Assembly (NCBI GenBank): GCA_020721585.1
Contig: DYMK01000011.1
Coordinates: 1-64,000 of the forward strand
Length of the DNA: 64,000 bases
Origin: Sulfuricurvum sp.
GTDB lineage: Bacteria; Campylobacterota; Campylobacteria; Campylobacterales; Sulfurimonadaceae
Reading direction: 5' to 3'
The notes beneath the pieces were generated by a model that worked only from the letters and a program-made list of their open reading frames with translations, searched no databases and was not told the origin of the DNA. The translations under genes and the position numbers were made by a program. Positions 1 to 64,000 of the stretch are shown here, one piece after another (positions within the stretch are counted from its first letter, which is position 1; the number at the start of each line of letters is the position of its first letter).

Positions 1-22
1 AACAACAAAAATTAACTAACTT

Positions 23-709
23 TTAGGGGTATTCCTTTGCAATGCGAATTCGCCTCTGTTTAATTTCTTCATTTGCAAATTTTGTAATTATTTCATCAGT
101 TGATATATACTCACAAACTGATTTATTTCCCTTATCCTTATTGTCTGCTCTTGTTTGAACGAATCTAATCAATCTGTCTTCAAAATTATTAATTAATTCT
201 TCTGACATGATCTTTTTATCATTTTTCTTATCGCTTATAAATCTTTCTGTTTTTCTTTGAATAACTTCTGCCTCATTTGAATTTATTGTAAGTGATTTAT
301 TTTCATCTGTACCAATAACTATTGTGCAATTATTGTATGTAGTATGAGTTATTGGTTTAATTATATTTTGAAAATTTTGCGCATTATCTATTGATATGTT
401 GGTGCTTTCATCTTTTGATTCTTCTTTATTAAAAAATTCTTTTAAAGAGAGAAAGTGTTTTATAACTTCTTCTGTATGATTAGCTTCCATAAAAATTGGC
501 AGTAATGGTGCAGCAATCATTTGAATAAAATCAAATTCATAACTACCTTTTCTAACTTCACTAATCATAACATCTGTATTATGAATTGGTGTAGAACTTT
601 TGATTTCATCTGCCAACGAATTAAGACTTTTTGTTAATTCATATACACTGATTGGATTATCTGATTTAATTTTATATGTTAGTTTGTCACCAATTTTTTG
701 TGATTTCAT
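23..709 (-). CDS. Unknown 228-aa protein downstream of hsdR
   Basis: I do not recognise a named family. The protein is hydrophilic and lysine/glutamate rich, with no signal peptide and no clear membrane helix (residues 60-75 are mildly hydrophobic, around IAAPLLPIF). The N-terminal half has an alternating pattern typical of a small alpha/beta domain, and the C-terminal 80 residues are highly charged and end in KEYP. Its ATG overlaps the hsdR stop by 4 nt (ATGA), so it is probably translationally coupled to hsdR and part of the same restriction cassette. It is AT-rich compared with the core genes, which fits horizontal acquisition. The last 30 nt recur almost exactly at 47698-47731. An accessory role in defence is inference from context only. 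Confidence 0.75.
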   Translation of the reverse strand: MKSQKIGDKLTYKIKSDNPISVYELTKSLNSLADEIKSSTPIHNTDVMISEVRKGSYEFDFIQMIAAPLLPIFMEANHTEEVIKHFLSLKEFFNKEESKDESTNISIDNAQNFQNIIKPITHTTYNNCTIVIGTDENKSLTINSNEAEVIQRKTERFISDKKNDKKIMSEELINNFEDRLIRFVQTRADNKDKGNKSVCEYISTDEIITKFANEEIKQRRIRIAKEYP

Positions 710-3045
710 CTATAAATCTCTTTTTGCAATTCTAAATACTCATTCCCCATTTGAGGTATCCCACCAAAGTTTGATGCAACTTCTCTAATGGTTCCCAATC
801 CACTCAAATCCACTAACTTACCGAGCTTGTCATCATCCAACTCTTTCACACCGTCTTTACGGTATCGATCCAGTATAAATTCGATAAATTGTTTCGCTTT
901 TTCATTGTGATATTTTTCGACGAAATCGGAGTTCTCAACCGCTATAACTCTTTCATTACGGCTTTTGATATCCATGTTGAATGATAAGTGCGCCAATACA
1001 TCATAGATGTCACACTCTTGTGCTTCAAATATCTGTTTTAGATCATCCAATTGAGATTCATCGATATTCATCTCTTTGAGTTTATTGAGTAAGTCTTTAC
1101 GGTTTTTTGGATTGCTCCATATCTCTCTTAAGCCATTTTCATCGTTGTAAAATTTACCCAATACACCAATAAGTAATTCCAAATAATCTTCGGTTTTTAG
1201 TGGGATACCATCTTCGCCGACATAGGTTGTTTCGATATTTATGACTTTTAGCTTTTTACCTCTAATATCAATAGTCACTTTTTCTTTGTAATTTTGATGA
1301 TCTGTGGATTCCGTGTCAAGCACGGAATGACGGGGATTATCATCGTGTTCTAACGTTTCTTTGTCATCCCGAACTTGATTCGGGATCTCTTTTGCTTCTA
1401 TGGGCGAATCTTCTCCGTCCCATTTAGGGTCATAAAACAGATTCGTTGCCCCTACAAAATCCATAATGGTAAAAAAGTCTTTTCCCTCGTATACCCTCGT
1501 ACCTCGTCCAATGATCTGTTTAAACTCGGTCATGGATTTTATCGGTGCGGTTAAAACAACGTTTCTAACGTTTTTCGCATCAACACCCGTCGTTAACATC
1601 TTGGATGATGTTAGAATAGTTGGAATGTCTCTATCGTTGTTTTGAAACATCTCTAAAAAGTTTCTCCCTATGTCACCCTCATCGGAAGTGACCCTGACAC
1701 AATAATTATTATCTTTGATCGTTTTGAATTTATCGATTGCGATTTTCATATCGGAGGCATGAGATTGATTTACACAAAAAATGATGGTTTTATCGAGAGG
1801 ATTCATATTTTCTAAAATCGTTTTTGCTACCAATTCGGTTCGTTTAGGGATTACGATCTGTTTTTCAAACTGCTCTAGTGTAACGATTTGGCTTTCTAGC
1901 TCACCCGTAATAATATCGTTAGGATCAAATCTATATTCATCAATATTGGTTTGAATTCTTTTCACTTTATATGGTGTGAGGAATCCATCATTGATTCCAT
2001 CTTTGAGTGAATATTCATAGATAGGGTCACCAAAATATTTGTAAGTATCCCCGTTATCATCTCTCTTTGGAGTTGCTGTTAATCCCAAATGAACGGCAGA
2101 TTTGAAATGGTTTAGAATCTCTCTCCAACTACTCTCATCGTTTGCACTTCCTCTGTGGCACTCATCGATAATAATTAAATCAAAAAAGTTATGGGGATAT
2201 TGTTTGTAATAGGCAGTTACATCATCTTCGGTATTGGCTTCATCCGATTTTCTCTCGGCTATGGATTGATAAATAGCAAAAAAGACATTGGCATTGGTGG
2301 GGACTTTTCCCCCTCTTTTTTTAATCTCTTTGCCGTTGATTCGTACACAATCCTTTTCCAAGGGGTTAAACGTATTCATCGATTGATCGGCTAATACGTT
2401 TCTATCTGCTAAAAATAAAACTTTTGGTCTGCGATCACTTCCGTCTCGATTCCATTTGGATTGAAACAATCGATAGACGATTTGAAAAGAGATATAGGTT
2501 TTACCTGTACCCGTTGCGAGAGTGAGTAATACTCTATCATCTCCGTTGGCTATCGCTTCAATCGTTTTTTGAACCGCAATTTGTTGATAGAAACGAGGTT
2601 TCATTGACCCTTCGATATGAAAAGGATAGGTAATTATTGCTTCTTGTTTGGTTTGTGGCTGTCCGTATTTTCGCTCAAATAGTTCGATTGGTGTCGGATA
2701 ACTCTCGATCCATCGTCCATTACCCTCTTTTAATGAGTGTTCGTAGATTTTATGTCCATTCGTCGTATAGACATAATCGATGCGGAGTTTTTCAGCGTAG
2801 TTGATCGATTGTTGCAATCCATCTAAAGGGTCTTTGTTTTCAGCTTTGGCTTCGATGATGGCTAGGTTGGTATTTTTGTAGGTCAGGAGGTAATCGACAA
2901 AATATTGTTTACCTCTTTTGTTACCAATAAGTTTACGTCCATCCGTAAAGAAATACTCCCTAACAATATGGGATTCGTTCCATTCACTCTCTTTGATTCT
3001 TGGGTCAATAAGTTTTGAACGAGTATCTGATTCAGAGAGTGCCAT
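706..3045 (-). CDS. hsdR: Type I restriction enzyme R subunit (HsdR-like helicase-nuclease)
   Basis: ATP-dependent DNA translocase/endonuclease subunit of a type I restriction-modification complex. An N-terminal HSDR_N-like nuclease domain (residues ~1-110) carries VDYLL followed by IIEAKAE, the D...ExK core. A superfamily 2 helicase follows, with ATGTGKT (Walker A), DECH (motif II), LTATPKR (motif III) and QIIGRGTR (motif VI). The C-terminal ~200 residues resemble the EcoEI R C-terminal domain. I chose ATG 3045, preceded by GGTGGA, over an upstream TTG at 3090; family members start with a similar SESDTR sequence. No hsdM or hsdS is visible: the 5' neighbour is mutS7, so partners would have to lie beyond position 1 or elsewhere. 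Residues ~552-580 come from an inserted palindrome pair. Confidence 0.9.
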   Translation of the reverse strand: MALSESDTRSKLIDPRIKESEWNESHIVREYFFTDGRKLIGNKRGKQYFVDYLLTYKNTNLAIIEAKAENKDPLDGLQQSINYAEKLRIDYVYTTNGHKIYEHSLKEGNGRWIESYPTPIELFERKYGQPQTKQEAIITYPFHIEGSMKPRFYQQIAVQKTIEAIANGDDRVLLTLATGTGKTYISFQIVYRLFQSKWNRDGSDRRPKVLFLADRNVLADQSMNTFNPLEKDCVRINGKEIKKRGGKVPTNANVFFAIYQSIAERKSDEANTEDDVTAYYKQYPHNFFDLIIIDECHRGSANDESSWREILNHFKSAVHLGLTATPKRDDNGDTYKYFGDPIYEYSLKDGINDGFLTPYKVKRIQTNIDEYRFDPNDIITGELESQIVTLEQFEKQIVIPKRTELVAKTILENMNPLDKTIIFCVNQSHASDMKIAIDKFKTIKDNNYCVRVTSDEGDIGRNFLEMFQNNDRDIPTILTSSKMLTTGVDAKNVRNVVLTAPIKSMTEFKQIIGRGTRVYEGKDFFTIMDFVGATNLFYDPKWDGEDSPIEAKEIPNQVRDDKETLEHDDNPRHSVLDTESTDHQNYKEKVTIDIRGKKLKVINIETTYVGEDGIPLKTEDYLELLIGVLGKFYNDENGLREIWSNPKNRKDLLNKLKEMNIDESQLDDLKQIFEAQECDIYDVLAHLSFNMDIKSRNERVIAVENSDFVEKYHNEKAKQFIEFILDRYRKDGVKELDDDKLGKLVDLSGLGTIREVASNFGGIPQMGNEYLELQKEIYR
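1305..1389. repeat. Inverted pair of short palindromes inserted in-frame in hsdR
   Basis: There are two hairpins with 8-bp perfect arms and 5-nt loops. One has arms 1308-1315/1321-1328 (ATTCCGTG) and loop 1316-1320; the other has arms 1366-1373/1379-1386 (ATCCCGAA) and loop 1374-1378. Each is flanked on one side by GTCA, at 1329-1332 on the minus strand and 1363-1366 on the plus strand, so the units face each other. They are read through in the hsdR frame, giving peptide pieces such as NQVRDDK and RHSVLDTEST in what looks like a linker after the helicase domain. This is the style of REP/BIME or Rickettsia palindromic elements. A third unit pair with the same geometry lies at 51376-51429. Confidence 0.8.
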
Positions 3046-3138
3046 TATCGATTCCACCGCTTTGCTATAAGTAGTCACTATTTTAGCCAAAACAATGTCA
3101 ATCTAACGCTTAAACAATCAATACTTCAAAACAGGACT

Positions 3139-6060
3139 TCACGTTTCGCTATAACTGAGCTTAAGCCCCTCTTCACTCATCACAAACCCTTGAATCGCAA
3201 TTTTCCCCTCATGGACGAGGCGATGGTGCTTGGCACAAAGAGGTATCAAATTGTAGCGGTGATTCATCCCATAGTGACCGATAGCACCGTTGGCATCGGC
3301 GTGAGCTTGGGGCGTGATATGATGCACTTCATCCACCGCTTCGTCGCATAAGGCACATTTTGTGAGGTAGAGTTTAGGGTTATAACGGCTTTTTTTCTCC
3401 CGTTTGAGCATCGACGCATCATTGGTTTTGTCGGTGATACGCCCCCGAATTTCGTACGCTTTTTTTAAAAAGGTTTCGTCCATATGGAGCGATTTGGCAA
3501 ACTCCAATCCATACAACGTACTGCCACTGCCACTTTTGAGCTTACGGTCATAGACCAATTTATCGTTGATTTCATCGTAATAAACCCCCAAATGCAACAA
3601 CACAATTTCGCGCGCTTTTTGGATTTCAACAAGCGATGAGAGCTGATGCAAATGGGTCGCAAAGATAAACAAACTCCCAATCTCGCGGAGTTTGAGAATC
3701 GCACTGGCAACAATAGCAAGTGCCGATTGCGTCTCCGTACCATGACTGATCTCATCCCCTAAAATAAGGCTGTTTTCGGTCGCACGGTTAAAAATATTGC
3801 GCAATTCCAACATCTCCACCGCAAAGGTCGAAAGCCCTTTGTAGAGATTGTCTTTACTGACGATACGGGTGAGGAGTTTATCAATGGGGGAAAAGCGCAT
3901 CATCACACACGGGACAAAAAAGCCCCCTTGCGCCATCACCACTGCCAAACCGATGCTCTTCATGAGGGAGGATTTACCGCTGGAGTTGATTCCATAGAGC
4001 AATACCCCTTTGACATTTTCGCCGTTTTCGATCGTAGTGTGTTCCGCATACGTGTGCTGATCAACTGCGCCTAAAAAAAGATCGTTGGGGACAAAGATAC
4101 CGTTCTCTTCGCGGGATTCGATGAGAGGATGGCGCAATCCAACGGTCTCAATAAAGGCTTTTTCACAAGGGACAATGGTGGGGCGGACATAACGGAACTG
4201 TTTGGCACATTTGGCACCGCTTAAACTCACATCAACCACCGCTAAAAACCCAATGAGATGCTCTATCGCGTGGGAAAAACGTCGTTCGATGATCTCTAAC
4301 TCGTGAGCATACCGCTCTTTGACCTGTGCGATCATCCGCGATTTGGCTCCCGCATTTTCGATGGAGAGTTCATCCAACAACGACGAAGAGAGTTTGACCG
4401 TCGTTTTGAGTTTACGAATCTGAAAATCACGGAAAAAGTAGTGCTGCCCCTCTAGGGTAAAAAAGCTATTATAAAGGGATTCTTCAACACTCACATACCG
4501 ATTACGGGTCATCAACAAATGATACCCCTCACTCTCCAACCACCCAATGGAGGCATAGGATCCTCCTGAATCAAAAAACGAATCAATGTGCCCAATGATC
4601 CCCTCTAGTTTGGAAAGATTACGGTTTTGAAGCTGTAAAAGGGCATCGATGGAGGGGTCAATCCCCGTATTAAAGAGATTTTCATCCACCTGATCGCGTG
4701 AAAATTTGGCGCACGCATCGATGTCAAAAATCCGTCGCATCTCAGAGGCACACTGCGCACACGCTTGCGCGCTGTCGTGATCGTACGCAATCCCAAGACC
4801 CTTGGCATCCTCAAACAACGACTCTGCCGCTGTCAGTGAGGCGTAAAAATAGGACAATTCAAACGGATGCAGTTTCCCCAATTTCAACCGGCGCACGATA
4901 CGTTCTAAATCATACACCGTTTTGAGTTTGGTCTCCAAGGGGGCGATATGCTCCCCCATTTTATCGATCAGATCGTACCGTTCTTCGAGAAGTTTTACAT
5001 CGCAAATGGGATTGAGCAACCGTTCCCGCAAGAGCCGTTTTCCCATCGCCGTGGAGGTTTTATCGATAAGTTTAAGTAAGGTCATCTCATCGGCATCGCG
5101 GGAGATAATCCCCAATTGTTCGGTGGCATTGTTCCCCAAATACATATAGCGATTGGTTCCCAAAAACGTAGGTCGATTCATCTTCTCGATGATCGCAGGG
5201 TCATGGTCGATAATAACGTTAATGAGGATACACAACGCTTCGGAGGTATACGGATACCGCTCCAAATCGAGATATTCAATGGGACTTAACAAAGAGCGTA
5301 TCTGATAAATCCGTTCAAAAAGGGCATTTTGGTAATCGATCCGTAGCCGTTTGTCGTTTTGGGAAGTACGATGGTGATTATTAATCTCCAAATAACGGTT
5401 TACCTCTTCAGAATCAATCTCTTCTGAACAAAAGGTCACCACCACTTCGGAGGTTTGGTAGCTTTGCAGTAGCGTAAAAACTTCATCCAGTGCATACGTT
5501 TTGTCTTCCCGTGTTCCGTGAATTTCGTTGATGAGGGTTTTACCCGTCCCCACATCGATGGCAGCGTATCCGACCGAATAGACCCCATGGTTTTGATCGA
5601 TGAGCAGTGAGGCGATGTAATTTTCGCTTACTTCAGCGATGTAATCAAAATTCGTCCCCGGAGAGATAATATTGGCAATATAGCGACGGATATGGGGGAC
5701 AACCCCTTGCTGTCGAACCAACACGATGGTGTATTTTTTGGACTGTACCAAACGCGAAAGATACCGCTCGATAGAGACGGTCGGAACCCCCGCTAAAAGG
5801 GGATTTTGGAGCGAATTTTCGAGAATGGTCTTGTTTTTACGGGTGAGTTGGATATTGAGAAATTCGGCAACCTCTTTGGCTTTACCGATTTTCATCTCCT
5901 CATTATTGACTTCATACACCTCGAAAAACGATCCCACTTCGATGATGACGAGGGTATCAAAACCGTATTTGGCTTCGCAGAGGGCTTGGAGCTGGAAATA
6001 GATTTCGGAGAGGAGCTTGGTTTTGTCGTTGAGAATTGATCCAATCTCTTCTGTCGTCAT
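3139..6060 (-). CDS. mutS: MutS7-type mismatch repair ATPase with C-terminal HNH nuclease
   Basis: Large MutS homologue (973 aa). The N-terminal mismatch-recognition domain has GSFFEVYE near residues 45-52, matching the Phe-X-Glu wedge of MutS1-like proteins. Connector, lever and clamp domains follow. The ATPase has Walker A (INSSGKSS, near residue 690) and Walker B ([11 protein letters not shown], near 765). After about residue 900 there is an HNH domain: CALC, VHHI, then [14 protein letters not shown]. MutS fused to HNH is the MutS7 layout known from Campylobacterota, octocoral mitochondria and giant viruses. These organisms generally lack MutL, so the fused nuclease may replace the MutL nicking step (inference). 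ATG 6060 has GGAG upstream; an in-frame GTG lies two codons earlier. A TATAAT on the minus strand at 6095-6100 is a plausible promoter. Confidence 0.92.
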
Positions 6061-6121
6061 TATCACTCCGTATTATGTTAAATATCGTTTATGTATTATA
6101 TGATTTCTGTTCTAAAATTGG

Positions 6122-6127
6122 TATATT
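6122..6127 (+). promoter_or_regulatory. Candidate -10 of the brnT-remnant/brnA locus
   Basis: TATATT precedes the vestigial brnT start at 6134 and is divergent from the mutS7 -10 at 6095-6100. No convincing -35 was seen. Confidence 0.35.
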
Positions 6128-6133
6128 AGTGGT

Positions 6134-6222
6134 GTGAAATTTAAAATCGCTTAGGTGCGATCCGAATTATTTCCGTGAGACGATCACGGCACGTGGAGGT
6201 AAATTATTATGAAAACAGCTAA
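6134..6222 (+). pseudogene. brnT: BrnT toxin remnant (most of the gene deleted)
   Basis: A GTG at 6134 opens a frame reading MKFKIA and then a stop, like the first residues of a BrnT toxin. In another frame, 6145-6222 encodes a 25-residue tail, ending in stop 6220-6222, that contains IRIISVRRS followed by NYYENS. This matches the usual BrnT C-terminus (RIISARxA...YE). About 60 codons of the RNase toxin are therefore missing and the two ends are out of frame. The tail still overlaps the brnA start by 14 nt, the usual brnT-brnA junction. Confidence 0.7.
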
Positions 6223-6436
6223 AGAGTTTGACGAAGCCTTTGATAAGGGAGAGGAGATTACTGAGTTTGTCGATTGGTCTGCCTCGCGTCGCCCGAATCT
6301 GGAACAAAAACGGGTAAATCTTGATCTCCCAATATGGATGATCGAGAGACTCGATTATGAAGCCAAACGACTGGGAGTCGCTCGACAAGCGATCATGAAA
6401 ATGTTTTTAGCCCAACATTTGGAAAAAGCGGGCTAA
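6209..6436 (+). CDS. brnA: BrnA/CopG-family antitoxin (orphaned)
   Basis: A 75-aa ribbon-helix-helix protein of the CopG/BrnA antitoxin type. The N-terminal region has AKEFDEAFDKGE, followed by the RHH core RVNLDLPIWMIERLD and a helix with RLGVARQAIMKMF. Such antitoxins bind the BrnT toxin through one part and operator DNA through the RHH dimer, repressing their own operon. The ATG at 6209 has GGAGG about 10 nt upstream. The cognate toxin is reduced to end fragments, so this is an antitoxin-only locus. It may persist as a DNA-binding repressor or as protection against related toxins (inference). Confidence 0.85.
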   Translation: MKTAKEFDEAFDKGEEITEFVDWSASRRPNLEQKRVNLDLPIWMIERLDYEAKRLGVARQAIMKMFLAQHLEKAG

Positions 6437-6441
6437 AAACG

Positions 6442-9243
6442 TCACACACCATACTCTCGTAATTGTTTTAAATAGGGTCTCAATGCGTGAAGTTTTGCCG
6501 TATACGCAAACTTTTCCTCCCGATTTTTCGCCGCACTTTCGAGTTCTTGCGCGATTTTTGCTATCTCATCAAAACACAACGAGGCAGCACCACTTTTAAG
6601 ATTATGGGCATTGATCTGAATTTTTGTCCAATCATTCTCCATAATCCCTTCGTGGAGATTTTTTTCGAGGGTATCGAGAGAGGAAACGTAACTTTCAAAC
6701 AATCGACCGATGATTTTTTCGGGATATTTCATCTTCTCTTTGACATTTAGCAGTGCTTGCTCTATAGTAAAATCAAGAAGAATCTCTTCATCAACCACCA
6801 CCGTAGCGTGACTGTACCGTTCTAAAAGTGTTTCAAACGCTTTCATATCAATGGGCTTGCTCAGATAATCATCCATCCCTAAAGCAAGAAATTTCTCTTT
6901 ATCTCCCTCAAGGGCATTGGCGGTCAGCGCCACGATGGGAGTAGTGATACCCAACTCCTCTTTGATGATTTTGGTCGCATCCATACCATTCATCACCGGC
7001 ATATTGATGTCCATGAGGATAAGATCAAACGATTCTGTTTGTACGGTATTCACCGCTTCTTGACCATTATGGACAAAGGTGTACTGGATTTTAAACTGAT
7101 CTAACAACGCTGACATAAAAAATCGGTTTATCTCATAATCTTCTGCAATTAAAATTTTAAGCCCTAGGTGTTTGGTTTGCTTGGTTGTGAGATCACGTTT
7201 GATCACGTTTAATCGCGCCAGTTGGTTGTACAACAGGGAGGGAAATTCATCGAAATTGTCGATCTGATGGCACCGTTTATCATCAAGATTTGTGGTCGTC
7301 TTGGATAAAAAGATAACTTTTGCCGTGTTAAACTGCCTCAACAGGGATTCATTATTTCCTAGAACAATCGCATTAGGGGTATCGAGTGTTTCGTTGTATG
7401 CTTTTAAAATAGAAAACGGCAATTTATACGCTTCAAGCTGTTGTGATACCCGTGTTTCCATCGCCTCATTCATACCCAAAAGATAGAGGTTAAACGGGCT
7501 TAGATGCTCTTTAAGTGTCCCTTTTAGGTCACATTTTTCATAGGGTATATCAAAATAAAATCGACTTCCCTCCCCCTCGTTACTCTCCACCAAAAGCTCA
7601 CTTCCCATGAGTTTCACCAAACGGCTGGAGATACTAAGCCCCAATCCCGTCCCCCCAAATTTTCGGGTGGTGGAACTGTCTGCTTGGGAAAAAGGTTCAA
7701 AAATTTTCTTGACTCGATCACGTGCAATACCAATACCGCTATCGTGGATACTAAATTGAATCGTCGCGTGATTCCCATGGAGAACTTTTTTCAGTGTGAT
7801 CCGTACTGTTCCCTCTTTGGGGGTGAATTTGATCGCATTGCCGATAAGGTTGATCAGTATTTGCTTGATATGAAAACTATCTATCTCAATGCACTCTCCC
7901 AAAGAGGGGTCTATCTCAATGATATAGGCGATATTTTTCTCTTTCGCTTTACCCGATAGGAGGACAAAGGTCTCTTCAAACTCCATAAAAGGGTTTATTT
8001 TGATCCGTTCTATCTCACTTTGCGCACTCTCTAATTTGGAAAAATCAAGGATGTCATTGATGATTTGGATCAAAGTTTTACTGGAATTTCGGATCAGATC
8101 TACGTAGCGACTTTGTTTGGTATCTAACGAGGATTTGGCTAAAAGTTCTGAAAATCCCAGTACCGCATTCATGGGCGTTCGGATCTCATGCGACATATTG
8201 GCTAAAAAAGTGGATTTCTCTTGGACAATCTCGTGCGACCGAATGCGAGCATCCTCTATCTCGGTAATATCAGTAAACGTTGCCAAATAGGTCATTTTGC
8301 TCTCCACCGTAATTGAGGCAACTTTGACGCTGTAGATTTGTCCATTAATCATCGCTAAATGGGTTTTAGTGGGTTCGTGCCGTATCGGCTCTGCCCAAGA
8401 ACTATTGCCCGTATTGGTTAAAAAATTCTCTTTTGGGGTAAAAAGTTCACAAAGACATTTATGATTTTCTTTAAATGCTGCCAAAGAGGCAAAGCCAAAT
8501 ACTTCTTGAAATTTTTTATTGATCTGAACAACGCCCCGTTCCTCGTCAAACAACACAATGATGCTCTCTTGATTGTCAAGGATTTGAGAAACGCGATTTT
8601 TTTGTGTCTCAAGATGGTTTTGATAAATGATCCTCTCGGTCATGTCGCGTCTCAGCCCCATAAACTCAACAATTTCCCCCTCTTTGTTCAGCAAGGGAAC
8701 GATGGTAGCATACACATGGTACGTTGAGCCATCTTTTGCTTTATTGGGTAAGGTACCCTGCCAAATTTTTTTACCCCGTATGGTTTTCCACAGGTCGCTA
8801 AAAACAGAAGAGGGATGATCGGGATGGCGGATGATGCTGTGCGTTTTTCCCAGCAATTCCTCTTTACTGTAACCACTAATATCCACAAAATTATCGTTGA
8901 CATAGTTGATATTTCCCTGCAAATCGGTGGTACTGACAATAAGGGAGAGATCAATAGCCTCTTTGTATTGCCTGAAAATATAGATCATATCCTCATTTTC
9001 ATCGGAGGTTTTGTGGAGAGATGCTTTGAGACTGGCGTTTTGGTCTCGAATCCGTTTGTTCGCTTTTTCAAGGTCTTGGGAATTGAGATCAATGGTATGC
9101 TCTAAAAATTTCTTCTCTTCGTAAAATTGATCATAACTTTTAGAAATATCCTCGATAAAGCCCATCATCCCTTTTGGCATTGTTGAAAGATCAAAAGTAT
9201 CGCCAAAATGTCTTTTGATCTGTCTAATGAGCAATCGGTGCAT
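6442..9243 (-). CDS. Hybrid sensor histidine kinase (PAS-PAS-HisKA-HATPase-REC-HPt)
   Basis: A 933-aa phosphorelay kinase without evident membrane helices. In order: N-terminal coiled coil (~30-95); PAS/PAC (~95-205, with SGYSKEELLGK); a second PAS (~220-330); HisKA with phospho-acceptor His352 in MSHEIRTPMN; HATPase with N-box NLIGNAIKFTP (~465) and G-boxes DSGIGIA and GGTGLGLSI; a degenerate receiver-like segment (~580-680); a true REC with Asp745 in LMDINMPVMNG; and HPt with His880 in AHNLKSGAAS. A complete internal His-Asp-His relay is thus present, needing only a downstream receiver. Its start is 3 nt from the end of the FIST gene, which probably supplies the input signal. Confidence 0.93.
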   Translation of the reverse strand: MHRLLIRQIKRHFGDTFDLSTMPKGMMGFIEDISKSYDQFYEEKKFLEHTIDLNSQDLEKANKRIRDQNASLKASLHKTSDENEDMIYIFRQYKEAIDLSLIVSTTDLQGNINYVNDNFVDISGYSKEELLGKTHSIIRHPDHPSSVFSDLWKTIRGKKIWQGTLPNKAKDGSTYHVYATIVPLLNKEGEIVEFMGLRRDMTERIIYQNHLETQKNRVSQILDNQESIIVLFDEERGVVQINKKFQEVFGFASLAAFKENHKCLCELFTPKENFLTNTGNSSWAEPIRHEPTKTHLAMINGQIYSVKVASITVESKMTYLATFTDITEIEDARIRSHEIVQEKSTFLANMSHEIRTPMNAVLGFSELLAKSSLDTKQSRYVDLIRNSSKTLIQIINDILDFSKLESAQSEIERIKINPFMEFEETFVLLSGKAKEKNIAYIIEIDPSLGECIEIDSFHIKQILINLIGNAIKFTPKEGTVRITLKKVLHGNHATIQFSIHDSGIGIARDRVKKIFEPFSQADSSTTRKFGGTGLGLSISSRLVKLMGSELLVESNEGEGSRFYFDIPYEKCDLKGTLKEHLSPFNLYLLGMNEAMETRVSQQLEAYKLPFSILKAYNETLDTPNAIVLGNNESLLRQFNTAKVIFLSKTTTNLDDKRCHQIDNFDEFPSLLYNQLARLNVIKRDLTTKQTKHLGLKILIAEDYEINRFFMSALLDQFKIQYTFVHNGQEAVNTVQTESFDLILMDINMPVMNGMDATKIIKEELGITTPIVALTANALEGDKEKFLALGMDDYLSKPIDMKAFETLLERYSHATVVVDEEILLDFTIEQALLNVKEKMKYPEKIIGRLFESYVSSLDTLEKNLHEGIMENDWTKIQINAHNLKSGAASLCFDEIAKIAQELESAAKNREEKFAYTAKLHALRPYLKQLREYGV

Positions 9244-9246
9244 GGT

Positions 9247-10383
9247 TTAGTCTTCGTAAATGGCAGTAAGGGTCATCGTTTGATTGTGAAGTTCACATTT
9301 TAACCGATCGACCACAAAAGGGGCAATCTCTCCATACGAGTAAAAACCCACCAAAGAAGCATTCTCACCCAAAGTATTCGCGACCTCCTCTAACTCATCG
9401 TCCACCAGTTGTCCCAGTACCAGCTTCCGTCCCACGCAACTGACCACAAGGGCAAGAGAGGGTTTATCATTGGCGATGGTAATCTCACACGCCGCCTTTT
9501 TTGCCCCTTCGACAAGATTATCAATATCGCATTTCATCAGTTTAACCAAATAGCCCTCAGGGACATCCCCCGCAAAAATAACCGATTTTGCTGCTTCATC
9601 AATCCCAACGATGGTTCTAATAACCTCCGAATCGTCTTCTTCTTTTTTGATGCTCAGAGGAAAGCGAAGTCCACTGTTGGGGAGTTGATCGGCATAGACC
9701 CCCAAATAGCGTTTGTACAAATCCAATGCGGGTTCGTCATCGATCTCATAAACGATATTGTCTTTGGAACGTACCACGACACGTTGGGCACCAAACTCAT
9801 TCCATCCCCCAAAACACCCACTGCTAATGGTTAACTTTTCCCCATAAAAGCCAATCGCTACGATCGTATTTTCTACCGCTTCACCATTACAAAAGACAAA
9901 AGTCTCTTGAAATCGCGCGCCATCACCTGCCAATCCACCTGTTGCCTCAACCCCATCAAGGCACTCATTGATCCCTCGTACCAGTTGTGAGCCATTCACA
10001 TGAACCCCATCTGAGATAATAAAAACGTGTTTAAGCCCCTCTTTGGTTAACTTGCCCACAAGGGTTGAGGAGAGTTCTTCGATATTGGCTCCCTCATAAA
10101 AATCGACGCTATGCACCTCAACATGGGAAGTCTCAAACGCAACCGCGCTCACCACCATAGGTCTAGAGGAGATGCTACTGCCCAAAATATTCCCCGATGA
10201 AGAGGCTCCTACAATATGACTGTGGGGGAATTTTTCTGACAAAAGTTTAAACGTCTCCCCTTTTTTAACCATCTGTGTATCGCCAAACGCGAAAACAATA
10301 TCGGCATTACGATTTTCCGCTATCCCTTGTGAGAGATAACGCCATACCCCATTTTCCTCTAAAATTACATTATCAATGGTCAT
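9247..10383 (-). CDS. FIST-domain sensory protein
   Basis: A 378-aa soluble protein with the FIST N and FIST C architecture. The N-terminal half has HIVGASSSGNILG and a glycine-rich GGLAGDGARF; the C-terminal half ends with LVGFYSYGEIAPF, characteristic of FIST_C. FIST proteins are thought to bind small ligands, possibly amino acids, and are often encoded beside kinases or cyclases. Here the gene lies between an HD-GYP response regulator (9 nt upstream) and a hybrid kinase (3 nt downstream), so the three are probably co-transcribed and the FIST protein is the likely input sensor (inference). The ligand cannot be read from the sequence. Confidence 0.9.
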   Translation of the reverse strand: MTIDNVILEENGVWRYLSQGIAENRNADIVFAFGDTQMVKKGETFKLLSEKFPHSHIVGASSSGNILGSSISSRPMVVSAVAFETSHVEVHSVDFYEGANIEELSSTLVGKLTKEGLKHVFIISDGVHVNGSQLVRGINECLDGVEATGGLAGDGARFQETFVFCNGEAVENTIVAIGFYGEKLTISSGCFGGWNEFGAQRVVVRSKDNIVYEIDDEPALDLYKRYLGVYADQLPNSGLRFPLSIKKEEDDSEVIRTIVGIDEAAKSVIFAGDVPEGYLVKLMKCDIDNLVEGAKKAACEITIANDKPSLALVVSCVGRKLVLGQLVDDELEEVANTLGENASLVGFYSYGEIAPFVVDRLKCELHNQTMTLTAIYED

Positions 10384-10392
10384 TACGACTCC

Positions 10393-11430
10393 TTAGTCCC
10401 CAAATTTAAAATAGATCTTGCGTATCTTATCGATATTTTTTTGAAACAGTTCCACCAGTTTGGGATCGAAATGTTTGCCCGATTCGTTGAGGACAAACGC
10501 GTATGCCTCCTCAAAACTCCACGGTTTTTTATACGCTCTTTCGGATGTCAAAGCATCAAAAACATCCGCAATCGCGGTGATACGACCATAAATATGGATT
10601 TCCTCCCCTTTTAAGCCGTGGAAATAACCACTTCCATCGTATTTTTCATGATGCTGCATGGCGATAATGGCACCCGCTTGCAAATAAGGATTTTTACTCT
10701 CTTTGAGGATCTCATACCCTATGATGGAGTGCGTTTTCATAATCTCATATTCATCTTCATCCAGCCTTCCTGGTTTTAGCAAAATATCATCTTGGATCCC
10801 AATTTTTCCTATATCGTGCAGGGGAGAGGCGAAAAAGAGAATGTCCTGCTCTTTTTCACACAGTCCATACTCACGCGCCAACAGCTTGGAATAGTGTGCT
10901 ACTCTGGCAATGTGACTTCCCGTTTCAGGATCGCGGTATTCGGCTAAACGGGAAAGGATGTTCAGCACTTCGTATTCCCGCATCACCAGTTCAGCGGTTT
11001 TTTTGTCAATCTCTTCTTGCAGTCGGCTATTAAAATTGGTGAGCTGAAGCTTAAGATGGATTATTTTGGAGAAATTTTTGATTTTAGCTTCAAGCTGCGC
11101 GATGTCAACCGGTTTGATTAAAAAATCGACTACCCCACAGTTGAGTGCTTCAAGTTTGAGTTCTTGGTCATCATTAATCGCCGTTACCATAATGGGCAAC
11201 AACTCCTCTTGCAGTAAAAGAGCCTCTTGTATCAGCTCCAACCCATTCATTTCTGGCATCATATAATCGACAAACATCAAATCCACACGATTGTTTTGAA
11301 TAAAGGCTAACGCCTCAAGAGGATTATCAAAACTTTGTACTTCCACACCGATCTCTCTGGCAATCCCTTCGATTAAAATAAGATTCAGATACGTATCATC
11401 AACCGATATTATTGTTAAGCCCTTTATCAA
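10393..11430 (-). CDS. Response regulator with HD-GYP-type phosphodiesterase domain
   Basis: The REC domain (residues ~1-120) has IISVDDT near the start, a phosphorylatable Asp in FVDYMMPEMNG and the Lys of IKPVD. After a coiled-coil linker comes an HD-GYP domain with GSHIARVAHYSKLLA, LHDIGKIGI and HHEKYDGSGY. In the signature motif the sequence is GYF rather than GYP. Such proteins hydrolyse cyclic di-GMP. I chose TTG 11430, preceded by GAGG at 8 nt, because the REC fold begins just after it; the open frame extends to 11565 but that extension is not REC-like. It is first in the operon with the FIST protein and hybrid kinase and is a plausible target of the kinase. Confidence 0.9.
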   Translation of the reverse strand: MIKGLTIISVDDTYLNLILIEGIAREIGVEVQSFDNPLEALAFIQNNRVDLMFVDYMMPEMNGLELIQEALLLQEELLPIMVTAINDDQELKLEALNCGVVDFLIKPVDIAQLEAKIKNFSKIIHLKLQLTNFNSRLQEEIDKKTAELVMREYEVLNILSRLAEYRDPETGSHIARVAHYSKLLAREYGLCEKEQDILFFASPLHDIGKIGIQDDILLKPGRLDEDEYEIMKTHSIIGYEILKESKNPYLQAGAIIAMQHHEKYDGSGYFHGLKGEEIHIYGRITAIADVFDALTSERAYKKPWSFEEAYAFVLNESGKHFDPKLVELFQKNIDKIRKIYFKFGD

Positions 11431-11734
11431 TACCCATACCTCACTTAAAAAATCAAATGAAAAGAGATATAGTAACGATTCTCCTCTTAAAGCAATAAAC
11501 GTTACCCCACAAACCGATACCCAATCCCCGTTTCGGTGATAATGCGTATGACGATTTTTTATCATTACACCGAAAAATGGACTCTGTGATAGGTTCCATC
11601 AACAACAAAACGACCACCATTGTAGACGTTTATTATAGGTGATGTGCTATCAGTGAGGTATCAAGATACGGATAAGGGGTATAAAGATAGTATCAAGAAA
11701 AACAATTCCCGCCTTAAGCGGGAATGAAAGAAGA
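11431..11734. other. Intergenic region between serA end and the signalling operon
   Basis: Some 304 nt with no convincing gene. It holds the serA terminator hairpin (11705-11725) at one end and, presumably, the promoter of the minus-strand REC-HD-GYP/FIST/kinase operon at the other. The frame is open upstream of 11430 but the translation does not look like protein. Confidence 0.6.
11695..11725 (-). terminator. Rho-independent terminator of serA, related to the palindromic repeats
   Basis: Perfect 8-bp arms (ATTCCCGC, 11705-11712 and 11718-11725) with a 5-nt loop. On the minus strand the stem is followed by TTGTTTTTCTTG, about 10 nt past the serA stop. The 8/5/8 geometry and the CATTCCCGC arm match the palindromes found inside hsdR and the radical SAM gene, so a repeat unit may serve here as the terminator. 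Confidence 0.7.
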
Positions 11735-13324
11735 TTAGATACGTGCGTACGAGACGCTAATGCACGCGTTAAGGGCAGAAAGTTCTTTGATGGTTTTATC
11801 ATTAACGGCAGAATCAACGATAATAACCGCCAATGCTTCACCGCTTTTGTTACGACCTAAGCGAAAATCAGCAATATTGACCTCATGTGCAGCTAAAAGC
11901 GTACCCACTTGCCCAATAACCCCTGGAATGTCCGTGTTTTTAAACAAGATCATATTTCCTTTGGGTTCAACATCAACATCAAATCCATTGATCTCAACAA
12001 TACGTTGAACATCATCATTAAACATGGTAGCACTGATCTCGATAACGTCTTTATCGGTCGTTAATCGAACTGTTACCAAATTTTTATAGACGATGCTAGA
12101 GGGAAGTTCTTCGGTCTCAACTTTGATACCACGTTCACTTGCCACAAAATCAGCATTTACGTAATTGATGGTATCGCCTGAAATATCGGCTAATGCTCCA
12201 ACGGTGACAAACGTTGCCAACGAATTGACATATTCTGCAATATCTCCACGACCACTCACTTTGATTGAGACAATGGAGGCTTTATTCATTTGGGAGGCTA
12301 GAAACCCGATTTTTTGCCCCATTTCAAGGAAGGGCTTCACAAAAGAGGGGATTTTCGTCTCATCAATGGGCAAATTCAACGCATGGGGATACGCAATCCC
12401 TTTTGCTGCTTCGATCGCTTGCTGTGCTGCTTCTACCCCAATGTTGTATTGAGATTCATACGTATTGGCACCCAAGTGAGGAGAGACACAAATGTTGTCC
12501 AAGTCCAGTAGTTTATTACTGGTTGCGGGTTCTTTGTTAAAGACATCGATCCCAGCAAAGCGAACTTTACCTGAAGCAAGACCCCCATAAAGGGCATCTT
12601 CATCGTACAATCCACCACGTGCGCAGTTGATAAGGACAACGCCATCTTTCATCTTGGCGATTTCATCCACACCAATCATCCCGATGGTCTCTTTGTTTTT
12701 TGGGGTGTGAATCGTGATAATATCACACGCTAAAATATCCTCAAAGTTGGTAGTATATTTAGCACCCAAATCGGTCGCTTTGGAAGGGTGAATATACGGG
12801 TCATACGCGATAACTTCCATCTCAAATGCTTTTGAGCGGATACCCACACGACTACCGATGTTACCAAAACCAATAACACCCAGTTTTTTCCCTTTTAACT
12901 CATACCCATACCATTTTTCCCGTTTCCAGATACGTTGGTTTTTTAGATGGTCGTGAGAATAGGGAAACATTCGCATACAAGAGAGCATATGGGTCATGGT
13001 TAATTCAACAGCAGCAATGGTATTAGCCGTGGGGACATTCATCACAATGATCCCCTCTTTGGAACACCCTGAAATGTCAACATTGTCCACACCCACACCA
13101 GCACGAACGATCGCTTTAAGCTTCCCTTTGCCCGCTTCAATGAATTTTTCATCAACATCGGTTGAGCTTCGTGTAATGGCAACATCTGCCATTGCAACGA
13201 CATCCAGCAACGCAACTTTATCCATATCAGCAGCAAAAATCATCTCAATTTTATCATCCTGACGAAGAAGGTTTAACCCCTCTTCATGGATGTGATCACA
13301 GACAACAATTTTAAATTTTTCCAT
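11735..13324 (-). CDS. serA: D-3-phosphoglycerate dehydrogenase
   Basis: First enzyme of phosphorylated serine synthesis, oxidising 3-phosphoglycerate with NAD. At 529 aa it is the long form. The 2-hydroxyacid dehydrogenase core has the Rossmann motif GFGNIGSRVG, INCARGGLYDE, and the catalytic Glu (NKEP) and His (SPHLGANT). An intervening substrate-binding domain follows (~310-450), then a C-terminal ACT domain (IPGVIGQVGTLLAAHEVNI) that usually mediates serine feedback. I start at ATG 13324 (MEKFK), with GAGGG upstream; a longer open frame adds ten non-conserved residues. It lies 52 nt downstream of rpsA, as in other Campylobacterota. Confidence 0.96.
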   Translation of the reverse strand: MEKFKIVVCDHIHEEGLNLLRQDDKIEMIFAADMDKVALLDVVAMADVAITRSSTDVDEKFIEAGKGKLKAIVRAGVGVDNVDISGCSKEGIIVMNVPTANTIAAVELTMTHMLSCMRMFPYSHDHLKNQRIWKREKWYGYELKGKKLGVIGFGNIGSRVGIRSKAFEMEVIAYDPYIHPSKATDLGAKYTTNFEDILACDIITIHTPKNKETIGMIGVDEIAKMKDGVVLINCARGGLYDEDALYGGLASGKVRFAGIDVFNKEPATSNKLLDLDNICVSPHLGANTYESQYNIGVEAAQQAIEAAKGIAYPHALNLPIDETKIPSFVKPFLEMGQKIGFLASQMNKASIVSIKVSGRGDIAEYVNSLATFVTVGALADISGDTINYVNADFVASERGIKVETEELPSSIVYKNLVTVRLTTDKDVIEISATMFNDDVQRIVEINGFDVDVEPKGNMILFKNTDIPGVIGQVGTLLAAHEVNIADFRLGRNKSGEALAVIIVDSAVNDKTIKELSALNACISVSYARI

Positions 13325-13376
13325 TAAACTAGCCCTCTCTCTACGCAACACCACTACCGTTTTGGGTAGTTGTACT

Positions 13377-15032
13377 TTATTTCAATTGATCTTTAATTAA
13401 ATCACCTAAACTATTGGACGCATCATCATTAATTTGGTTGAGCATCTCTTGGTCTTTGATACGCTCTAATTTACGTACGGAAAGACGGATACGATCCCGT
13501 TTTGCATCAATGACCATCACTACGGCATCAATTTTTTGACCGATAGAAAGCTCTTCGGGGGTCATTGGGAAAAGGTCTTCATTACGAATTAACGCATCAA
13601 CCCCATCTTCCAAGGATACAAAGACACCAAAATCTTTAATATCACGAACCGTTGCGCTCAAGACTTCATTGGTTCTGTGATTGGCAGCAAAACGGTCAAT
13701 AGGACTTTCTTCTAACGCTTTACGGTTAAGGGAAATTTTTTCATCTTCAGTATTAATTTTTGCAATTTTTACTTCAACTTCATCGCCTACTTTTAGCAAC
13801 TCTTTGCATTTAGCATTTTTATCCCATGAGAGGTCTTGGTTGTGCAATAACCCCTCAACGCCACCCACTTTAACAAACGCACCAAAATCGGTCAAAGAAG
13901 TGACTATCCCTTTAACCACATCCCCTTCACGGGTTTTTTTCATGAACTCCTCAAAAGGTTTTGGTTGAAGACGTTTATACGATACGCGCAATTTATGGGT
14001 GTTGGAGTTGATTTCGATTACTTCAACATCAATTTCTTGACCTAACGTCAAATAATCTTTAGGGTGTTTAATGTTTTTATCCCATGTAATTTCAGAGACG
14101 TGCAAGAACCCTTCAATATCATTACCAAGGTCAACAAAAATACCATACGGCTCAATATTACTGACCGTTACAGTAATGGTATCACCCTCTTCGAGTGCAT
14201 CTTCAACCTCTTTCCATGGATCGGATTGAACCGCTTTGATGGAGAGAGAAAGATGACGCTTGTCTTTATCGTAGGCGATCGCTTTTACCGTAACAACATC
14301 ACCCTCTTTATAGAGTTTTGATGGGTTAACCGGCCCTTTATAGCTGATTTCATTGTAATGAACCAATCCATCAATTCCACCTACATCAACAAACATTCCA
14401 TAGCTGGTAATTTTTTTGATGGTACCTTCGATGATTTTTCCCTCTTCCATAAGGGCATCAATAATCTCTTTTTTACGTTTACGTTCGTCATTAAAGAGTT
14501 TACGTCGAGATACTACGATAGAGGCTTCAGCAGGATCCACTTTAACCACTTGCGCTTTAATCGTTTTACCGACCACCTGATCGGTCTCTTTGAACGCTGC
14601 GAGAGAACGGGGAAGGAAGAAATGGACATCATCCGCTTCCAATAAATAGCCACCTTTGTTTTTCTTAGTCACCAATGCTTCAATCACAACTGACTCGAAA
14701 TCTTCTTTGTGAAGATTGATAAATGCCAAAGTTTTCTCTTGTTCAAGGACTTTTTTGTAGGAAATTTTTGGACGCTCATTATAATGTCCAATAACCATAA
14801 CGGTAATCTTATCACCCACGTTGAAGAGAAGATTCCCCTCAGCATCACGGATCTCATCTAAAGGTAAAATCCCCTCAAGCTTCTCACCAACACCTACCAA
14901 TGCACGATTATCGCTCTCTTGGATCTCAACGACTTCACCTTCTGTGATACGTGTGGACTCTTGCTCTTTGAACGATGCCTCCAGCATTTCAGCAAAATTT
15001 TCTTCTTCATACGCTTCGTTATCAAACGCCAT
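13377..15032 (-). CDS. rpsA: 30S ribosomal protein S1
   Basis: A 551-aa protein built of six S1/OB-fold RNA-binding repeats (e.g. GTIKKITSYGMFVDVGGI, VSNIEPYGIFVDLG, GIVTSLTDFGAFVKVGG, ATVRDIKDFGVFVSLEDG). It holds mRNA on the small subunit during initiation. The length and repeat number match the usual S1. It probably has its own promoter in the 77-nt gap upstream (perfect TATAAT at 15064-15069), in addition to read-through from uppS. The ATG at 15032 has AAGGGA upstream. Confidence 0.97.
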   Translation of the reverse strand: MAFDNEAYEEENFAEMLEASFKEQESTRITEGEVVEIQESDNRALVGVGEKLEGILPLDEIRDAEGNLLFNVGDKITVMVIGHYNERPKISYKKVLEQEKTLAFINLHKEDFESVVIEALVTKKNKGGYLLEADDVHFFLPRSLAAFKETDQVVGKTIKAQVVKVDPAEASIVVSRRKLFNDERKRKKEIIDALMEEGKIIEGTIKKITSYGMFVDVGGIDGLVHYNEISYKGPVNPSKLYKEGDVVTVKAIAYDKDKRHLSLSIKAVQSDPWKEVEDALEEGDTITVTVSNIEPYGIFVDLGNDIEGFLHVSEITWDKNIKHPKDYLTLGQEIDVEVIEINSNTHKLRVSYKRLQPKPFEEFMKKTREGDVVKGIVTSLTDFGAFVKVGGVEGLLHNQDLSWDKNAKCKELLKVGDEVEVKIAKINTEDEKISLNRKALEESPIDRFAANHRTNEVLSATVRDIKDFGVFVSLEDGVDALIRNEDLFPMTPEELSIGQKIDAVVMVIDAKRDRIRLSVRKLERIKDQEMLNQINDDASNSLGDLIKDQLK

Positions 15033-15063
15033 GCCTATTCCCTTATAACTATAAAATTGGCTG

Positions 15064-15069
15064 ATTATA
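15064..15069 (-). promoter_or_regulatory. rpsA promoter -10
   Basis: On the minus strand a perfect TATAAT lies 32-37 nt upstream of the rpsA ATG in an A/T-rich gap. A weak TTAGAA about 16 nt further upstream could be the -35. Campylobacterota sigma-70 promoters often lack a good -35. Confidence 0.55.
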
Positions 15070-15109
15070 ACGTAAAAATACTTGATTCTAACTATATATT
15101 TTGCTTTTG

Positions 15110-15799
15110 TTAGGGATTCAACCCACCAAAACGGCGTTCCCTTTGGTCAAAATCTTGAAGAATATCTTCCAACTCTTCGATTGAAAAATCAGGCCACAAA
15201 GTGGAGGTGAAAAAAAGTTCCGCATACGCGGCTTGCCATAATAAAAAATTAGACAAACGGATATCTCCCCCCGTACGGATAATCATATCCACTTTTCCAA
15301 ACAATGCCGTATCCAGATGCGCTTCGATATGTTCTTGCGTGGGAACCAAATTACGTGCTACTAAACGTTCCACAGCACGGGTAATTTCATCATGCGCCCC
15401 GTAATTAAGGGCAAGAACTTGGGTTAATCCCGTGTGATGAGCGGTTGTCTCTTTGACCAATTGAATCTGTTTTTTGAGGGCAGGAGAAAAAGGGGAGAGA
15501 TCACCGATGGTTTCAAAACGGATGTTATTTTTGACTAAAAGGGGCAGCTCATTTTTTAAATATTTCGTCATCAGCTTCATTAAAAATACCACTTCTAAGG
15601 CGGGACGTTTCCAATTTTCGGTACTAAACGCATAAAGGGTAAGATAATTAATCCCTCTGTCCGCACAAAAATGGGTGATTTCACGAACTTTTTTTGCCCC
15701 TGCTTCATGCCCAGATGAACGATTTTGACCCCGCTTTTGAGCCCATCGTCCATTACCATCCATGATAATTGCAATATGACTGCACCCTTTTTTTTTCAT
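15110..15799 (-). CDS. uppS: Undecaprenyl diphosphate synthase (cis-prenyltransferase)
   Basis: Condenses farnesyl diphosphate with isopentenyl diphosphate to make the C55 lipid carrier for peptidoglycan and glycan synthesis. The catalytic Asp is in IIMDGNGRWAQKRG near the N-terminus; RTGGDIRLSNFLLWQ and the C-terminal E-rich region are conserved; 229 aa is normal. I start at ATG 15799; TTG 15805 is in frame directly after the ispH stop. It belongs to the pheS-pheT-aroA-ispH run, so an isoprenoid precursor enzyme (IspH) and a user of its product are adjacent. Confidence 0.95.
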   Translation of the reverse strand: MKKKGCSHIAIIMDGNGRWAQKRGQNRSSGHEAGAKKVREITHFCADRGINYLTLYAFSTENWKRPALEVVFLMKLMTKYLKNELPLLVKNNIRFETIGDLSPFSPALKKQIQLVKETTAHHTGLTQVLALNYGAHDEITRAVERLVARNLVPTQEHIEAHLDTALFGKVDMIIRTGGDIRLSNFLLWQAAYAELFFTSTLWPDFSIEELEDILQDFDQRERRFGGLNP

Positions 15800-15805
15800 T
15801 AGCAA

Positions 15806-16633
15806 CTATCGCACCATTTCAATACGCGTAATCACCGATTGAATAATCCAATCGGGAGTCGATGCTCCTGCGCTGATACCACAAAATTCTTTACCTTCAA
15901 ACCACGACGACTGGACATCTTCAGCCGATTCAATATGATAACTATCACAACATTCATCCAAAGCAATAGCATACAGTTGTTTCGTATTAGACGAATTTTT
16001 GCCCCCAATAATAATCATAACATCCGCTTTTTTAGCAATTTTATGGGTCGCATCTTGATTATCAAACGTTGCATTGCAGATGGTATTAAAAACACGTACC
16101 TCTTTATGCGACATCATCAGTTGCGCAACAATCCCTTGATAATCCTCAATACGACGGGTAGTTTGGGCGACAACTGCTACGCGTTCCCGTAAGTGAAGCG
16201 TGGCTATCTCTTCAGCAGAATTAACCACATAAACGTTTCCTGTGGCGTAACTTTTTACCCCTTTGATTTCAGGATGCTCTTTATCTCCAAAAATAATAAT
16301 ATCGTACCCCAAAGCAGACATCTCTTCACAAATTTGTTGTGGCTTAGTAACGTAAGGACAGGTTGCATCGACCACATTCACTTTACGTGTCCGTAACAAG
16401 GCTAATTCTTCTTTTGGGATACCATGCGTTCGGATAACAGCGGTCTCTCCGGATTGAAAGCTCTCTAAATTTTCACTCAATGCCACATTAAAATCGCGCT
16501 TCAGTCGCTCTATCTCATTGGGATTATGGATCAAAGGGCCATACGTAGCGGAATTTTTGTTTTCTTCGGCAATCTTAATCGCCCGTTTCACCCCAAAGCA
16601 AAATCCATAACTTTCGGCTAACGCTATTTTCAT
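15806..16633 (-). CDS. ispH: 4-hydroxy-3-methylbut-2-enyl diphosphate reductase
   Basis: Last step of the MEP pathway, giving IPP and DMAPP with a [4Fe-4S] cluster. The three cluster cysteines are visible: [10 protein letters not shown] (C12), VVDATCPYV, and [12 protein letters not shown]. The EHPE motif is in [10 protein letters not shown], and SNTKQL follows near the end; 275 aa is typical of the short form. It overlaps aroA by 4 nt and is followed 6 nt later by uppS. In H. pylori the gene also lies between aroA and rpsA (recalled gene order). Confidence 0.97.
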
Positions 16634-17907
16634 CGAATAACCCCAGTACAGTGACCTAATAACTCAAAAAAATTGGGGAAAGAGGTATTGATGCACTCCA
16701 CATCCTCAACCTCCATACCACAGCGTAATCCTGCAATACAAAAACTCATTGCGATGCGATGGTCTCCATAACTATTAACCGTGGCTTTGCGTAACGTTCC
16801 CCCCACAACGGTGTATCCATCGGGATATTCGTGCGTTGCAATACCGCACAGATTGAGATTATCCACCACCGTTTTAATACGATCGGATTCTTTTACCCGT
16901 AACTCTTCAGCATTTTTAATGGTACTTTCCCCTTGGGCACACGCCATAGCAATCGAAAGTGCGGGAAGTTCATCAATGAGCCATGCAATATTTTCCTCTA
17001 CGATTACCCCTTTTAAGGGGGCATATTTGACCGTAATGGTACCGATGGGTTCGTATTTTTCGCTCTCTATCGCATAGGTAATATCTGACCCCATCCGTTC
17101 TAAGACTTTGAATGCTTCAATCCGGGTAGGATTAAGGGTCACCCCCTCAATGACCACTGACGCATTGGGGGTAATGGCTGCAGCAACCGCAAAGAAAAAT
17201 GCACTGGAAGGATCGGAGGGAACGCGTATATCCAAGGGGGAAAGCGGTTTTTCAAGCGGTGAAATTTTGGTGGTTAATCCCTCAATCGCAATCGTTGCCC
17301 CCATACCCAAAAGCATCCGTTCGGTATGGTCACGACTTAATTGAGGTTCACGAAAGCTGCACACACCATCGGAACGTAACGCCGCTAAGATCATCGCACT
17401 TTTGACTTGTGCGGAGGCGATTTTGGATTCATAGTCAAACGCATGAAGGGAAGCTCCCCGAATGGCTAGCGGGGCTAAATCACCCCCATTTCGTCCATCC
17501 AAAGAAGCTCCAATGGCACGTAATGGTTGGGTCACCCGTTTCATAGGACGACGTTTAAGGTATTCATCTCCCGTAAGGACAAAATGCCCTTTTGCTGAGG
17601 AGAGCAACCCACAAAACAACCGCATCCCCGTCCCCGAATTGCCGCAATCCAAAATATCGCTGGGTTCGTGAATACCATCGGATTTAATGGTAATGACCAT
17701 CCCATCATCTTCCACTTTTGCCCCTAATTGACGGACAATTTCGAGGGTATTTAAGGTATCTTCTGCCCGTAAAAAATTTTCAATACGGCTTTTCCCCTGT
17801 GCCAACAAAGAGAACATCGCACAACGATGAGAGATGGATTTATCAGGAGCAATGGCATTCGTGTGCAAGCTAAATACATCCGAGGGATAAACACTCACAC
17901 GCATCAT
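16630..17907 (-). CDS. aroA: 3-phosphoshikimate 1-carboxyvinyltransferase (EPSP synthase)
   Basis: Sixth shikimate-pathway step, joining PEP and shikimate-3-phosphate. Visible motifs: [14 protein letters not shown] at the N-terminus, [12 protein letters not shown], a central [12 protein letters not shown], and [10 protein letters not shown] near the C-terminus; 425 aa is normal. The start overlaps the pheT stop by 4 nt and the end overlaps ispH by 4 nt, indicating tight translational coupling. Confidence 0.97.
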
Positions 17908-20237
17908 CGTAAACCAATCCCTAACTCTTCATTCAAACCTGTCAAAATCCACTCAACCGCTGCGGTAATATCCTCTTCTTCCAATGTTCTTTCTTCCGAT
18001 TGAAGCATAAAGCGAACACTCAAACTCATATTATCACCCAAAGCATCCGATTCATACCGATCCACAGGGTAAAAACGTTTGACATCGGCACTGGCATGCT
18101 TGGTAATAACCGACTTAATACGCTCGTAGGGGAGTGTTTTGGGGACGATCAAACTCAAATCCCTAAAAGAGGGTTGATATTTTGAAAAAGGGTGTGCTTC
18201 GACCAATCCATACGGCAACGCGTCCATATCCAATTCACACATAAACGTGATGGGAAGATCAAACTCCTCTTCAACGCTGGGGTGAAGTCGGAAAAGTTCC
18301 CCTATCGACTGACCCGCCATCATCACTTTAGCACTCACGTAGGGGTGTGCTAAGGTATGGTCTGGGGTAAAAGGTACCATCTCAAACGATCCAATCACAT
18401 CCGCAATTTTTTGGACAAACCCTTGAAAATCAACCATAGGTGCTTTTCCACCGTTGGAAATTTTTTCCCCTTGGGACGCTCCACTCATGACAAAAGCGAT
18501 CCGTTTGGTCTCATGACGCTGCGCATCAAAAATCATCCCCGTTTCAAAAAGGGCAATCTTTTTTTGGTTGGACTTACTGTTCAACGAAGCCGCATTCAAC
18601 AGCCCTAGCATCAGCGTAGGACGCAAGGTATCCAACGTTGCGGTGATGGGATTGAGCAACTCTTTTTGGGGATCGGTACAGATAAATCCAAAACGTTCAC
18701 ACACCGCACGCTCATTAAAAACAAAATGGACACTCTCAAAAAAGCCATTGTACGCGCTGCGATGACGATACATACGTGTTTTTTTATACGCTTCAAAATC
18801 ATCTGTATGGCGATTTTTTTCACCAAAAACAAATGGCTTAGAGGGGATATTATCAATACCTATAATACGGACAATCTCCTCAATAATATCGTGTTTGTTC
18901 ACAATATCGTGTCGGAAGTTCGGTACTGAAATCGCAAACGCGGAGCTGGTGGGTTTGCTAATCGACATCCCTAAATTTTTAAGAATCTGGGTGATCGTTA
19001 GTTTGTCAATTTTCATCCCAATAAACGCTTCAAATTCCTCTTCATGGATGGTGACGATGGTGGTCTCTTTAGCCGAACGTAACTCCAAATTTCCCCCATA
19101 AATAAGGGACATCGAATAGGTTTCAAAAAGCTTCATTGCATAATCAACCCCGATTTTTAAGGAGGGTTCAGAACCCCGTGAGGCATGATAATAGACCGCA
19201 GTCGAAGCTACCTTAGTCTCACCCATTTTTTTGGCAATTATTTCAGGGGCAATATAGCTAGCTTCGATAACCGCTAACCCCTCATTATCGGCAAAACGAA
19301 CCTCCTCATTTTGGGAAACGCCAATAACCGACAAAGGCTCTTTACCTGCAACAACACTGTACCCCTGACTATCTTTCGCAAGAGCAATAAGCGATTTACC
19401 ATTCGTTCCCTCAGCAAAAGCACCAAAAGGATACGCAGCTAAAATAACCCCAGTACTGTGGGTTACATAGCCTAATAACGTATCCATGGTATTGAAAAAA
19501 CTTTTTTCCACCATTGCCATGCGTACACCAATGAGCAAGGGGATCGTCAACCCCTTAATCTCAACCGCACCATACAGCAACTCAATGTGTGGCTCATCTG
19601 AATGGTGAAGTTGCAAAATACGCCCTATTCCCAAACGCCCCTCAGGCTCTACTTTGACTTTAACATCGCGTAAATTTTTATTGAATGCCGCGCATAAATC
19701 CCGTGCAACTCCATGAATACTTAGACAATCTCCTCGATTGGCAGTGAGTTCAATTTCGATAATATCATCGTTAAATACGGGATAATCGGCTAAATTTTTC
19801 CCCTTTACCAACTCACCGATACTCCCATCAAGGATCATAATCCCCTCACCCATTTTGGGCAATCCAATCTCAGTTGAGGAGCAGATCATCCCATGCGATT
19901 CCATCCCACGAAGTTTGGCCTCTTTGATGGTCAACCCCCCTGGAAGGCTCGTCCCAACGGTGGCTACGGCAACGTAAATTCCCGCACGCACATTGGACGC
20001 TCCACAGACAATTTGACGGACTTCACCACCCACATTAACCTGACAAACATTGAGTTTATCGGCATCAGGATGCTTTTCACACCCCTCTACGAAACCAACG
20101 ACTACCCCAGCAGGGACACCAATGGATTCGTGACGACCCACTTCCAGACCAATGGCGTTTAAGGTTTTAAGCAATTGCCCAATGGTTACTGTATCAAGAT
20201 CAATCCACTCATTTAACCAATTTTTTGTAACGATCAT
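17904..20237 (-). CDS. pheT: Phenylalanyl-tRNA synthetase beta chain
   Basis: Large subunit of the alpha2-beta2 PheRS. The N-terminal tRNA-binding (EMAP/OB) domain (residues ~40-150) contains [12 protein letters not shown] and [12 protein letters not shown]3/4-like and B5 domains follow, then a catalytic-like core domain, and a C-terminal FDX-ACB anticodon-binding domain ([13 protein letters not shown]). Its 777 aa fit the bacterial form. It overlaps pheS and aroA by 4 nt each. Confidence 0.96.
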
Positions 20238-21244
20238 CTAAACTGCTCCAATAATCTAACATCACCCTCAAACAGTGATCGTAAATCCCCAATACGGTGA
20301 ATTAACATAGCAAAACGCTCAACCCCTAAACCAAACGCATAGCCACTGACATTCTCGTAGCCGACCGCTTTAAAAACATTGGGATCGACAATACCGCACC
20401 CAAGTACTTCCAACCAACCGGTTTTAGAACAGACACGACACCCATCGCCACCACAAAAAATACAACTAATATCCACTTCCGCGGATGGTTCCGTAAAAGG
20501 GAAAAAACTGGGGCGGAAACGGACTTCTACCTCACCAAACATCGTTTTCAAAAAATCTTCCAAAATAAATTTCAAATTAGCAAACGAGACGCTCCCCCCT
20601 GCTTCAACGACTAACCCTTCCACTTGGTGAAACATAGGAGTATGGGTGAGGTCATAGTCACGACGAAATACTGATCCGGGGGCAATCATCCGAATGGGAG
20701 GCTTAGTGGAGAGCATCGTACGAATCTGTACCGGAGAAGTATGGGTTCGTAAAAGCTTGGCATCTTTAAAATAAAAGGTATCTTGCATATCGCGTGCGGG
20801 GTGGTAGGTTGGGAGGTTTAACGCTTCAAAGTTATGAAAATCATCCTCCACCATAGGTCCCGTATGCACCGCAAAATTCATCGCAGTAAAATACTCTACA
20901 ATACGATCCATGGTCTCCATCACAGGATGTAACGCACCTCGATCACTGCTGGGTGAAAATGCGGTTACGTCCAGTGCTTCCCCTTTCATCGTCGCTTCCA
21001 AATGGGCTAAACTTAAAAAAAGTTTTCGCTCAACCAACAACGTATTGAGCTGTTCTTTATAGATATTAAGTTCTTTGGCAAATGCCCCTTTTTCGCTATC
21101 GGGAATCTCCTTCATTCGCGCAAATTGGGCGTTCATGATCCCTTTTTTTCCAAAAATAGCTACCCGAATTTCTTCAATTTTATCAATAGTACCGGCTGAT
21201 TCTATAGCATTAATCCACTCTTGCAAAATTCTTCTCTCCATCAT
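20234..21244 (-). CDS. pheS: Phenylalanyl-tRNA synthetase alpha chain
   Basis: Catalytic subunit of PheRS. An N-terminal coiled coil (~1-90) is followed by the class II core with motif 2 ([19 protein letters not shown]) and motif 3 ([11 protein letters not shown]); 336 aa is usual. A CxxC...CxxC cluster ([17 protein letters not shown]) in the core is common in Campylobacterota and some other bacteria. It is the first gene of the minus-strand operon and is divergent from the HIT gene; the promoter lies in 21245-21339. Confidence 0.96.
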
Positions 21245-21339
21245 TCATTATAGTTGAGCAATTGTAGTGAAATCTCTTTTACAATAAGCTTCAAGGTCTA
21301 CACTGTGTGCTACAATATGCCCAAAAAAAGAGGTTTGCT

Positions 21340-21696
21340 ATGTGTCTATTTTGTAAAATAATTAACCGTGAAATCCCCTCCAATGCGGTTGCCGAAAACG
21401 AAGAGTTTTATGCGTTTCATGACATCAATCCCAAAGCACCCGTTCACGTATTGATCATCCCTAAAACCCATTATGATAGTTTCGATGACATTCCTAGCGA
21501 TGCGATGGGAAAAATGGCAACATTCATGCAAGAAGTGGCTCGGGAGTTAGGGATCAATCAAAGTGGCTACCGTATCATCAGTAATATTGGAGAAGACGGT
21601 GGGCAAGAGGTTAAACACCTCCATTTTCATCTTTTGGGGGGTGCAAAACTCCATTGGGGTCATTTAGCCGATTCTGACCCAAAAGACTTCTTTTAA
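21340..21696 (+). CDS. HIT-family purine nucleoside phosphoramidase (HinT-like)
   Basis: A small (118 aa) histidine-triad hydrolase. An N-terminal CLFCKI (zinc/CxxC style) and the family core IPKTHYDSF precede the catalytic triad motif KHLHFHLLGG. HinT-like proteins hydrolyse nucleoside 5'-phosphoramidates. ATG 21340 with AGAGG upstream is preferred over the longer frame from 21307. The gene stands alone between divergent pheS and convergent argH. Confidence 0.93.
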   Translation: MCLFCKIINREIPSNAVAENEEFYAFHDINPKAPVHVLIIPKTHYDSFDDIPSDAMGKMATFMQEVARELGINQSGYRIISNIGEDGGQEVKHLHFHLLGGAKLHWGHLADSDPKDFF

Positions 21697-21723
21697 TCCT
21701 TAGCTTAAAAATCCTATCCTCAC

Positions 21724-21742
21724 TCCCGAATCACCTTCGGGA
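21724..21742. terminator. Shared hairpin between convergent HIT gene and argH
   Basis: Arms TCCCGAA and TTCGGGA (7 bp) with a 5-nt loop lie between two convergent genes. The flanks are T-rich on both strands but without a clean T-run, so a bidirectional terminator is plausible. The arm sequence resembles the CCCGAA palindrome in hsdR. Confidence 0.5.
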
Positions 21743-21761
21743 TAGTATTGGGTTTAAAATT

Positions 21762-23147
21762 TTACTCAACGGCGTTAAGATAACTATCAAAATAGATAAT
21801 TTGTTCTAAGGTACGCACCTGCGCTGTCCCCCCTTGGGACGTACGGGCATTCATGGAATGGTCAATTGCCAAGTAAGCAAGGACATCTTTTTTAATTCGC
21901 GTATCAATCGCATGAAGTTCTGCATACTCCATGTCGCTCAAATCAATCCCCAATGCTTCGGCACGCGCAACCGCACGTCCGGTAATATGATGCGCTTCTC
22001 GAAACGGAACCTTGCAATGCTCCACCAAATAATCGGCCAAATCGGTTGCACTGAGGTGACCTAGCTTACACGCTTTTTCCATATTTTCCGGTTTAATGGT
22101 CATGGTTTTGAGGGCTTCTTTGAGAATTTCAAGGGAAATTTCAATGGTCTCAATGCTATCAAAAACCCCCTCTTTGTCCTCTTGGGTATCTTTGTTGTAC
22201 GCCAAAGGAAGTCCCTTCATCACCGTTAAAAGCCCCATCAAATTACCATAAACACGACCCGTTTTACCCCGTAAAAGTTCAGGAACATCGGGATTTTTCT
22301 TTTGGGGCATTATGGAGCTTCCTGTCGAATAGGCATCAGAGAGTTCCACAAAACGAAACTCATAACTCGACCACAGGATAATCTCTTCCGCAAGACGGGA
22401 GATGTGCATCATCAAGGTTGAAATATTAAACAAAATTTCAAGGGCAAAATCACGATCACTCACCGTATCGAGACAATTGACACTTACCGAATCAAAGCCC
22501 AGTATTTTAGCGGTCATGGTACGATCAATATTATGGGGGGTTCCCGCCAATGCGGCACACCCTAAAGGAGAGATATTATTACGGACAAAGGAACTTTCAA
22601 ACCGTTCACAATCACGCTTCAACATGGAAGCATACGCTAAAAGATGGAATCCAAAATTAATGGGCTGGGCGTGTTGCAAATGGGTCATCCCCGGTAAAAG
22701 GGTGTCGGTATGATCACGGGCAATACCCACGATGACGTGCATTACTGCTTTGATACTTTCCATAATTTCACGATTTTTGCGTAAAACGTAGCGACGAAAA
22801 TCCACTGCCACTTGATCATTGCGACTACGCGCAGTATGAAGTTTTTTCCCCGCTTCCCCAATAACAGCAGTCAGTCGTTTTTCAATCGCCATGTGGAGAT
22901 CTTCATCTCCGATTTTCCACTCAAAAACACCCGATTCAATCTCACCCAAAACCTGTTGCATACCCACTTCAATGGAAGAGAGTTCCTCTGAAGTCAAGAT
23001 CCCTTGATGAGTAAGCATTTGGGCATGCGCAAGAGAGCCTTCGATGTCTTCACGGTATAATTTTCGGTCAAACAGTATCGAAGCATTAAATTTTTCCAAC
23101 AAAGACGACGCATCTTGTGCAAATCGTCCAGACCACATTTTTTCCAT
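21762..23147 (-). CDS. argH: Argininosuccinate lyase
   Basis: Splits argininosuccinate to arginine and fumarate. The fumarase/aspartase superfamily signature [13 protein letters not shown] is present, as are [13 protein letters not shown] and the TGLQHAQP-like [13 protein letters not shown]; 461 aa is standard. It starts [17 protein letters not shown]-type -10 lies just upstream in the gap to 23205. It converges on the HIT gene and is transcribed away from the cytochrome gene behind it. Confidence 0.97.
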
Positions 23148-23204
23148 GACTACTCCGCGTATAAAAGTAGCGTATTCTAGCGAAGATTAGTTAAGGAGAA
23201 AATA

Positions 23205-23531
23205 TTAGTCACACGCAGGTATATTCCCACTGTCCTTAGCGTATGTGGTTAAAAAATCTCTCAAGTGCTTGGAATCTTTGGAAAATTTAGGGTTTTTAAA
23301 ATATTCCCATGACCCTTGCGCTTTTTTAGACGAGGTATGGAGAGTGGCTAATTGTTGACCATTATCGGACATCACTTTTTTCCAGACGCGCATATTACGT
23401 GACTTACACATCGCTTGTCCACTTTTGTGACACTCTTTACAGGTATTCATATAGATCTTCTGACCTTTATCGGTTCTCGCATGCAATGTTGATACCAATA
23501 ATAACACAATAAGCGCACTTAATTTGATCAT
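23205..23531 (-). CDS. Small periplasmic monohaem cytochrome c-like protein
   Basis: 108 aa with a signal peptide (IKLSALIVLLLVSTLHA) and one haem-binding CKECH motif at about residues 34-38. The rest is lysine-rich, with several methionines (e.g. MCKSRNM, VMSDNG) that could give the sixth ligand. Comparable short cytochromes carry electrons in the periplasm of Campylobacterota. It has its own gap of about 90 nt upstream (to ubiD) and 57 nt downstream, so it may be a single-gene unit. The partner is unknown. Confidence 0.85.
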   Translation of the reverse strand: MIKLSALIVLLLVSTLHARTDKGQKIYMNTCKECHKSGQAMCKSRNMRVWKKVMSDNGQQLATLHTSSKKAQGSWEYFKNPKFSKDSKHLRDFLTTYAKDSGNIPACD

Positions 23532-23621
23532 ATATGTAATGTCCCTATTTAGAAATAAGATTTAAACTGATAGTACATTAGGAATTCTAACAAATTGCTT
23601 AATATCTACTCAGACAAATCA

Positions 23622-25442
23622 TTATAATTGATATTTTTGCTCTTTTTTAATCTCCAAATCCCAAAGGGAAAGGGACTTAAGCTTATCAACAACCGCAGAT
23701 GAGCAAACCACATCTTTGGGCCATTCCCGATCAAATCCATCCAACGTTGATTTGGTCGTTCCATCCAAAGAGACCATCGCCCCACAAATAGCAATATCCC
23801 GTTGCGCATCCAAATTATTAGCAACTCTCCACAACAACATATAAGGGTTATGAATATCGTTATTTTCACGATCCACTACCACAATAATGCGTAAATACGG
23901 TTCCAAGGGAGCAAGCAAATTCGCAAGCGTTGACAAAGAACGCTTTTTCGTCACACTTATAACCGTAATAGGATTAGCCGTATGACGTATATATTGGGTT
24001 ACCTCTTCTACTTCGGGAAGCAAAGGGCGTATATGGTCTAATAAGAGAGAGCTTTCCATCATCTCTGGTTTTTTAAGCGTATACGAAGCGGTAAAATCAA
24101 TCCCTAGTTTTCCCCCAACCAAACTCTCAGGACTGGAGTGATCCAGTGCATCGGTAATCCCCTCTGAGATGAACAGCGATTTAGGGATAAATCGGTTAAG
24201 GGCATAGGTCGCTAAAGCTTCATAGTTGGTCAATTTAGGGGCATTCTCATCAAAAAAGAGGGCATGTTTGACAAAACTCATCTGCCCCGATCCCCAAAAA
24301 AGGTGCATAAACTGTTTGCTATGCCCTTTATACAAAGGTTTCATTTTTGCCAAAATGAGGTTATGAAACACCCCATTTTCGGGCATATGATAATCCACTA
24401 AATCCGCTGCATTGGTTTTGAGTAAAGGCAAAAAGATCCGTTCGGTTGCCCATCCCATGTATTTATCCTCTAAGGGGGGTTTTCCCACAACGGTCGCCAA
24501 ATAGATCGGATTTTTACGATGGGTAATGGCACTCACTTCCAATACCGGATACCGTTCTGCCAATGTGTAATAACCGGTGTGATCTCCAAAAGGCCCTTCG
24601 ATGACCATTTTTTCAGGATCAACCCACCCTTCGATAACAAAATCCAAATCTTCAGGAACATACAAAGGAGTCGTCAGTGACTGTACCAATTTGGGGGATT
24701 CTTTTTTTATCAATCCATACAATAACAATTCATTGACTCCATACGGCAAAGGAGCGGTCGCACACCATGTATACAAAGGATCCCCACCGATACCAATCGA
24801 AACGGGCATTTTTTTACCCGCGCGGCTGTACTGATCGAAAAAGTGAGAAGAGTCTTTGTGGATTTGCCAGTGCATCCCCAAATGGTTTTTATCGTACACT
24901 TGGAGTCGGTACATCCCCAAATTGACCACATCCCCATCCAAACTTTGGGTATAAACTTGCCCCATCGTGATAAAAGGGCCACCATCCTCTTCCCACGTTG
25001 TCAAAATTGGTAAATCGTATAAATTAACGGCATCATCTTGGGCAATCACCTCTTGGCAGTGACCTCTCCCTTTGAGCTTTTTGGGGAATATATCTTTCAT
25101 GGCAAACAGCTCACCCAACATACTAAACTTATCGCGTAACCCTTGAGGTGGTTTCATATGCAACAGTTTTTCAATCTCGCGAGCTACCCCCTCCACATCG
25201 CGACCAAAGAGCAATTCAGTACGCTTATACGATCCAAAAAGGTTCATGACGACAGGAGTGGTGAATTTTTTGTCGCTTCGAGAATCGATAGGATGGGTGA
25301 AGACCAATGCTTGCCCCCCATCGTCTTTTTTCACTTCAGCATACGCCAAATGGGGAATTTCCAAATAAATATCCAAAGGGGTATCAATGAAACGCACTTC
25401 ATTATGCGCTTTTAAAAGATCAAGGGTTTTTTTAAGGGTCAT
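23622..25442 (-). CDS. UbiD-family decarboxylase (menaquinone/futalosine type)
   Basis: 606 aa, the length of the SCO4490-type menaquinone decarboxylases rather than E. coli UbiD (about 490). Family traits include the prFMN-binding region (MYRLQVYDKNHLGMHWQ), the E...GPFGDHTGYY motif with catalytic acid residues, and MGWATERIFLP. It would decarboxylate a naphthoate intermediate in futalosine-dependent menaquinone synthesis with prenylated FMN (family knowledge; the substrate is inferred). The ATG overlaps the hemC stop by 4 nt, at the end of the ispB-hemA-proS operon. Confidence 0.9.
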   Translation of the reverse strand: MTLKKTLDLLKAHNEVRFIDTPLDIYLEIPHLAYAEVKKDDGGQALVFTHPIDSRSDKKFTTPVVMNLFGSYKRTELLFGRDVEGVAREIEKLLHMKPPQGLRDKFSMLGELFAMKDIFPKKLKGRGHCQEVIAQDDAVNLYDLPILTTWEEDGGPFITMGQVYTQSLDGDVVNLGMYRLQVYDKNHLGMHWQIHKDSSHFFDQYSRAGKKMPVSIGIGGDPLYTWCATAPLPYGVNELLLYGLIKKESPKLVQSLTTPLYVPEDLDFVIEGWVDPEKMVIEGPFGDHTGYYTLAERYPVLEVSAITHRKNPIYLATVVGKPPLEDKYMGWATERIFLPLLKTNAADLVDYHMPENGVFHNLILAKMKPLYKGHSKQFMHLFWGSGQMSFVKHALFFDENAPKLTNYEALATYALNRFIPKSLFISEGITDALDHSSPESLVGGKLGIDFTASYTLKKPEMMESSLLLDHIRPLLPEVEEVTQYIRHTANPITVISVTKKRSLSTLANLLAPLEPYLRIIVVVDRENNDIHNPYMLLWRVANNLDAQRDIAICGAMVSLDGTTKSTLDGFDREWPKDVVCSSAVVDKLKSLSLWDLEIKKEQKYQL

Positions 25443-26386
25443 GCTTTATGTCCATTCGCCATAATTTCAGCGCGGGAAAGCAATTCCATCGCCCCTTTGG
25501 CTTGGAAACGCTCTGCCATAGCTTTACCAACCCCCTCAACAGCTGTACAGGTGGTCTCAAAGGTTTCATCCATACTTTCCGATCCATCAGGTAATCCAAG
25601 AGTAGCACGGACAACCACACGATCTTCCCCCTCAACCGAGGCACTTACCCCAATGGGAACTTGACATCCCCCTTGAAGGGTGTCCACAAATTCACGCTCA
25701 ATGGTGGTCTCAATACGGCTATGGGCATCTTCAAGGAGTTGGGCAATTTCCAAAACCCACGGTTCATCAATGGTCTGAATTCCCAATGCACCCTGCCCCA
25801 TAGAGGGGATCATCGTGTCTAAGGGGATAGGGGAAAAATAGTTCACCAATGTCGTAAACCCAAGACGATTGATCCCCGCAGCCGCTAAAATAATCGCGTC
25901 AAATTCCCCCTCTTTGAGCTTACGGATACGGGTATCCACATTGCCTCGTAGATCTTTGATCACCAAATCGGGACGCTGTTTCATCAACTGCATACGACGA
26001 CGCAACGACGACGTACCCACTACTGCACCTTGAGGCAACGATTCAATGGATGGGTACTGTTCACTCAATAACGCATCTTTGGTATCTTCTCGTGTGGTAA
26101 TTGCCGCAAGAATTAACCCCTCAGGCATCACGGTAGGGACATCTTTAAGCGAATGAACCGCCATCTGTGCTTCGCCTGCTAAAAGAGCCTCTTCAATCTC
26201 TTTGAGAAACAGCCCTTTCCCCCCAATTTTTGCCAAAGGGACATCCAAAATTTTATCCCCTGTGGTAACCACAATTTTTAATTCTACCTCAATATCAGGA
26301 CGTGCAGACTCAATACACCCCTTGATATGATGGGATTGCCAAAGGGCTAATTTGCTTCCACGTGTTGCGATGGTGAGTTTTTTCAT
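25439..26386 (-). CDS. hemC: Hydroxymethylbilane synthase (porphobilinogen deaminase)
   Basis: Polymerises four porphobilinogens in haem synthesis. TRGSKLALWQ at the N-terminus, VGTSSLRRRMQL, RGNVDTRIRKL and the dipyrromethane-binding cysteine in GGCQVPIG are all present; 315 aa is typical. It lies in one transcription unit with hemA, which supplies the first tRNA-dependent step of the same pathway. Confidence 0.97.
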   Translation of the reverse strand: MKKLTIATRGSKLALWQSHHIKGCIESARPDIEVELKIVVTTGDKILDVPLAKIGGKGLFLKEIEEALLAGEAQMAVHSLKDVPTVMPEGLILAAITTREDTKDALLSEQYPSIESLPQGAVVGTSSLRRRMQLMKQRPDLVIKDLRGNVDTRIRKLKEGEFDAIILAAAGINRLGFTTLVNYFSPIPLDTMIPSMGQGALGIQTIDEPWVLEIAQLLEDAHSRIETTIEREFVDTLQGGCQVPIGVSASVEGEDRVVVRATLGLPDGSESMDETFETTCTAVEGVGKAMAERFQAKGAMELLSRAEIMANGHKA

Positions 26387-26389
26387 CCG

Positions 26390-27226
26390 TTATTTAACCT
26401 TTACGTCTTTGTATTTGGTTTTTTTGTTATCTTTTTCCCCATCAAAAAAGAGCGTTGGGGTACCATTGACCATCATGGCACGGACGATTTTTTGATCAAA
26501 TTCAAATTGTTTAACCACCGAAGCACGACGTAAATCGGCTATACGCACATTCGTTTTAAAGGTTTTGTTAAACGCATCCAGAATTTTTTGATCCCCTTTT
26601 TCATCGGGATTAATTTCCACTTGATAGAGTTTGCTCATATCAAAATTAGTCCCGTTTTGCTCTGCTGCAATCGCAGCTTTGGTCAACGACACAGAGGCAG
26701 GGTGAAGTGCAGCTAGGGGAAAGTGGTAATAATAGACCGCAAAGGTTTTGGGGTATTTTGCCATATAGCTTAACGCTTCAGGGACAAATTTACGACAAAA
26801 AGGGCATAAAGGATCGGAAAAAATCGCCACTTTATGGGCAGCGGTCGCCTCACCACTGATTAAATTGGCTTTGGCATAATAGCTGTTAGTAAACGCAGGT
26901 GCGACCATATCATTGAGTCGTTCTCCGGTTTTAACATTTAATAATTCGGGGGCAATAATACTGCCACTGGCAAAATAGGTTCCTGCTTGGCTGACATGAC
27001 GTACTTCAGAACCTTGCTTCACATCCGCTTCCATGTTGGTAAAATAAGCTTGCCACCCATTCATCCCTGCAACGGCTTGTTTGCCCGTAATCTCTATTTT
27101 TAGATTGCTAATACTGGGATTTGCCCCAATCCCTTTTTTAAGAAACGTTACCACCTCTGCATCACTCGCCCCAAAAAGGCTAGCGCAGAGAAGGAGTGTC
27201 GCTGATAATTTCGGCATCAATAACAT
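26390..27226 (-). CDS. DsbA/DsbC-like thiol:disulfide interchange protein
   Basis: 278 aa with a signal peptide ([15 protein letters not shown]) and a thioredoxin-fold domain whose active site is CPFC (in SDPLCPFCRKFVP). The cis-Pro loop is NGTPTLFFDG near the C-terminus. An N-terminal domain (~25-115) could be a DsbC-like dimerisation region. It is expected to act on periplasmic cysteines. I chose ATG 27226, with AAGGA spaced 5 nt upstream; the open frame to 27379 would overlap fxsA far more and has no signal-peptide start. The first 47 nt overlap fxsA in another frame. Confidence 0.85.
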   Translation of the reverse strand: MLLMPKLSATLLLCASLFGASDAEVVTFLKKGIGANPSISNLKIEITGKQAVAGMNGWQAYFTNMEADVKQGSEVRHVSQAGTYFASGSIIAPELLNVKTGERLNDMVAPAFTNSYYAKANLISGEATAAHKVAIFSDPLCPFCRKFVPEALSYMAKYPKTFAVYYYHFPLAALHPASVSLTKAAIAAEQNGTNFDMSKLYQVEINPDEKGDQKILDAFNKTFKTNVRIADLRRASVVKQFEFDQKIVRAMMVNGTPTLFFDGEKDNKKTKYKDVKVK

Positions 27227-27605
27227 GGTCATCCTTTGAATAAGTTGGTGTTGAATACGATTTTTCTTCCGCAATTTTAGGTCTAAAATGGTTAATAATA
27301 AGCCCAAAAAAGAGGGAAATTTGTAATAGAAGTGCAATAGTATCCGATAAAATTCCCGGTACAATAAACAAAAGCGCACTCAAAAGTGCCAAAACGTTGC
27401 GTTGATAAAATCCATTGGCACTCAACCGTCGCTCTTTGAGTTCCATCAAATTGACCACCAACGTCGTCCGAAAATTAACGATAATCACAAGCCCAATAAG
27501 ACCACTTACCATAATTTCCGCAAACATCATTAAACCCCCAATCTTGGAAGCAACGGCAGAGGTAAGGATCACTTCGAGGAAAAAATAGAGGAAAAAATAG
27601 ATCAT
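27180..27605 (-). CDS. fxsA: FxsA-family cytoplasmic membrane protein
   Basis: 141 aa with about three hydrophobic segments (1-25, 30-47, 70-103) and the family pattern [16 protein letters not shown], then an [19 protein letters not shown] stretch. The tail is hydrophilic and charged. FxsA proteins are small membrane proteins named for suppression of F exclusion of phage T7 in E. coli; their normal job is not established. The start overlaps proS by 4 nt; the 3' end overlaps the DsbA-like gene. Confidence 0.85.
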
Positions 27606-29305
27606 CCCATCAAACCTTGAAGGGTGGAGACAACCGCATCTTTATCGACGGTGAGGATCTCTTTGGTTTTACGGATCAAAATTTGGGCTTGACCATTGGC
27701 TAATTCTTTACCAACGATCACCGTAAACGGAAAGCCTATGAGTTCCGCATCGGACATTTTAAACCCAAATCGCTCTTTACGATCATCCAAAATAGTCTCA
27801 ATTCCCTTTTTTTGCAATGTTCCATACAGTTCTTCTGCGTACGCCACATGGGATTCTTCTTTGATATTGGAGATCATCACATTGACCAGATAGGGTGCCG
27901 TTGCGTGTGTCCAAATACACCCTTTGTCATCGTGATGTTGTTCGATCACCGCAGCTACCAAACGGCTCACACCCATCCCATACGTCCCCATAATAAAGGG
28001 TTGCGAACGACCATTTTCATCCAGAAATTCGGCTTTAAGGGGGGCAGAATAGACCGTACCCAACTTAAAGATATGCCCCACTTCGATCCCTTTGGTGTGG
28101 AGAATCTTACCGCCGCAATGGGGACAGCCATCCCCCTCTTGAACGGTTACCAAATCGGCAAAAACAACCTCCCCCATCACCGAAAGATCAACCCCGACAA
28201 AATGGTAATCCGCTTCGTTCGCGCCGCAAATCATTGAGCTTGCATTGCGGGTATCATTATCCATGACCATACGGATGTTATCTTGATCCAAAGGCCCCAC
28301 AAAACCTGCAACCAAACCTATCTCACGTAGTTCTGCTTCACTGGCATCAACCAAATCGATTGCGCCCACACTGTTACGCGCTTTGACCTCTTGAAGTTCA
28401 TCGCATCCACGGATAAAGAAGCAGACCAATTCGCTCCCCTGTGTATACACAGCACGTTTGACCACCGCTTTGAGGGTATAATAGGGATCGATATGGAAAA
28501 AGTGGCTCAACTCTTCAATCGATTTGACATCAGGGGTTTTAAAGCGGGCAAAATCGGCTTGTGGTGCTTCAGGGATCACGCTACGCTGTGCGCGACGAGC
28601 GGCTTCAACATTGGCACCATACTCACACGTATCACATACCGCGAGGGTATCTTCCCCGCTTTGCGCCAATACCATGAGTTCTTTGGATCCTGTCCCCCCA
28701 ATGGCACCGCTATCGGCTTCAACAATCCGAAATTCCAGACCCAAACGCTCTAAAATTCGTTTGTACGCCGCTTCCATTGCCTCAAATTCACGATCCAAAT
28801 CGTCGGTAGAGGCGTGAAAGCTGTACCCATCTTTCATCACAAATTCACGACCCCGCATCAACCCAAAACGGGGACGCGCTTCATCCCGAAATTTGGTTTT
28901 AATCTGATACAAATTTAGGGGTAGTTGTTTGTAACTGTTGACCCGATTACGGACGATACTGACCATCATCTCTTCATGGGTAGGGCCAAGGACAAACAGA
29001 TTCTCTTTACGATCGCGGAAACGGAGTAACTCTTTCCCAAATTTCTCAATGCGACCACTCTCTTGCCACAACTCTGCGGGGGTAACAAAACTCAAATCGA
29101 CCTCTTGAGCGTCACACGCTGCCATCTCTTCATTGATAATCGTCTCGATTTTACGAAGAACCCGCTTCCCTAAAGGGAGAAAATTATACAAACCTGCAGC
29201 AACTTGTGCCACAAATCCTCCACGTGCCAAATAGATATGGCTGGGGAGTTGGGCATCTTTGGGCGATTCTTTGGTTGTGGGTATGTAAGCTCGTGAAAAA
29301 CGCAT
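27602..29305 (-). CDS. proS: Prolyl-tRNA synthetase
   Basis: 567 aa of the bacterial type. The class II core has motif 1 region [44 protein letters not shown] (motif 2) and [12 protein letters not shown] (motif 3). The editing insertion domain (YbaK-like, ~225-385) lies between motifs 2 and 3, and the C-terminal anticodon-binding domain ends the protein. It overlaps hemA by 1 nt and fxsA by 4 nt. Confidence 0.96.
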
Positions 29306-30597
29306 TAGTGTCCTTTAGGGTAATATTTACAGGTGGTTTGAAGCATCTCATCCCCCTCTTCTTGGTTCATTAAAAAACTCATTGATTCAATCAACGTATC
29401 AACCCGCATCGAATCGGAGCCATCACGCATACGTTGGGCAAAAGGGTGAAGAAACCGTTTTAATGCTTGCTGGGTCGCTTTTTGGAGTGCGTATTCGTAC
29501 TCTTTGGCGATAAATCCTTTCTCAATCACCCGTTGAGACTCTTCCTGTGCCGATTGGGTAGCACGAAGGTAGAGATTTTTAATCAAAGGTTCGATGGAGA
29601 GCGATTTAAGCCACTCAAAAAAGGCGGTGGTATGGCGACTCACAAGCATAAACGAGGCACGCGCTTCGTGTTCCCGTATCGAAATATTGCGACTGACAAT
29701 CTCTTTGAGATCATCAATGTAAAAAACATGAATCCCTAACCCCTCATTGTGGCACAGAATGTCACGCGGTACTGCCATATCAAACCAATAGCGGTTAAAA
29801 AAAGTCGCGCTAATCATCTCATCGGTAATAATAGGGGAGAGGGAGCCTGTGGAGGTAAACAAAAGGGGAAATTCATTCAGCGCACGAGAAAGCTCTTCGT
29901 AGGGACGAACGGCAACACCGCATTCATCCGCAATGGCGTGCGCTTTACTGAGGGTTCGATTCATAATGGTCACCTCTGCCCCTTGGGCTACAAGATGCTT
30001 ACACGTAATCACTGACATCTCTCCTGAACCAATGACCAACGCTTTGACTCCGTTAAATGATCCAACGCACTCCCGCCCTTTGGTCACCGCAACGCTGGCA
30101 ATGGAGACCGATCCCGAAGAAATATCGGTGGTATTGCGAATCTCAGCGGCACACTTTTGGGCAGCTTGAAGGGCGCGGGAGAGTTTACTACCGCAATACC
30201 CATGGTCAGAGGAGAGCTTAAAGGCATCTTTGAGCTGTCCCGCAATCTGGGTCTCCCCTACCACCATCGAGTCCAACGAACTTGCCACACTAAAAAAATG
30301 GTGAATCGCCCCATAATCACTAAAAATATCGGCTCTGGCTTTTAACGCCTCACGGTCACTGTGCGAATGGGATGCTAATAACCGTAAAAGATGGGATTCC
30401 GCTAGTTCTACATGGGAACAACTGCACAAAATTTCCATCCGATTACACGTGGAGAGGAGGAGTGATTCGCTAATGGTCTCTTCGCTGTTTACCTGCGTTA
30501 AAAACGCTAGTTTGGAGGATTCATCGACAAAAGACATCTGCTCACGTTGGGCTAAGGTCGAATTTTTATGGGAAAAACTGATAACAAGGTAGTGCAT
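29305..30597 (-). CDS. hemA: Glutamyl-tRNA reductase
   Basis: Reduces Glu-tRNA to glutamate-1-semialdehyde, the entry point of C5-pathway haem synthesis. Catalytic Cys in [10 protein letters not shown] (~48-57), Val-Gly-Glu-rich [21 protein letters not shown]-binding VIGSGEMS, and a C-terminal helical dimerisation domain; 430 aa is normal. It begins right after the ispB stop and shares TAATG with proS. Confidence 0.97.
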
Positions 30598-31488
30598 TCA
30601 GTGACTTCTTTCAAGGACACTGTTCATAATCACGCGCAAAACATCCTCATGAGGAACGTGTGCCATCGCATCTTCACCTAATTGACGTGCATACGCATAC
30701 GAGTGGTCAATCACCTGATGCATTTCCATCATGTCAAAGATCCACTCTTTTTCCCCTTTTTCTAACACACGACCATGGCACCCAATAAGTTTTTTTCGCC
30801 CCGTAGTGTCCAATGCTTCGTATAAATCGTTATAGGGCAAGGTAGTTTTCCCCTCAACAAAATCATTCAGTGCGGGTTTTCCCAACGTAGCCGCATCACT
30901 GGTAATATCCAAAATATCATCCACAATTTGGAACGCCAATCCCAAATTTTTCCCATATATCCCATACCCTTCCGGTGATTTCCCCTCAAGCAATGCTGCA
31001 CAATAGGCAGACGATTCGATGAGAGTGGCGGTTTTGAGATAGAGCATGGTGAGATAATCGTCTCGATTGCGATTAAAAGATTGAGACATCTCCACATCCA
31101 TCATCTCCCCCACAGAAAGTTGCGTAACCGATTGGGCAATTGCATGGGCAATACGGGGATCAAAAGCGGTTAATGCACTAAACGCCTTGGAATACAAAAC
31201 ATCCCCCAACATGATGGCTATTTTGGAACCATGGGTGGCATTCACCGAAGCTACCCCTCGGCGCGACGTGGATTCATCAATGACATCATCATGAAGCAAA
31301 CTCGCTGCGTGTATTAATTCTATAATCGCCCCCAATAACGGCGCATCAGGGTGAGAGGGGGCAATGGTCAGAACCAGTCTTGCCCGCAATCGTTTTCCCC
31401 CTGAGAGCTTAGAAAACAACTCCTTCAGCGGAGGATAATCAATTTCGCCTATCAACTCATTGATCAGCGTTTCAACACGTTCCATCAT
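30598..31488 (-). CDS. ispB: All-trans polyprenyl diphosphate synthase
   Basis: 296 aa trans-prenyltransferase. The first Asp-rich motif is LLHDDVIDES (~66-75), the second is VDDILDIT. Preceding basic residues GGKRLRARL bind IPP. It makes the long side chain for menaquinone (octaprenyl-type or similar; chain length is not readable here). The first motif is DDVID, the short type. First gene of the hemA-proS-hemC-ubiD operon, with a TATAAT at 31558-31563. Confidence 0.92.
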   Translation of the reverse strand: MMERVETLINELIGEIDYPPLKELFSKLSGGKRLRARLVLTIAPSHPDAPLLGAIIELIHAASLLHDDVIDESTSRRGVASVNATHGSKIAIMLGDVLYSKAFSALTAFDPRIAHAIAQSVTQLSVGEMMDVEMSQSFNRNRDDYLTMLYLKTATLIESSAYCAALLEGKSPEGYGIYGKNLGLAFQIVDDILDITSDAATLGKPALNDFVEGKTTLPYNDLYEALDTTGRKKLIGCHGRVLEKGEKEWIFDMMEMHQVIDHSYAYARQLGEDAMAHVPHEDVLRVIMNSVLERSH

Positions 31489-31557
31489 CTCTTTTTACTT
31501 CCTCACTGCTTCATCCATTCGTTACCGTGTCCCTAAAAAAAGGGGACAAAAAAGGCG

Positions 31558-31563
31558 ATTATA
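31558..31563 (-). promoter_or_regulatory. ispB operon promoter -10
   Basis: Perfect TATAAT on the minus strand, 70 nt upstream of the ispB ATG. The leader contains a 6-bp-arm hairpin (31528-31533/31543-31548, TGTCCC...GGGACA) with an A/T loop. A clear -35 was not seen. Confidence 0.5.
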
Positions 31564-31607
31564 GCATAAATCCAGCTCCCAAAAGAGAACAATATGCCGA
31601 TGCTACC

Positions 31608-31880
31608 CTAAAACAAGGTATCCAAGATTTTGTTTTTATACCGCATCTCTTCTACTTTGGCTTTGATGATTTTGTTCTCTTCCAAGAGGGCATCATGCTC
31701 ACGGTTCAACGCCGAAATTTCACGACTTTTGAAATAAATTTGGGTTTGAATGTAAATTTTAGGGAAAAGAATCAGTAAAATGAGAAAAATCCGCAAAAAA
31801 ACTTTGAACAAAAATCTTTTGCCCATCTCTTGATCCACAGAAGAAGCATCAAGATTGGAATCTTCCCTATATTCATTCAT
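31608..31880 (-). CDS. Small bitopic coiled-coil membrane protein (FtsL-like candidate)
   Basis: 90 aa: a short cytoplasmic N-terminus, one transmembrane helix (LFKVFLRIFLILLILFP, ~28-45) and a heptad-patterned periplasmic helix (REISALNREHDALLEENKI). Its start overlaps the rsmH stop by 8 nt. Size, topology and place directly after rsmH are those of FtsL, the divisome FtsB/Q partner that promotes septal synthesis. Sequence conservation in FtsL is too low to confirm by eye, so the name is inference from position and topology. Confidence 0.6.
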   Translation of the reverse strand: MNEYREDSNLDASSVDQEMGKRFLFKVFLRIFLILLILFPKIYIQTQIYFKSREISALNREHDALLEENKIIKAKVEEMRYKNKILDTLF

Positions 31881-32805
31881 CGTGCAACCTATTGATCTCA
31901 AAAATACGCAATTTCGCACTTCGACTTCGACCATTGGCGTTAAGTTCATCCTCTTGGGCAGTGAGTGGTTTTTTGGTCACTATTTTTCCCATAGAGTGAT
32001 TGTTTCCACAGGTGCATCGCATCGCATCATCAGGACAGATACAGTTTTTCGCCCACACCGTAAAGCGTTGTTTGACGATACGATCTTCAAGGGAGTGAAA
32101 TGTAATAATCGCTACACGGAGCCGTTGAATACCACTGTGCTCAATAGCATCCAACAATCGGGTCAGTTCCCCCAATTCATCATTGACCTCGATACGAATC
32201 GCTTGCATCACCAGCGTACTAGGATGGATTTTTTTACCCTTGGGCATCAGATGAAAAATAGCATCCGAGACCTCTTTAGCAGAACTAAAAGGGCGTTTTT
32301 TGACCAAGGTTTCTGCGACGATACGGGCATTGGTTACTTCCCCATATTCCCGTAAAATACGCTCTAATTCCCCTTGGGAATAATTATTAACTACGATCGA
32401 AGCATCCAAAGGGGCATTGGGATCCATACGCATATCCAAACACTCACTTTGGTACGAAAATCCCCTTTCGCGAATATCCAGTTGCAAGGAAGAGACCCCA
32501 ATATCGGCTAAAATCCCACAAATTTCTTCCCCTTTTTCATCCAAAAGGGCTTGGGCTACTGTCGAAAAACGCCCTTGTTGAATACGCACCCGATTGGCAT
32601 ACGGTTCTAACCGTTGCGTGGAAAAAGCAATCGCGGTGGGGTCTTGATCAATCCCAATCATTCTTCGTTGGGGTGAAGCGTCTAACAGCAACGAGGTATG
32701 CCCCCCATACCCAAGGGTACAATCGATAATCGTCCCCTCCTGACACACCAAAAAAGCATCAACTACCTCACGGTACAACACTGGAATATGGGGAATTTTG
32801 CTCAC
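31873..32805 (-). CDS. rsmH: 16S rRNA (cytosine(1402)-N4)-methyltransferase
   Basis: SAM-dependent methyltransferase (formerly MraW) acting on the P-site region of 16S rRNA. IPHIPVLYREVVDA at the N-terminus, the SAM motif DCTLGYGGHTSLLL, DIGVSSLQLD and the C-terminal FHSLEDRIVKQRF are conserved. I chose GTG 32805, which has AAAGG at about 7 nt; an alternative start at 32832 overlaps the bioA stop. It is translated together with the FtsL-like gene. Confidence 0.95.
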   Translation of the reverse strand: MSKIPHIPVLYREVVDAFLVCQEGTIIDCTLGYGGHTSLLLDASPQRRMIGIDQDPTAIAFSTQRLEPYANRVRIQQGRFSTVAQALLDEKGEEICGILADIGVSSLQLDIRERGFSYQSECLDMRMDPNAPLDASIVVNNYSQGELERILREYGEVTNARIVAETLVKKRPFSSAKEVSDAIFHLMPKGKKIHPSTLVMQAIRIEVNDELGELTRLLDAIEHSGIQRLRVAIITFHSLEDRIVKQRFTVWAKNCICPDDAMRCTCGNNHSMGKIVTKKPLTAQEDELNANGRSRSAKLRIFEINRLHDE

Positions 32806-32831
32806 ACAACCGCCTTTAGTTAAAAAGGGCA

Positions 32832-34133
32832 TTATAACCCGTGGTGGTTTAAAGCTGACTCAATGGCATCAAATACCATTGTCAGTTCGTTGGGGGTCAT
32901 AACGTAAGGAGGCATCACATAAATGACCGCTCCCAAAGGGCGAATTAATACCCCACGTTCCAGACAATAGCGATGAATGCTCACCCCCAAACGCGCTTTA
33001 GGATCACTTTCATGCAGTTCAATTACCCCAATCATCCCGCATTGACGAATCTCTTTAACCCCCAAACGCAGTTGAAAACGTTGCAACTCTTCGCCCATAC
33101 AGCGGGCTAATAGACGATTGGATTCGATGGTATTATGCGCTTCAAACAGATCCAGAGTCGCATTCGCCGCCGCGCACGCAAGGGCATTTCCTGTGTAACT
33201 GTGCGAGTGTAAAAAGGAGCGATACGGGTCATAATCACAGTAAAAAGTTTGATAGATGGCTTCACCGGTTAAAACCACCGAAAGGGGGAGATACCCCCCT
33301 GTAAGTCCTTTGGAAAGGATCAAAAAATCGGGGGTAATCTTGGCTTGCTCACACGCAAACATACTCCCCGTTCGTCCAAACCCTACCATAATTTCATCGG
33401 CGATAAAATGGACACCGTACTGCGTACTTAAGGCTTTGGCATGGGTCAAAAAATAGGGGTGATACATCCCCATCCCCCCTGCCCCTTGCACCAACGGTTC
33501 GACAATCAATGCTGCGATCTCCGTTCCCCGTTCTTGAAGCAAAAGACGATACGCTTCTAAGGCTTTGTGCGCAGCTTCCAGCGATTGATTTTCAGGGACG
33601 GGGGTTTGGAGGGAATGGATTAATAACGGAGAGTAGGTCTCTTTGTACAATGCCACATCCCCAACCGATAATGCCCCTAAGGTCTCCCCGTGGTAACTGT
33701 TAGAAAGCGACACAAAAATCCTTCGATCCTCTCCCAAATTTTTGTGGGCGTGATAGGACATTTTTAATGCCACTTCGATGGCACTGGAGCCATTGTCCGC
33801 ATAAAAACAACGGCTCAACCCTTGGGGGGCAAGGGCGACCAAACGCTCAGAGAGACGGACAATCCCCTCATGGGTAAAACCTGCTAAAATAACGTGTTCT
33901 AGCTTCTCCAGTTGCTCTTTAATCTTACTATTAATGTACCCATTCGCATGACCAAAGAGATTCACCCACCAACTGCTAATGGCATCAATGGTACGATTCC
34001 CCTCAAAATCTTCCAAATAGACCCCCTCACCCCGTGCAATGGGGATAATGGGAAACGTTTCATGATCTTTCATCTGGGTACAAGGGTGCCACACCACTGC
34101 CATATCTCGTTGTGAGATTGCGTTATTCGCCAT
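32832..34133 (-). CDS. bioA: Adenosylmethionine-8-amino-7-oxononanoate aminotransferase
   Basis: PLP-dependent enzyme of biotin synthesis making 7,8-diaminopelargonate. VWHPCTQMKDHE, SSWWVNLFGHAN, the PLP-binding Asp in FIADEIMVGFGRTG and the Schiff-base Lys in LSKGLTGGYLPLS are visible; 433 aa is normal. ATG 34133 has AGGGAGA upstream. It is the first gene of a minus-strand unit continuing into rsmH, divergent from the PpiD-like gene. Confidence 0.95.
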   Translation of the reverse strand: MANNAISQRDMAVVWHPCTQMKDHETFPIIPIARGEGVYLEDFEGNRTIDAISSWWVNLFGHANGYINSKIKEQLEKLEHVILAGFTHEGIVRLSERLVALAPQGLSRCFYADNGSSAIEVALKMSYHAHKNLGEDRRIFVSLSNSYHGETLGALSVGDVALYKETYSPLLIHSLQTPVPENQSLEAAHKALEAYRLLLQERGTEIAALIVEPLVQGAGGMGMYHPYFLTHAKALSTQYGVHFIADEIMVGFGRTGSMFACEQAKITPDFLILSKGLTGGYLPLSVVLTGEAIYQTFYCDYDPYRSFLHSHSYTGNALACAAANATLDLFEAHNTIESNRLLARCMGEELQRFQLRLGVKEIRQCGMIGVIELHESDPKARLGVSIHRYCLERGVLIRPLGAVIYVMPPYVMTPNELTMVFDAIESALNHHGL

Positions 34134-34280
34134 TCGTATTCTCCCTTTTATCATAGATTTTTCCCTAAATAGGGGGCAATATCCCCCTAGTGCTTTAGGT
34201 TTTCATAGAAGTTTAATAGTAAACTCACTAAAATATCCTAATTTTACACCTCATTAACCTACACAAAGGCTCACACTAGA

Positions 34281-35633
34281 ATGATTACTTGGATGCAGCG
34301 CCACCGAAAATACCTCGTTATAACAATTTGGATCTCCACCATTGCTTTTCTTGGGGCAGGATCTGTAGGATGGGGAGACTATAAATATGGCGATAAAGCA
34401 GGAGCTGTTGCTAAAGTGGGGGATATTACCATTACCCAAGAGGAACTTCAAAAAAGTTATAGCGCTCTTTTTAACCAATACAATCAGATGTTTCAAGGCA
34501 AACTGGATGAAAAACAAGCCAAAGAGATGGGCTTACAACATCAAGCCCTTAAAAATTTGGTCGATCAAGCCCTTATTCTAAATTTGGCAGCAAAGTATTC
34601 TTTAACGATCAGTGATAAAGAACTTTTTACTATGATCAAAAACCAAACCTCTTTTGCCCGTAATGGTCATTTTGATAAACAACACTACACCGAAATACTC
34701 AAACAAAATCACTTAACCCCACAGCAATACGAAACCTCCGTCCGTCGTGAATTGCTTATTCAAAAAGTACTTTATCTTTTTTCTCCCAACAGCAGCCCCT
34801 TAGAAGAACAAGTACTCGCTTCTGCCTTGGGTGTTGCTGATAAAGTTGAATACAAATTGCTTACCCCCGATATGGTTTCTATTTCAGTAAATGATACCGC
34901 TCTAAAAACGTATTGGGAAAAAAACAAAAACGCCTATAAAAAAGTAGCCAGTTACGACGTTAGCGTAGCCCATCCTCACATTGATCCAACATTGGATGAT
35001 AGTGCTGCATCTAAAGAGGCATTGCACCGCTACATTGATTTCAAGAAAGGGACACTTCCCTCCTCTGTAAGTGTAGAAAAAATCAATCTTCCCGCCAATT
35101 CAACCCTCTTTCCCCCCGAGATACTCAAAGAGATTGCTGCACTTAACGCCCAAAAGCCTTTTTTGAAACCTCGGAAAGTTGATGGTCAGTACGTGATCAT
35201 CAAGCTTGAAAAGCTTAATCCCCCCATGGCGCAAAGTTATGAAGAAGCGTTCCAAGAAGTGACACGTGATTACACCCATGAACTGAAAAAAAATGGTTTG
35301 CAAACAATGGCACAAAACACTTTTGCTACCTTTCATGGTATCGAAAGTGACTTTATTACCCAAAAAGAGAATAAACCTTTAGCGGGTCTTACCCCTCAAG
35401 AATCGACTGAATTTTTGACTAAACTTTTTAGTGCCAAACAAAAACGGGGATTTTTAGCGCTACAGGATGGAAATGTTCTCCTTTATAACATTTCAAATCA
35501 AAAGTTACTGTACAATACGGCAATAACGGATAGTAGCTCCATTCTAAAGCTTAAACAAGATCTTCTTGATCAAAAGCTTATCAAAAAACTGACAGCTATC
35601 TATCCAATTGAAATCTATGCAGAGGGGATTTGA
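34281..35633 (+). CDS. Membrane-anchored SurA/PpiD-like periplasmic chaperone
   Basis: 450 aa. An uncleaved N-terminal membrane anchor (YLVITIWISTIAFLGAGSVG, ~11-30) precedes a SurA_N-like chaperone domain (GDITITQEELQKSY..., to ~190). The remaining 260 residues contain no clear parvulin active-site motif, so it may be a chaperone rather than an isomerase. The arrangement resembles PpiD and the gene found upstream of ftsA in Campylobacter. The stop overlaps the ftsA region, suggesting co-expression with cell division genes. Confidence 0.85.
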   Translation: MITWMQRHRKYLVITIWISTIAFLGAGSVGWGDYKYGDKAGAVAKVGDITITQEELQKSYSALFNQYNQMFQGKLDEKQAKEMGLQHQALKNLVDQALILNLAAKYSLTISDKELFTMIKNQTSFARNGHFDKQHYTEILKQNHLTPQQYETSVRRELLIQKVLYLFSPNSSPLEEQVLASALGVADKVEYKLLTPDMVSISVNDTALKTYWEKNKNAYKKVASYDVSVAHPHIDPTLDDSAASKEALHRYIDFKKGTLPSSVSVEKINLPANSTLFPPEILKEIAALNAQKPFLKPRKVDGQYVIIKLEKLNPPMAQSYEEAFQEVTRDYTHELKKNGLQTMAQNTFATFHGIESDFITQKENKPLAGLTPQESTEFLTKLFSAKQKRGFLALQDGNVLLYNISNQKLLYNTAITDSSSILKLKQDLLDQKLIKKLTAIYPIEIYAEGI

Positions 35634-35635
35634 TT

Positions 35636-37036
35636 TTGAAACGAACGATTTTAGCCATTGATATCGGATCTACGAAAGTCTGCGCCATTATCGCAGAAAT
35701 TAGTGGTGACAACAGCACTCAAGTGATTGGGGCTGGTATCGCTAAAGCACAAGGACTTAGAAAAGGGAGTATCACCAATATTGAATTAGCCTCTAAATCA
35801 ATTAAAAATGCCCTTAATGATGCCAAACGGGTTGCAGGAACCGATCTTAAAAGTGCCATTGTCACCATCTCAGGTGCTTATACCAAAAGTCTCAATTCCA
35901 GTGGCATTGTGAACGTTCCCGACAAAGAGATTACCCTTAAAGAGATCAGTCGTGCCATGCACACGTCCCTTTATAACGCCAATATTCCCAATGAATTTGA
36001 AGTTTTGCATGCCCTTCCGTATAATTTTAAAGTAGACGACCAAGATTTTATCGAAGATCCACTGGGGATGAATGCGTCACGGCTTGAGGTCGAAACCCAT
36101 ATTATTACGACCGTTAAAAGCAATCTCAACAACCTCCGCAAAGCGGTTAAAGCAGCAGGAGTAGAGGTGGAGAGTGTTGTCTTAAGTGGCTATGCTTCTG
36201 CTATCGCCGTCTTGAACTACGATGAAAAAGAGTTAGGTGCAGCGGTAGTCGACATGGGAGGAAATACCAGTAATATCGTTATCCATTCCGGTCATGGTAT
36301 CCGTTATAACGATTTTTTAGGGGTCGGTTCTAACCATATTACCAATGACCTTTCAATGGCATTGCACACCCCTTTGCAAACCGCTGACAATGTCAAGATG
36401 AATTACGGTTCCTTGTATGCCCCTAGCAGTGATTTGATTGAACTCCCGGTGATTGGGGATGAAAGCGCTACCCATGAAGTCTCGTTGGAAGTGGTACATA
36501 ATGTTGTCTATGCACGCGTGGAAGAGACCTTAATGATTATTGCTCAATCCATTGAAAAAAGTGGTCTACGGGATCAAATGGGGGCGGGGGTCGTTTTAAC
36601 CGGTGGCTTTACCAAAATTGAGGGACTTCGCGAACTTGCCATCGCTGTTTTTGATAATATGCCCGTCCGCTTGGCTAAACCTTCTGATATGGGGGGATTA
36701 TTTGACACCCTTAGAGATCCTTCGTATTCAGGCGCAGTAGGACTTATCCGTTATTCAGCAGGGGAATATACTCGGTATGAGATTGATGTCAACAAACGAA
36801 TGCGTCATTCAGGGGAAGAGGTATTACCCCCTAATGCCCCAGCAGTGGAAGAAGAGCGAAAAATCGACTTGACTCCCAACTTTGTTTCTCCATCATATCC
36901 AAGAAGTAATTCAGGTATTACTCCCCCTAAAAGTACCTCAAGAGTCGAACCAAAAGTGTATAACACCCCCCATCGTCCATCTGAAGAACCCCACCCAATG
37001 ACCAAGTTTTGGAATTGGGCGACACAACTATTTTAA
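35636..37036 (+). CDS. ftsA: Cell division protein FtsA
   Basis: Actin-like ATPase that tethers FtsZ to the membrane. AIDIGSTKVCAII (phosphate 1), the 1C domain, AAVVDMGGNTSNIVI (phosphate 2) and VVLTGGFTKIEGL (adenosine motif) are present. A proline-rich linker leads to a C-terminal amphipathic helix (MTKFWNWATQLF) for membrane binding. The best start is TTG 35636, 8 nt after AGAGGGG; another TTG at 35630 is too close. A non-ATG start may lower FtsA relative to FtsZ (inference). Confidence 0.95.
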   Translation: MKRTILAIDIGSTKVCAIIAEISGDNSTQVIGAGIAKAQGLRKGSITNIELASKSIKNALNDAKRVAGTDLKSAIVTISGAYTKSLNSSGIVNVPDKEITLKEISRAMHTSLYNANIPNEFEVLHALPYNFKVDDQDFIEDPLGMNASRLEVETHIITTVKSNLNNLRKAVKAAGVEVESVVLSGYASAIAVLNYDEKELGAAVVDMGGNTSNIVIHSGHGIRYNDFLGVGSNHITNDLSMALHTPLQTADNVKMNYGSLYAPSSDLIELPVIGDESATHEVSLEVVHNVVYARVEETLMIIAQSIEKSGLRDQMGAGVVLTGGFTKIEGLRELAIAVFDNMPVRLAKPSDMGGLFDTLRDPSYSGAVGLIRYSAGEYTRYEIDVNKRMRHSGEEVLPPNAPAVEEERKIDLTPNFVSPSYPRSNSGITPPKSTSRVEPKVYNTPHRPSEEPHPMTKFWNWATQLF

Positions 37037-37057
37037 TCGTATTAAGGAGCAAATACA

Positions 37058-38188
37058 ATGGAACCATTTTCAATCAATGAGTCATCATCAACCTTAAAAG
37101 GGGCCCGTATTGTTGCCGTCGGTGTCGGCGGTGGCGGTGGAAATATGATTGGCCATATGCTCAAAGAAAACATTGCAGGCATTGAACTCATTATTGCCAA
37201 TACCGATGCTCAAGTATTGGAGCAAGGGGCTGCTACTATCAAAATTCAACTGGGTGCCAAACTCACCAAAGGTTTGGGTGCAGGAATGAAGCCTGAAGTG
37301 GGTAAAGAGTCTGCCTTGGAAAGCTACGAAGATCTCCGTCGTGCCTTAGAGGGGGCAGATATTGTTTTTGTCGCAGCAGGATTGGGGGGAGGAACAGGAA
37401 CGGGGGCGGCTCCTATCATCGCTAAAATTGCCAAAGAGATAGGGGCATTGACCATCTCGGTCGTCACCAAACCGTTTACTTTTGAGGGGCGAAAACGTCT
37501 TAAGCTTGCCGAAGAGGGGCTTGAAGACCTTAAAAATGAATCAGATTCCATCGTTGTTATCCCAAACGACAAGCTTTTATCCATTATTGATCCCAAAATG
37601 GGGATTAAAGAAAGTTTTAAAATCGTTGATAGTGTCCTTGCGCGGGCAGTCAGTGGAACCTCTGGGGTCATTTTGGCCAGCGGGGAAGATGACATCAATC
37701 TCGATTTTGCCGATTTACAAACCGTCATGAGCCATAAAGGCTTAGCATTGATGGGCGTTGGAGAATATCAAGGGAGTGATGCTGCCAATGAAGCGATTAA
37801 AAATGCCATTGAGTCTCCTCTTCTTGATAATATGTCCATTAATGGAGCGTTGGGAGTTTTGGTTCACTTTAATATGCACCCCGAATACCCCTTTATGCAA
37901 ATTAGTTCCGCTATGGATGTGGTACAAAAAAGTGTCGATGAGAGTGCGGAGGTCATTTTTGGAACGACCACCGATCGTGATCTTCCCATTGATTTTATCC
38001 GTATCACTCTTGTCGCCACCGGTTTTGAAAAGAAATCGTCTCAAGGGATCAACAATGCCGAATTTGACCATAAAGAGGTTCAAGTCACTAAGCCTCGTGT
38101 CGTTGTTCGCCCCGCTATGATCTCCAATGGCGATTACAGTGAGGATTTTTTGGATGTCCCCACATTTATGCGTCAACAAAAAGATTAA
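37058..38188 (+). CDS. ftsZ: Cell division GTPase FtsZ
   Basis: Tubulin homologue forming the Z-ring. The N-terminal GTP-binding region has VGVGGGGGNMI, the tubulin signature GGGTGTGAAP and the synergy loop near NLDFADLQTVM. The C-terminal peptide DVPTFMRQQKD matches the FtsA/ZapA-binding tail. 376 aa is typical. AAGGAG precedes the ATG. It is followed by a hairpin at 38190-38215. Confidence 0.98.
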   Translation: MEPFSINESSSTLKGARIVAVGVGGGGGNMIGHMLKENIAGIELIIANTDAQVLEQGAATIKIQLGAKLTKGLGAGMKPEVGKESALESYEDLRRALEGADIVFVAAGLGGGTGTGAAPIIAKIAKEIGALTISVVTKPFTFEGRKRLKLAEEGLEDLKNESDSIVVIPNDKLLSIIDPKMGIKESFKIVDSVLARAVSGTSGVILASGEDDINLDFADLQTVMSHKGLALMGVGEYQGSDAANEAIKNAIESPLLDNMSINGALGVLVHFNMHPEYPFMQISSAMDVVQKSVDESAEVIFGTTTDRDLPIDFIRITLVATGFEKKSSQGINNAEFDHKEVQVTKPRVVVRPAMISNGDYSEDFLDVPTFMRQQKD

Positions 38189-38189
38189 T

Positions 38190-38215
38190 ACCCCAAGATG
38201 ATTTTTTCTTGGGGT
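38190..38215 (+). terminator. Terminator downstream of ftsZ
   Basis: Nine-bp stem (ACCCCAAGA / TCTTGGGGT) with an 8-nt loop starting 2 nt after the ftsZ stop. The downstream sequence is T-rich but with no immediate T-run, so it may be partial. Confidence 0.6.
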
Positions 38216-38292
38216 TAACCTAAGAATGCATCTTCTAAAATATCTATTTTTTCCTCTTTTAATTTTTTACCATGACTTAAGGAACCTATCAC

Positions 38293-39735
38293 ATGGAAAT
38301 ACCACAATCAGCACTGTTTTTAACCAATACTTTGTTTGTTATGACCTTAGGGTGGTACCTTATTACCAATTTGCAATGGTACGATTACCGTATTGAACGG
38401 GTTGTCTTACGGCACCACAAAACATGGTGGCATGGTGTCTATTTCATCCTCCCGTTTATCGCGTACTATGCCATCCAAGACTATTTTTGGCTCTTGTTTT
38501 ACCCCATTATCTTCCCCGCCATTCTATTATGGCACCGTAAACTCGATAAAAAAGTGGTACTCACTTGGAGGGTCAAACGCTTCTTGATTCTTTTGCTCTC
38601 CATCACCCTCTTTTTGAATGTTATGTGTACGTTAAAATTGTGGTGTTCGATCTACAGCGTTTTCTTCCCGCTAGCAGCAAGCTATCTCCTGTCATCGGGT
38701 ATCGAACGCTTTTTATTTGAGACCTATAAACGTCAAGCCAAACACAAAATCGCCTCTATGTCCCAATTGACCATTATCTGTGTCACGGGAAGTTATGGTA
38801 AGACCTCTATGAAAAATTTTATTGCTCAGATACTTGCATCACACTTTAACGTCTATGCCACCCCACGCAGTGTTAATACGTTAGGGGGTATTGTCCGTGA
38901 TGTCAACGAATCGCTTCCAAGTAACACTCACGTCTACATCTGTGAAGCAGGGGCAAGAGAAATAGGGGACATTTACGCCATTGCGCAACTGTTGCATCCC
39001 CAAATTGTCGTAGTGGGAAAAGTGGGACCACAACATCTGGAGTATTTCAAAACACTGAAACGTATCCAACAAACCAAACTCGAAATTGTCCATTCTAATC
39101 GCCTCCAACGTGCTTTTATTCACACCTCTGTGACCAATGAACCCCATGAAAAAGTGACCTTCTTCGGGGATGAAATTCAAAACCTTACAGCAACCCTTGA
39201 AGGAATTGATTTTAATCTTTCCCTTGAGGAGAAAACCTACCCTTTTCACACGGACGTGTTAGGGGGATTCCAAACCATCAACATTACTGCGGCGATTTTG
39301 ATTGCACGGGAATTGGGGATGGAGATTACCGATATTATCAAAGCCGTTAAAAATCTCAAAAGTGTCGAACACCGCTTAGAACGGATCGATGCAGGGGGGA
39401 AAATCATCCTTGATGATGGTTACAATGGAAATATTGATGGGATGCTAGAGGGGATTCGGCTATGCTCTCTCCATCAAGGGCGCAAAGTTATCGTCACCCC
39501 TGGGCTAGTAGAGAGTACCCGTGAACTCAATGGGCAACTCATTCATGCTATCAACGAGGTCTTTGATATTGCCATTATCACCGGATCACTCAATGCTACT
39601 CACTTTGAAGAGGCGTTACGTGTTCCTCAACCAATCTTTTTGGCCGATAAATCTCTCATGGTCAAAACATTGGGAGAAGTGACTGTCGCTGGGGATATTA
39701 TCCTCTTTGCCAACGATGCTCCCAATTTCATCTAA
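38293..39735 (+). CDS. murF: MurF-type Mur ligase with N-terminal membrane domain
   Basis: The Mur ligase core has the ATP loop VTGSYGKTSMKNFI (~160-175), the central EAGAREIGDI and a C-terminal domain with ILDDGYNGN, best matching UDP-MurNAc-tripeptide:D-Ala-D-Ala ligase. The N-terminal ~140 residues hold four or so hydrophobic segments (e.g. LFLTNTLFVMTLGWYLI, FLILLLSITLFLNVM) instead of the soluble UDP-binding domain of E. coli MurF. I recall a similar N-terminal membrane region in Campylobacter MurF. An alternative is a MurT-like or unassigned Mur ligase. It is followed 19 nt later by a HIT gene. Confidence 0.85.
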   Translation: MEIPQSALFLTNTLFVMTLGWYLITNLQWYDYRIERVVLRHHKTWWHGVYFILPFIAYYAIQDYFWLLFYPIIFPAILLWHRKLDKKVVLTWRVKRFLILLLSITLFLNVMCTLKLWCSIYSVFFPLAASYLLSSGIERFLFETYKRQAKHKIASMSQLTIICVTGSYGKTSMKNFIAQILASHFNVYATPRSVNTLGGIVRDVNESLPSNTHVYICEAGAREIGDIYAIAQLLHPQIVVVGKVGPQHLEYFKTLKRIQQTKLEIVHSNRLQRAFIHTSVTNEPHEKVTFFGDEIQNLTATLEGIDFNLSLEEKTYPFHTDVLGGFQTINITAAILIARELGMEITDIIKAVKNLKSVEHRLERIDAGGKIILDDGYNGNIDGMLEGIRLCSLHQGRKVIVTPGLVESTRELNGQLIHAINEVFDIAIITGSLNATHFEEALRVPQPIFLADKSLMVKTLGEVTVAGDIILFANDAPNFI

Positions 39736-39754
39736 CGGTTAGAAGGGATAAACA

Positions 39755-40249
39755 ATGGAAGAGATACTCTACGCTCCATGGCGTACCCAGTATGTGGCGG
39801 GGGAAAGAACAACGGGGTGTGTCTTTTGCACCATTACCCAAACACCGCAAGAGGATGAAGAACACCATGTCCTTCTCCGTACCCAACACTGTTTTGTGGT
39901 GATGAATGCCTATCCCTACACTCCAGGGCATTTTATGATTATCCCCCACCATCATACCGATGCTTTAGAATCGCTAGACCCTGAAGTGTGGCTCCATATC
40001 ACCGCGTTGGCGCAAAAAGGGGTCAGAATGCTCAAAGAATCTTTTGGGGCGCAGGGTGTCAATATTGGGATGAATTTGGGTAAAGCAGGGGGTGCAGGGA
40101 TTGCTGAGCATATCCATCTCCATTTGGTTCCACGATGGGAACGGGATACCAATTTTATCACTTCCATCGCCCAAACGCGGGTCTATTCTACCGATTTTGA
40201 GACCATTTATCGCCGATTAAAAGAGGCCGTCCCCACCTATTTAGCCTAA
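39755..40249 (+). CDS. HIT-family nucleotide hydrolase (Ap4A phosphorylase-like)
   Basis: 164 aa. It begins ILYAPWRTQYV with CVFC, typical of the HIT branch related to Ap4A phosphorylases. It has NAYPYTPGHFMIIP and the catalytic triad in EHIHLHLVPRW. Substrates in this branch are dinucleoside polyphosphates or nucleotide adducts. It follows murF closely and is likely co-transcribed; the pairing of murF with a HIT gene is recalled from other Campylobacterota. Confidence 0.92.
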   Translation: MEEILYAPWRTQYVAGERTTGCVFCTITQTPQEDEEHHVLLRTQHCFVVMNAYPYTPGHFMIIPHHHTDALESLDPEVWLHITALAQKGVRMLKESFGAQGVNIGMNLGKAGGAGIAEHIHLHLVPRWERDTNFITSIAQTRVYSTDFETIYRRLKEAVPTYLA

Positions 40250-40331
40250 TTTTCCCTTTTTGTAGCACTGAAGTTCTATTGTAACTAACTTTTGCTACAC
40301 TAAGCTTCTCAAAACATACAAGGAAATACCC

Positions 40332-41078
40332 ATGAAAAAACAGTTTGTTGGTTCACTTTTAACCGCATTTTTGCTCTCTTCGTCTCTTCACGCTCAACCG
40401 GTTATCTCAGATGAGATTAAACAATTTGCAGCGCAAGCCCTTCAAATTGATTACGATAAAGCCCCTGCGGATATCCAAAAAAAGATTACCGAAGAGTATA
40501 CGCAACGTCTTAAATTGGCGGAAATTTTGGTTGTTAAACTCAAAAAAGACCCGGAATTTGTCCGTGTTTCCCAAACCGTTGCCCTTGATCTATGGTCTAA
40601 ACGGATTGCAGATGCGACAAAACCTTCCGATGCAGACCTAAAAAAAGCGTTTTCCGAGAGCAAAGACCTCAAAATCGCCCCAAGCTATAAACTACGTCAT
40701 ATTATGGTTAACCAAGAAAGTTTAGCCGATGATCTTATCGCTCAGTTGAATCAAAAAACAGGGACAGAAAAAAGTCAACTTTTCACCACTTTAGCCACCT
40801 CTAAAAGTTTGGATCAAACAACCAAACAAAAAGGGGGAGAGTTGGGATGGATTGATGCCAATGCCCTCCCTATGACGGTCAACAATGCCCTCAAAGAAAA
40901 ACAAGTCGGAACCGTCATTAAATTACCCGGTAATGGATCAATGTGGGATGTACTTCTCATTGATGAACTTAAACCTGAACATACCGCAAGTTTTGACGAA
41001 GCCAAAAACTTTTTAACCCACAAAGCACGTCAAAAAGCGATTGAAACCGAAGCCCGAAAACTACTTGGTACCAAATAA
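40332..41078 (+). CDS. Periplasmic parvulin-type peptidyl-prolyl isomerase (PEB4/SurA-like)
   Basis: 248 aa with a signal peptide (FVGSLLTAFLLSSSLHAQ). A helical N-terminal region (~20-110) is followed by a parvulin domain beginning KLRHIMVNQES, with QKGGELGWID in the middle and a C-terminal helix. It resembles Campylobacter PEB4 (Cj0596), a chaperone for outer-membrane proteins. AAGGAAA precedes the ATG. It has its own promoter region (GCTACACT near 40300) and is followed by a weak hairpin. Confidence 0.9.
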   Translation: MKKQFVGSLLTAFLLSSSLHAQPVISDEIKQFAAQALQIDYDKAPADIQKKITEEYTQRLKLAEILVVKLKKDPEFVRVSQTVALDLWSKRIADATKPSDADLKKAFSESKDLKIAPSYKLRHIMVNQESLADDLIAQLNQKTGTEKSQLFTTLATSKSLDQTTKQKGGELGWIDANALPMTVNNALKEKQVGTVIKLPGNGSMWDVLLIDELKPEHTASFDEAKNFLTHKARQKAIETEARKLLGTK

Positions 41079-41089
41079 CTGCACGATCC

Positions 41090-41116
41090 ATCAAGAGAGG
41101 TTATACTTCTCTTGAT
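41090..41116 (+). terminator. Hairpin after the PEB4-like gene
   Basis: Nine-bp arms ATCAAGAGA / TCTCTTGAT with a 9-nt loop, 11 nt after the stop. There is no T-run, so termination is uncertain. Confidence 0.35.
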
Positions 41117-41152
41117 ACACCAAACTTCTATCCCTACCTTTAAGGATATATC

Positions 41153-41662
41153 ATGAAATTTTTTCTCTTTTTAACCGGTTTGCTTTTATCCTCTACCCTC
41201 CTTTTGGCAGAAACTACCAATACCATTGTGAGTGACATTAGCTATGTCAAAGTAACCCATTCTGAACCTATTTATGCCAATGTTAGCCGCACCATTCCCC
41301 GTGAGGTGTGTAGCGATCAACAAGTAGCTGTTCAACAACCCAGTGACAATGGGATCGCTGGGGGAATTTTAGGTGCGGTTGTGGGTGGCGTACTAGGTCA
41401 CCAAGTAGGTGGTGGCAGTGGTAAAGTCGCGGCCACCATTGGGGGAGCTGCGGTAGGAACGATGATGGGTCAAAATGCCACCCGCACCAATGGGCAAATT
41501 GATTATCAAACGGTACGCCAATGCACCACCCAGTACGACACCCAAAATGAGAGTGTTATTACGGGCTATATGAACTACGCCAAATTTAAAGGACGTGATA
41601 TTGCCAAAGCCAGTGATCGCCCCCTCAAAGAGATCAAAGTGACTAGCTCATTTAGTTTTTAA
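41153..41662 (+). CDS. Glycine-zipper 2TM envelope protein
   Basis: 169 aa with a signal peptide (FFLFLTGLLLSSTLLLAE). A central glycine zipper (AGGILGAVVGGVLGHQVGGG and GAAVGTMMGQN, ~67-105) is of the type found in outer-membrane 17-kDa antigen-like proteins. Two cysteines (EVCSDQ and RQCTTQ) flank the zipper and could form a disulfide. There is no lipobox. It is probably an envelope-stress or outer-membrane-associated protein; the function is unknown. RBS AAGGATAT lies upstream; 12 nt separate it from the next gene. Confidence 0.85.
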   Translation: MKFFLFLTGLLLSSTLLLAETTNTIVSDISYVKVTHSEPIYANVSRTIPREVCSDQQVAVQQPSDNGIAGGILGAVVGGVLGHQVGGGSGKVAATIGGAAVGTMMGQNATRTNGQIDYQTVRQCTTQYDTQNESVITGYMNYAKFKGRDIAKASDRPLKEIKVTSSFSF

Positions 41663-41674
41663 AAAGGATCCAAA

Positions 41675-42055
41675 ATGAAAAAAATTGTTAGCGTTCTCCT
41701 CATTACCGCCATTATGACCACAGGAACCCTTTTTGCTCGCGGTGGCTATTATTATGGTGGTGGTGGCTATCATAGGGGAGGTTATTATCATGGGGGATGG
41801 GGTTGGGCTGCGCCCCTCTTTATCGGAGGAGCATTAGGGTATGCGGCTTCTCGCCCTACCGTTGTGTATGAAAGCGCACCCAATATCATCTACACTCAGC
41901 CCCAATCGACCATGGTGATCCAACAAGCGCCTCAAGTGATCCAACAAAGCACCCCTGTTCCCACCAATGGAAACGGAGTTTATGAAGAGCGTTGGGTCTA
42001 TTTTGATGATTGCAAGTGTCAGCGAAAAGTCCTTGTCAATATGCAACAACAATGA
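41675..42055 (+). CDS. Glycine/tyrosine-rich secreted protein of unknown function
   Basis: 126 aa with a signal peptide (IVSVLLITAIMTTGTLFA). The mature N-terminus has GGYYYGGGGYHRGGYYHGG, a hydrophobic glycine-rich stretch (APLFIGGALGYAASR), a Gln-rich linker and a C-terminal CKC motif. It is likely envelope-located. The stop overlaps the tolC start (ATGATG/TGA), which suggests translational coupling to the exporter genes. No precise function can be assigned. Confidence 0.75.
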   Translation: MKKIVSVLLITAIMTTGTLFARGGYYYGGGGYHRGGYYHGGWGWAAPLFIGGALGYAASRPTVVYESAPNIIYTQPQSTMVIQQAPQVIQQSTPVPTNGNGVYEERWVYFDDCKCQRKVLVNMQQQ

Positions 42056-43419
42056 TGCTTTTTCGTCTTTTATCCCCCTTACTGCTAAGTGGATTCCTTT
42101 TTTCCCCTTTGGGGGCGACCGATGACCCTTTTGGGGTGATGAAGCTCTCCCCTATTTCTTGTCCCTCTTTGGATAACACAAAACCTTTAAGCCTCTCTAG
42201 CGCAGTCTCTAGCGCTTTGTGTGCCAATCCCCAAACCCACAGTGCATGGGCAAGCGTCACCTATCAAGAGGCACTTTTAGGGGGATCAAAAGCAGCCTAT
42301 CTCCCCACTGTGACCCTTAATGGTACCGCTTTGAGGAATCATGACACAGGGTATCTCACCACGCAGGGCAACTACACTAAAACCAATGGTAGCCTTGCGC
42401 TTAATTATCTCCTCTACGATTTTGGGAATCGGGATGCCCTCCATGATCAGGCGACGTTTGCCCTCTTCTCTGCCCAAAAAAGTTACGATAATCTCTTTCA
42501 GACCCTCTTTTTTAACACCGTACAAGGGTATTATGCTATTTTTCAAGCGCAAGCCTCCTTGGATGCGTATCTGAGTGCGCAAAACGCTGCCAAAGAATCC
42601 TTAGAAGCGGCGCACATTAAATTAAAAGCTGGGGTCACGATCCCCGCAGACACCCTCCAAGCCCAAGCCGCATACGCCCAAGCCCTCCTCAATCGTGTCA
42701 CAGCAGAACAAACCCTTGCCTTAGCAAAAGGGAATTTTGCCACCCTTTTAGGGTGGAATGCCGATCAATCGTTTACCATCATCCCCCCTGTGGAAACGAC
42801 CCAAAACCCTCTACCCCAAGAGAGTCTCCACGCATTGGTCACTAAAGCTTCACACACACGCCCCGATCTCATCGCCGCACACACCGATGTACAAACCGCC
42901 GATGCTACGTTACGCGCTGCCCGTGCTAGTGGAATGCCCACCCTCTCACTTACCTCTGGATTCAGTGGTATGGATACCGCTATGGCTTCTCCTACGACCA
43001 ATAGCAACGTAGGGGTAGTTCTCTCTGTCCCACTCTTTACGGGGTATGCCATCACCTATAAAATAGCCGCCGCAACCGCACAACGCAGTCTCAAAGAAGC
43101 CCTTGCGGATACCTTGGACAAACAAGTGGCATTAGAGGTCTATACGGCGTATACCAATCTAATGGCTGCCCATACCAAAGAACAATTGACCACCGATTTA
43201 CTCAACAGTGCCAAAGCCTCATACGCCTCCGCGCTTGGACGCTATAAAGCAGGGGTGGGGACGATATTGGATGTTACCACCGCACAATCCCTCCTCTCCA
43301 GTGCGCAACAACAAAAAGTCGCTTCGTTGTATACGCTTGCCATCAGTCGCGTCGCACTCGCAAAAGCACTGGGAAATACTGAGCAAATGAAAGATGAATT
43401 AACAAAGGAAGTACCATGA
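42052..43419 (+). CDS. tolC: TolC-like outer-membrane efflux protein
   Basis: 455 aa with a signal peptide (LFRLLSPLLLSGFLFSPLGA). The two tandem OEP repeats have the usual long-helix patterns (LAQA-type: ALLNRVTAEQTLALAKGNF; SLLSSAQQQKVASLYTLAI). It forms the outer-membrane channel of a tripartite pump with the next three genes. I begin at ATG 42052, where ATGATG overlaps the previous stop; an upstream open frame lacks a signal peptide. Confidence 0.92.
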   Translation: MMLFRLLSPLLLSGFLFSPLGATDDPFGVMKLSPISCPSLDNTKPLSLSSAVSSALCANPQTHSAWASVTYQEALLGGSKAAYLPTVTLNGTALRNHDTGYLTTQGNYTKTNGSLALNYLLYDFGNRDALHDQATFALFSAQKSYDNLFQTLFFNTVQGYYAIFQAQASLDAYLSAQNAAKESLEAAHIKLKAGVTIPADTLQAQAAYAQALLNRVTAEQTLALAKGNFATLLGWNADQSFTIIPPVETTQNPLPQESLHALVTKASHTRPDLIAAHTDVQTADATLRAARASGMPTLSLTSGFSGMDTAMASPTTNSNVGVVLSVPLFTGYAITYKIAAATAQRSLKEALADTLDKQVALEVYTAYTNLMAAHTKEQLTTDLLNSAKASYASALGRYKAGVGTILDVTTAQSLLSSAQQQKVASLYTLAISRVALAKALGNTEQMKDELTKEVP

Positions 43420-44591
43420 ATAAACGTACGGGGATAATTGCTTTTTTACTCCTTCTGATCAGTGTGGGCGGGAGTTGGTGGTATACAGCCCATAAAACCA
43501 AACCTGAAGATCAGTACAAATTTGAGACGGTCGAACAGGGAAAACTCCTTCAAACCGTCTCCGCCAATGGTACCCTTAACCCTGTTAGTTTGGTCAATAT
43601 CGGTACCCAAGTCTCAGGCACCGTCATTCAACTCAAAGCCGATTTTAATGACCATGTCCAAAAAGGGCAAGTATTAGCACTCTTAGACCCATCCCTTTTT
43701 GATGCCCAAATTGCCCAAAGTCGTGCCAATGTTGCCAATGCTACAGCCAGTGTCACCCTCGCCCTTGCCAACGAAAAACGATCCCGTGACCTTTTTAATC
43801 ACGCCTATCTCTCCAGACAAGATTACGATACCAGCGTCCAATCTTTAGCTTCCGCCAAAGCCTCCCTTGCCCTTGCAAAAGCCCAACTGCTCAAAGACCA
43901 AACCAACAAAAATTATTCGGTTATCACTTCTCCCGTTTCCGGGGTAATCATTGACCGTCAAATCGATGTAGGGCAAACCGTCGCGGCCAGTTTTCAAACC
44001 CCGACGCTGTTTAAAATTGCCAAAGACCTCCGTAAAATGCAAATTGATGCCAATTTTGCTGAAGCTGACATTGGGAAAATTCAAGTGGGGCAGCAGGTCA
44101 CCTTTAACGTCGATGCGTTTCCCGAAAAAGCATTCAAAGGATCGGTCAAACAAATACGGATGAATGCCACCACAACAGCCAATGTGGTCACGTATGATAT
44201 TGTCGTCGCGGTGGAAAATCCTGACGAGATGTTATTACCCGGAATGACCGCGTATGTCACCGTGATCGAAGATACCCGTGAAAATGCCCTTCTCATCCCC
44301 AATGCGGCATTGCGTTTTCATCCTACCCCCAAAGATGAAGACGGCAAAAGCAATATCCCTAAAAAATCATCCACCCAAACGCACAATGCCCATACAGGGA
44401 AAGTCTATTGCCTTAGAAACGCTCAAGTGACCAAAATCCCCCTCTCTCTTGGGATCAGTGATGGCAAATACACCGAGATGACTAAGGGTGAACTCAAAGT
44501 GGGAGATCAACTCATTGTGAGTGAAAAAAATCCAAAAAAATCCAAACATGAGGCTGGTGGCAAATCCAAATCCTCCATGAAAATGTTCTGA
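43416..44591 (+). CDS. macA: MacA-like periplasmic adaptor (membrane fusion protein)
   Basis: 391 aa. An N-terminal anchor (RTGIIAFLLLLISVGGSWWY) precedes a biotinyl-lipoyl-like half motif (GTQVSGTVIQLKADF), a long alpha-hairpin (~95-165), a second lipoyl half (SPVSGVIIDRQIDVGQTV) and beta-barrel domains. The lysine/serine-rich C-terminus is unusual but short. It links MacB to TolC. It overlaps both neighbours by 1-4 nt, so tolC, macA, macB-ATPase and permease form one operon. Confidence 0.94.
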   Translation: MNKRTGIIAFLLLLISVGGSWWYTAHKTKPEDQYKFETVEQGKLLQTVSANGTLNPVSLVNIGTQVSGTVIQLKADFNDHVQKGQVLALLDPSLFDAQIAQSRANVANATASVTLALANEKRSRDLFNHAYLSRQDYDTSVQSLASAKASLALAKAQLLKDQTNKNYSVITSPVSGVIIDRQIDVGQTVAASFQTPTLFKIAKDLRKMQIDANFAEADIGKIQVGQQVTFNVDAFPEKAFKGSVKQIRMNATTTANVVTYDIVVAVENPDEMLLPGMTAYVTVIEDTRENALLIPNAALRFHPTPKDEDGKSNIPKKSSTQTHNAHTGKVYCLRNAQVTKIPLSLGISDGKYTEMTKGELKVGDQLIVSEKNPKKSKHEAGGKSKSSMKMF

Positions 44592-45310
44592 TGCTATCCC
44601 AAGAGAGCGTTATCGACATTCAACATCTCACCAAAGCGTATCACACCATCGCCGGAGAGGTTCCCGTCCTCAAAGGGATTCATCTCACCGTACGACGTGG
44701 TGATTTTATCGCCATTATGGGGGCATCGGGTTCGGGAAAATCGACCCTCATGAATATCTTGGGGTGTTTGGATTCCCAAAGCGAAGGGCGCTATCTCCTT
44801 AATGGCATCGATGTCAAAAGCTTGGATCGGGATGCGTTGGCGACGTTTCGTAATACGACGTTGGGCTTTGTCTTCCAAGGGTTTAATCTCCTCCCCCGTA
44901 TGTCGGTCATCGATAACGTCGCCTTGCCCCTTGTCTATGCGGGTGTTCCCAAAGAGGAGCGATACGCACGCGCCCAAGCAATGTTGACCAAAGTGGGCTT
45001 AGCGCAGCACGCTTCCCATCGTCCCAACCAAATTTCAGGGGGACAACAACAACGCGTTGCCATCGCTCGTGCTTTGATTAATCGCCCTACCCTCCTTTTG
45101 GCGGATGAACCTACGGGAAATTTGGATACCCATACCAGTCATGAAATTATGACCTTATTTTCGGATCTAAACGAAAAAGAGGGGATTACGATTCTCTTGG
45201 TCACCCACGAAAATGACATTGCCCAATACGCCCAAACCATCGTCCATGTCCACGATGGAAAAATCGATCGTATCGAACCCACCCAACGGATGAAAGGTCA
45301 AACGTCATGA
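44591..45310 (+). CDS. MacB/LolD-type ABC transporter ATPase
   Basis: 239 aa. Walker A is [12 protein letters not shown]; the Q-loop [13 protein letters not shown], signature [14 protein letters not shown], Walker [12 protein letters not shown] and H-loop VTHE are all intact. It is the cytoplasmic ATPase of a MacB-type mechanotransmission exporter. Here it is a separate protein, whereas E. coli MacB carries ATPase and permease in one chain. It ends in ATGA with the permease. Confidence 0.95.
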
Positions 45311-46527
45311 TAGGATCCATGCTCTACGAAGCGTTAAGTGCAATGATCGCCAATCGGATGCGTTCGTTTTTAACCATGTTGGGGATGATGATCGGCGTGG
45401 CGGCGGTCATTGTGATGTCCGCCATTGGGACGGGGGCGCAAGCAGCCATTCACGAATCGATCGCCTCTATGGGGAGCAATCTTTTCATCATCCTTTCAGG
45501 TTCCACGACCGCAGGAGGAGCGCGTATGGGAAGCGGTGCTACCCCAACTTTGACTATTGCGGATGCCCAAGCCATTGCCGATCTTCCCGCGATTGCCACC
45601 GTTGCCCCCAATGCCCCCGGAACGGCTCAAGTGATCTATGGCTCCAACAACTGGAGTACCACCATCATGGGTTCTACCCCTGATATGCTTACCATACGCA
45701 ATTGGGAGCTTGAATCGGGGTATCCCTTTAGCGATACCGATGTTCGGGGAGCGACGCGAGTAGCATTGATCGGGCAAACGGTCGCCCAAAACCTCTTTGG
45801 AGACGAAGACCCTGTAGGAAAAATTGTCCGGATCAAACAAGGTCCTTACCAAATCGTCGGAGTCTTAGCGACCAAAGGACAAAGCTTGGATGGACGAGAC
45901 CAAGACGATACCATCATCGTCCCTGTGACCACTGCACAACGCAAACTCTTTGGGTCGCAATTTCAAGGGACGGTCAAGATGATCATGGCGCAAGCCATTT
46001 CCGCTGAGGAGATGGACAATGCCGAAGAACAAATGACCCAACTGCTTCACCAACGTCACCACATTCGTGAGGGAGATGATGATGATTTTTCGATCCGAAA
46101 TTTGGCAGCGATGGCAGCTTCAGCAGCCGATACCGCCAAAATCATGTCATTGATGCTGGGGGCAATTGCCTCTATCTCTTTGCTGGTCGGGGGGATTGGG
46201 ATTATGAACATCATGCTGGTCTCCGTCACCGAACGAACCCGTGAGATTGGGATTCGTATTGCTATTGGGGCGCACGAGAGGGATATTTTGCTCCAATTTT
46301 TACTTGAAGCGTTGATGATTTCTTTGATAGGAAGCTTTATGGGGATTCTTCTGGGGGTTGTGGGGGCATTGATCGCTGAGGCATTTTTGCCCATGAAAGT
46401 AATTTTTACCGCCCAATCGATCTTGACTGCCTTTGGGGTAGCTGCCACGGTGGGGATATTTTTTGGATTCTACCCTGCGAAAAAAGCGGCAAAAATGGAA
46501 CCCATCGAGGCATTACGGTATCAATAG
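45307..46527 (+). CDS. MacB-type ABC permease (FtsX superfamily)
   Basis: 406 aa with one N-terminal membrane helix (LTMLGMMIGVAAVIVMSAIG), a periplasmic MacB_PCD domain (~45-260), then three helices (SLLVGGIGIMNIML, MISLIGSFMGILLGV, AFGVAATVGIFFGFYPA) and the ending MEPIEALRY typical of MacB. It couples ATP hydrolysis to substrate movement through MacA and TolC. The substrate is not readable (macrolides, peptides or lipids in related systems). Confidence 0.94.
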   Translation: MIGSMLYEALSAMIANRMRSFLTMLGMMIGVAAVIVMSAIGTGAQAAIHESIASMGSNLFIILSGSTTAGGARMGSGATPTLTIADAQAIADLPAIATVAPNAPGTAQVIYGSNNWSTTIMGSTPDMLTIRNWELESGYPFSDTDVRGATRVALIGQTVAQNLFGDEDPVGKIVRIKQGPYQIVGVLATKGQSLDGRDQDDTIIVPVTTAQRKLFGSQFQGTVKMIMAQAISAEEMDNAEEQMTQLLHQRHHIREGDDDDFSIRNLAAMAASAADTAKIMSLMLGAIASISLLVGGIGIMNIMLVSVTERTREIGIRIAIGAHERDILLQFLLEALMISLIGSFMGILLGVVGALIAEAFLPMKVIFTAQSILTAFGVAATVGIFFGFYPAKKAAKMEPIEALRYQ

Positions 46528-46673
46528 CAGCCCTGCATGGTTCTAATTCCAAAGCCTTTGAAAAGCGTACTGAAATTCAACTATCTTTGCGGTCATCGAA
46601 ACTATTTTTTCCTCTCAGTTTTTTAGCTTCATTGGTATAAAATACCACATAAAAATTTATTCTAAGGTAAACA
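46528..46673. other. AT-rich junction before accessory nuclease gene
   Basis: No gene. Base composition shifts from the GC-richer exporter operon to AT-rich DNA. TATAAA near 46637 (GGTATAAAATACC) is a plausible -10 for the nuclease gene. Confidence 0.4.
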
Positions 46674-47651
46674 ATGGCAATTTTTAGATGCAATAAGTGT
46701 GGTTATTTACGGGAAGTTCCCAACGAATACATACAAAAAAGTTTTACGTGTCCAAATTGCAAGGAACCAGTCATAATATATGAAACGATAAAATTTGTTT
46801 CTCATGTCCTTGAACAGTATTTTTTACAAACAAAAAACTTACAAAAATACCAAAATCAATCTCAAGATTCTGTAGAAAAAAAAGAAACTATTTTTGACAA
46901 TGTTGATATTTATCATACCAATACACTCACGAACGAAATACAATATCGTTTTGCTGTTCAATGGTTTGAGAAACGAAAAATTACGGTTGAAGTGAATAAA
47001 AAATCCTTAGATACAACAGGCTTTTTTGATGAAGTTGCACTTGCATTGGGAAAAGATTTTGACTTATTAAAAGAAGTCGTCGAAAAAATTAAAAATGCCC
47101 AAAAGCGGGGGTATGTTGATATATCATTCCATCTTAAGAAAAAAAGTCAAGACGAGATTAAAAAAATAACTACTTTTTGTCGAGATTTGCATTCCTATTT
47201 TTTTCTTTCAAAATATTTTTACCAAAAAGAAGAAAAAATTATTCGTTTAAAAATTCAAACTATCCCGGCGATTGTGAATTTTTTTAACGGCGAATGGATG
47301 GAATGGCTCATTTTCATCCAAATATTAGAATTTTGTCAAACAAAAAAAATTTCGTTCTCCTGTTTGCGTAATGCACGTATTACATTTCCGAACAAAGATT
47401 TACATGAAGTGGACATTTTCTTTTTACTCAACGGATCAATTCCTGTGTATATTGAATGCAAATCAGGAGAATTCCGCCCAGATATTGACAAATATATGAC
47501 ATTACGCAAAAGAGTGGATATTGATAAAAAGAATTTTTTAATTTGCGCTCTTGGACTGACTCAAAAAGAGTGTGATGGATTAAGTGGTATGTTTGGATTA
47601 ACTTTCGTTAATGAAAAAAACATTTTGCAACATATTGAAACAATCATATAA
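46674..47651 (+). CDS. Zinc-ribbon protein with C-terminal PD-(D/E)xK nuclease domain (DUF1887/Card1-like)
   Basis: 325 aa, strongly AT-rich. The N-terminal zinc ribbon has CNKCG and CPNC (Cys6, 9, 26, 29). A middle region (~75-200) of mixed helices and strands is not recognised. The C-terminal ~120 residues read GEWMEWLIF (Glu210), then HEVDIFF (Glu245/Asp247) and YIECKSG (Glu261, Lys263). This order of GxWxE, ExD and ECK matches the restriction-like nuclease domain at the C-terminus of DUF1887/Card1/Can2 proteins. No CARF-type sensor is evident; the ribbon and middle region would be the sensor. A defence role is inference from domain and AT-rich context. Confidence 0.75.
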   Translation: MAIFRCNKCGYLREVPNEYIQKSFTCPNCKEPVIIYETIKFVSHVLEQYFLQTKNLQKYQNQSQDSVEKKETIFDNVDIYHTNTLTNEIQYRFAVQWFEKRKITVEVNKKSLDTTGFFDEVALALGKDFDLLKEVVEKIKNAQKRGYVDISFHLKKKSQDEIKKITTFCRDLHSYFFLSKYFYQKEEKIIRLKIQTIPAIVNFFNGEWMEWLIFIQILEFCQTKKISFSCLRNARITFPNKDLHEVDIFFLLNGSIPVYIECKSGEFRPDIDKYMTLRKRVDIDKKNFLICALGLTQKECDGLSGMFGLTFVNEKNILQHIETII

Positions 47652-47697
47652 CGCCAATTCAAACAATAAGTACAACGATGGTAATCAAGTCACCAAT

Positions 47698-47731
47698 TTT
47701 TATGGGTATTCCTTTTCAATGCGAATTCACC
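47698..47731 (-). pseudogene. 34-nt remnant of the 3' end of a 228-aa-protein homologue
   Basis: On the minus strand it reads IRIEKEYP and then stop, and it matches 31 of 34 nt of positions 21-54, the end of the 228-aa gene next to hsdR. The differences include one that makes a stop codon just upstream. It abuts the lipoprotein stop at 47734 and lies between the nuclease gene and that lipoprotein gene. Confidence 0.65.
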
Positions 47732-47733
47732 AA

Positions 47734-48609
47734 TTAATACACAGGACGAACACTATCGCCTACTTCGACGACATTATTTTGCCCTTGATTGTCCAATACG
47801 ATCCACGCATTATGGGGCATAACTTGATTGGAAACACGTCCTGTAGCACTTTGTAAAGTGTCCACGATACGTCCTTCTAAGGTATTATTAAACGTATTGG
47901 CTTTGTAGAGAAGCATTCTTTGTTCCGCCCCAATCCCCTCTAAACTTCCCATATTAATCATAAAAATGGCCTCTTTTTCGTTATCAATCGCCACTTTTTT
48001 AGCCACAATCATCCCATTGGGCATCATCGTGTTTGCCATATCCCGTAGTAAACGATCCAACGTATTTTGGAGTGATTCCAAATATTTTTCACGGGGTACC
48101 TCAGAAGCATAATCCCCATACGTCGTATACGAAAGGGAGGTAGAAGCCTCAAAATATTTGGGTGATCCCCCCTGTGCCAAACTCAAGGTCGCCGTGACAG
48201 AATTGGTAAGATAATAACTCCAATACGATTGGGTGTAATGCCCTCTTCTTTTGGATTTGGGTGGAGGGGAAATGTACCGCGAGGGGGTAAAGGTTTTGGT
48301 CGAAGCCAAATTATGCAATGCCAAATGGAGTCGATCCCCCCTATAATCATCCAACTGAAAAATATGGGCGCGCTCGTTATCCGCCAAAAAGTAACTCTGC
48401 ATCGCTGCGGCGTATGAATTCCATGCCCCTGCATCAATGGTCATACTGGGACTTAATTTCGGGGAAATAACACGGGTATTGAGATTGTTTTGAGAAACAT
48501 GCGAAGGGAGAGGAACATCACGAAAGCGGCTTAAATCCACTTTAGTCGCACAACCACTTAGCCCCACCATCATACTTACAAGAATTAACGATAAGACCAT
48601 CCGCTTCAT
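47734..48609 (-). CDS. Outer-membrane-type lipoprotein of unknown function
   Basis: 291 aa with a lipoprotein signal (LSLILVSMMVGLSGC, lipobox LSGC at ~16-19). The mature protein is mixed alpha/beta; the C-terminal third (INMGSLEGIGAEQRMLLY...GRIVDTLQ...NAWIVLDN...VEVGDSVRP) looks like a small beta-barrel/OB-type module seen in several envelope proteins. I do not recognise the family. It lies 17 nt downstream of ycaO on the same strand, so both may share a transcript. Confidence 0.85.
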   Translation of the reverse strand: MKRMVLSLILVSMMVGLSGCATKVDLSRFRDVPLPSHVSQNNLNTRVISPKLSPSMTIDAGAWNSYAAAMQSYFLADNERAHIFQLDDYRGDRLHLALHNLASTKTFTPSRYISPPPKSKRRGHYTQSYWSYYLTNSVTATLSLAQGGSPKYFEASTSLSYTTYGDYASEVPREKYLESLQNTLDRLLRDMANTMMPNGMIVAKKVAIDNEKEAIFMINMGSLEGIGAEQRMLLYKANTFNNTLEGRIVDTLQSATGRVSNQVMPHNAWIVLDNQGQNNVVEVGDSVRPVY

Positions 48610-48626
48610 CTGCTTTACCCCTTTAC

Positions 48627-50246
48627 TTAGATAATTGCTAACTTTTTACTGTCCAAACGATCGTACATATCCAAGACATTGAGATACTCTTGGTGCAAAG
48701 TAACATCAATCAAAAACTCATCCCCCTCCAAAATACGTAATGCCCGTCGAACCCGTTTAGCCCCATAAATATCACACAATCCCGCTTCGTATTCCGCCCA
48801 TGAATATTCGGCATTCCCCATCCGGATCAATTCAGCAACAATGTGACCCATATTTTTATCCCCAAATTCCAATAATGAGAGTGCTTCGTCAATATTGCCC
48901 AACAAAAGATGGATTTGGGCTTTGAACTCTTGCATCGCAAAAGGGGTTTTAAAAATGACCCCAATGTATTTTCCCACATCCAACGTATCGTCCAAATCTT
49001 CAATGGATTGGAGTATTTCGTTTCCATCAAACTCTTCAAAATGGAGTACCATCTCACGGATCCATTTACCGCTATTTTTGTTGTTATACACCAAATCTTC
49101 AACGGGATAGACTTCCGACAACGAGGGGATAATCATCTGACACGAATAAAAGCCTAAATAGGTGTATTCCCGTACATAAATTTTTTTGCCCATCGATGTT
49201 GCCAAATCGGAGAGAAATTCAAACTCCTCTTGAATGCTCTTCCCGCGATAATCCCACGAGGCATACTCAAAACTTTTTTTGGAACTCAAAAAACTAAATC
49301 CAATTTTTCCATTGGAATCGATAAAATGGGATTCGATGTTAAAACTATCCGAGACAATACTCATATCAAACGTGGGTTGTTCAAAGGTATTAAGATTATC
49401 CAATCCCCGCCCCTGCAATAACTCTGTCATCGTTCGCTCCAACGACACACTCTCGATGGGATGCGAACCAAATGAGACCATCAGTGTCGAATCTTTGGGA
49501 TTAATAAGTGAAATCGCCGTAACGGGAAATTTTCCCCCCAATGACGCATCCAAAACCTCCACAATGTACCCCAATTCCCGAAGGGCTAGGACATCTTCGT
49601 ACACTTTTTTGTGCATGACCAAAACCCCCTCAGGGTATTTGGGTAACGCGTACCCCCGTCTAATGATCTCGATTTTGACATACCGTTCAAAAATCTCACT
49701 CAATGCCTGCACCTGAGCTTCAAGGGGGGTGTTACCTGAGGAAAGACCGTTACTGACATAGAGATTATTGAGAATATTAATGGGAAAATAGACCCATTTT
49801 CCATCTTCAAGACGGACAAAAGGGAGCGACACCACCCGATCAACATAGTCACTGTTGTAATCAACCCAATCTTCCAAACGCAGTTCCGTGTGAGGGTCAT
49901 AAAAGGCTAATAACTCCTCATTGAGATACCCTCCCCCAAATTTAAACGCCACTTCATCCGGATAATGGGTTCGTTTGGGGAGATAAAAATCACTAAAAAA
50001 GTTATTGGTTTGGAGTCGTTCAATGTATTCCCCTAACGCGCTGGCTTTAGAGGCATCGGAGACCACCCCTTTGCCATTGGAATAGATATGATTGGGGGCT
50101 TCTTTGGAACGCAACGTAATCGAATAACAATGTTCCAACGGGTGTTTTTCCTCGGAGTAGGTCGCCATACACCCAAAGTCAGACAACACTTTTTCCATTT
50201 TACTAATGGATTCATTAAGGGGGGAACTTTTTGATAGGAGATGCAT
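48627..50246 (-). CDS. ycaO: YcaO-domain protein (RimO accessory-factor type)
   Basis: 539 aa with a YcaO domain. The N-terminal region has SNGKGVVSDASKASALGEYIERL, with the Ser/Glu ATP- and Mg-binding residues typical of YcaO. GNTPLEAQVQALSEIFERYVK follows, then a C-terminal TPR-like helical region (~430-539), the same layout as E. coli YcaO. E. coli YcaO helps RimO methylthiolate ribosomal protein S12. No precursor peptide or oxidase gene lies nearby, so a natural-product role is not indicated. Confidence 0.9.
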   Translation of the reverse strand: MHLLSKSSPLNESISKMEKVLSDFGCMATYSEEKHPLEHCYSITLRSKEAPNHIYSNGKGVVSDASKASALGEYIERLQTNNFFSDFYLPKRTHYPDEVAFKFGGGYLNEELLAFYDPHTELRLEDWVDYNSDYVDRVVSLPFVRLEDGKWVYFPINILNNLYVSNGLSSGNTPLEAQVQALSEIFERYVKIEIIRRGYALPKYPEGVLVMHKKVYEDVLALRELGYIVEVLDASLGGKFPVTAISLINPKDSTLMVSFGSHPIESVSLERTMTELLQGRGLDNLNTFEQPTFDMSIVSDSFNIESHFIDSNGKIGFSFLSSKKSFEYASWDYRGKSIQEEFEFLSDLATSMGKKIYVREYTYLGFYSCQMIIPSLSEVYPVEDLVYNNKNSGKWIREMVLHFEEFDGNEILQSIEDLDDTLDVGKYIGVIFKTPFAMQEFKAQIHLLLGNIDEALSLLEFGDKNMGHIVAELIRMGNAEYSWAEYEAGLCDIYGAKRVRRALRILEGDEFLIDVTLHQEYLNVLDMYDRLDSKKLAII

Positions 50247-50407
50247 ACCAATCCATTTTTAGTGATTTTCTACACACGCAATAAGGGGGGAATACGTTCA
50301 AAAATGAGTGCCACTGAAAGCCCGTTTTCTCCGTTTTAGTGTTCAAAAGTATAGCATACCCAACCATTAATATGTTATAGTTCTAAAAACGTTTATTCTG
50401 GAGCAAA

Positions 50408-50992
50408 ATGGCCATTATCTCAATCGCATCCACCAAAGGGGGCGTGGGGAAAACCTCACTTGCTTTTTCTCTCGCCAAAGACCTTGATTACCGTTACGCC
50501 ACCAACGATATGTCGGTTGTTTTACAAAAATACAAAAACGCCCGCTATTATCCGCGTAAAATTCCGTTGTATGATAATACTGTCTACGATTTTGGAGGAT
50601 TTGATGCAGAACATTCCGAAGAGATTTTGCGCAATTCCGACATCATCCTTGTCCCTACGACCAACGATGCCAATTCCCTTATGAAAAGTCTTATCTTTAT
50701 CCAAAAATACAAAGAAAAAACCATTCTTGTCTTTGCCAATATGATTGATCATCCCAGTGATGCCCAGACCATCCGCACTAAAATTCACGAACATTTTCCC
50801 AATTTGGCATTCACTTATTTGCGTCGTACCAAATTGCTTAAAAATGCCCTTGAGTTTGGGATGAGTGCCACCGAACTGTACGAATCGACCAAACACACCC
50901 AACACCGCTACAAACAAGCGTATGCCGATTATTACAAAATTCTCTCTCTTTTTACAACGGATGGTCTTTATTTCCGTGCGCCTCGTTCATGA
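50408..50992 (+). CDS. Orphan ParA/MinD-like ATPase
   Basis: 194 aa. The deviant Walker A is ASTKGGVGKTSLA at the N-terminus. The segment that would be Walker B reads VYDFGGFD; VPTTNDANSL follows. It is shorter than chromosomal ParA (~250 aa) and has no ParB or parS nearby. It overlaps the next gene by 4 nt (ATGA), so it is co-translated with the radical SAM protein. The upstream region has TATGTTATAG as a promoter candidate and GGAG as RBS. It may position a partner protein; the cargo is unknown. Confidence 0.85.
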   Translation: MAIISIASTKGGVGKTSLAFSLAKDLDYRYATNDMSVVLQKYKNARYYPRKIPLYDNTVYDFGGFDAEHSEEILRNSDIILVPTTNDANSLMKSLIFIQKYKEKTILVFANMIDHPSDAQTIRTKIHEHFPNLAFTYLRRTKLLKNALEFGMSATELYESTKHTQHRYKQAYADYYKILSLFTTDGLYFRAPRS

Positions 50993-52557
50993 GTACGATT
51001 CTCCTTACCACCCTTAATGCTCGCTATGCCCATACGGCGTTGGGACTTCGTTGCCTCTATGCGTCCATGCAGGAGCTTCAGCCCCAAACCAAAATTCTCG
51101 AATTTACCATTAATGATCCCATTCAGACCATTGCCGAAGACATTCTCAACGAACGTCCCACTATTATTGGGATAGGGGTCTACATTTGGAACGTTGCTGA
51201 GGTTGCCCAACTTCTTGAAATTCTCAAAAAAGTCTCCCCCCAAACAACCATTGTCCTTGGCGGGCCAGAGGCGGGATACCATCCCCATCGGGTCGATTTA
51301 TCCCACGCGGATTACATCATCAGCGGTGAGGGGGAGATAGCATTTTATGCGTTATGTAAAAAGGTATTATCCACGCGTCATTGCGGACATGATCCGCAAT
51401 CTACGATCCTGAATCACGTTCAGGATGACAAACAACCCCATTTCATTAAAGCCCCTTTTCCCGATCTTAAAACCCTTCCTCTCCCTTATGCGGCGTACAG
51501 CGATGAGGACATTGCCCATCGGATGATCTATGTCGAAGCCTCCCGAGGATGCCCTTTTGAGTGTGAGTTTTGTCTCTCTTCGCGGGATGAAAAGGTGCGT
51601 AATTTTCCACTGGATTCGCTTCTTGAGGCGTTTGAGGTGTTGTGGCAACGGGGGGCGCGACGGTTTAAATTTATCGACCGTACCTTTAATCTCAACATGA
51701 CCTTTGCCAATCGGATTTTGGATTTTTTCCTTGCCAAAGAACCCCCTTATTTCGCCCATTTCGAGGTGATTCCCGACCATTTTCCTGAAGTTCTCAAAGC
51801 AAAAATTAAGCGTTTCCCTCAAGGGTCATTGCAACTGGAAATCGGTATCCAAACCCTTGATCCTGTGATTGCCGCTGGGATTAATCGTCCGCTTCGTCTG
51901 GAAAAAATCATCGATAATCTCCGCTTTTTGGAGCAAGAGACCACCGCCCATTTGCATCTTGATCTCATTGTGGGGCTTCCCGGAGAGAGTTTAGCAGGAT
52001 TTGGTCGTAATCTCGATACCTTGGTCTCCCTCACCCACAGCGAAATTCAAATCGGTATTCTCAAAAATCTCTCAGGTACCACCCTCTCCCGCCATGACCT
52101 CACCCACGGAATGATCTACAGCGACACCCCCCCCTACGACATCCTCCAAAACAACGATTTGAGTTTTGTCCAGATTCAAAAGATGAAGCGGTTTGCACGG
52201 TTTTGGGATATTTTTTACAACAGTGGGAGTTTTGATCACACGATTGCCCTCCTTTGGGGTGAGGGGTCGGTGTTTGAAGGATTTTATGCGTTTAGCGAAT
52301 GGATCTATACCCAAACCCTCTCAACGTGGAAAATATCACTGGAGCGGCAAATTACCCTTTTGCATACCTATTTACTCCTCCACCACCCTGTGGACGTGGT
52401 CGAAGATTCTTTACTCGCTGATCTTGCACCACGACCGGAAAAAACCATCCCCTTTTTCTTGCGTCAAAAGCTCAAAGCACACCCCAAAAATACCCCTTCG
52501 ATCTCAACCATCATCCCAAAACGGCAAGCCAAACGGTTGGAACATGACGCAGATTAA
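50989..52557 (+). CDS. B12-binding radical SAM protein
   Basis: 522 aa. An N-terminal cobalamin-binding-like domain (~1-125: [39 protein letters not shown]) is followed by a radical SAM domain with the cluster motif CPFECEFC (Cys spacing 3 and 2) and LQLEIGIQT, then a C-terminal DUF4080-like region. The reaction is unknown; relatives are often methyltransferases. Residues ~128-147 derive from an inserted palindrome pair lying between the B12 and radical SAM domains. It starts within the ParA-like gene's end, and the next gene, cmoB, follows after 10 nt. Confidence 0.9.
51376..51429. repeat. Inverted pair of short palindromes inserted in-frame in the radical SAM gene
   Basis: Unit 1 has arms ATTGCGGA (51380-51387/51393-51400) with a 5-nt loop, and unit 2 has arms ATCCTGAA (51406-51413/51419-51426) with a 5-nt loop. 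The GTCA tags lie outside, at the left end of unit 1 and on the minus strand at the right end of unit 2. Arms differ from those in hsdR but geometry, tag and loop (xxTGA) agree, so the stems vary with compensating changes. The frame stays open, adding peptide such as [10 protein letters not shown] and NHVQDDK. Confidence 0.8.
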
Positions 52558-52567
52558 AGGAGAGACA

Positions 52568-53458
52568 ATGACCCTAAACGATATTCGCCAAGAGCGACAA
52601 AAATGGATGACATGGAAAAACATTGCCCCCTTACGCAGCGCATTGGAGCAATTACCTACCCTTACAACGCAAGTGAGTGCGGGCGATACGGTGACTATCA
52701 CCAGCGAAGAAGCGGTGGATTTGGTCGAGCTTGAACGGGTTGCACGTCTCATGATGCCATGGCGTAAAGGGCCTTTTGAGGTGTTGGGGCTTTTTATCGA
52801 CACCGAATGGCGCAGTCATCAAAAGTACAATTTTCTCCGTCCCCATTTTAATCTTACAGGGAAAAAAGTAGCCGATATTGGGTGCAATAATGGCTATTAT
52901 ATGTTCCGATTTTTGGAAGATTCCCCCTCTAAAGTGGTCGGTTTTGACCCCTCCGCGCTGTTTAAAACCCAATTTGATTTTATCAATCATTTCGTCAAGA
53001 GTTCCATCGTTTATGAATTATTGGGGGTAGAGCATCTGCCGTTGTACGAAGAAAAATTTGACACGATTTTTTGTTTGGGGGTGTTGTACCACCGAAGTGA
53101 CCCTGTGGGGATGCTCAAAACCCTCCGTCAAGGGTTGGAAAAAGGGGGAGAAGTGTATCTTGATACGTTTATCATCGAAGGCGATGAGCCTCATGCGCTG
53201 TGTCCCAGTGAGCGTTATTCTAAAATCACCAATGTCTATTTTGTCCCCACCCTCACAGCGTTGGAAAATTGGTCGATTCGGGCAGGATTTACAACCTTTG
53301 AGGTCTTGGGAACCGTGGTGACCACCTCGCAAGAGCAACGCAAAACGAACTGGATAGCGTCCCAAAGTCTGGAAGATTTTCTTGATCCCAACGATCCGAC
53401 CAAGACCATTGAGGGGTATCCCGCCCCCATTCGGGGTTACGTCCGCCTTGGTTTATAA
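52568..53458 (+). CDS. cmoB: tRNA U34 carboxymethyltransferase
   Basis: 296 aa. Transfers a carboxymethyl group from carboxy-SAM to hydroxyuridine 34 of tRNAs, giving cmo5U. The protein has [23 protein letters not shown], the SAM/Cx-SAM motif [26 protein letters not shown] and [19 protein letters not shown] 52568 has AAAGGAGA upstream; a much longer open frame is only the shadow of the preceding gene. CmoA, which makes Cx-SAM, is not in the window. It ends in a 6-nt convergent overlap with the MBL gene. Confidence 0.95.
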
Positions 53459-54046
53459 CATCCGCAACCAATAGAGGGCATTTTTTTGCTCCCGAAACAA
53501 CGTCGTGGAGTCGCCATGCCCCGGATAGAGAGTTTTATCCTCCCTCATCTGCATCATTTTTTCCAAACTTTTTTTCATATCCTGCGCATTAGAGTAGGGA
53601 AAATCGTACCGACCGATGGAGTTTTGAAACAAAAAGTCTCCGCTAAACATCACCTCCCCAATCTCAATCATCGAACACCCCGGACAATGCCCTGGGAAGT
53701 GGTGAAATTTTACGGTTATCCCTCCTATCTCCAGCGTCGCATCGCCTTCAACCTCCACATCGGGATACGAGGGGGGAAGGGAAGGCATCCACGTGCTACT
53801 TTGGAGTAAAAAAACATCCCCTTTGGGGGTATAGAGGGGGATATTGAGTTTCTCTTTGAGTTCTTGATTGCTCCACACATGGTCAAAATGACCGTGCGTA
53901 TTGAGAATCGCAATAGGATTAGTGACGTTTGCCATCACCCATTGCGTTGCCCCCATCCCCGGATCAATGATGATCTCTTTGTCCTCAATGCGGACAATGT
54001 AACAGTTGGTTTGATACTCCCCCATGGGACGTTTTAAAATAGTCAT
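53453..54046 (-). CDS. MBL-fold metal-dependent hydrolase (glyoxalase II-like)
   Basis: 197 aa. The metallo-beta-lactamase motifs are visible: THGHFDH (metal-binding HxHxDH), a later His in [16 protein letters not shown] (Asp) and YPGHGDST (His). Length and motifs fit the small hydroxyacylglutathione hydrolase-like group; the substrate is unknown. ATG 54046 is chosen because the family starts near TILKRP; the longer frame to 54091 lacks conservation. Confidence 0.9.
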
Positions 54047-54175
54047 TTTTCTATCCTTATTTGAATACGCTATTGTACCCAAGCAAGCCATTTTTCGATA
54101 AGAACGATACGAAAACGTCTGATGATCTTTAGGATATAATCATAGACCTAGCTTTGCGTGTCTTAGCTTTCCATA

Positions 54176-54306
54176 AAACCACCCCGCCTTACAGGCACCC
54201 CTCCAAAGGAGGGGAATGGAGAGAAAAATTCCCCTCCTTTGGAGGGGTGGCAGACGAAGTCTGGCGGGGTGGTCGCATCCTCTCAAAAACGAAGTCTGGC
54301 GGGGTG
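54176..54306. repeat. Nested palindrome cluster upstream of DUF559 gene
   Basis: Layered structure. Outer 11-bp arms: ACCACCCCGCC (54176-54186) against 54261-54271. Two inner hairpins with CCCCTCC/GGAGGGG arms and a 3-nt loop: 54196-54212 (loop AAA) and 54229-54245 (loop TTT), each in a 24-nt block inverted relative to the other (22 of 24 match). A 20-bp direct repeat, ACGAAGTCTGGCGGGGTGGT, at 54252-54271 and 54287-54306. The composition is GC-rich compared with the flanks. It ends 26 nt before the DUF559 ATG, and that reading frame is open back through part of the repeats. Confidence 0.85.
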
Positions 54307-54332
54307 GTTATATCCTTAAAAGAGAAACAACC

Positions 54333-54677
54333 ATGCGTGATACACAAAAATATTTTTCGCTTCCTTACAACGCTGCTTTAAAAGAACGAGCAAAAGCTTT
54401 GCGAAAAGCTGGTAATTTAGCCGAAGTGCTACTTTGGCAACAACTCAAAAAAAAACAGTTGTTGGGTTTGGATTTTGATCGACAAAAGATTATTGGGAAT
54501 TACATTGTCGATTTTTATTGTGCTTCTGAAAATTTGGTCATAGAAGTTGATGGTAGCTCTCACGAGAGTAAAGAGAAATATGATGCGCAACGGGATAGAT
54601 TTTTGGAAGGATTTAACCTAAAAGTAATTCATCTTAGCGACAAAGATGTCAAAACAAACCTAGATAAAAGCAATTAA
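54333..54677 (+). CDS. DUF559 endonuclease-domain protein
   Basis: 114 aa. The DUF559 (Vsr-like PD-(D/E)xK) core has NAALKERAKALRKAG, AEVLLWQQLKKK, LGLDFDRQK, IGNYIVDFYCA (Asp) and LVIEVDGSSHE (Glu-x-Asp), followed by KYDAQRDRFLEGF. Most key residues are present, so it may be active as a nuclease. ATG 54333 has AGAG upstream. The open frame continues to 54216 through the palindromes, encoding a repeat-derived extension that I leave out. The role of DUF559 proteins is not established. Confidence 0.85.
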   Translation: MRDTQKYFSLPYNAALKERAKALRKAGNLAEVLLWQQLKKKQLLGLDFDRQKIIGNYIVDFYCASENLVIEVDGSSHESKEKYDAQRDRFLEGFNLKVIHLSDKDVKTNLDKSN

Positions 54678-54696
54678 TACTTACACTTTACTTATC

Positions 54697-54709
54697 ATGA
54701 TATAATCAT
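54697..54709 (+). promoter_or_regulatory. Promoter with overlapping inverted repeat for brnTA
   Basis: A perfect TATAAT (54701-54706) lies inside an inverted repeat ATGAT-ATA-ATCAT (54697-54709), 13 nt upstream of the truncated brnT ATG. The layout fits autorepression by the BrnA RHH dimer. Confidence 0.5.
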
Positions 54710-54721
54710 TATAATAACGCC

Positions 54722-54895
54722 ATGAACTCATTAAAATTTGAATGGGATTTCGCTAAAGCATCCTCCAATATTAAAAAACATGGGATCTCTTTTGAAGAAG
54801 CGCGAACTGTTTTTGACGATGATTTTGCCCGTTTACTTCACGACCCTGATCATTCTGAGGGGGAAGAACGCCAATACAAGGAATTTTTACCATGA
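54722..54895 (+). pseudogene. brnT: BrnT toxin with in-frame internal deletion
   Basis: A 57-codon open frame. Residues 1-50 match the BrnT start (LKFEWDFAKASSNIKKHGISFEEA, then VFDDDFARLLHDPDHSEGEER). The usual C-terminal half, with beta strands and RIISARKA, is missing, and the frame goes straight to QYKEFLP and the stop. Family members are about 90 aa, so roughly 35 residues are lost, probably by recombination between similar short codon runs. The frame and the ATGA overlap with brnA are preserved, so antitoxin coupling survives. The product should lack RNase activity. Confidence 0.8.
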
Positions 54896-55104
54896 GAAAA
54901 GAATACGACTTTTCACAATCTATCCAAAACCCTTATGCCAAAAAAGTTAAAAAGCAAATTTCCCTTAACATTGAGGTAGAGACCATCGATTATTTTAAAG
55001 CGCTATCCATCAAAATGGGATTGCCCTACCAAACACTCATAAATTCTTACCTCACCGATTGTGCAATGCGCCATGTTGAACCACACTTACAATGGACAAG
55101 CTAA
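54892..55104 (+). CDS. brnA: BrnA-family antitoxin (second copy)
   Basis: 70 aa. The N-terminus EYDFSQSIQNPYAKKVKKQISL and the C-terminal MGLPYQTLINSYLTDCA match the BrnA/CopG antitoxin family; an RHH fold is expected. It is coupled to the truncated brnT by ATGA. It differs strongly from the copy at 6209, so this is a separate acquisition. It ends 1 nt before the polA stop on the opposite strand. Confidence 0.85.
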   Translation: MRKEYDFSQSIQNPYAKKVKKQISLNIEVETIDYFKALSIKMGLPYQTLINSYLTDCAMRHVEPHLQWTS

Positions 55105-55105
55105 A

Positions 55106-57835
55106 TTACTTCAACTCCCCCCAGTGATTTCCGATATTCATCGACGTTTTCAAGGGGATTTTAAGCGCGTAAATCGACTCCATCACCTGAACAAAACACG
55201 TAGCTAACGTATCCACTTCCCCCTCATCCACCTCAAAAATCAATTCATCGTGGATTTGTAGAAGCATTTTTGCCCCCATGTTGTCCGTTTGGATCATCGT
55301 ATCAATGCGATTCATCGCCAGTTTAATCAAATCACTCGCTGAGCCTTGGAAGACCGTATTGACCGCTTCGCGTTCGTAGGCAGCTTTGAGCATCGGGGTG
55401 GCAGAGGCAAAATCAAAATAGCGACGGCGACCCAACAACGTTTCCACATACCCTTGCTCTTTGGCGGTCTGGACAATACCGCTAAAATATCCCTTGACAC
55501 TGGGGAAGGTCTCAAAATAGCGGTCGATAATCTCCTTGGCTTCTTTGGTCGTAATCCCCAACGTATCGGAGAGTTTTTTGCTCCCCATCCCGTACAATAA
55601 TCCAAAATTCACCGTTTTGGCGATGGTGCGTTTGCTGGGGGCGTGTTCTTCCCCAAAGAGGGCAACGGCGGTTTGGAGGTGGATGTCTTTGCCCTCCTTA
55701 AACGCATTCACCAAGACTCTGTCGCCACTAAAGTGTGCCAAAAGGCGCAATTCGATTTGGGAATAATCGATGCCAATGAGTTTTTTCCCTTGTGGTGCCA
55801 CAAACGCTTCTCGAATCCGCATCCCTAAGGCGGTTTTAACAGGGATATTTTGGAGATTGGGATTTTTGGAACTGAGTCGCCCCGTTGCCGTCCCCGTTTG
55901 GACAAACGAGGTGTAGATGCGCGAATGGGGATCCGTGTTGGCTAAGGCAATCAGAGGTTCGATGTAGGTGGAAAAGAGCTTATGATACTCCCGATACTGC
56001 AGCAGAAGGGGGATAATGGGGTGTGCCTCGCGTAACCCTTCTAAGACTTGCTCGTCGGTGCTGTACCCTGTTTTGGTCTTTTTACCATGCGGCAGCTGGA
56101 GGGTCTCAAACAAAATCGCCCCCAATTGTTTGGGAGAATTGAGATTAAAAACAGTGCCGCACCCCTCATGAATAGCACGGGTCAACTCCCCTAGCTCGGT
56201 AGAGACTTCCCGTTTGAAGGTCTCTAATACCGATGTATCCACCGCAATCCCGATTTTTTCCATCCCTAACAACGTTCCGACAAACGGAAATTCGACCTCA
56301 AATGCCTCATTAAGGGTTGATTCACCCCCTTTGAGCAGGAGGTGTTGGGAGAGTACCTCGAAAAGTTGGTAGGTGATATAAGCATCTTCCCCCGCATACG
56401 CGCACGCATCTTCAAGTGCGACAGAGGCGAAGTTTTCCCCACGTTTCACCGTATCTTTAAAAGAGATCATCGCATGACCCAATAAACTTTGCGCCAAGCT
56501 ATCCATCGACAACGAGCGTCCCGAATCGCTCAACCACGCCATAATGATCGTATCGGCATAGAGAGTAAGTCGATCAAAGCCCAAAAATCGGGTCACGAAA
56601 TGCAAATCAAATTTAAGATTATGCCCAATCACTTTCCCCCTAAAAATGGCTTTTATCGCTTCCCTCGCGACCGTATCGCTCACTTGATCCCCAACACCCA
56701 AATAGGTGTGATGGAGGGGGACATAATACCCCGTTGTGCCATTCAGACTAAAACTAAACCCCACCAAATGGTCACTGTGGGGATTAAGTCCTGTGGTTTC
56801 GGTATCAAAAGCGACCAGTGTCTCAGAGGTGATGGTCGAGACAAGTGCCATTACATCAGCTTCGTTGTCCAACAAGATGGTCTGACCTTGAGGATTTTTG
56901 GCTTCTTCCACACTGGGTTGGGCACCTTTTTTGGGTTCGATTTGGGTAGGATTGTAGGTCTCCTCAAACAACGCTTTGGCTTTGAGCGTGCGCAACACCG
57001 CGTTCATCTCATACTCCACCAAATCCTCATAAATGGGGGCAAATGGGTCATCAAAATGCATCGTATACCCCTCAAAATCGATACTTTCCATCACATCAGG
57101 ATGCAACGTGACCAAGTGACGCGAACGATACGCATCCTCCTTATAGGTCTCAAGTAACCCCCGAATCCGTGGCGGTGTCACCTCCTCAAGTTGCGCGTAC
57201 ATCGCATCCAAGGTTCCAAATTGGGTCAAAAGTTTTTGGGCGGTCACTTTGCCTATCCCCTTAACGCCGGGGACATTGTCCGCCGTATCGCCGATGAGCG
57301 ATTGATAATCGACAAATTGCGCGGGGTGAATCCCGTATTTCTCAAAACAATGCCCCTCATTCATCACCTTCTTACTGATGGCATCGACCAATACCACCGC
57401 ATCATCTTCGATGAGCTGATAGAGGTCTTTGTCGTGCGAAACGACCCGCACTTTGAGTCCTTGCGCTTTGGCGTGTTTGACCACCGTTGCGATCATATCA
57501 TCGGCTTCAAAGCCACTTTGCATCAGTGATTTGTACCCCATTTTATCAATCCACTCAATCGCGATGGGGAGCTGAAGTTTGAGTTCTTCCGGGGCTGGGG
57601 CGCGGTTGGCTTTGTAATTGGGATCGATGGCATTGCGAAAACTATCCCCCTTGGCATCAAGGGCGAAAATGAGATAGTCACTGCTATGCTCTTTGTGCAA
57701 CGTCGCGATCAGATTGATAAATCCTGTCAACAGTCCTGTCGGAAAGCCATGTCGGTTTTTCAACGGGGGAAGGGCATAAAAAGAACGGAAAAAAAATCCA
57801 AAGGTATCAATAATGGTGATGGTTTTAGGGGGCAT
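55106..57835 (-). CDS. polA: DNA polymerase I
   Basis: 909 aa. A 5'-3' exonuclease/FEN domain (~1-290) has FALDAKGDSFR and GFEADDMIATV. The 3'-5' proofreading domain keeps its catalytic DxE (VAFDTETTGL) and the YxxxD-type AYAGEDAYITY, so proofreading is likely active. The polymerase domain has motif A (DYSQIELRLLA), motif B (KTVNFGLLYGMG) and motif C (QIHDELIFEV). It fills gaps in repair and Okazaki fragment maturation. Same strand as uvrA and the Cys-rich gene, with 33 nt separating it from the latter. Confidence 0.97.
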   Translation of the reverse strand: MPPKTITIIDTFGFFFRSFYALPPLKNRHGFPTGLLTGFINLIATLHKEHSSDYLIFALDAKGDSFRNAIDPNYKANRAPAPEELKLQLPIAIEWIDKMGYKSLMQSGFEADDMIATVVKHAKAQGLKVRVVSHDKDLYQLIEDDAVVLVDAISKKVMNEGHCFEKYGIHPAQFVDYQSLIGDTADNVPGVKGIGKVTAQKLLTQFGTLDAMYAQLEEVTPPRIRGLLETYKEDAYRSRHLVTLHPDVMESIDFEGYTMHFDDPFAPIYEDLVEYEMNAVLRTLKAKALFEETYNPTQIEPKKGAQPSVEEAKNPQGQTILLDNEADVMALVSTITSETLVAFDTETTGLNPHSDHLVGFSFSLNGTTGYYVPLHHTYLGVGDQVSDTVAREAIKAIFRGKVIGHNLKFDLHFVTRFLGFDRLTLYADTIIMAWLSDSGRSLSMDSLAQSLLGHAMISFKDTVKRGENFASVALEDACAYAGEDAYITYQLFEVLSQHLLLKGGESTLNEAFEVEFPFVGTLLGMEKIGIAVDTSVLETFKREVSTELGELTRAIHEGCGTVFNLNSPKQLGAILFETLQLPHGKKTKTGYSTDEQVLEGLREAHPIIPLLLQYREYHKLFSTYIEPLIALANTDPHSRIYTSFVQTGTATGRLSSKNPNLQNIPVKTALGMRIREAFVAPQGKKLIGIDYSQIELRLLAHFSGDRVLVNAFKEGKDIHLQTAVALFGEEHAPSKRTIAKTVNFGLLYGMGSKKLSDTLGITTKEAKEIIDRYFETFPSVKGYFSGIVQTAKEQGYVETLLGRRRYFDFASATPMLKAAYEREAVNTVFQGSASDLIKLAMNRIDTMIQTDNMGAKMLLQIHDELIFEVDEGEVDTLATCFVQVMESIYALKIPLKTSMNIGNHWGELK

Positions 57836-57868
57836 AACGTTTCCTTGGTAGTAACATGGCAGATGGGT

Positions 57869-58321
57869 TCAAAGTGGCGTGATTTTAGCATAACTTGGCT
57901 CTACAGCCCCCACCTTCGCCATCATCACCAACCACTTTCGATCAAAAATCCAAGCGATATAACGCTCCTGATGGGGAACCAAACACCCTGAACAATCGTG
58001 ATGAATGGCAGTGTCGGTATGAAATTCTCCCCCATGCGGGGTCTCAATCGCACAGAGACTAAACAGAGTTTTACCCTCTTTGATCCCCAAACCTGTGTCA
58101 TTAAAGCGAAAATAGGGACACGCACAGAGATAACAATTGAGTTCTGGGGTATCGTGACATCGGGTATTCGTCGCATAGAGGGGACAAAAATCATTTTCCT
58201 CCCTCACCATATTCTCAAATCGGAAATAGCGTATCACCTCATCGTCACGAAGGTGGGTGAGTTTTGCCATAATGTTGGCGTGTTTGGAGGCGTGGGCATC
58301 AAACCACTCTTGGTAGGTCAT
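57869..58321 (-). CDS. Cysteine-rich small-domain protein
   Basis: 150 aa. The central block DFCPLYATNTRCHDTPELNCYLCACPYFRF matches the cysteine-rich small domain family (PF04071-type), with further CAIE and DCSGC; about eight cysteines in all could bind a metal or Fe-S cluster. The N-terminus (YQEWFDAHASKHANIMAKL) is helical. It lies between uvrA and polA on the same strand. No function is established; a link to repair is inference from context. Confidence 0.8.
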   Translation of the reverse strand: MTYQEWFDAHASKHANIMAKLTHLRDDEVIRYFRFENMVREENDFCPLYATNTRCHDTPELNCYLCACPYFRFNDTGLGIKEGKTLFSLCAIETPHGGEFHTDTAIHHDCSGCLVPHQERYIAWIFDRKWLVMMAKVGAVEPSYAKITPL

Positions 58322-58351
58322 GGGTTAAAAAAACGTCGCAATGAACACCCC

Positions 58352-61159
58352 TCATCGCCCACTGCGTGAGAGTTCGAGTGCCAAATATTTCCCCGTAAAA
58401 CTCCCCGTTGTTTCCCAATCACGGGCGATGGTTTCCGGATCCCCACATGCTACGACCAATCCGCCGCCGCTCCCCCCCTCAGGTCCCATATCGATGATGT
58501 AATCGGCGTTTTTGATCATGTCGAGGTTGTGTTCGATGACCAACACCGAATTGCCCAATTCAACGAAATTATGCAACACTTTGGTGAGGCGATTGACATC
58601 ATCAAAATGCAATCCGGTGGTGGGTTCATCCAGCACGTAGAGGGTTTTGCCCGTATCTTTGCGACTGAGTTCCTTGGCAAGTTTAATCCGTTGGGCTTCC
58701 CCCCCTGAGAGGGTCACGGCGTTTTGTCCCAACGTAATGTAATCCAATCCCACATCGCTTAGGGTTTGCAAGATAAGTTTCATTTTGGGAATAGCACTAA
58801 AAAACTCCAACGCTTCCCCCACACTCATGCTCAAGACATCGGAGATGGTTTTTCCTTTGTACTCCACTTGAAGGGTTTGCATATTGTAACGGCTCCCCTG
58901 ACACCCATCGCATTTGACCATAATGTCAGGCAAGAAGTGCATCTCAATTTTGATCTCCCCCTCCCCTTGACATTTTTCGCACCGTCCCCCTTTGACGTTA
59001 AAACTAAAACGTGAAGCGGTATAGCCCCGAATTTGTGATTCTTTGGTTTTGGCAAACACGTTCCGAATCTCATCCATCACCCCCGTGTAGGTAGCAGGAT
59101 TGGAACGTGGGGTACGTCCGATGGGGCTTTGGTCGAGATAGATCACTTTATCCAGTTTCTCCAGTCCATTGACCTCAACCCCAGCAACACGGTTGACCTT
59201 ACGGGCATGGTTGAGCAACTCCCTCGAAACGGGCAACAGCGTTTGGAGAATAAGGGAACTTTTGCCGCTTCCACTCACCCCCGTCACACAGACGAAATTG
59301 TTCAGAGGGATCGAGACACTCAAATCGGTGATATTGTTCACCGTGACGTTATTGATCTCCATCCACGCGTGTTGGGGTCGTCGGTAGAAATACTCGATTT
59401 TTTTTGCCCCTGATAGGTATTGGGCGGTGAGGGTATCGCTTTTCATCATCGCCTCTAAGGTTCCCGAAAAAACCACATTCCCCCCAAATTTCCCCGCACC
59501 GGGGCCTATGTCAATGATAAAATCCGCCGACTCAATGGTCTCTTTGTCGTGTTCGACGACGATAACGGTGTTACCTTTTTCTTGGAGTGAGCGCAACGTA
59601 CGGATGAGTTTAAGGGTATCACGTTCGTGCAATCCGATACTGGGTTCGTCCAAAACGTACATCACCCCCGTTAGACCACTGCCGATTTGACTGGCGATAC
59701 GGATTCGTTGCGCTTCGCCTCCACTGATGGTTCGAGCATCCCGACTCAAAGAGAGATACCCTAATCCCACATCGTAGAGGAAAAAGAGTCGCTCTTTGAT
59801 TTCGTTGAGAATCGACACCGCAATCATCGCATTTTGCTCACTAAGGTACGTAAAGGTTTGGGGGTCACTAAACCACGCATACGAATCTTTGATGGGGAGG
59901 GTAATGACTTCCCCAATCCCTTTGCCTGCCACACGCACCGCCAACGATTCGGCTTTTAGACGGTGGGCGTTGCACACATTACACGGTTTTTCGGACATAT
60001 AATCGGCAAGGTCTTTTTCGTCTTTAAAAATATCGTAGGCAATGCGGACAATCCCCGGCCACGTTTTGGAAATGGGATGATTTTGCCATTTGAAGGTCAC
60101 CTCTTCGATAGAGCCGTGTAAAATTGCTTTTTTATGATGTTCTGCGAGGGTATAAAAGGGGTCATCCAAGGACATCCCCAACGTCGAACAAAACGCTTTA
60201 AGAAACGTGAAATAGTACCCTTTGTTAAATCCATAGACGATTTTAATCGCCCCTTTTTCGATGGAGAGTTCCGAATCGATAATTTTGTCATAATCCAGTG
60301 CGTACCGAATTCCCAATCCATCACACTCTTTGCACGCCCCTTTGGGGGAGTTAAACGAAAACGACAACGGTTCAAGGGGATCAAAACTCACTTTACAATC
60401 AAAACAGGCACTGTGTTCACTGTAATGGATCAGTGTGTGCGGGTGGGTGTCGTCTTGAAGTTCAATCTCCACTTCACCGTAGGACTCTTTGAGCGCTTTT
60501 TCGACCCCTTGTGAGAGACGGTCGTGGTTGTCCTCACGGATCACCAAACGATCAACGATGATTTTGATGGAGTGTTTTTTGGTTTTGGAAAGCTCAATCT
60601 CCTCATCCAACCGTACCATCACCCCATCAATCATCGCCCGCACGTACCCTTTGTGGCGCAACGACTCCAGTACATCGGCAAACGACCCCTTTTTTTCCCG
60701 GATAAGGGGGGCGAGAATAATAATTTTGGTTTGATCAGGGAGTTTGACGACTTGGTCAATAATATCTTGTGCCGACATTTTGGTGATGGGTTTACCGCAC
60801 AAATGGCAATGCTGTACCCCAATACGGGCGTATAAAAGACGCAAGTAGTCGTAAATTTCGGTAATCGTCCCCACCGTCGAGCGGGGATTTTTGGAGGTCG
60901 TCTTTTGGTCAATCGCAATGGCGGGGGTGAGTCCTTCGATCTTGTCGACATCGGGTTTGCCCACCCGATCCAAAAACTGTCGCGCATACGACGAAAGCGA
61001 TTCGATGTAACGACGTTGCCCCTCCGCATAGAGGGTATCAAACGCCAAGGTCGATTTACCACTGCCACTAATCCCCGTACAGACGATCAGCTTATTTTTG
61101 GGAATTTCCAGAGAAATATTTTTAAGATTGTGCTCTTTGGCACCGATAATTTTAATCAT
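58352..61159 (-). CDS. uvrA: UvrABC excision nuclease subunit A
   Basis: 935 aa damage-recognition ATPase of nucleotide excision repair. Two ABC ATPase halves: Walker [17 protein letters not shown] near residue 30 and GVSGSGKSSLIL near 630; ABC signatures ISGGEAQRIRIASQ and LSGGEAQRIKLAKE; and Walker B YVLDEPSIGLHE and YVLDEPTTGLHF. Zinc modules CFDC...CKEC (~255) and CEKC...CDGC (~735) are present, as is the insertion with CHLCGKP. The length is standard. 13 nt downstream of tauE. Confidence 0.98.
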   Translation of the reverse strand: MIKIIGAKEHNLKNISLEIPKNKLIVCTGISGSGKSTLAFDTLYAEGQRRYIESLSSYARQFLDRVGKPDVDKIEGLTPAIAIDQKTTSKNPRSTVGTITEIYDYLRLLYARIGVQHCHLCGKPITKMSAQDIIDQVVKLPDQTKIIILAPLIREKKGSFADVLESLRHKGYVRAMIDGVMVRLDEEIELSKTKKHSIKIIVDRLVIREDNHDRLSQGVEKALKESYGEVEIELQDDTHPHTLIHYSEHSACFDCKVSFDPLEPLSFSFNSPKGACKECDGLGIRYALDYDKIIDSELSIEKGAIKIVYGFNKGYYFTFLKAFCSTLGMSLDDPFYTLAEHHKKAILHGSIEEVTFKWQNHPISKTWPGIVRIAYDIFKDEKDLADYMSEKPCNVCNAHRLKAESLAVRVAGKGIGEVITLPIKDSYAWFSDPQTFTYLSEQNAMIAVSILNEIKERLFFLYDVGLGYLSLSRDARTISGGEAQRIRIASQIGSGLTGVMYVLDEPSIGLHERDTLKLIRTLRSLQEKGNTVIVVEHDKETIESADFIIDIGPGAGKFGGNVVFSGTLEAMMKSDTLTAQYLSGAKKIEYFYRRPQHAWMEINNVTVNNITDLSVSIPLNNFVCVTGVSGSGKSSLILQTLLPVSRELLNHARKVNRVAGVEVNGLEKLDKVIYLDQSPIGRTPRSNPATYTGVMDEIRNVFAKTKESQIRGYTASRFSFNVKGGRCEKCQGEGEIKIEMHFLPDIMVKCDGCQGSRYNMQTLQVEYKGKTISDVLSMSVGEALEFFSAIPKMKLILQTLSDVGLDYITLGQNAVTLSGGEAQRIKLAKELSRKDTGKTLYVLDEPTTGLHFDDVNRLTKVLHNFVELGNSVLVIEHNLDMIKNADYIIDMGPEGGSGGGLVVACGDPETIARDWETTGSFTGKYLALELSRSGR

Positions 61160-61172
61160 GCGTGTGTATCAC

Positions 61173-61910
61173 CTAATGAGTAAGTAGTTTGTACGCCGTA
61201 ATGGCAAAAATAAGGATATAAAAAACGACCAAAATCTGTTTGTAATGGGTCACTTTGGTCTTATGAAGCAACCAAATCCCCAACCCAATCCCCACAAGCG
61301 ATGAAACCGCCATAATCGCCCCCGCTTGGAGGTTAATAAGCCCCAAACTCACCATGGTCACAAAGGCAGAAAGGGAGGTAAACATCACAAAAAACAGCCC
61401 TACCGCCGAGGCTTTTTTGAGGGGAAAGCCCATAAAACTTACCAGTATGGGGGTCATCAAAATCGATCCCCCTACCCCAAGCATCCCCGAAAAAATCCCG
61501 ATTCCTCCCCCAATGGCAGTATAAAGGGGGCGATTGACCACCTCATCACGCATCGGGGTGGGATTGGAAAATGCCAGTCGTCCAAGGGTAAAAGCCACAA
61601 TGGACAAAAACAGCCACTCCAAAAACACCGCATCCAAAATTTTGACCAAAACCGCACCGATGGCCGCCCCTGCAAGCCCCCCAAAGCCGAAATATTTGAC
61701 CTCAGCAATGGTATACGTTTGGTTTTTCTTGTGAATCCACGCTGCCATAAACGACCCTACGACCATTTGCATGATCGAAATACCAATCGCCTCTTTGATC
61801 CCAAATCCCAAATAGAGCAAAACCGGAACACTCACCGTCCCCCCGCCAATCCCAAAAAATCCGGACATCGTCCCCACCACAACACCCAAAATGGTTAATT
61901 CAATGATCAT
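61173..61910 (-). CDS. TauE/SafE-family sulfite/organosulfur exporter
   Basis: 245 aa integral membrane protein. It has two TauE/SafE repeats with the family motif GFFGIGGGTVSVPVL near the N-terminus and SGMLGVGGSILMTPIL after the middle, and about 7-8 hydrophobic segments. Members export sulfite, sulfoacetate or related anions; the substrate here is unknown. It sits upstream of uvrA on the same strand and may share a transcript with it. Confidence 0.92.
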   Translation of the reverse strand: MIIELTILGVVVGTMSGFFGIGGGTVSVPVLLYLGFGIKEAIGISIMQMVVGSFMAAWIHKKNQTYTIAEVKYFGFGGLAGAAIGAVLVKILDAVFLEWLFLSIVAFTLGRLAFSNPTPMRDEVVNRPLYTAIGGGIGIFSGMLGVGGSILMTPILVSFMGFPLKKASAVGLFFVMFTSLSAFVTMVSLGLINLQAGAIMAVSSLVGIGLGIWLLHKTKVTHYKQILVVFYILIFAITAYKLLTH

Positions 61911-62026
61911 ACTACTGGCTTCTTTGATTTGAGATTAGGCGCGATTATAGCCATTTTATCACTATTCTATCCTTGTGGTTTTACGCTATAATCAACCGTT
62001 TATCTCAAGAGAGTGTCGAAAAAATC

Positions 62027-62842
62027 ATGAAAAAAAGTGTTTTATTACTAGTGCTTACAACGTTGGGATGGGGTAGCACGATTTTGGGTTACAACGTCCA
62101 CGACCGGTATGACCATGTGAATGTTGTTCTTAAATTCGATACCCCTTATGTGGGAAAAGTGACCCAAGCGTATGAAAAAAATGCCATTTTTATCGATTTA
62201 GACGACGTATCGATCCACAAAAAAGAAGATATAGGGGTCTACTCCATCTATCTAAGCGCGTTGCACCTTTATCCTAAGGATCACCACCTCATCCTCAAAG
62301 CCGATGTCCCCGAAAAAATATTCTTTACCCCCTCCATCAGTTCCGATGGATACACCTTAAGACTCCGTTTCGCCCAACAACACGTGGGACAAGTGATCCC
62401 ACCTAACACCGCCACACACCTTTTTGATCCTCCTACCACACCCACCGATCACACCACGACAAGCCAAACGGTTATGAGTGTCCTCACCATTCTAGGATTA
62501 GGGTTTGCTTTGGCATTTGCTCTGGTGATTGCGGTTAGACGTAAAGAAGATAAAGATAAAAAAGCTAGCCCCTCACCAGAGGAATCGTTTACTTCGTCCC
62601 CGTTTACGGACATACGCTTCCAAAAAGCTTTGGATTCCACCCACACCGTGGTGATGATCCATACGTACCACTACGAATATCTTTTGCTTTTAGAGGGAGG
62701 AGAATCACTACTGCTAGATACCTTTGTGGGGGGATATCCCATGACGTATGAGGAGTTTGAATCGCTGTTGCGGTACCACTATGTCGAGCTAAAACCGTTT
62801 TTTGATCACGCACCTTCTGGCAATACGGTTGTGATAGACTAA
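62027..62842 (+). CDS. Single-pass membrane protein with FliO-like layout
   Basis: 271 aa: a signal peptide (KSVLLLVLTTLGWGSTI), a periplasmic beta-rich domain (~22-125, AMIN-like strand pattern), a Thr/Pro-rich linker, one transmembrane helix (~149-170) followed by RRKEDKDKK, and a cytoplasmic domain with VVMIHTYHYEYLLLLEGGESLLLD. This topology and the last segment recall FliO of the flagellar export gate, which in H. pylori also has a long periplasmic part. No flagellar genes are nearby. It could equally be an unrelated envelope protein. ATG 62027 chosen for the signal peptide. Confidence 0.45.
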   Translation: MKKSVLLLVLTTLGWGSTILGYNVHDRYDHVNVVLKFDTPYVGKVTQAYEKNAIFIDLDDVSIHKKEDIGVYSIYLSALHLYPKDHHLILKADVPEKIFFTPSISSDGYTLRLRFAQQHVGQVIPPNTATHLFDPPTTPTDHTTTSQTVMSVLTILGLGFALAFALVIAVRRKEDKDKKASPSPEESFTSSPFTDIRFQKALDSTHTVVMIHTYHYEYLLLLEGGESLLLDTFVGGYPMTYEEFESLLRYHYVELKPFFDHAPSGNTVVID

Positions 62843-63499
62843 AGCGAATGATGGTGAAAAACGTACCGATTTTTGCCACTCTCTTTGGCAACATACATCG
62901 CTTGATCCGCATGGCGAAGGAGGGTATCGGCATCACCATCATCATGAGGATAGAGGGTAATACCGATACTCGCACTCACGGTGATGTGGTGACTTTTGAG
63001 GAGATAATAGGGTTGCTGGACATTAGTTAAGACACGCTGAACAATTTTTTCACACTCTTCGACCGTGTTAAGATTGAGCAAGACCAGTGCAAATTCATCG
63101 CCTCCCAATCGTGCGACTGTATCCCCTCTTTCGCACTGTTAAAGACATGGGCAAACAGTTTGAGCTTCTCTTCAGTTTCTCTCCGTTGGGAGACATCAAT
63201 ATTAAAACAGGTCAGTCCGATCACCTGCTCTGCACTATCATAAATGGGGGAGTAATGGCTTTGCCAAAAATGTCGAGAGAGGGTTTCATCCCAAGGGCAA
63301 TCTCTTTTCCCCAAATCGTTTGGATAACCTGTTTATGACCATGATTAAATGCCATATAACGATATTGCGTGTCCAAGGCGAAAATAATAATATGGGGGGA
63401 ACTTTCTAAGATGGCTTCGAGTAAGTTGGTATTGGTTTGGTTATTGATGGAGTGTATTTTAGGTGGTTTGATTGGGCGAAAAGGGTTCTTTTTTTTCAT
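62839..63499 (-). pseudogene. Decayed PAS-GGDEF diguanylate cyclase gene
   Basis: Three overlapping fragments in different frames make one gene. 63221-63499: N-terminus with a PAS start (LLEAILESSPHIIIFALD, IWGKEIALGM). 63027-63314: PAC-like end (FWQSHYSPIYDS, FNIDVSQRRETEEKL) and the start of a second PAS (FAHVFNSAKEG). 62839-63108: the second half of a GGDEF domain (TVARLGGDEFAL, ASIGITLYP, ADQAMYVAKESGKNRY). A second PAS and the first half of GGDEF are missing, and the junction is at a short GAAAGAGGGGA common to both frames. A smaller lesion lies near 63280. It cannot make an intact cyclase. Confidence 0.85.
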
Positions 63500-63590
63500 T
63501 CATTATCTCTTTGACTGCATTTTATCCCAGTAAGGGTACCCGAATTCTTCGCATCAAACAAGCTGACTTCAGGCTTTAGGAGACTGCTTT

Positions 63591-63641
63591 TTGGACACGT
63601 TACTAAAGAGAGAGTATGCTTTTACCAAACAATCGTTTGGT
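63591..63641 (+). promoter_or_regulatory. Promoter and repressor operator for the DUF1348 gene
   Basis: -35 TTGGAC (63591-63596), an 18-nt spacer and -10 TATGCT (63615-63620). Three nt further comes an inverted repeat ACCAAAC-AATC-GTTTGGT (63624-63641) with perfect 7-bp arms over the expected transcription start. The placement suggests a TetR- or HxlR-like repressor site. Confidence 0.6.
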
Positions 63642-63661
63642 TGATAAGAAAAGGATACCCT

Positions 63662-64000
63662 ATGCACGAAGCATTACGACCACCCCTACCCCCTTTTAAT
63701 GAAGAAAGTGCCCTCCAAAAAGTACGGATGGCAGAAGATGGTTGGAACCTCAAAATTCCCGAAAAAATAGCCCTTGCGTATTCACCAGAGAGTCAATGGC
63801 GAAATCGTGATCTCTTTTTACATGGGCGTGATGCGATTATCGATTTTTTACGTACCAAATATGCCAAAGAGCATGAGTATCGATTGTGCAAAGAGTTGTG
63901 GGCGTATACCGATACTAAAATTGCGGTTCGATTTGCCTATGAATGGCATGATGACCAAGGGCAATGGTGGCGAAGTTACGGCAACGAGAATTGGGAATTT
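63662..64000 (+). CDS. DUF1348/NTF2-like protein (partial, runs off the window)
   Basis: Start ATG 63662 with AAGGATA upstream; 113 codons are visible and the frame is open at the window end. [25 protein letters not shown] at the start and [37 protein letters not shown] later match DUF1348, a small NTF2-fold family (about 150 aa expected). Function unknown; relatives are often found with oxidative or electrophile detoxification genes (recalled, not verified here). The upstream operator suggests inducible expression. Confidence 0.88.

Follow-up and report, generated by a model that had tools for sequence, protein, structure and literature searches.

A single gene in a 64,000-nucleotide stretch of Sulfuricurvum sp. 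DNA raises the question of how the nuclease half of a CRISPR effector can be used without the CARF domain that normally accompanies it. This whole stretch is called the window in the following. The preliminary description of the gene, made from the sequence alone, read its product as a zinc-ribbon protein with a Card1/Can2-like nuclease domain, no CARF domain and an unrecognised middle domain of about 120 amino acids. The gene is an intact open reading frame of 325 codons with an ATG start, and the parts of its product are collected in Table 1. Locus and genome numbers (L and G, with contigs C) are our own.

Table 1. Features of the zinc-ribbon nuclease gene and its product, in window positions.
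Feature	Residues	Position	Strand	Basis
Zinc-ribbon/winged-helix/PD-(D/E)xK gene	325 aa	46674..47651 (incl. stop)	+	ORF listing, full-length homologues, dN/dS
Zinc ribbon, ligands C6, C9, C26, C29	1-36	46674..46781	+	Alignment columns, generic zinc-ribbon matches
Long helix, coiled-coil-like	38-62	46785..46859	+	AlphaFold2 model
Helix and strand	88-112	46935..47009	+	Model, whole-model alignment; VC1899 domain limits as given in PMC1462988
Winged-helix domain	113-205	47010..47288	+	Isolated prediction of 76-205, profile alignment
PD-(D/E)xK nuclease core	206-325	47289..47648	+	Profile matches to Can2/VC1899, Foldseek
GEWME motif (G206, W208, E210)	206-210	47289..47303	+	G, W and E in 48/48 rows
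EVD motif (E245-x-D247)	245-247	47406..47414	+	Aligned with Can2 E276/D278; 48/48 rows
ECK motif, ExK of the active site (E261, K263)	261-263	47454..47462	+	E and K in 48/48 rows

The C-terminal domain is a Card1/Can2-type nuclease

Conservation of the active site was assessed in an alignment of 51 extracted rows, 48 of which reach this region. The seven residues of the three motifs named in Table 1 are kept in every one of these 48. Can2 E276 and D278, the counterparts of E245 and D247, are catalytic residues and were mutated in the experiments of PMC7969007 that concern them. A profile of nine members, compared with the PDB, found Can2 (7bdv, E = 1.4e-4), VC1899 (3.5e-3) and other DUF1887 chains. 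AlphaFold2, run from a 15-row alignment, predicted a PD-(D/E)xK fold in a model with a mean pLDDT of 89.4 and a pTM of 0.73. Searching the PDB with Foldseek returned 17 chains at E ≤ 0.001, all of them Can2, Card1, Cdn1 or VC1899 (best 6.1e-10, VC1899). No viral homologue of the fold was found at E ≤ 0.001.

Family models gave a similar picture. The PADLOC model CARF_PDDEXK matches all 11 members of our first family alignment (best E 6.1e-14) and the window protein in a single-sequence search (4e-8). Pfam Card1_endonuc (PF09002) also matches 11 of 11 members at E ≤ 1, with a best value of 1.5e-7. The window protein itself reaches 17.2 bits, below the curated cut-off of 26.4, which is passed by the orthologues in G564, G565, G566, G567 (C7), G568 and G569; the orthologue in G563 stays below it at 21.6 bits, and those in G264 and G277 have no match. 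With the GEWME, EVD and ECK order in place and both profile and fold matches well beyond chance, the assignment of the nuclease domain holds.

Other candidates were rejected. Pfam matches to the Ligase Pab1020 C-terminal domain, PIN_6 and CoiA_N (E 0.002-0.02) each recur in at most two of the 11 members at E ≤ 1 and were taken as chance, and a likeness of the GxWxE stretch to PDB 1cfr, presumably a Cfr10I-like enzyme, was too weak (E 0.28 and 0.67). Six further PF09002 matches in the window's own genome (G000) belong to a different coiled-coil nuclease and do not count as relatives. These (L030, L032 and L034-L037, on six contigs) are open frames of 184-221 aa for a coiled-coil PD-(D/E)xK-like protein; L030, the one of the six that was read, opens with repeated short coil motifs.

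The middle region corresponds to the winged helix of VC1899

The closest known arrangement is that of VC1899 (PDB 1xmx), an orphan DUF1887 protein of Vibrio cholerae, which has the same winged helix and PD-(D/E)xK nuclease in the same order. PMC1462988 assigns residues 1-137 of VC1899 to a Rossmann-like domain, 161-249 to a winged HTH domain and 250-383, together with 138-156, to an endonuclease domain. Alignment of the window model with VIA-align gave Z 15.3 for VC1899 (rmsd 4.3, 221 residues), 17.1 for Cdn1 (3.5, 230), 16.2 for Can2 (3.8, 205) and 12.6 for Card1. In these alignments residues 67-325 of the model span 133-377 of VC1899, 135-364 of Can2 and 143-399 of Cdn1.

Residues 76-205 were also predicted alone, with a mean pLDDT of 82.1. 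VC1899 163-248 was among the top tied rows for this isolated model (VIA-align Z 8.6, rmsd 2.7, 80 residues), and a Foldseek search with it returned nothing at E ≤ 0.001. In an hhalign profile comparison (P 81, E 1.2e-5), residues 140-294 align to positions 155-310 in CARF nucleases. Judged by its position in the model, the segment 88-112 would be the counterpart of VC1899 138-156 and thus part of the nuclease fold, with a putative residue-by-residue equivalence. Because the VC1899 match, the profile alignment and the whole-model alignment agree, we regard everything after about residue 85 as an ordinary post-CARF half.

Residues 75-200 had been proposed as a possible sensor. A novel sensor fold is ruled out here, since the region aligns to the VC1899 winged helix both alone and within the full model; the domain that had not been recognised is the winged helix that VC1899 has between CARF and nuclease. 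No CARF or SAVED folds were among the matches listed for it. Ribosomal protein S8 scored Z 8.8-9.0 (best chain, 68-72 residues), tied with VC1899, and the CodY DNA-binding domain 7.8. As these scores are tied with or near the level of common arrangements, we make no claim of RNA binding for the middle domain.

A zinc ribbon and a helix stand in place of the CARF domain

None of the Pfam matches of the window protein is a CARF model, and the same Pfam models do find CARF_Card1 in two other proteins of our set (L028 and L079). In the best structural alignments the model enters no earlier than residue 67 and the known chain no earlier than residue 133, the exception being a Cdn1 row (8z4i_B) with a chain range from 51. 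The absence of CARF that had been read from the sequence is therefore borne out. What precedes the nuclease half is about 85 residues, a four-cysteine CxxC...CxxC ribbon and one helix, followed by a linker of low confidence (pLDDT < 50 at residues 63-70) and a continuous folded half from about residue 88 to 325. Cysteine occupies the four ribbon columns in 39, 37, 39 and 41 of the 51 aligned rows, and the best family matches of the ribbon are generic zinc ribbons (FmdB-like and RNA polymerase subunit P-like), in agreement with the zinc ribbon first noted. Where the domain limits in PMC1462988 give VC1899 an N-terminal Rossmann/CARF domain (1-137), the window protein has the roughly 80-residue zinc ribbon plus helix. 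Our data indicate that the CARF domain was exchanged for these two elements.

The N-module also occurs elsewhere. Four proteins of 217-382 aa from genomes of Thiomargarita's order (L155 4946-5677, L156 4916-5569, L157 3465-4613 and L158 4890-5615) carry the same kind of zinc ribbon plus coil, a hydrophobic, probably membrane-spanning stretch and a further coil. Their N-module is a lead to the partner or location of the zinc-ribbon nuclease. One family member of 504 aa (L160 4583-6097, G934:C107) carries a pair of zinc ribbons and, ahead of its nuclease half, a long linker rich in Pro, Ser and Thr.

Compared with Can2, Card1 and Cdn1 (7bdv, 6wxw and 9u49), the window protein shares the nuclease fold and the catalytic ExD/ExK residues; unlike them, it has no CARF that we could find and no known cyclic oligoadenylate site, and it was not found at CRISPR loci. 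The sections of PMC7969007 that treat VC1899 place it outside type III CRISPR loci and describe it as not regulated by cA4, and this orphan shows that Card1-type nucleases outside CRISPR exist. PADLOC model PDLC01131, described as 'PDDEXK_1, same family as the one fused to CARF (PDB; 1XMX)', matches 6 of 11 members (best 1.1e-6), which shows that its curators already list a nuclease of the Card1-type family apart from CARF; the description mentions neither zinc ribbon nor winged helix. We found no description of a zinc-ribbon version of the Card1-type nuclease in the literature searched, with the 2020 CARF classification lying outside that search.

Other non-CARF partners occur on the same nuclease half. 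Locus L075 (G097:C1, ORF 649-1926) encodes an N4/N6 DNA methylase fused to it, with the methylase instead of the zinc ribbon; related pieces are found at L069 and L080. Since residues 222-425 of this protein share 65% identity (216 columns) with the C-terminus of the AAA-CARF-nuclease protein L079, it probably represents a separate and more recent swap of the sensor for a methylase. Distant members without zinc ribbon (L011, L012 and L041) carry helical or LRV-like N-termini on the nuclease half.

The family is patchily distributed and under purifying selection

Relatives were found at seven loci, in Desulfobulbaceae, Desulfosediminicola, Electrothrix, Thiomargarita and bacterium UASB270. Within the genus of the window, 1 of 37 genomes carries the gene, namely the window's own. 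Two further carriers were found in the Campylobacterota, G264 with a full-length copy and G277 with one in pieces. A search of 397 genomes matched five (G000, G264 and G277, with the distant G135 and G406), and a search of 398 genomes matched ten, of which the same three zinc-ribbon members and the distant G135 were kept. A search of 345 genomes, which found relatives in Desulfobacterota, gave ten matches, of which three are zinc-ribbon members (G565, G821 and G908) and one is distant (G889), the rest being false. Strong matches are far more frequent in the order of the Thiomargarita host, at 30 of 42 genomes; at E ≤ 0.001 the count was 35, and five (G916, G917, G918, G935 and G936) were dropped as N-module-only or weak nuclease matches. 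The family of the Electrothrix host has the gene in 11 of 73 genomes, one of them partial (G964), out of 12 first listed. No match to the zinc-ribbon nuclease was found in the viral contigs, plasmids and phages searched.

Several matches were dropped as false: L018 and L020-L022, PNPase-like by their sequence (profile 86-194, E 2e-4 to 7e-4), the generic zinc-ribbon matches L042-L046, and the other nuclease-like proteins L019 and L047. A methylase fusion (L017) was also dropped.

In three Electrothrix-group pairs, dN and dS were 0.085/1.19, 0.109/1.47 and 0.115/1.57, a ratio of about 0.07 that is approximate because dS is near saturation; the pair of the window gene and L002 is saturated and gives no ratio. 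That the zinc-ribbon nucleases are a real family under purifying selection is strongly supported.

The gene is solitary, AT-rich and horizontally acquired

The window gene lies between a MacB-like ABC transporter gene, which ends at 46527 upstream, and a convergent lipoprotein-like gene at 47734-48609 downstream (neighbours are named here and below from their own sequences). Its GC content is 0.30 compared to 0.46 in the flanks, and its GC3 is 0.25 compared to a median of 0.48 for the neighbours. The same holds across loci: GC is below that of the flanks in 12 of 12 zinc-ribbon loci of the first set and in 29 of 30 further ones (41 of 42 together), and for GC3, 13 of 13 and then 29 of 30 further loci lie under the median of their neighbours. 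Among outgroup loci, gene GC is lower in two of three. Low GC is thus a trait of the family and not just of the window copy.

No tRNA, clear flanking repeat or terminal repeat was seen at the window gene, an Rfam search around it gave no match, and a promoter and terminator scan performed no better than on shuffled sequence. A clean empty site was not obtained from genomes of the same genus: a search with the lipoprotein gene next to it hit 8 of 41 of them, and the two best other genomes (L060 and L061) carry a different gene 3′ of it. Of the AT-rich single-gene insert described at first, the lone, AT-rich gene stands; a tRNA or clear flanking repeat was not seen, and the low GC is family-wide.

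Among 351 neighbours of 48 loci (ORFs of at least 90 aa were compared), no gene family recurs across all loci. Response regulators of a generic kind, at 7 loci, and ABC transporters, at 5, form the largest clusters. Local neighbours exist in the Desulfobulbaceae group, with a lipoprotein gene at six loci and topoisomerase III at four, and a YjgA-like gene stands beside three Electrothrix-type loci. A consistent placement of the orthologues in housekeeping operons, which would have told against the first reading, was not seen in this survey.

A 42-row tree joins the window protein to L002 and L149 from the Desulfobulbaceae group (support 100/99); this cluster belongs to a set of 16 rows (99/97) that are mostly Desulfobacterota. 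Several inner branches of the tree are weak. The G264 copy groups with other Desulfobacterota (100/99) and is placed in the same way by a smaller tree. Since the gene is AT-rich in nearly all loci, has no family-wide partner and groups with the Desulfobulbaceae, its horizontal acquisition, from or near this family, is strongly supported.

One locus (L142, G930:C168) holds two family members in tandem, at 3844-4944 and 4980-6098 and about 35 bases apart, which are sisters in the tree (92/84). Copies at L052, L057 and L148 are broken or split. Tandem and broken copies of a solitary, AT-rich, transferred gene are what a toxin-like or selfish nuclease, restrained by an unlinked or cis-acting inhibitor, might leave behind. 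On the other hand, no partner gene recurs among the ORFs of at least 90 aa, and the window copy has neither terminal repeats nor a tRNA, so that we hold a toxin-like or selfish role to be improbable.

A PADLOC defence gene lies within 5 kb at 3 of 13 loci, or at four if a doubtful PDC-S62 match (L051) is included. This uncontrolled count, from ten hand-picked proteins with a check over 76, is not taken as enrichment. The three neighbours are an AriA/AbiLi-like ATPase (L003), a type II R-M pair (L008) and a ThsA-like SIR2 protein (L053). At L003 (5742-7522), the ATPase and a second protein without PADLOC match lie directly downstream of the zinc-ribbon nuclease and are possibly a separate two-gene defence unit. 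PADLOC also paired topoisomerase III with DpdF, a DNA polymerase with RTasPolA and ArsR-like proteins with Csa3; we took these hits as spurious.

No clear tie of the family to type III CRISPR

Consistent with the preliminary description, no CRISPR-like array was found within the window. Apart from one 28-nt pair at 54254-54316 with 35-base spacing, too few copies for an array, no close direct repeat was found there, and Tandem Repeats Finder reported two short rows. Clear Cas10 matches (at least 80 bits) are present in 15 of 44 host genomes and absent at this threshold from the other 29; weaker matches may be GGDEF-type relatives, and many hosts are in many contigs, so that incomplete genomes limit the count. 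Neither a CARF nor a cas gene recurs beside the zinc-ribbon nuclease at the 48 loci. The window's own genome has a Cas10/Cmr2-like palm protein of 56.5 bits (L099, G000:C14:1-1228), which is cut by the contig end and lies amid housekeeping-like genes; no direct repeats of at least 22 nt within 120 bases of each other were found in the 12 kb around it. Genome G567 combines two zinc-ribbon-clade copies with a CARF nuclease that has a Cas10-like palm nearby.

By these counts the family does not appear to depend on type III CRISPR. The zinc-ribbon nuclease could still serve type III immunity in trans, with a separate CARF or Cas10 protein recruiting it, and the 15 hosts with clear Cas10, the palm protein of the window genome and the combination in G567 would fit such an accessory. 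We consider it very improbable given the 29 hosts without a clear Cas10 match, the lack of recurring adjacent CARF or cas genes and the lack of such repeats around the window genome's own Cas10-like gene.

Possible function and implications

Tentatively, and with somewhat less than even confidence, we read the protein as a metal-dependent, stand-alone nuclease that works independently of cyclic oligoadenylate and is probably switched on by another signal; most likely it is encoded by a lone mobile gene that acts in restriction-like or abortive defence. Can2, Card1 and Cdn1 are described, in the structural accounts of PMC7969007, PMC12825302 and PMC9704534, as dimers held by CARF in which the ligand joins two nuclease domains and completes the active site. 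By analogy, the window nuclease would also work as a dimer. With CARF missing, another contact must bring the nuclease domains together, and the helix after the zinc ribbon is a natural candidate; it would pair the subunits in place of the CARF dimer. The trigger, either a nucleic acid or a protein partner, may be bound by the zinc ribbon, and DNA may be held by the winged helix. The outcome would be nicking or degradation of DNA and/or RNA.

A defence role is plausible, given the horizontal transfer, the patchy distribution in Campylobacterota and Desulfobacterota, the AT-rich and solitary gene and the invariant active site. Against it stand the few defence neighbours (three or four of 13 loci), the lack of any match in the plasmid, phage and viral collections searched, and the presence of the gene in 30 of the 42 genomes from the order of Thiomargarita, which together with the stable lipoprotein and topoisomerase III neighbours would also fit a constitutive role.

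The main rival is accordingly a genome-maintenance nuclease: it would process DNA (or RNA) constitutively, its zinc ribbon would direct it to DNA or to a repair or replication partner, and its transfer to a few Campylobacterota would be incidental. This explanation accounts well for the frequency of 30 in 42, the strong purifying selection, the conserved place in Desulfobulbaceae-group genomes near the lipoprotein gene at six loci and topoisomerase III at four, and the scarcity of defence neighbours. It does not readily explain why the gene was not found in 36 other genomes of the genus and in nearly all sampled Campylobacterota, why it is AT-rich in 41 of 42 loci and why its positions differ between clades; in addition, the characterised relatives are immune effectors in the accounts given by PMC7969007 and PMC12825302. 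Genome maintenance therefore appears to us a serious explanation, and on the whole an unlikely one.

The reading as a solitary defence nuclease can be taken further, to a separate, CARF-free branch of Can2/Card1 in which a zinc-ribbon/coiled-coil module in the sensor's position makes a solitary immune effector that responds at the membrane to a protein or nucleic acid instead of cyclic oligoadenylate, and in which the nuclease half is a general module that accepts different sensors. In this full form we rate the proposal as unlikely. If our reading is right, the nuclease half of an intensively studied CRISPR effector would have been re-wired repeatedly, to a zinc ribbon, a DNA methylase and helical N-termini, and would be a portable killing or restricting module. 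It would also raise the question of what switches on a Card1-type nuclease without binding of cyclic oligoadenylate. The same reading suggests that defence surveys based on CARF would overlook a family carried by the majority of the genomes sampled from one order of sulfur bacteria.

Follow-up and report, generated by a model that had tools for sequence, protein, structure and literature searches.

A DUF559 nuclease gene and its inverted triplex-type hairpins in Sulfuricurvum as the probable remains of a mobile unit

A cluster of nested palindromes lying directly before a nuclease gene raises the question of whether hairpins and nuclease belong together and, if so, whether they form a mobile unit. 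Such a locus is found in Sulfuricurvum sp. (contig DYMK01000011.1) within the window, by which we mean the whole stretch of 64,000 nucleotides that was analysed. The initial annotation of this DNA suggested a mobile repeat/endonuclease pair analogous to REP sequences and their RAYT transposases, or else hairpins serving as a regulatory target of the nuclease. Based on comparisons with relatives in many phyla, the cluster and the gene probably represent what is left of a single mobile unit, in which a PD-(D/E)XK nuclease sits between inverted hairpin elements and would spread via its own ends.

The hairpin cluster and the nuclease gene of the window

The features of the locus are as follows:

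54178..54217, minus strand: R element, the double-hairpin/triplex element in inverted orientation (ACCACCCCGCC..CACCCCTCC-AAA-GGAGGGGAAT); the same element occurs in 77/80 relatives
54228..54273, plus strand: F element, from sequence comparison and triplex scan
54231-54247: hairpin 1 of the F element, CCCCTCC-TTT-GGAGGGG
54251-54263: hairpin 2 of the F element, CAGAC-GAA-GTCTG
54266-54272: third-strand tract of the F element, GGGGTGG
54289..54308, plus strand: 3′ half of a second, partial F, whose 20 nt match 54254-54273 exactly
54333..54677, plus strand: DUF559 (YcjD-like, PD-(D/E)XK/Vsr-like) predicted nuclease gene, 114 aa, Pfam PF04480
54722..54895, plus strand: truncated brnT toxin gene, a neighbour outside the unit, covering Pfam positions 1-43 of 77
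54892..55104, plus strand: brnA-like antitoxin gene, a neighbour outside the unit, scoring just under the Pfam cut-off

The arms, inverted CCCCTCC hairpins and direct repeat described in the initial annotation are all present. The outer 11-nt arms (54178-54188 and 54263-54273) are 100% complementary, the two mutually inverted CCCCTCC hairpins (54196-54217 and 54228-54249) match over 22 nt at 100%, and the direct repeat starting at 54254 and 54289 has 20 identical nt inside a 28-nt match of 89%, its last identical base being 54308 and the DUF559 ATG lying at 54333. The DUF559 frame is indeed open back into the repeat, where an alternative ATG is found at 54216. What had been overlooked is the G-rich third strand, the inverted copy downstream of the gene in relatives and the apparent decay of the unit in the window.

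The consensus of the F element, derived from 192 exact-core elements at 72 loci, is TTCCCCTCC-N3-GGAGGGGTG-(second hairpin)-GGGGTGGT, and the ends of type-A elements are AATTCCCC.. and ..GGGGTGGT. The stem of the second hairpin is variable, with 21 stem sequences among these 192 elements, and 43 of the 54 distinct second hairpins with a triloop carry GNA on the F strand. C-GNA-G forms an unusually stable single-stranded DNA mini-hairpin, and therefore the conservation of this triloop suggests that it is kept by selection for single-strand DNA structure. Read antiparallel, the GGGGTGG tract mirrors the purine arm GGAGGGG, with G opposite G and T opposite A, and so fits an intrastrand triplex plan, in which a pyrimidine/purine stem-loop precedes a G-rich mirror tract that could fold back on it to provide the third strand. 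This tract changes with the stem across DUF559 clades, for example AAAAGGGG with GGGGTTTT in L170. In two non-A sets, 38% and 46% of purine arms have a perfect 8/8 mirror in their own tail; the corresponding values are 3-5% with shuffled arms and 8-12% with the tails of loci that have other arms. Just 8 type-A arms were testable in this way. A scan for triplex motifs (a Y/R hairpin, then a mirror third strand) that used no fixed sequence recovered the DUF559-flanking elements; for the E. coli motifs known as TMECO, actual triplex formation has been reported in vitro (PMC4666352).

The gene itself is the only DUF559 gene of its genome (PF04480, E=6.7e-30, 103.6 bits vs a gathering cut-off of 20.6). 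Ten residues are invariant in an alignment of 39 DUF559 sequences including that of the window (R24, E31, W35, Q51, F61, E71, D73, G74, H77 and D84), so that the nuclease motif E-x-D-G..H, Q51 and D84 are all kept, and the protein is a predicted nuclease of the family of E. coli YcjD. In an AlphaFold model (pLDDT 86), PDB 3hrl was the top match of DUF559 in both sequence and structure (Foldseek E 2.6e-6), and the best fold match outside the family was the catalytic domain of the homing endonuclease I-Bth0305I (3r3p_B, E=7.1e-4, TM 0.55/0.63), while Vsr was matched more weakly. DUF559 has no strand-transfer domain. In the searched literature, YcjD-like/DUF559 predicted nucleases, the same protein family as the window gene (PMC1189080; PDB 3hrl), are described with no function, target or repeat association, and among the papers naming DUF559, PF04480 or ycjD none was found to connect the family with repeats.

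In the window, the C-terminus of DUF559 is shorter than in relatives and ends sooner than that of Thiovulum in the alignment, the triplex scan detected no hairpin element downstream of the gene, and the neighbouring brnT is truncated. Because of these features the unit is best read as decaying, with its right end lost, and it is probably inactive. The broken brnTA pair mentioned in the initial annotation was likewise borne out as far as brnT is concerned; the truncated gene directly precedes brnA and lies beside the DUF559 remnant, and a past rearrangement may have damaged it. The gloB-polA order is not kept in relatives within the genus, and they offer no orthologous empty site that would mark the insertion boundaries.

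A search for further copies, which the initial annotation had suggested, returned none with the window cluster across the rest of the 2.29-Mb genome, and CCCCTCC..GGAGGGG palindromes occur just twice in these 2.29 Mb, both times in the cluster. A triplex scan using no fixed sequence found 2 motifs at the cluster and none in the window more than 800 nt from the DUF559 gene. The proximity is not due to chance, because the sole cluster and palindromes of the genome adjoin its sole DUF559 gene.

Association of hairpins and DUF559 across genomes

Eighty DUF559 loci with 61-87% identity, from about 16 phyla, were obtained by scanning public genomes. The double-hairpin element was present within 500 nt upstream in 77 of them, usually with an inverted copy downstream, and the three exceptions were two loci at contig ends (L047 and L048) and one with a broken frame (L092). 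Partial tandem copies similar to that of the window were also seen in the relative locus L037. Inverted arms span DUF559 in 45/66 loci vs 2/412 shifted windows and, in an independent sample of Pseudomonadota, in 19/30 vs 2/118. Triplex motifs, again searched with no fixed sequence, lay within 400 nt of DUF559 in 76/80, 28/30 and 23/26 loci of three sets, at a density of 2.6-3.4 per kb close to DUF559, as compared with 0.05-0.10 per kb at distances above 800 nt (~27-60x), and 530 kb of shuffled DNA contained 0 motifs. Upstream of DUF559, the closest element has one orientation in 91 cases and the other in 18; downstream, the closest element has the opposite orientation in 78 cases vs 16, and the layout of the unit is F-gene-R. 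A minority of DUF559 genes have no downstream copy and a few have neither copy.

Of the 58 type-A cores in 14 fully listed genomes, 30 are no more than 500 nt away from DUF559, for which the uniform expectation is 0.03, and the 3 of 298 Campylobacterota genomes with a strong DUF559 (E<1e-29) all have palindromes beside it. The initial annotation had named repeats distributed independently of DUF559, or DUF559 genes mostly without the repeat, as patterns that would speak against its idea; the idea came through this test strongly. Copies of CTCTCCC..GGGAGAG number 0-337 (median 19) in 30 Pseudomonadota genomes with DUF559 and 0-14 (median 0) in 20 genomes without it (p=6e-8), the two groups not being matched for relatedness. 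Many similar hairpins are also found in some genomes that have no DUF559 match, such as G245 (51 copies) and G392 (14), where the nuclease was lost or another cause applies.

Some further observations concern related repeats. In Campylobacterota, the genomes G245, G149 and G083 (L149-L156) have a related hairpin type (CCCCTCCCTTGCGGAGGGG and GGGGGTGGG) in 12-51 copies with no full DUF559 match, representing orphan repeat families or a lost nuclease; these high-copy hairpins were rejected as copies of the window element, being of a related but different type, and were left uncounted. In G135, the same type flanks a DUF559 from a different clade that lies within an open frame of 1307 aa (L147, 2644-2958), and DUF559 units with their repeats are tandemly duplicated in G342 (L169 and L176).

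Hairpin type tracks DUF559 lineage rather than host genome. Distant DUF559 genes (27-52% identity) have different hairpins of the same plan, a single genome with several different DUF559 genes has a different hairpin for each, and one DUF559 clade has the same hairpin across phyla. Protein and hairpin distances are correlated (Mantel r=0.67, p=0.001, n=97), also with type A removed (r=0.33, p=0.001, n=40). Phyla are mixed in the DUF559 tree, in which the window gene groups with those of Thiovulum (Campylobacterota) and the pseudomonadotan Thiomargarita (support 100/98), and DUF559 units have spread horizontally across phyla.

Probable mobility of the unit and competing explanations

Three kinds of evidence suggest that the unit is mobile, namely deletion derivatives in Laspinema, in-frame units whose relatives are empty, and the presence or absence of a motif pair in E. 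coli. In the cyanobacterium Laspinema, 8 of the 10 dispersed loci examined contain F, the leader, the DUF559 ORF cut down to its first 30-36 nt, and then R; at L144 the retained part of the ORF is shorter. These dispersed copies are internal-deletion derivatives of the DUF559 unit, amplified in this genome without the nuclease.

Repeat-derived N-terminal extensions, which the initial annotation had mentioned for other bacteria, are real; the unit lies in frame within a longer ORF in about 33 of 80 type-A loci. According to Pfam, in-frame units separate HSDR_N from the HsdR motor and one HsdS recognition domain from another; they are also located within Type_ISP_C (which is split into two stretches), next to N6_N4_Mtase, and fused to a radical-SAM protein reading as LipA. 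Mod genes thus hold such units as well as hsdR and hsdS. In 13 hsdR genes from three phyla (L079, L089, L091, L093, L094, L097, L099-L101, L104, L105, L108 and L111), the unit separates the nuclease domain from the motor domain, apparently at one and the same site (AVNRAVES..|..VVWHTQGSGKS). The only valS found in G348 has a unit inserted in frame, and in G359 one lies at the same loop. This loop is short in 17 relatives, of which two have small insertions of other kinds there. The valS of one relative (L192) carries at this loop a small in-frame insertion that is different and bears a palindrome, which suggests that the loop is insertion-tolerant.

In E. coli, ycjD of MG1655 is a DUF559 gene; its region is present in 3334/5426 complete genomes, and one published study reports that ycjD takes the place of the eef operon (PMC12817139). 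A degenerate TM-like hairpin overlaps the ycjD stop, and TMECO no. 9, as listed in PMC4666352, lies about 170 nt past it. In the hrpB-mrcB intergenic region, MG1655 and O157 both have a TM pair, which is internally deleted in one strain and absent from other E. coli strains (L246-L249). The accessible text of this 2015 study (PMC4666352) states that no mobility gene was found near TMECO, and it names neither DUF559 nor a nuclease. No clean target-site duplication was seen at valS or at E. coli hrpB-mrcB, where the empty sites differ beyond the element.

The mechanism that we favour is the following. The DUF559 nuclease would recognise its own hairpin/triplex ends, probably on single-stranded or extruded DNA, and cut there; repair or copying after the cut would then bring the unit, and also the derivatives that lack the nuclease, to new sites. 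Insertions in genes would persist where the frame stays open through the unit. The cutting or moving of the hairpins by DUF559 itself is what we infer. A broader proposal, to which we give about even chances, is that such units constitute a class of transposase-less mobile elements with a Vsr/homing-type nuclease and hairpin/triplex ends, and that the triplex-motif repeats found in E. coli and many other bacteria derive from this class.

It is unlikely that the hairpins are moved by another agent, such as a transposase in trans, replication slippage or recombination, with DUF559 as cargo or a hitch-hiking co-resident. No strand-transfer activity is known for DUF559, and TM-like repeats occur in genomes without a DUF559 match; but DUF559 apart, the units have no gene in common, each DUF559 clade has its own matching hairpin even within one genome, and the deletion derivatives descend from the DUF559 unit itself. 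Even less probable is that the hairpins act on DUF559 as regulators or terminators, or serve as self-control sites of a host-beneficial repair or defence nuclease, with the unit spreading because it is useful and often in company with restriction-modification genes. The hairpins do adjoin the gene, the fold is Vsr-like and many units lie in or beside restriction-modification genes, whereas up to hundreds of element copies are located far from any DUF559, unrelated genes including valS are interrupted in frame, and nuclease-less copies are amplified in Laspinema. Since DUF559-less copies are dispersed and units stand in frame inside unrelated genes, the regulatory-target alternative of the initial annotation fits poorly, and a pure regulatory role was rejected as the main explanation. 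The slimmest chance is left to homing only, by which DUF559 would cut empty alleles (hsdR, mod and valS loops), repair would copy the unit in and dispersed hairpins would be by-products: the best fold match outside the family, the apparently shared hsdR site in three phyla and the shared valS loop in two genomes are in its favour, but overall the units have entered very diverse sites, and both units between genes and dispersed copies of the non-autonomous kind are common.

Comparison with known systems

The free-standing homing endonucleases with an EDxHD/Vsr fold (I-Bth0305I, 3r3p) share with DUF559 a related catalytic fold and a recurrent site, here the apparent one in hsdR; they differ in that the DUF559 unit is bounded by inverted hairpins and has dispersed nuclease-less derivatives, and no intron or intein was noticed around DUF559 units by inspection. 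The Rickettsia palindromic elements and the CGTC-REPs (PMC3733652), the latter with no known transposase, are also palindromes read in frame inside protein genes, although their hairpin sequence is unlike that of the DUF559-flanking elements. The intrastrand triplex motifs TM/TMECO have the same plan of stem and third strand, and no. 9 adjoins ycjD (PMC4666352); in the accessible literature that was searched, no link between TM and DUF559 was found.

This pairing brings together a widespread uncharacterised nuclease family, which includes ycjD, and widespread orphan triplex-motif repeats, so that the origin of the repeats and the role of DUF559 become one question, and it may explain where the widespread triplex-forming repeats of bacteria come from. 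DNA cassettes in frame inside essential and restriction enzymes also bear on protein annotation. To our knowledge, no class of mobile elements pairs a PD-(D/E)XK nuclease with its own triplex-type ends, and if DUF559 proved to be just cargo, the unit would belong with elements of the REP/MITE kind.

A close parallel is provided by REP/REPIN sequences with RAYT (TnpA_REP, Y1 HUH), in which an enzyme gene is likewise flanked by inverted hairpins whose type matches the enzyme lineage, and non-autonomous copies are dispersed, often as inverted pairs and also within genes. The REP/RAYT analogy of the initial annotation holds for this layout, with flanking inverted hairpins and dispersed copies found in relatives and the upstream side only in the window, but not for the enzyme or the tag. 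RAYT is an HUH/Y1 transposase and the DUF559 enzyme a PD-(D/E)XK Vsr-like protein, and REP has a GTAG tag where the DUF559 repeats carry a mirror third strand. Between the repeats there is no HUH/Y1 tyrosine transposase gene, the sole gene being that of PF04480, and GTAG is absent from the hairpin foot in the type-A ends; membership of RAYT was rejected on both grounds. The best reading of these sequences is a RAYT/REPIN-like mobile unit that would be built on a Vsr/homing-type nuclease in place of a transposase.
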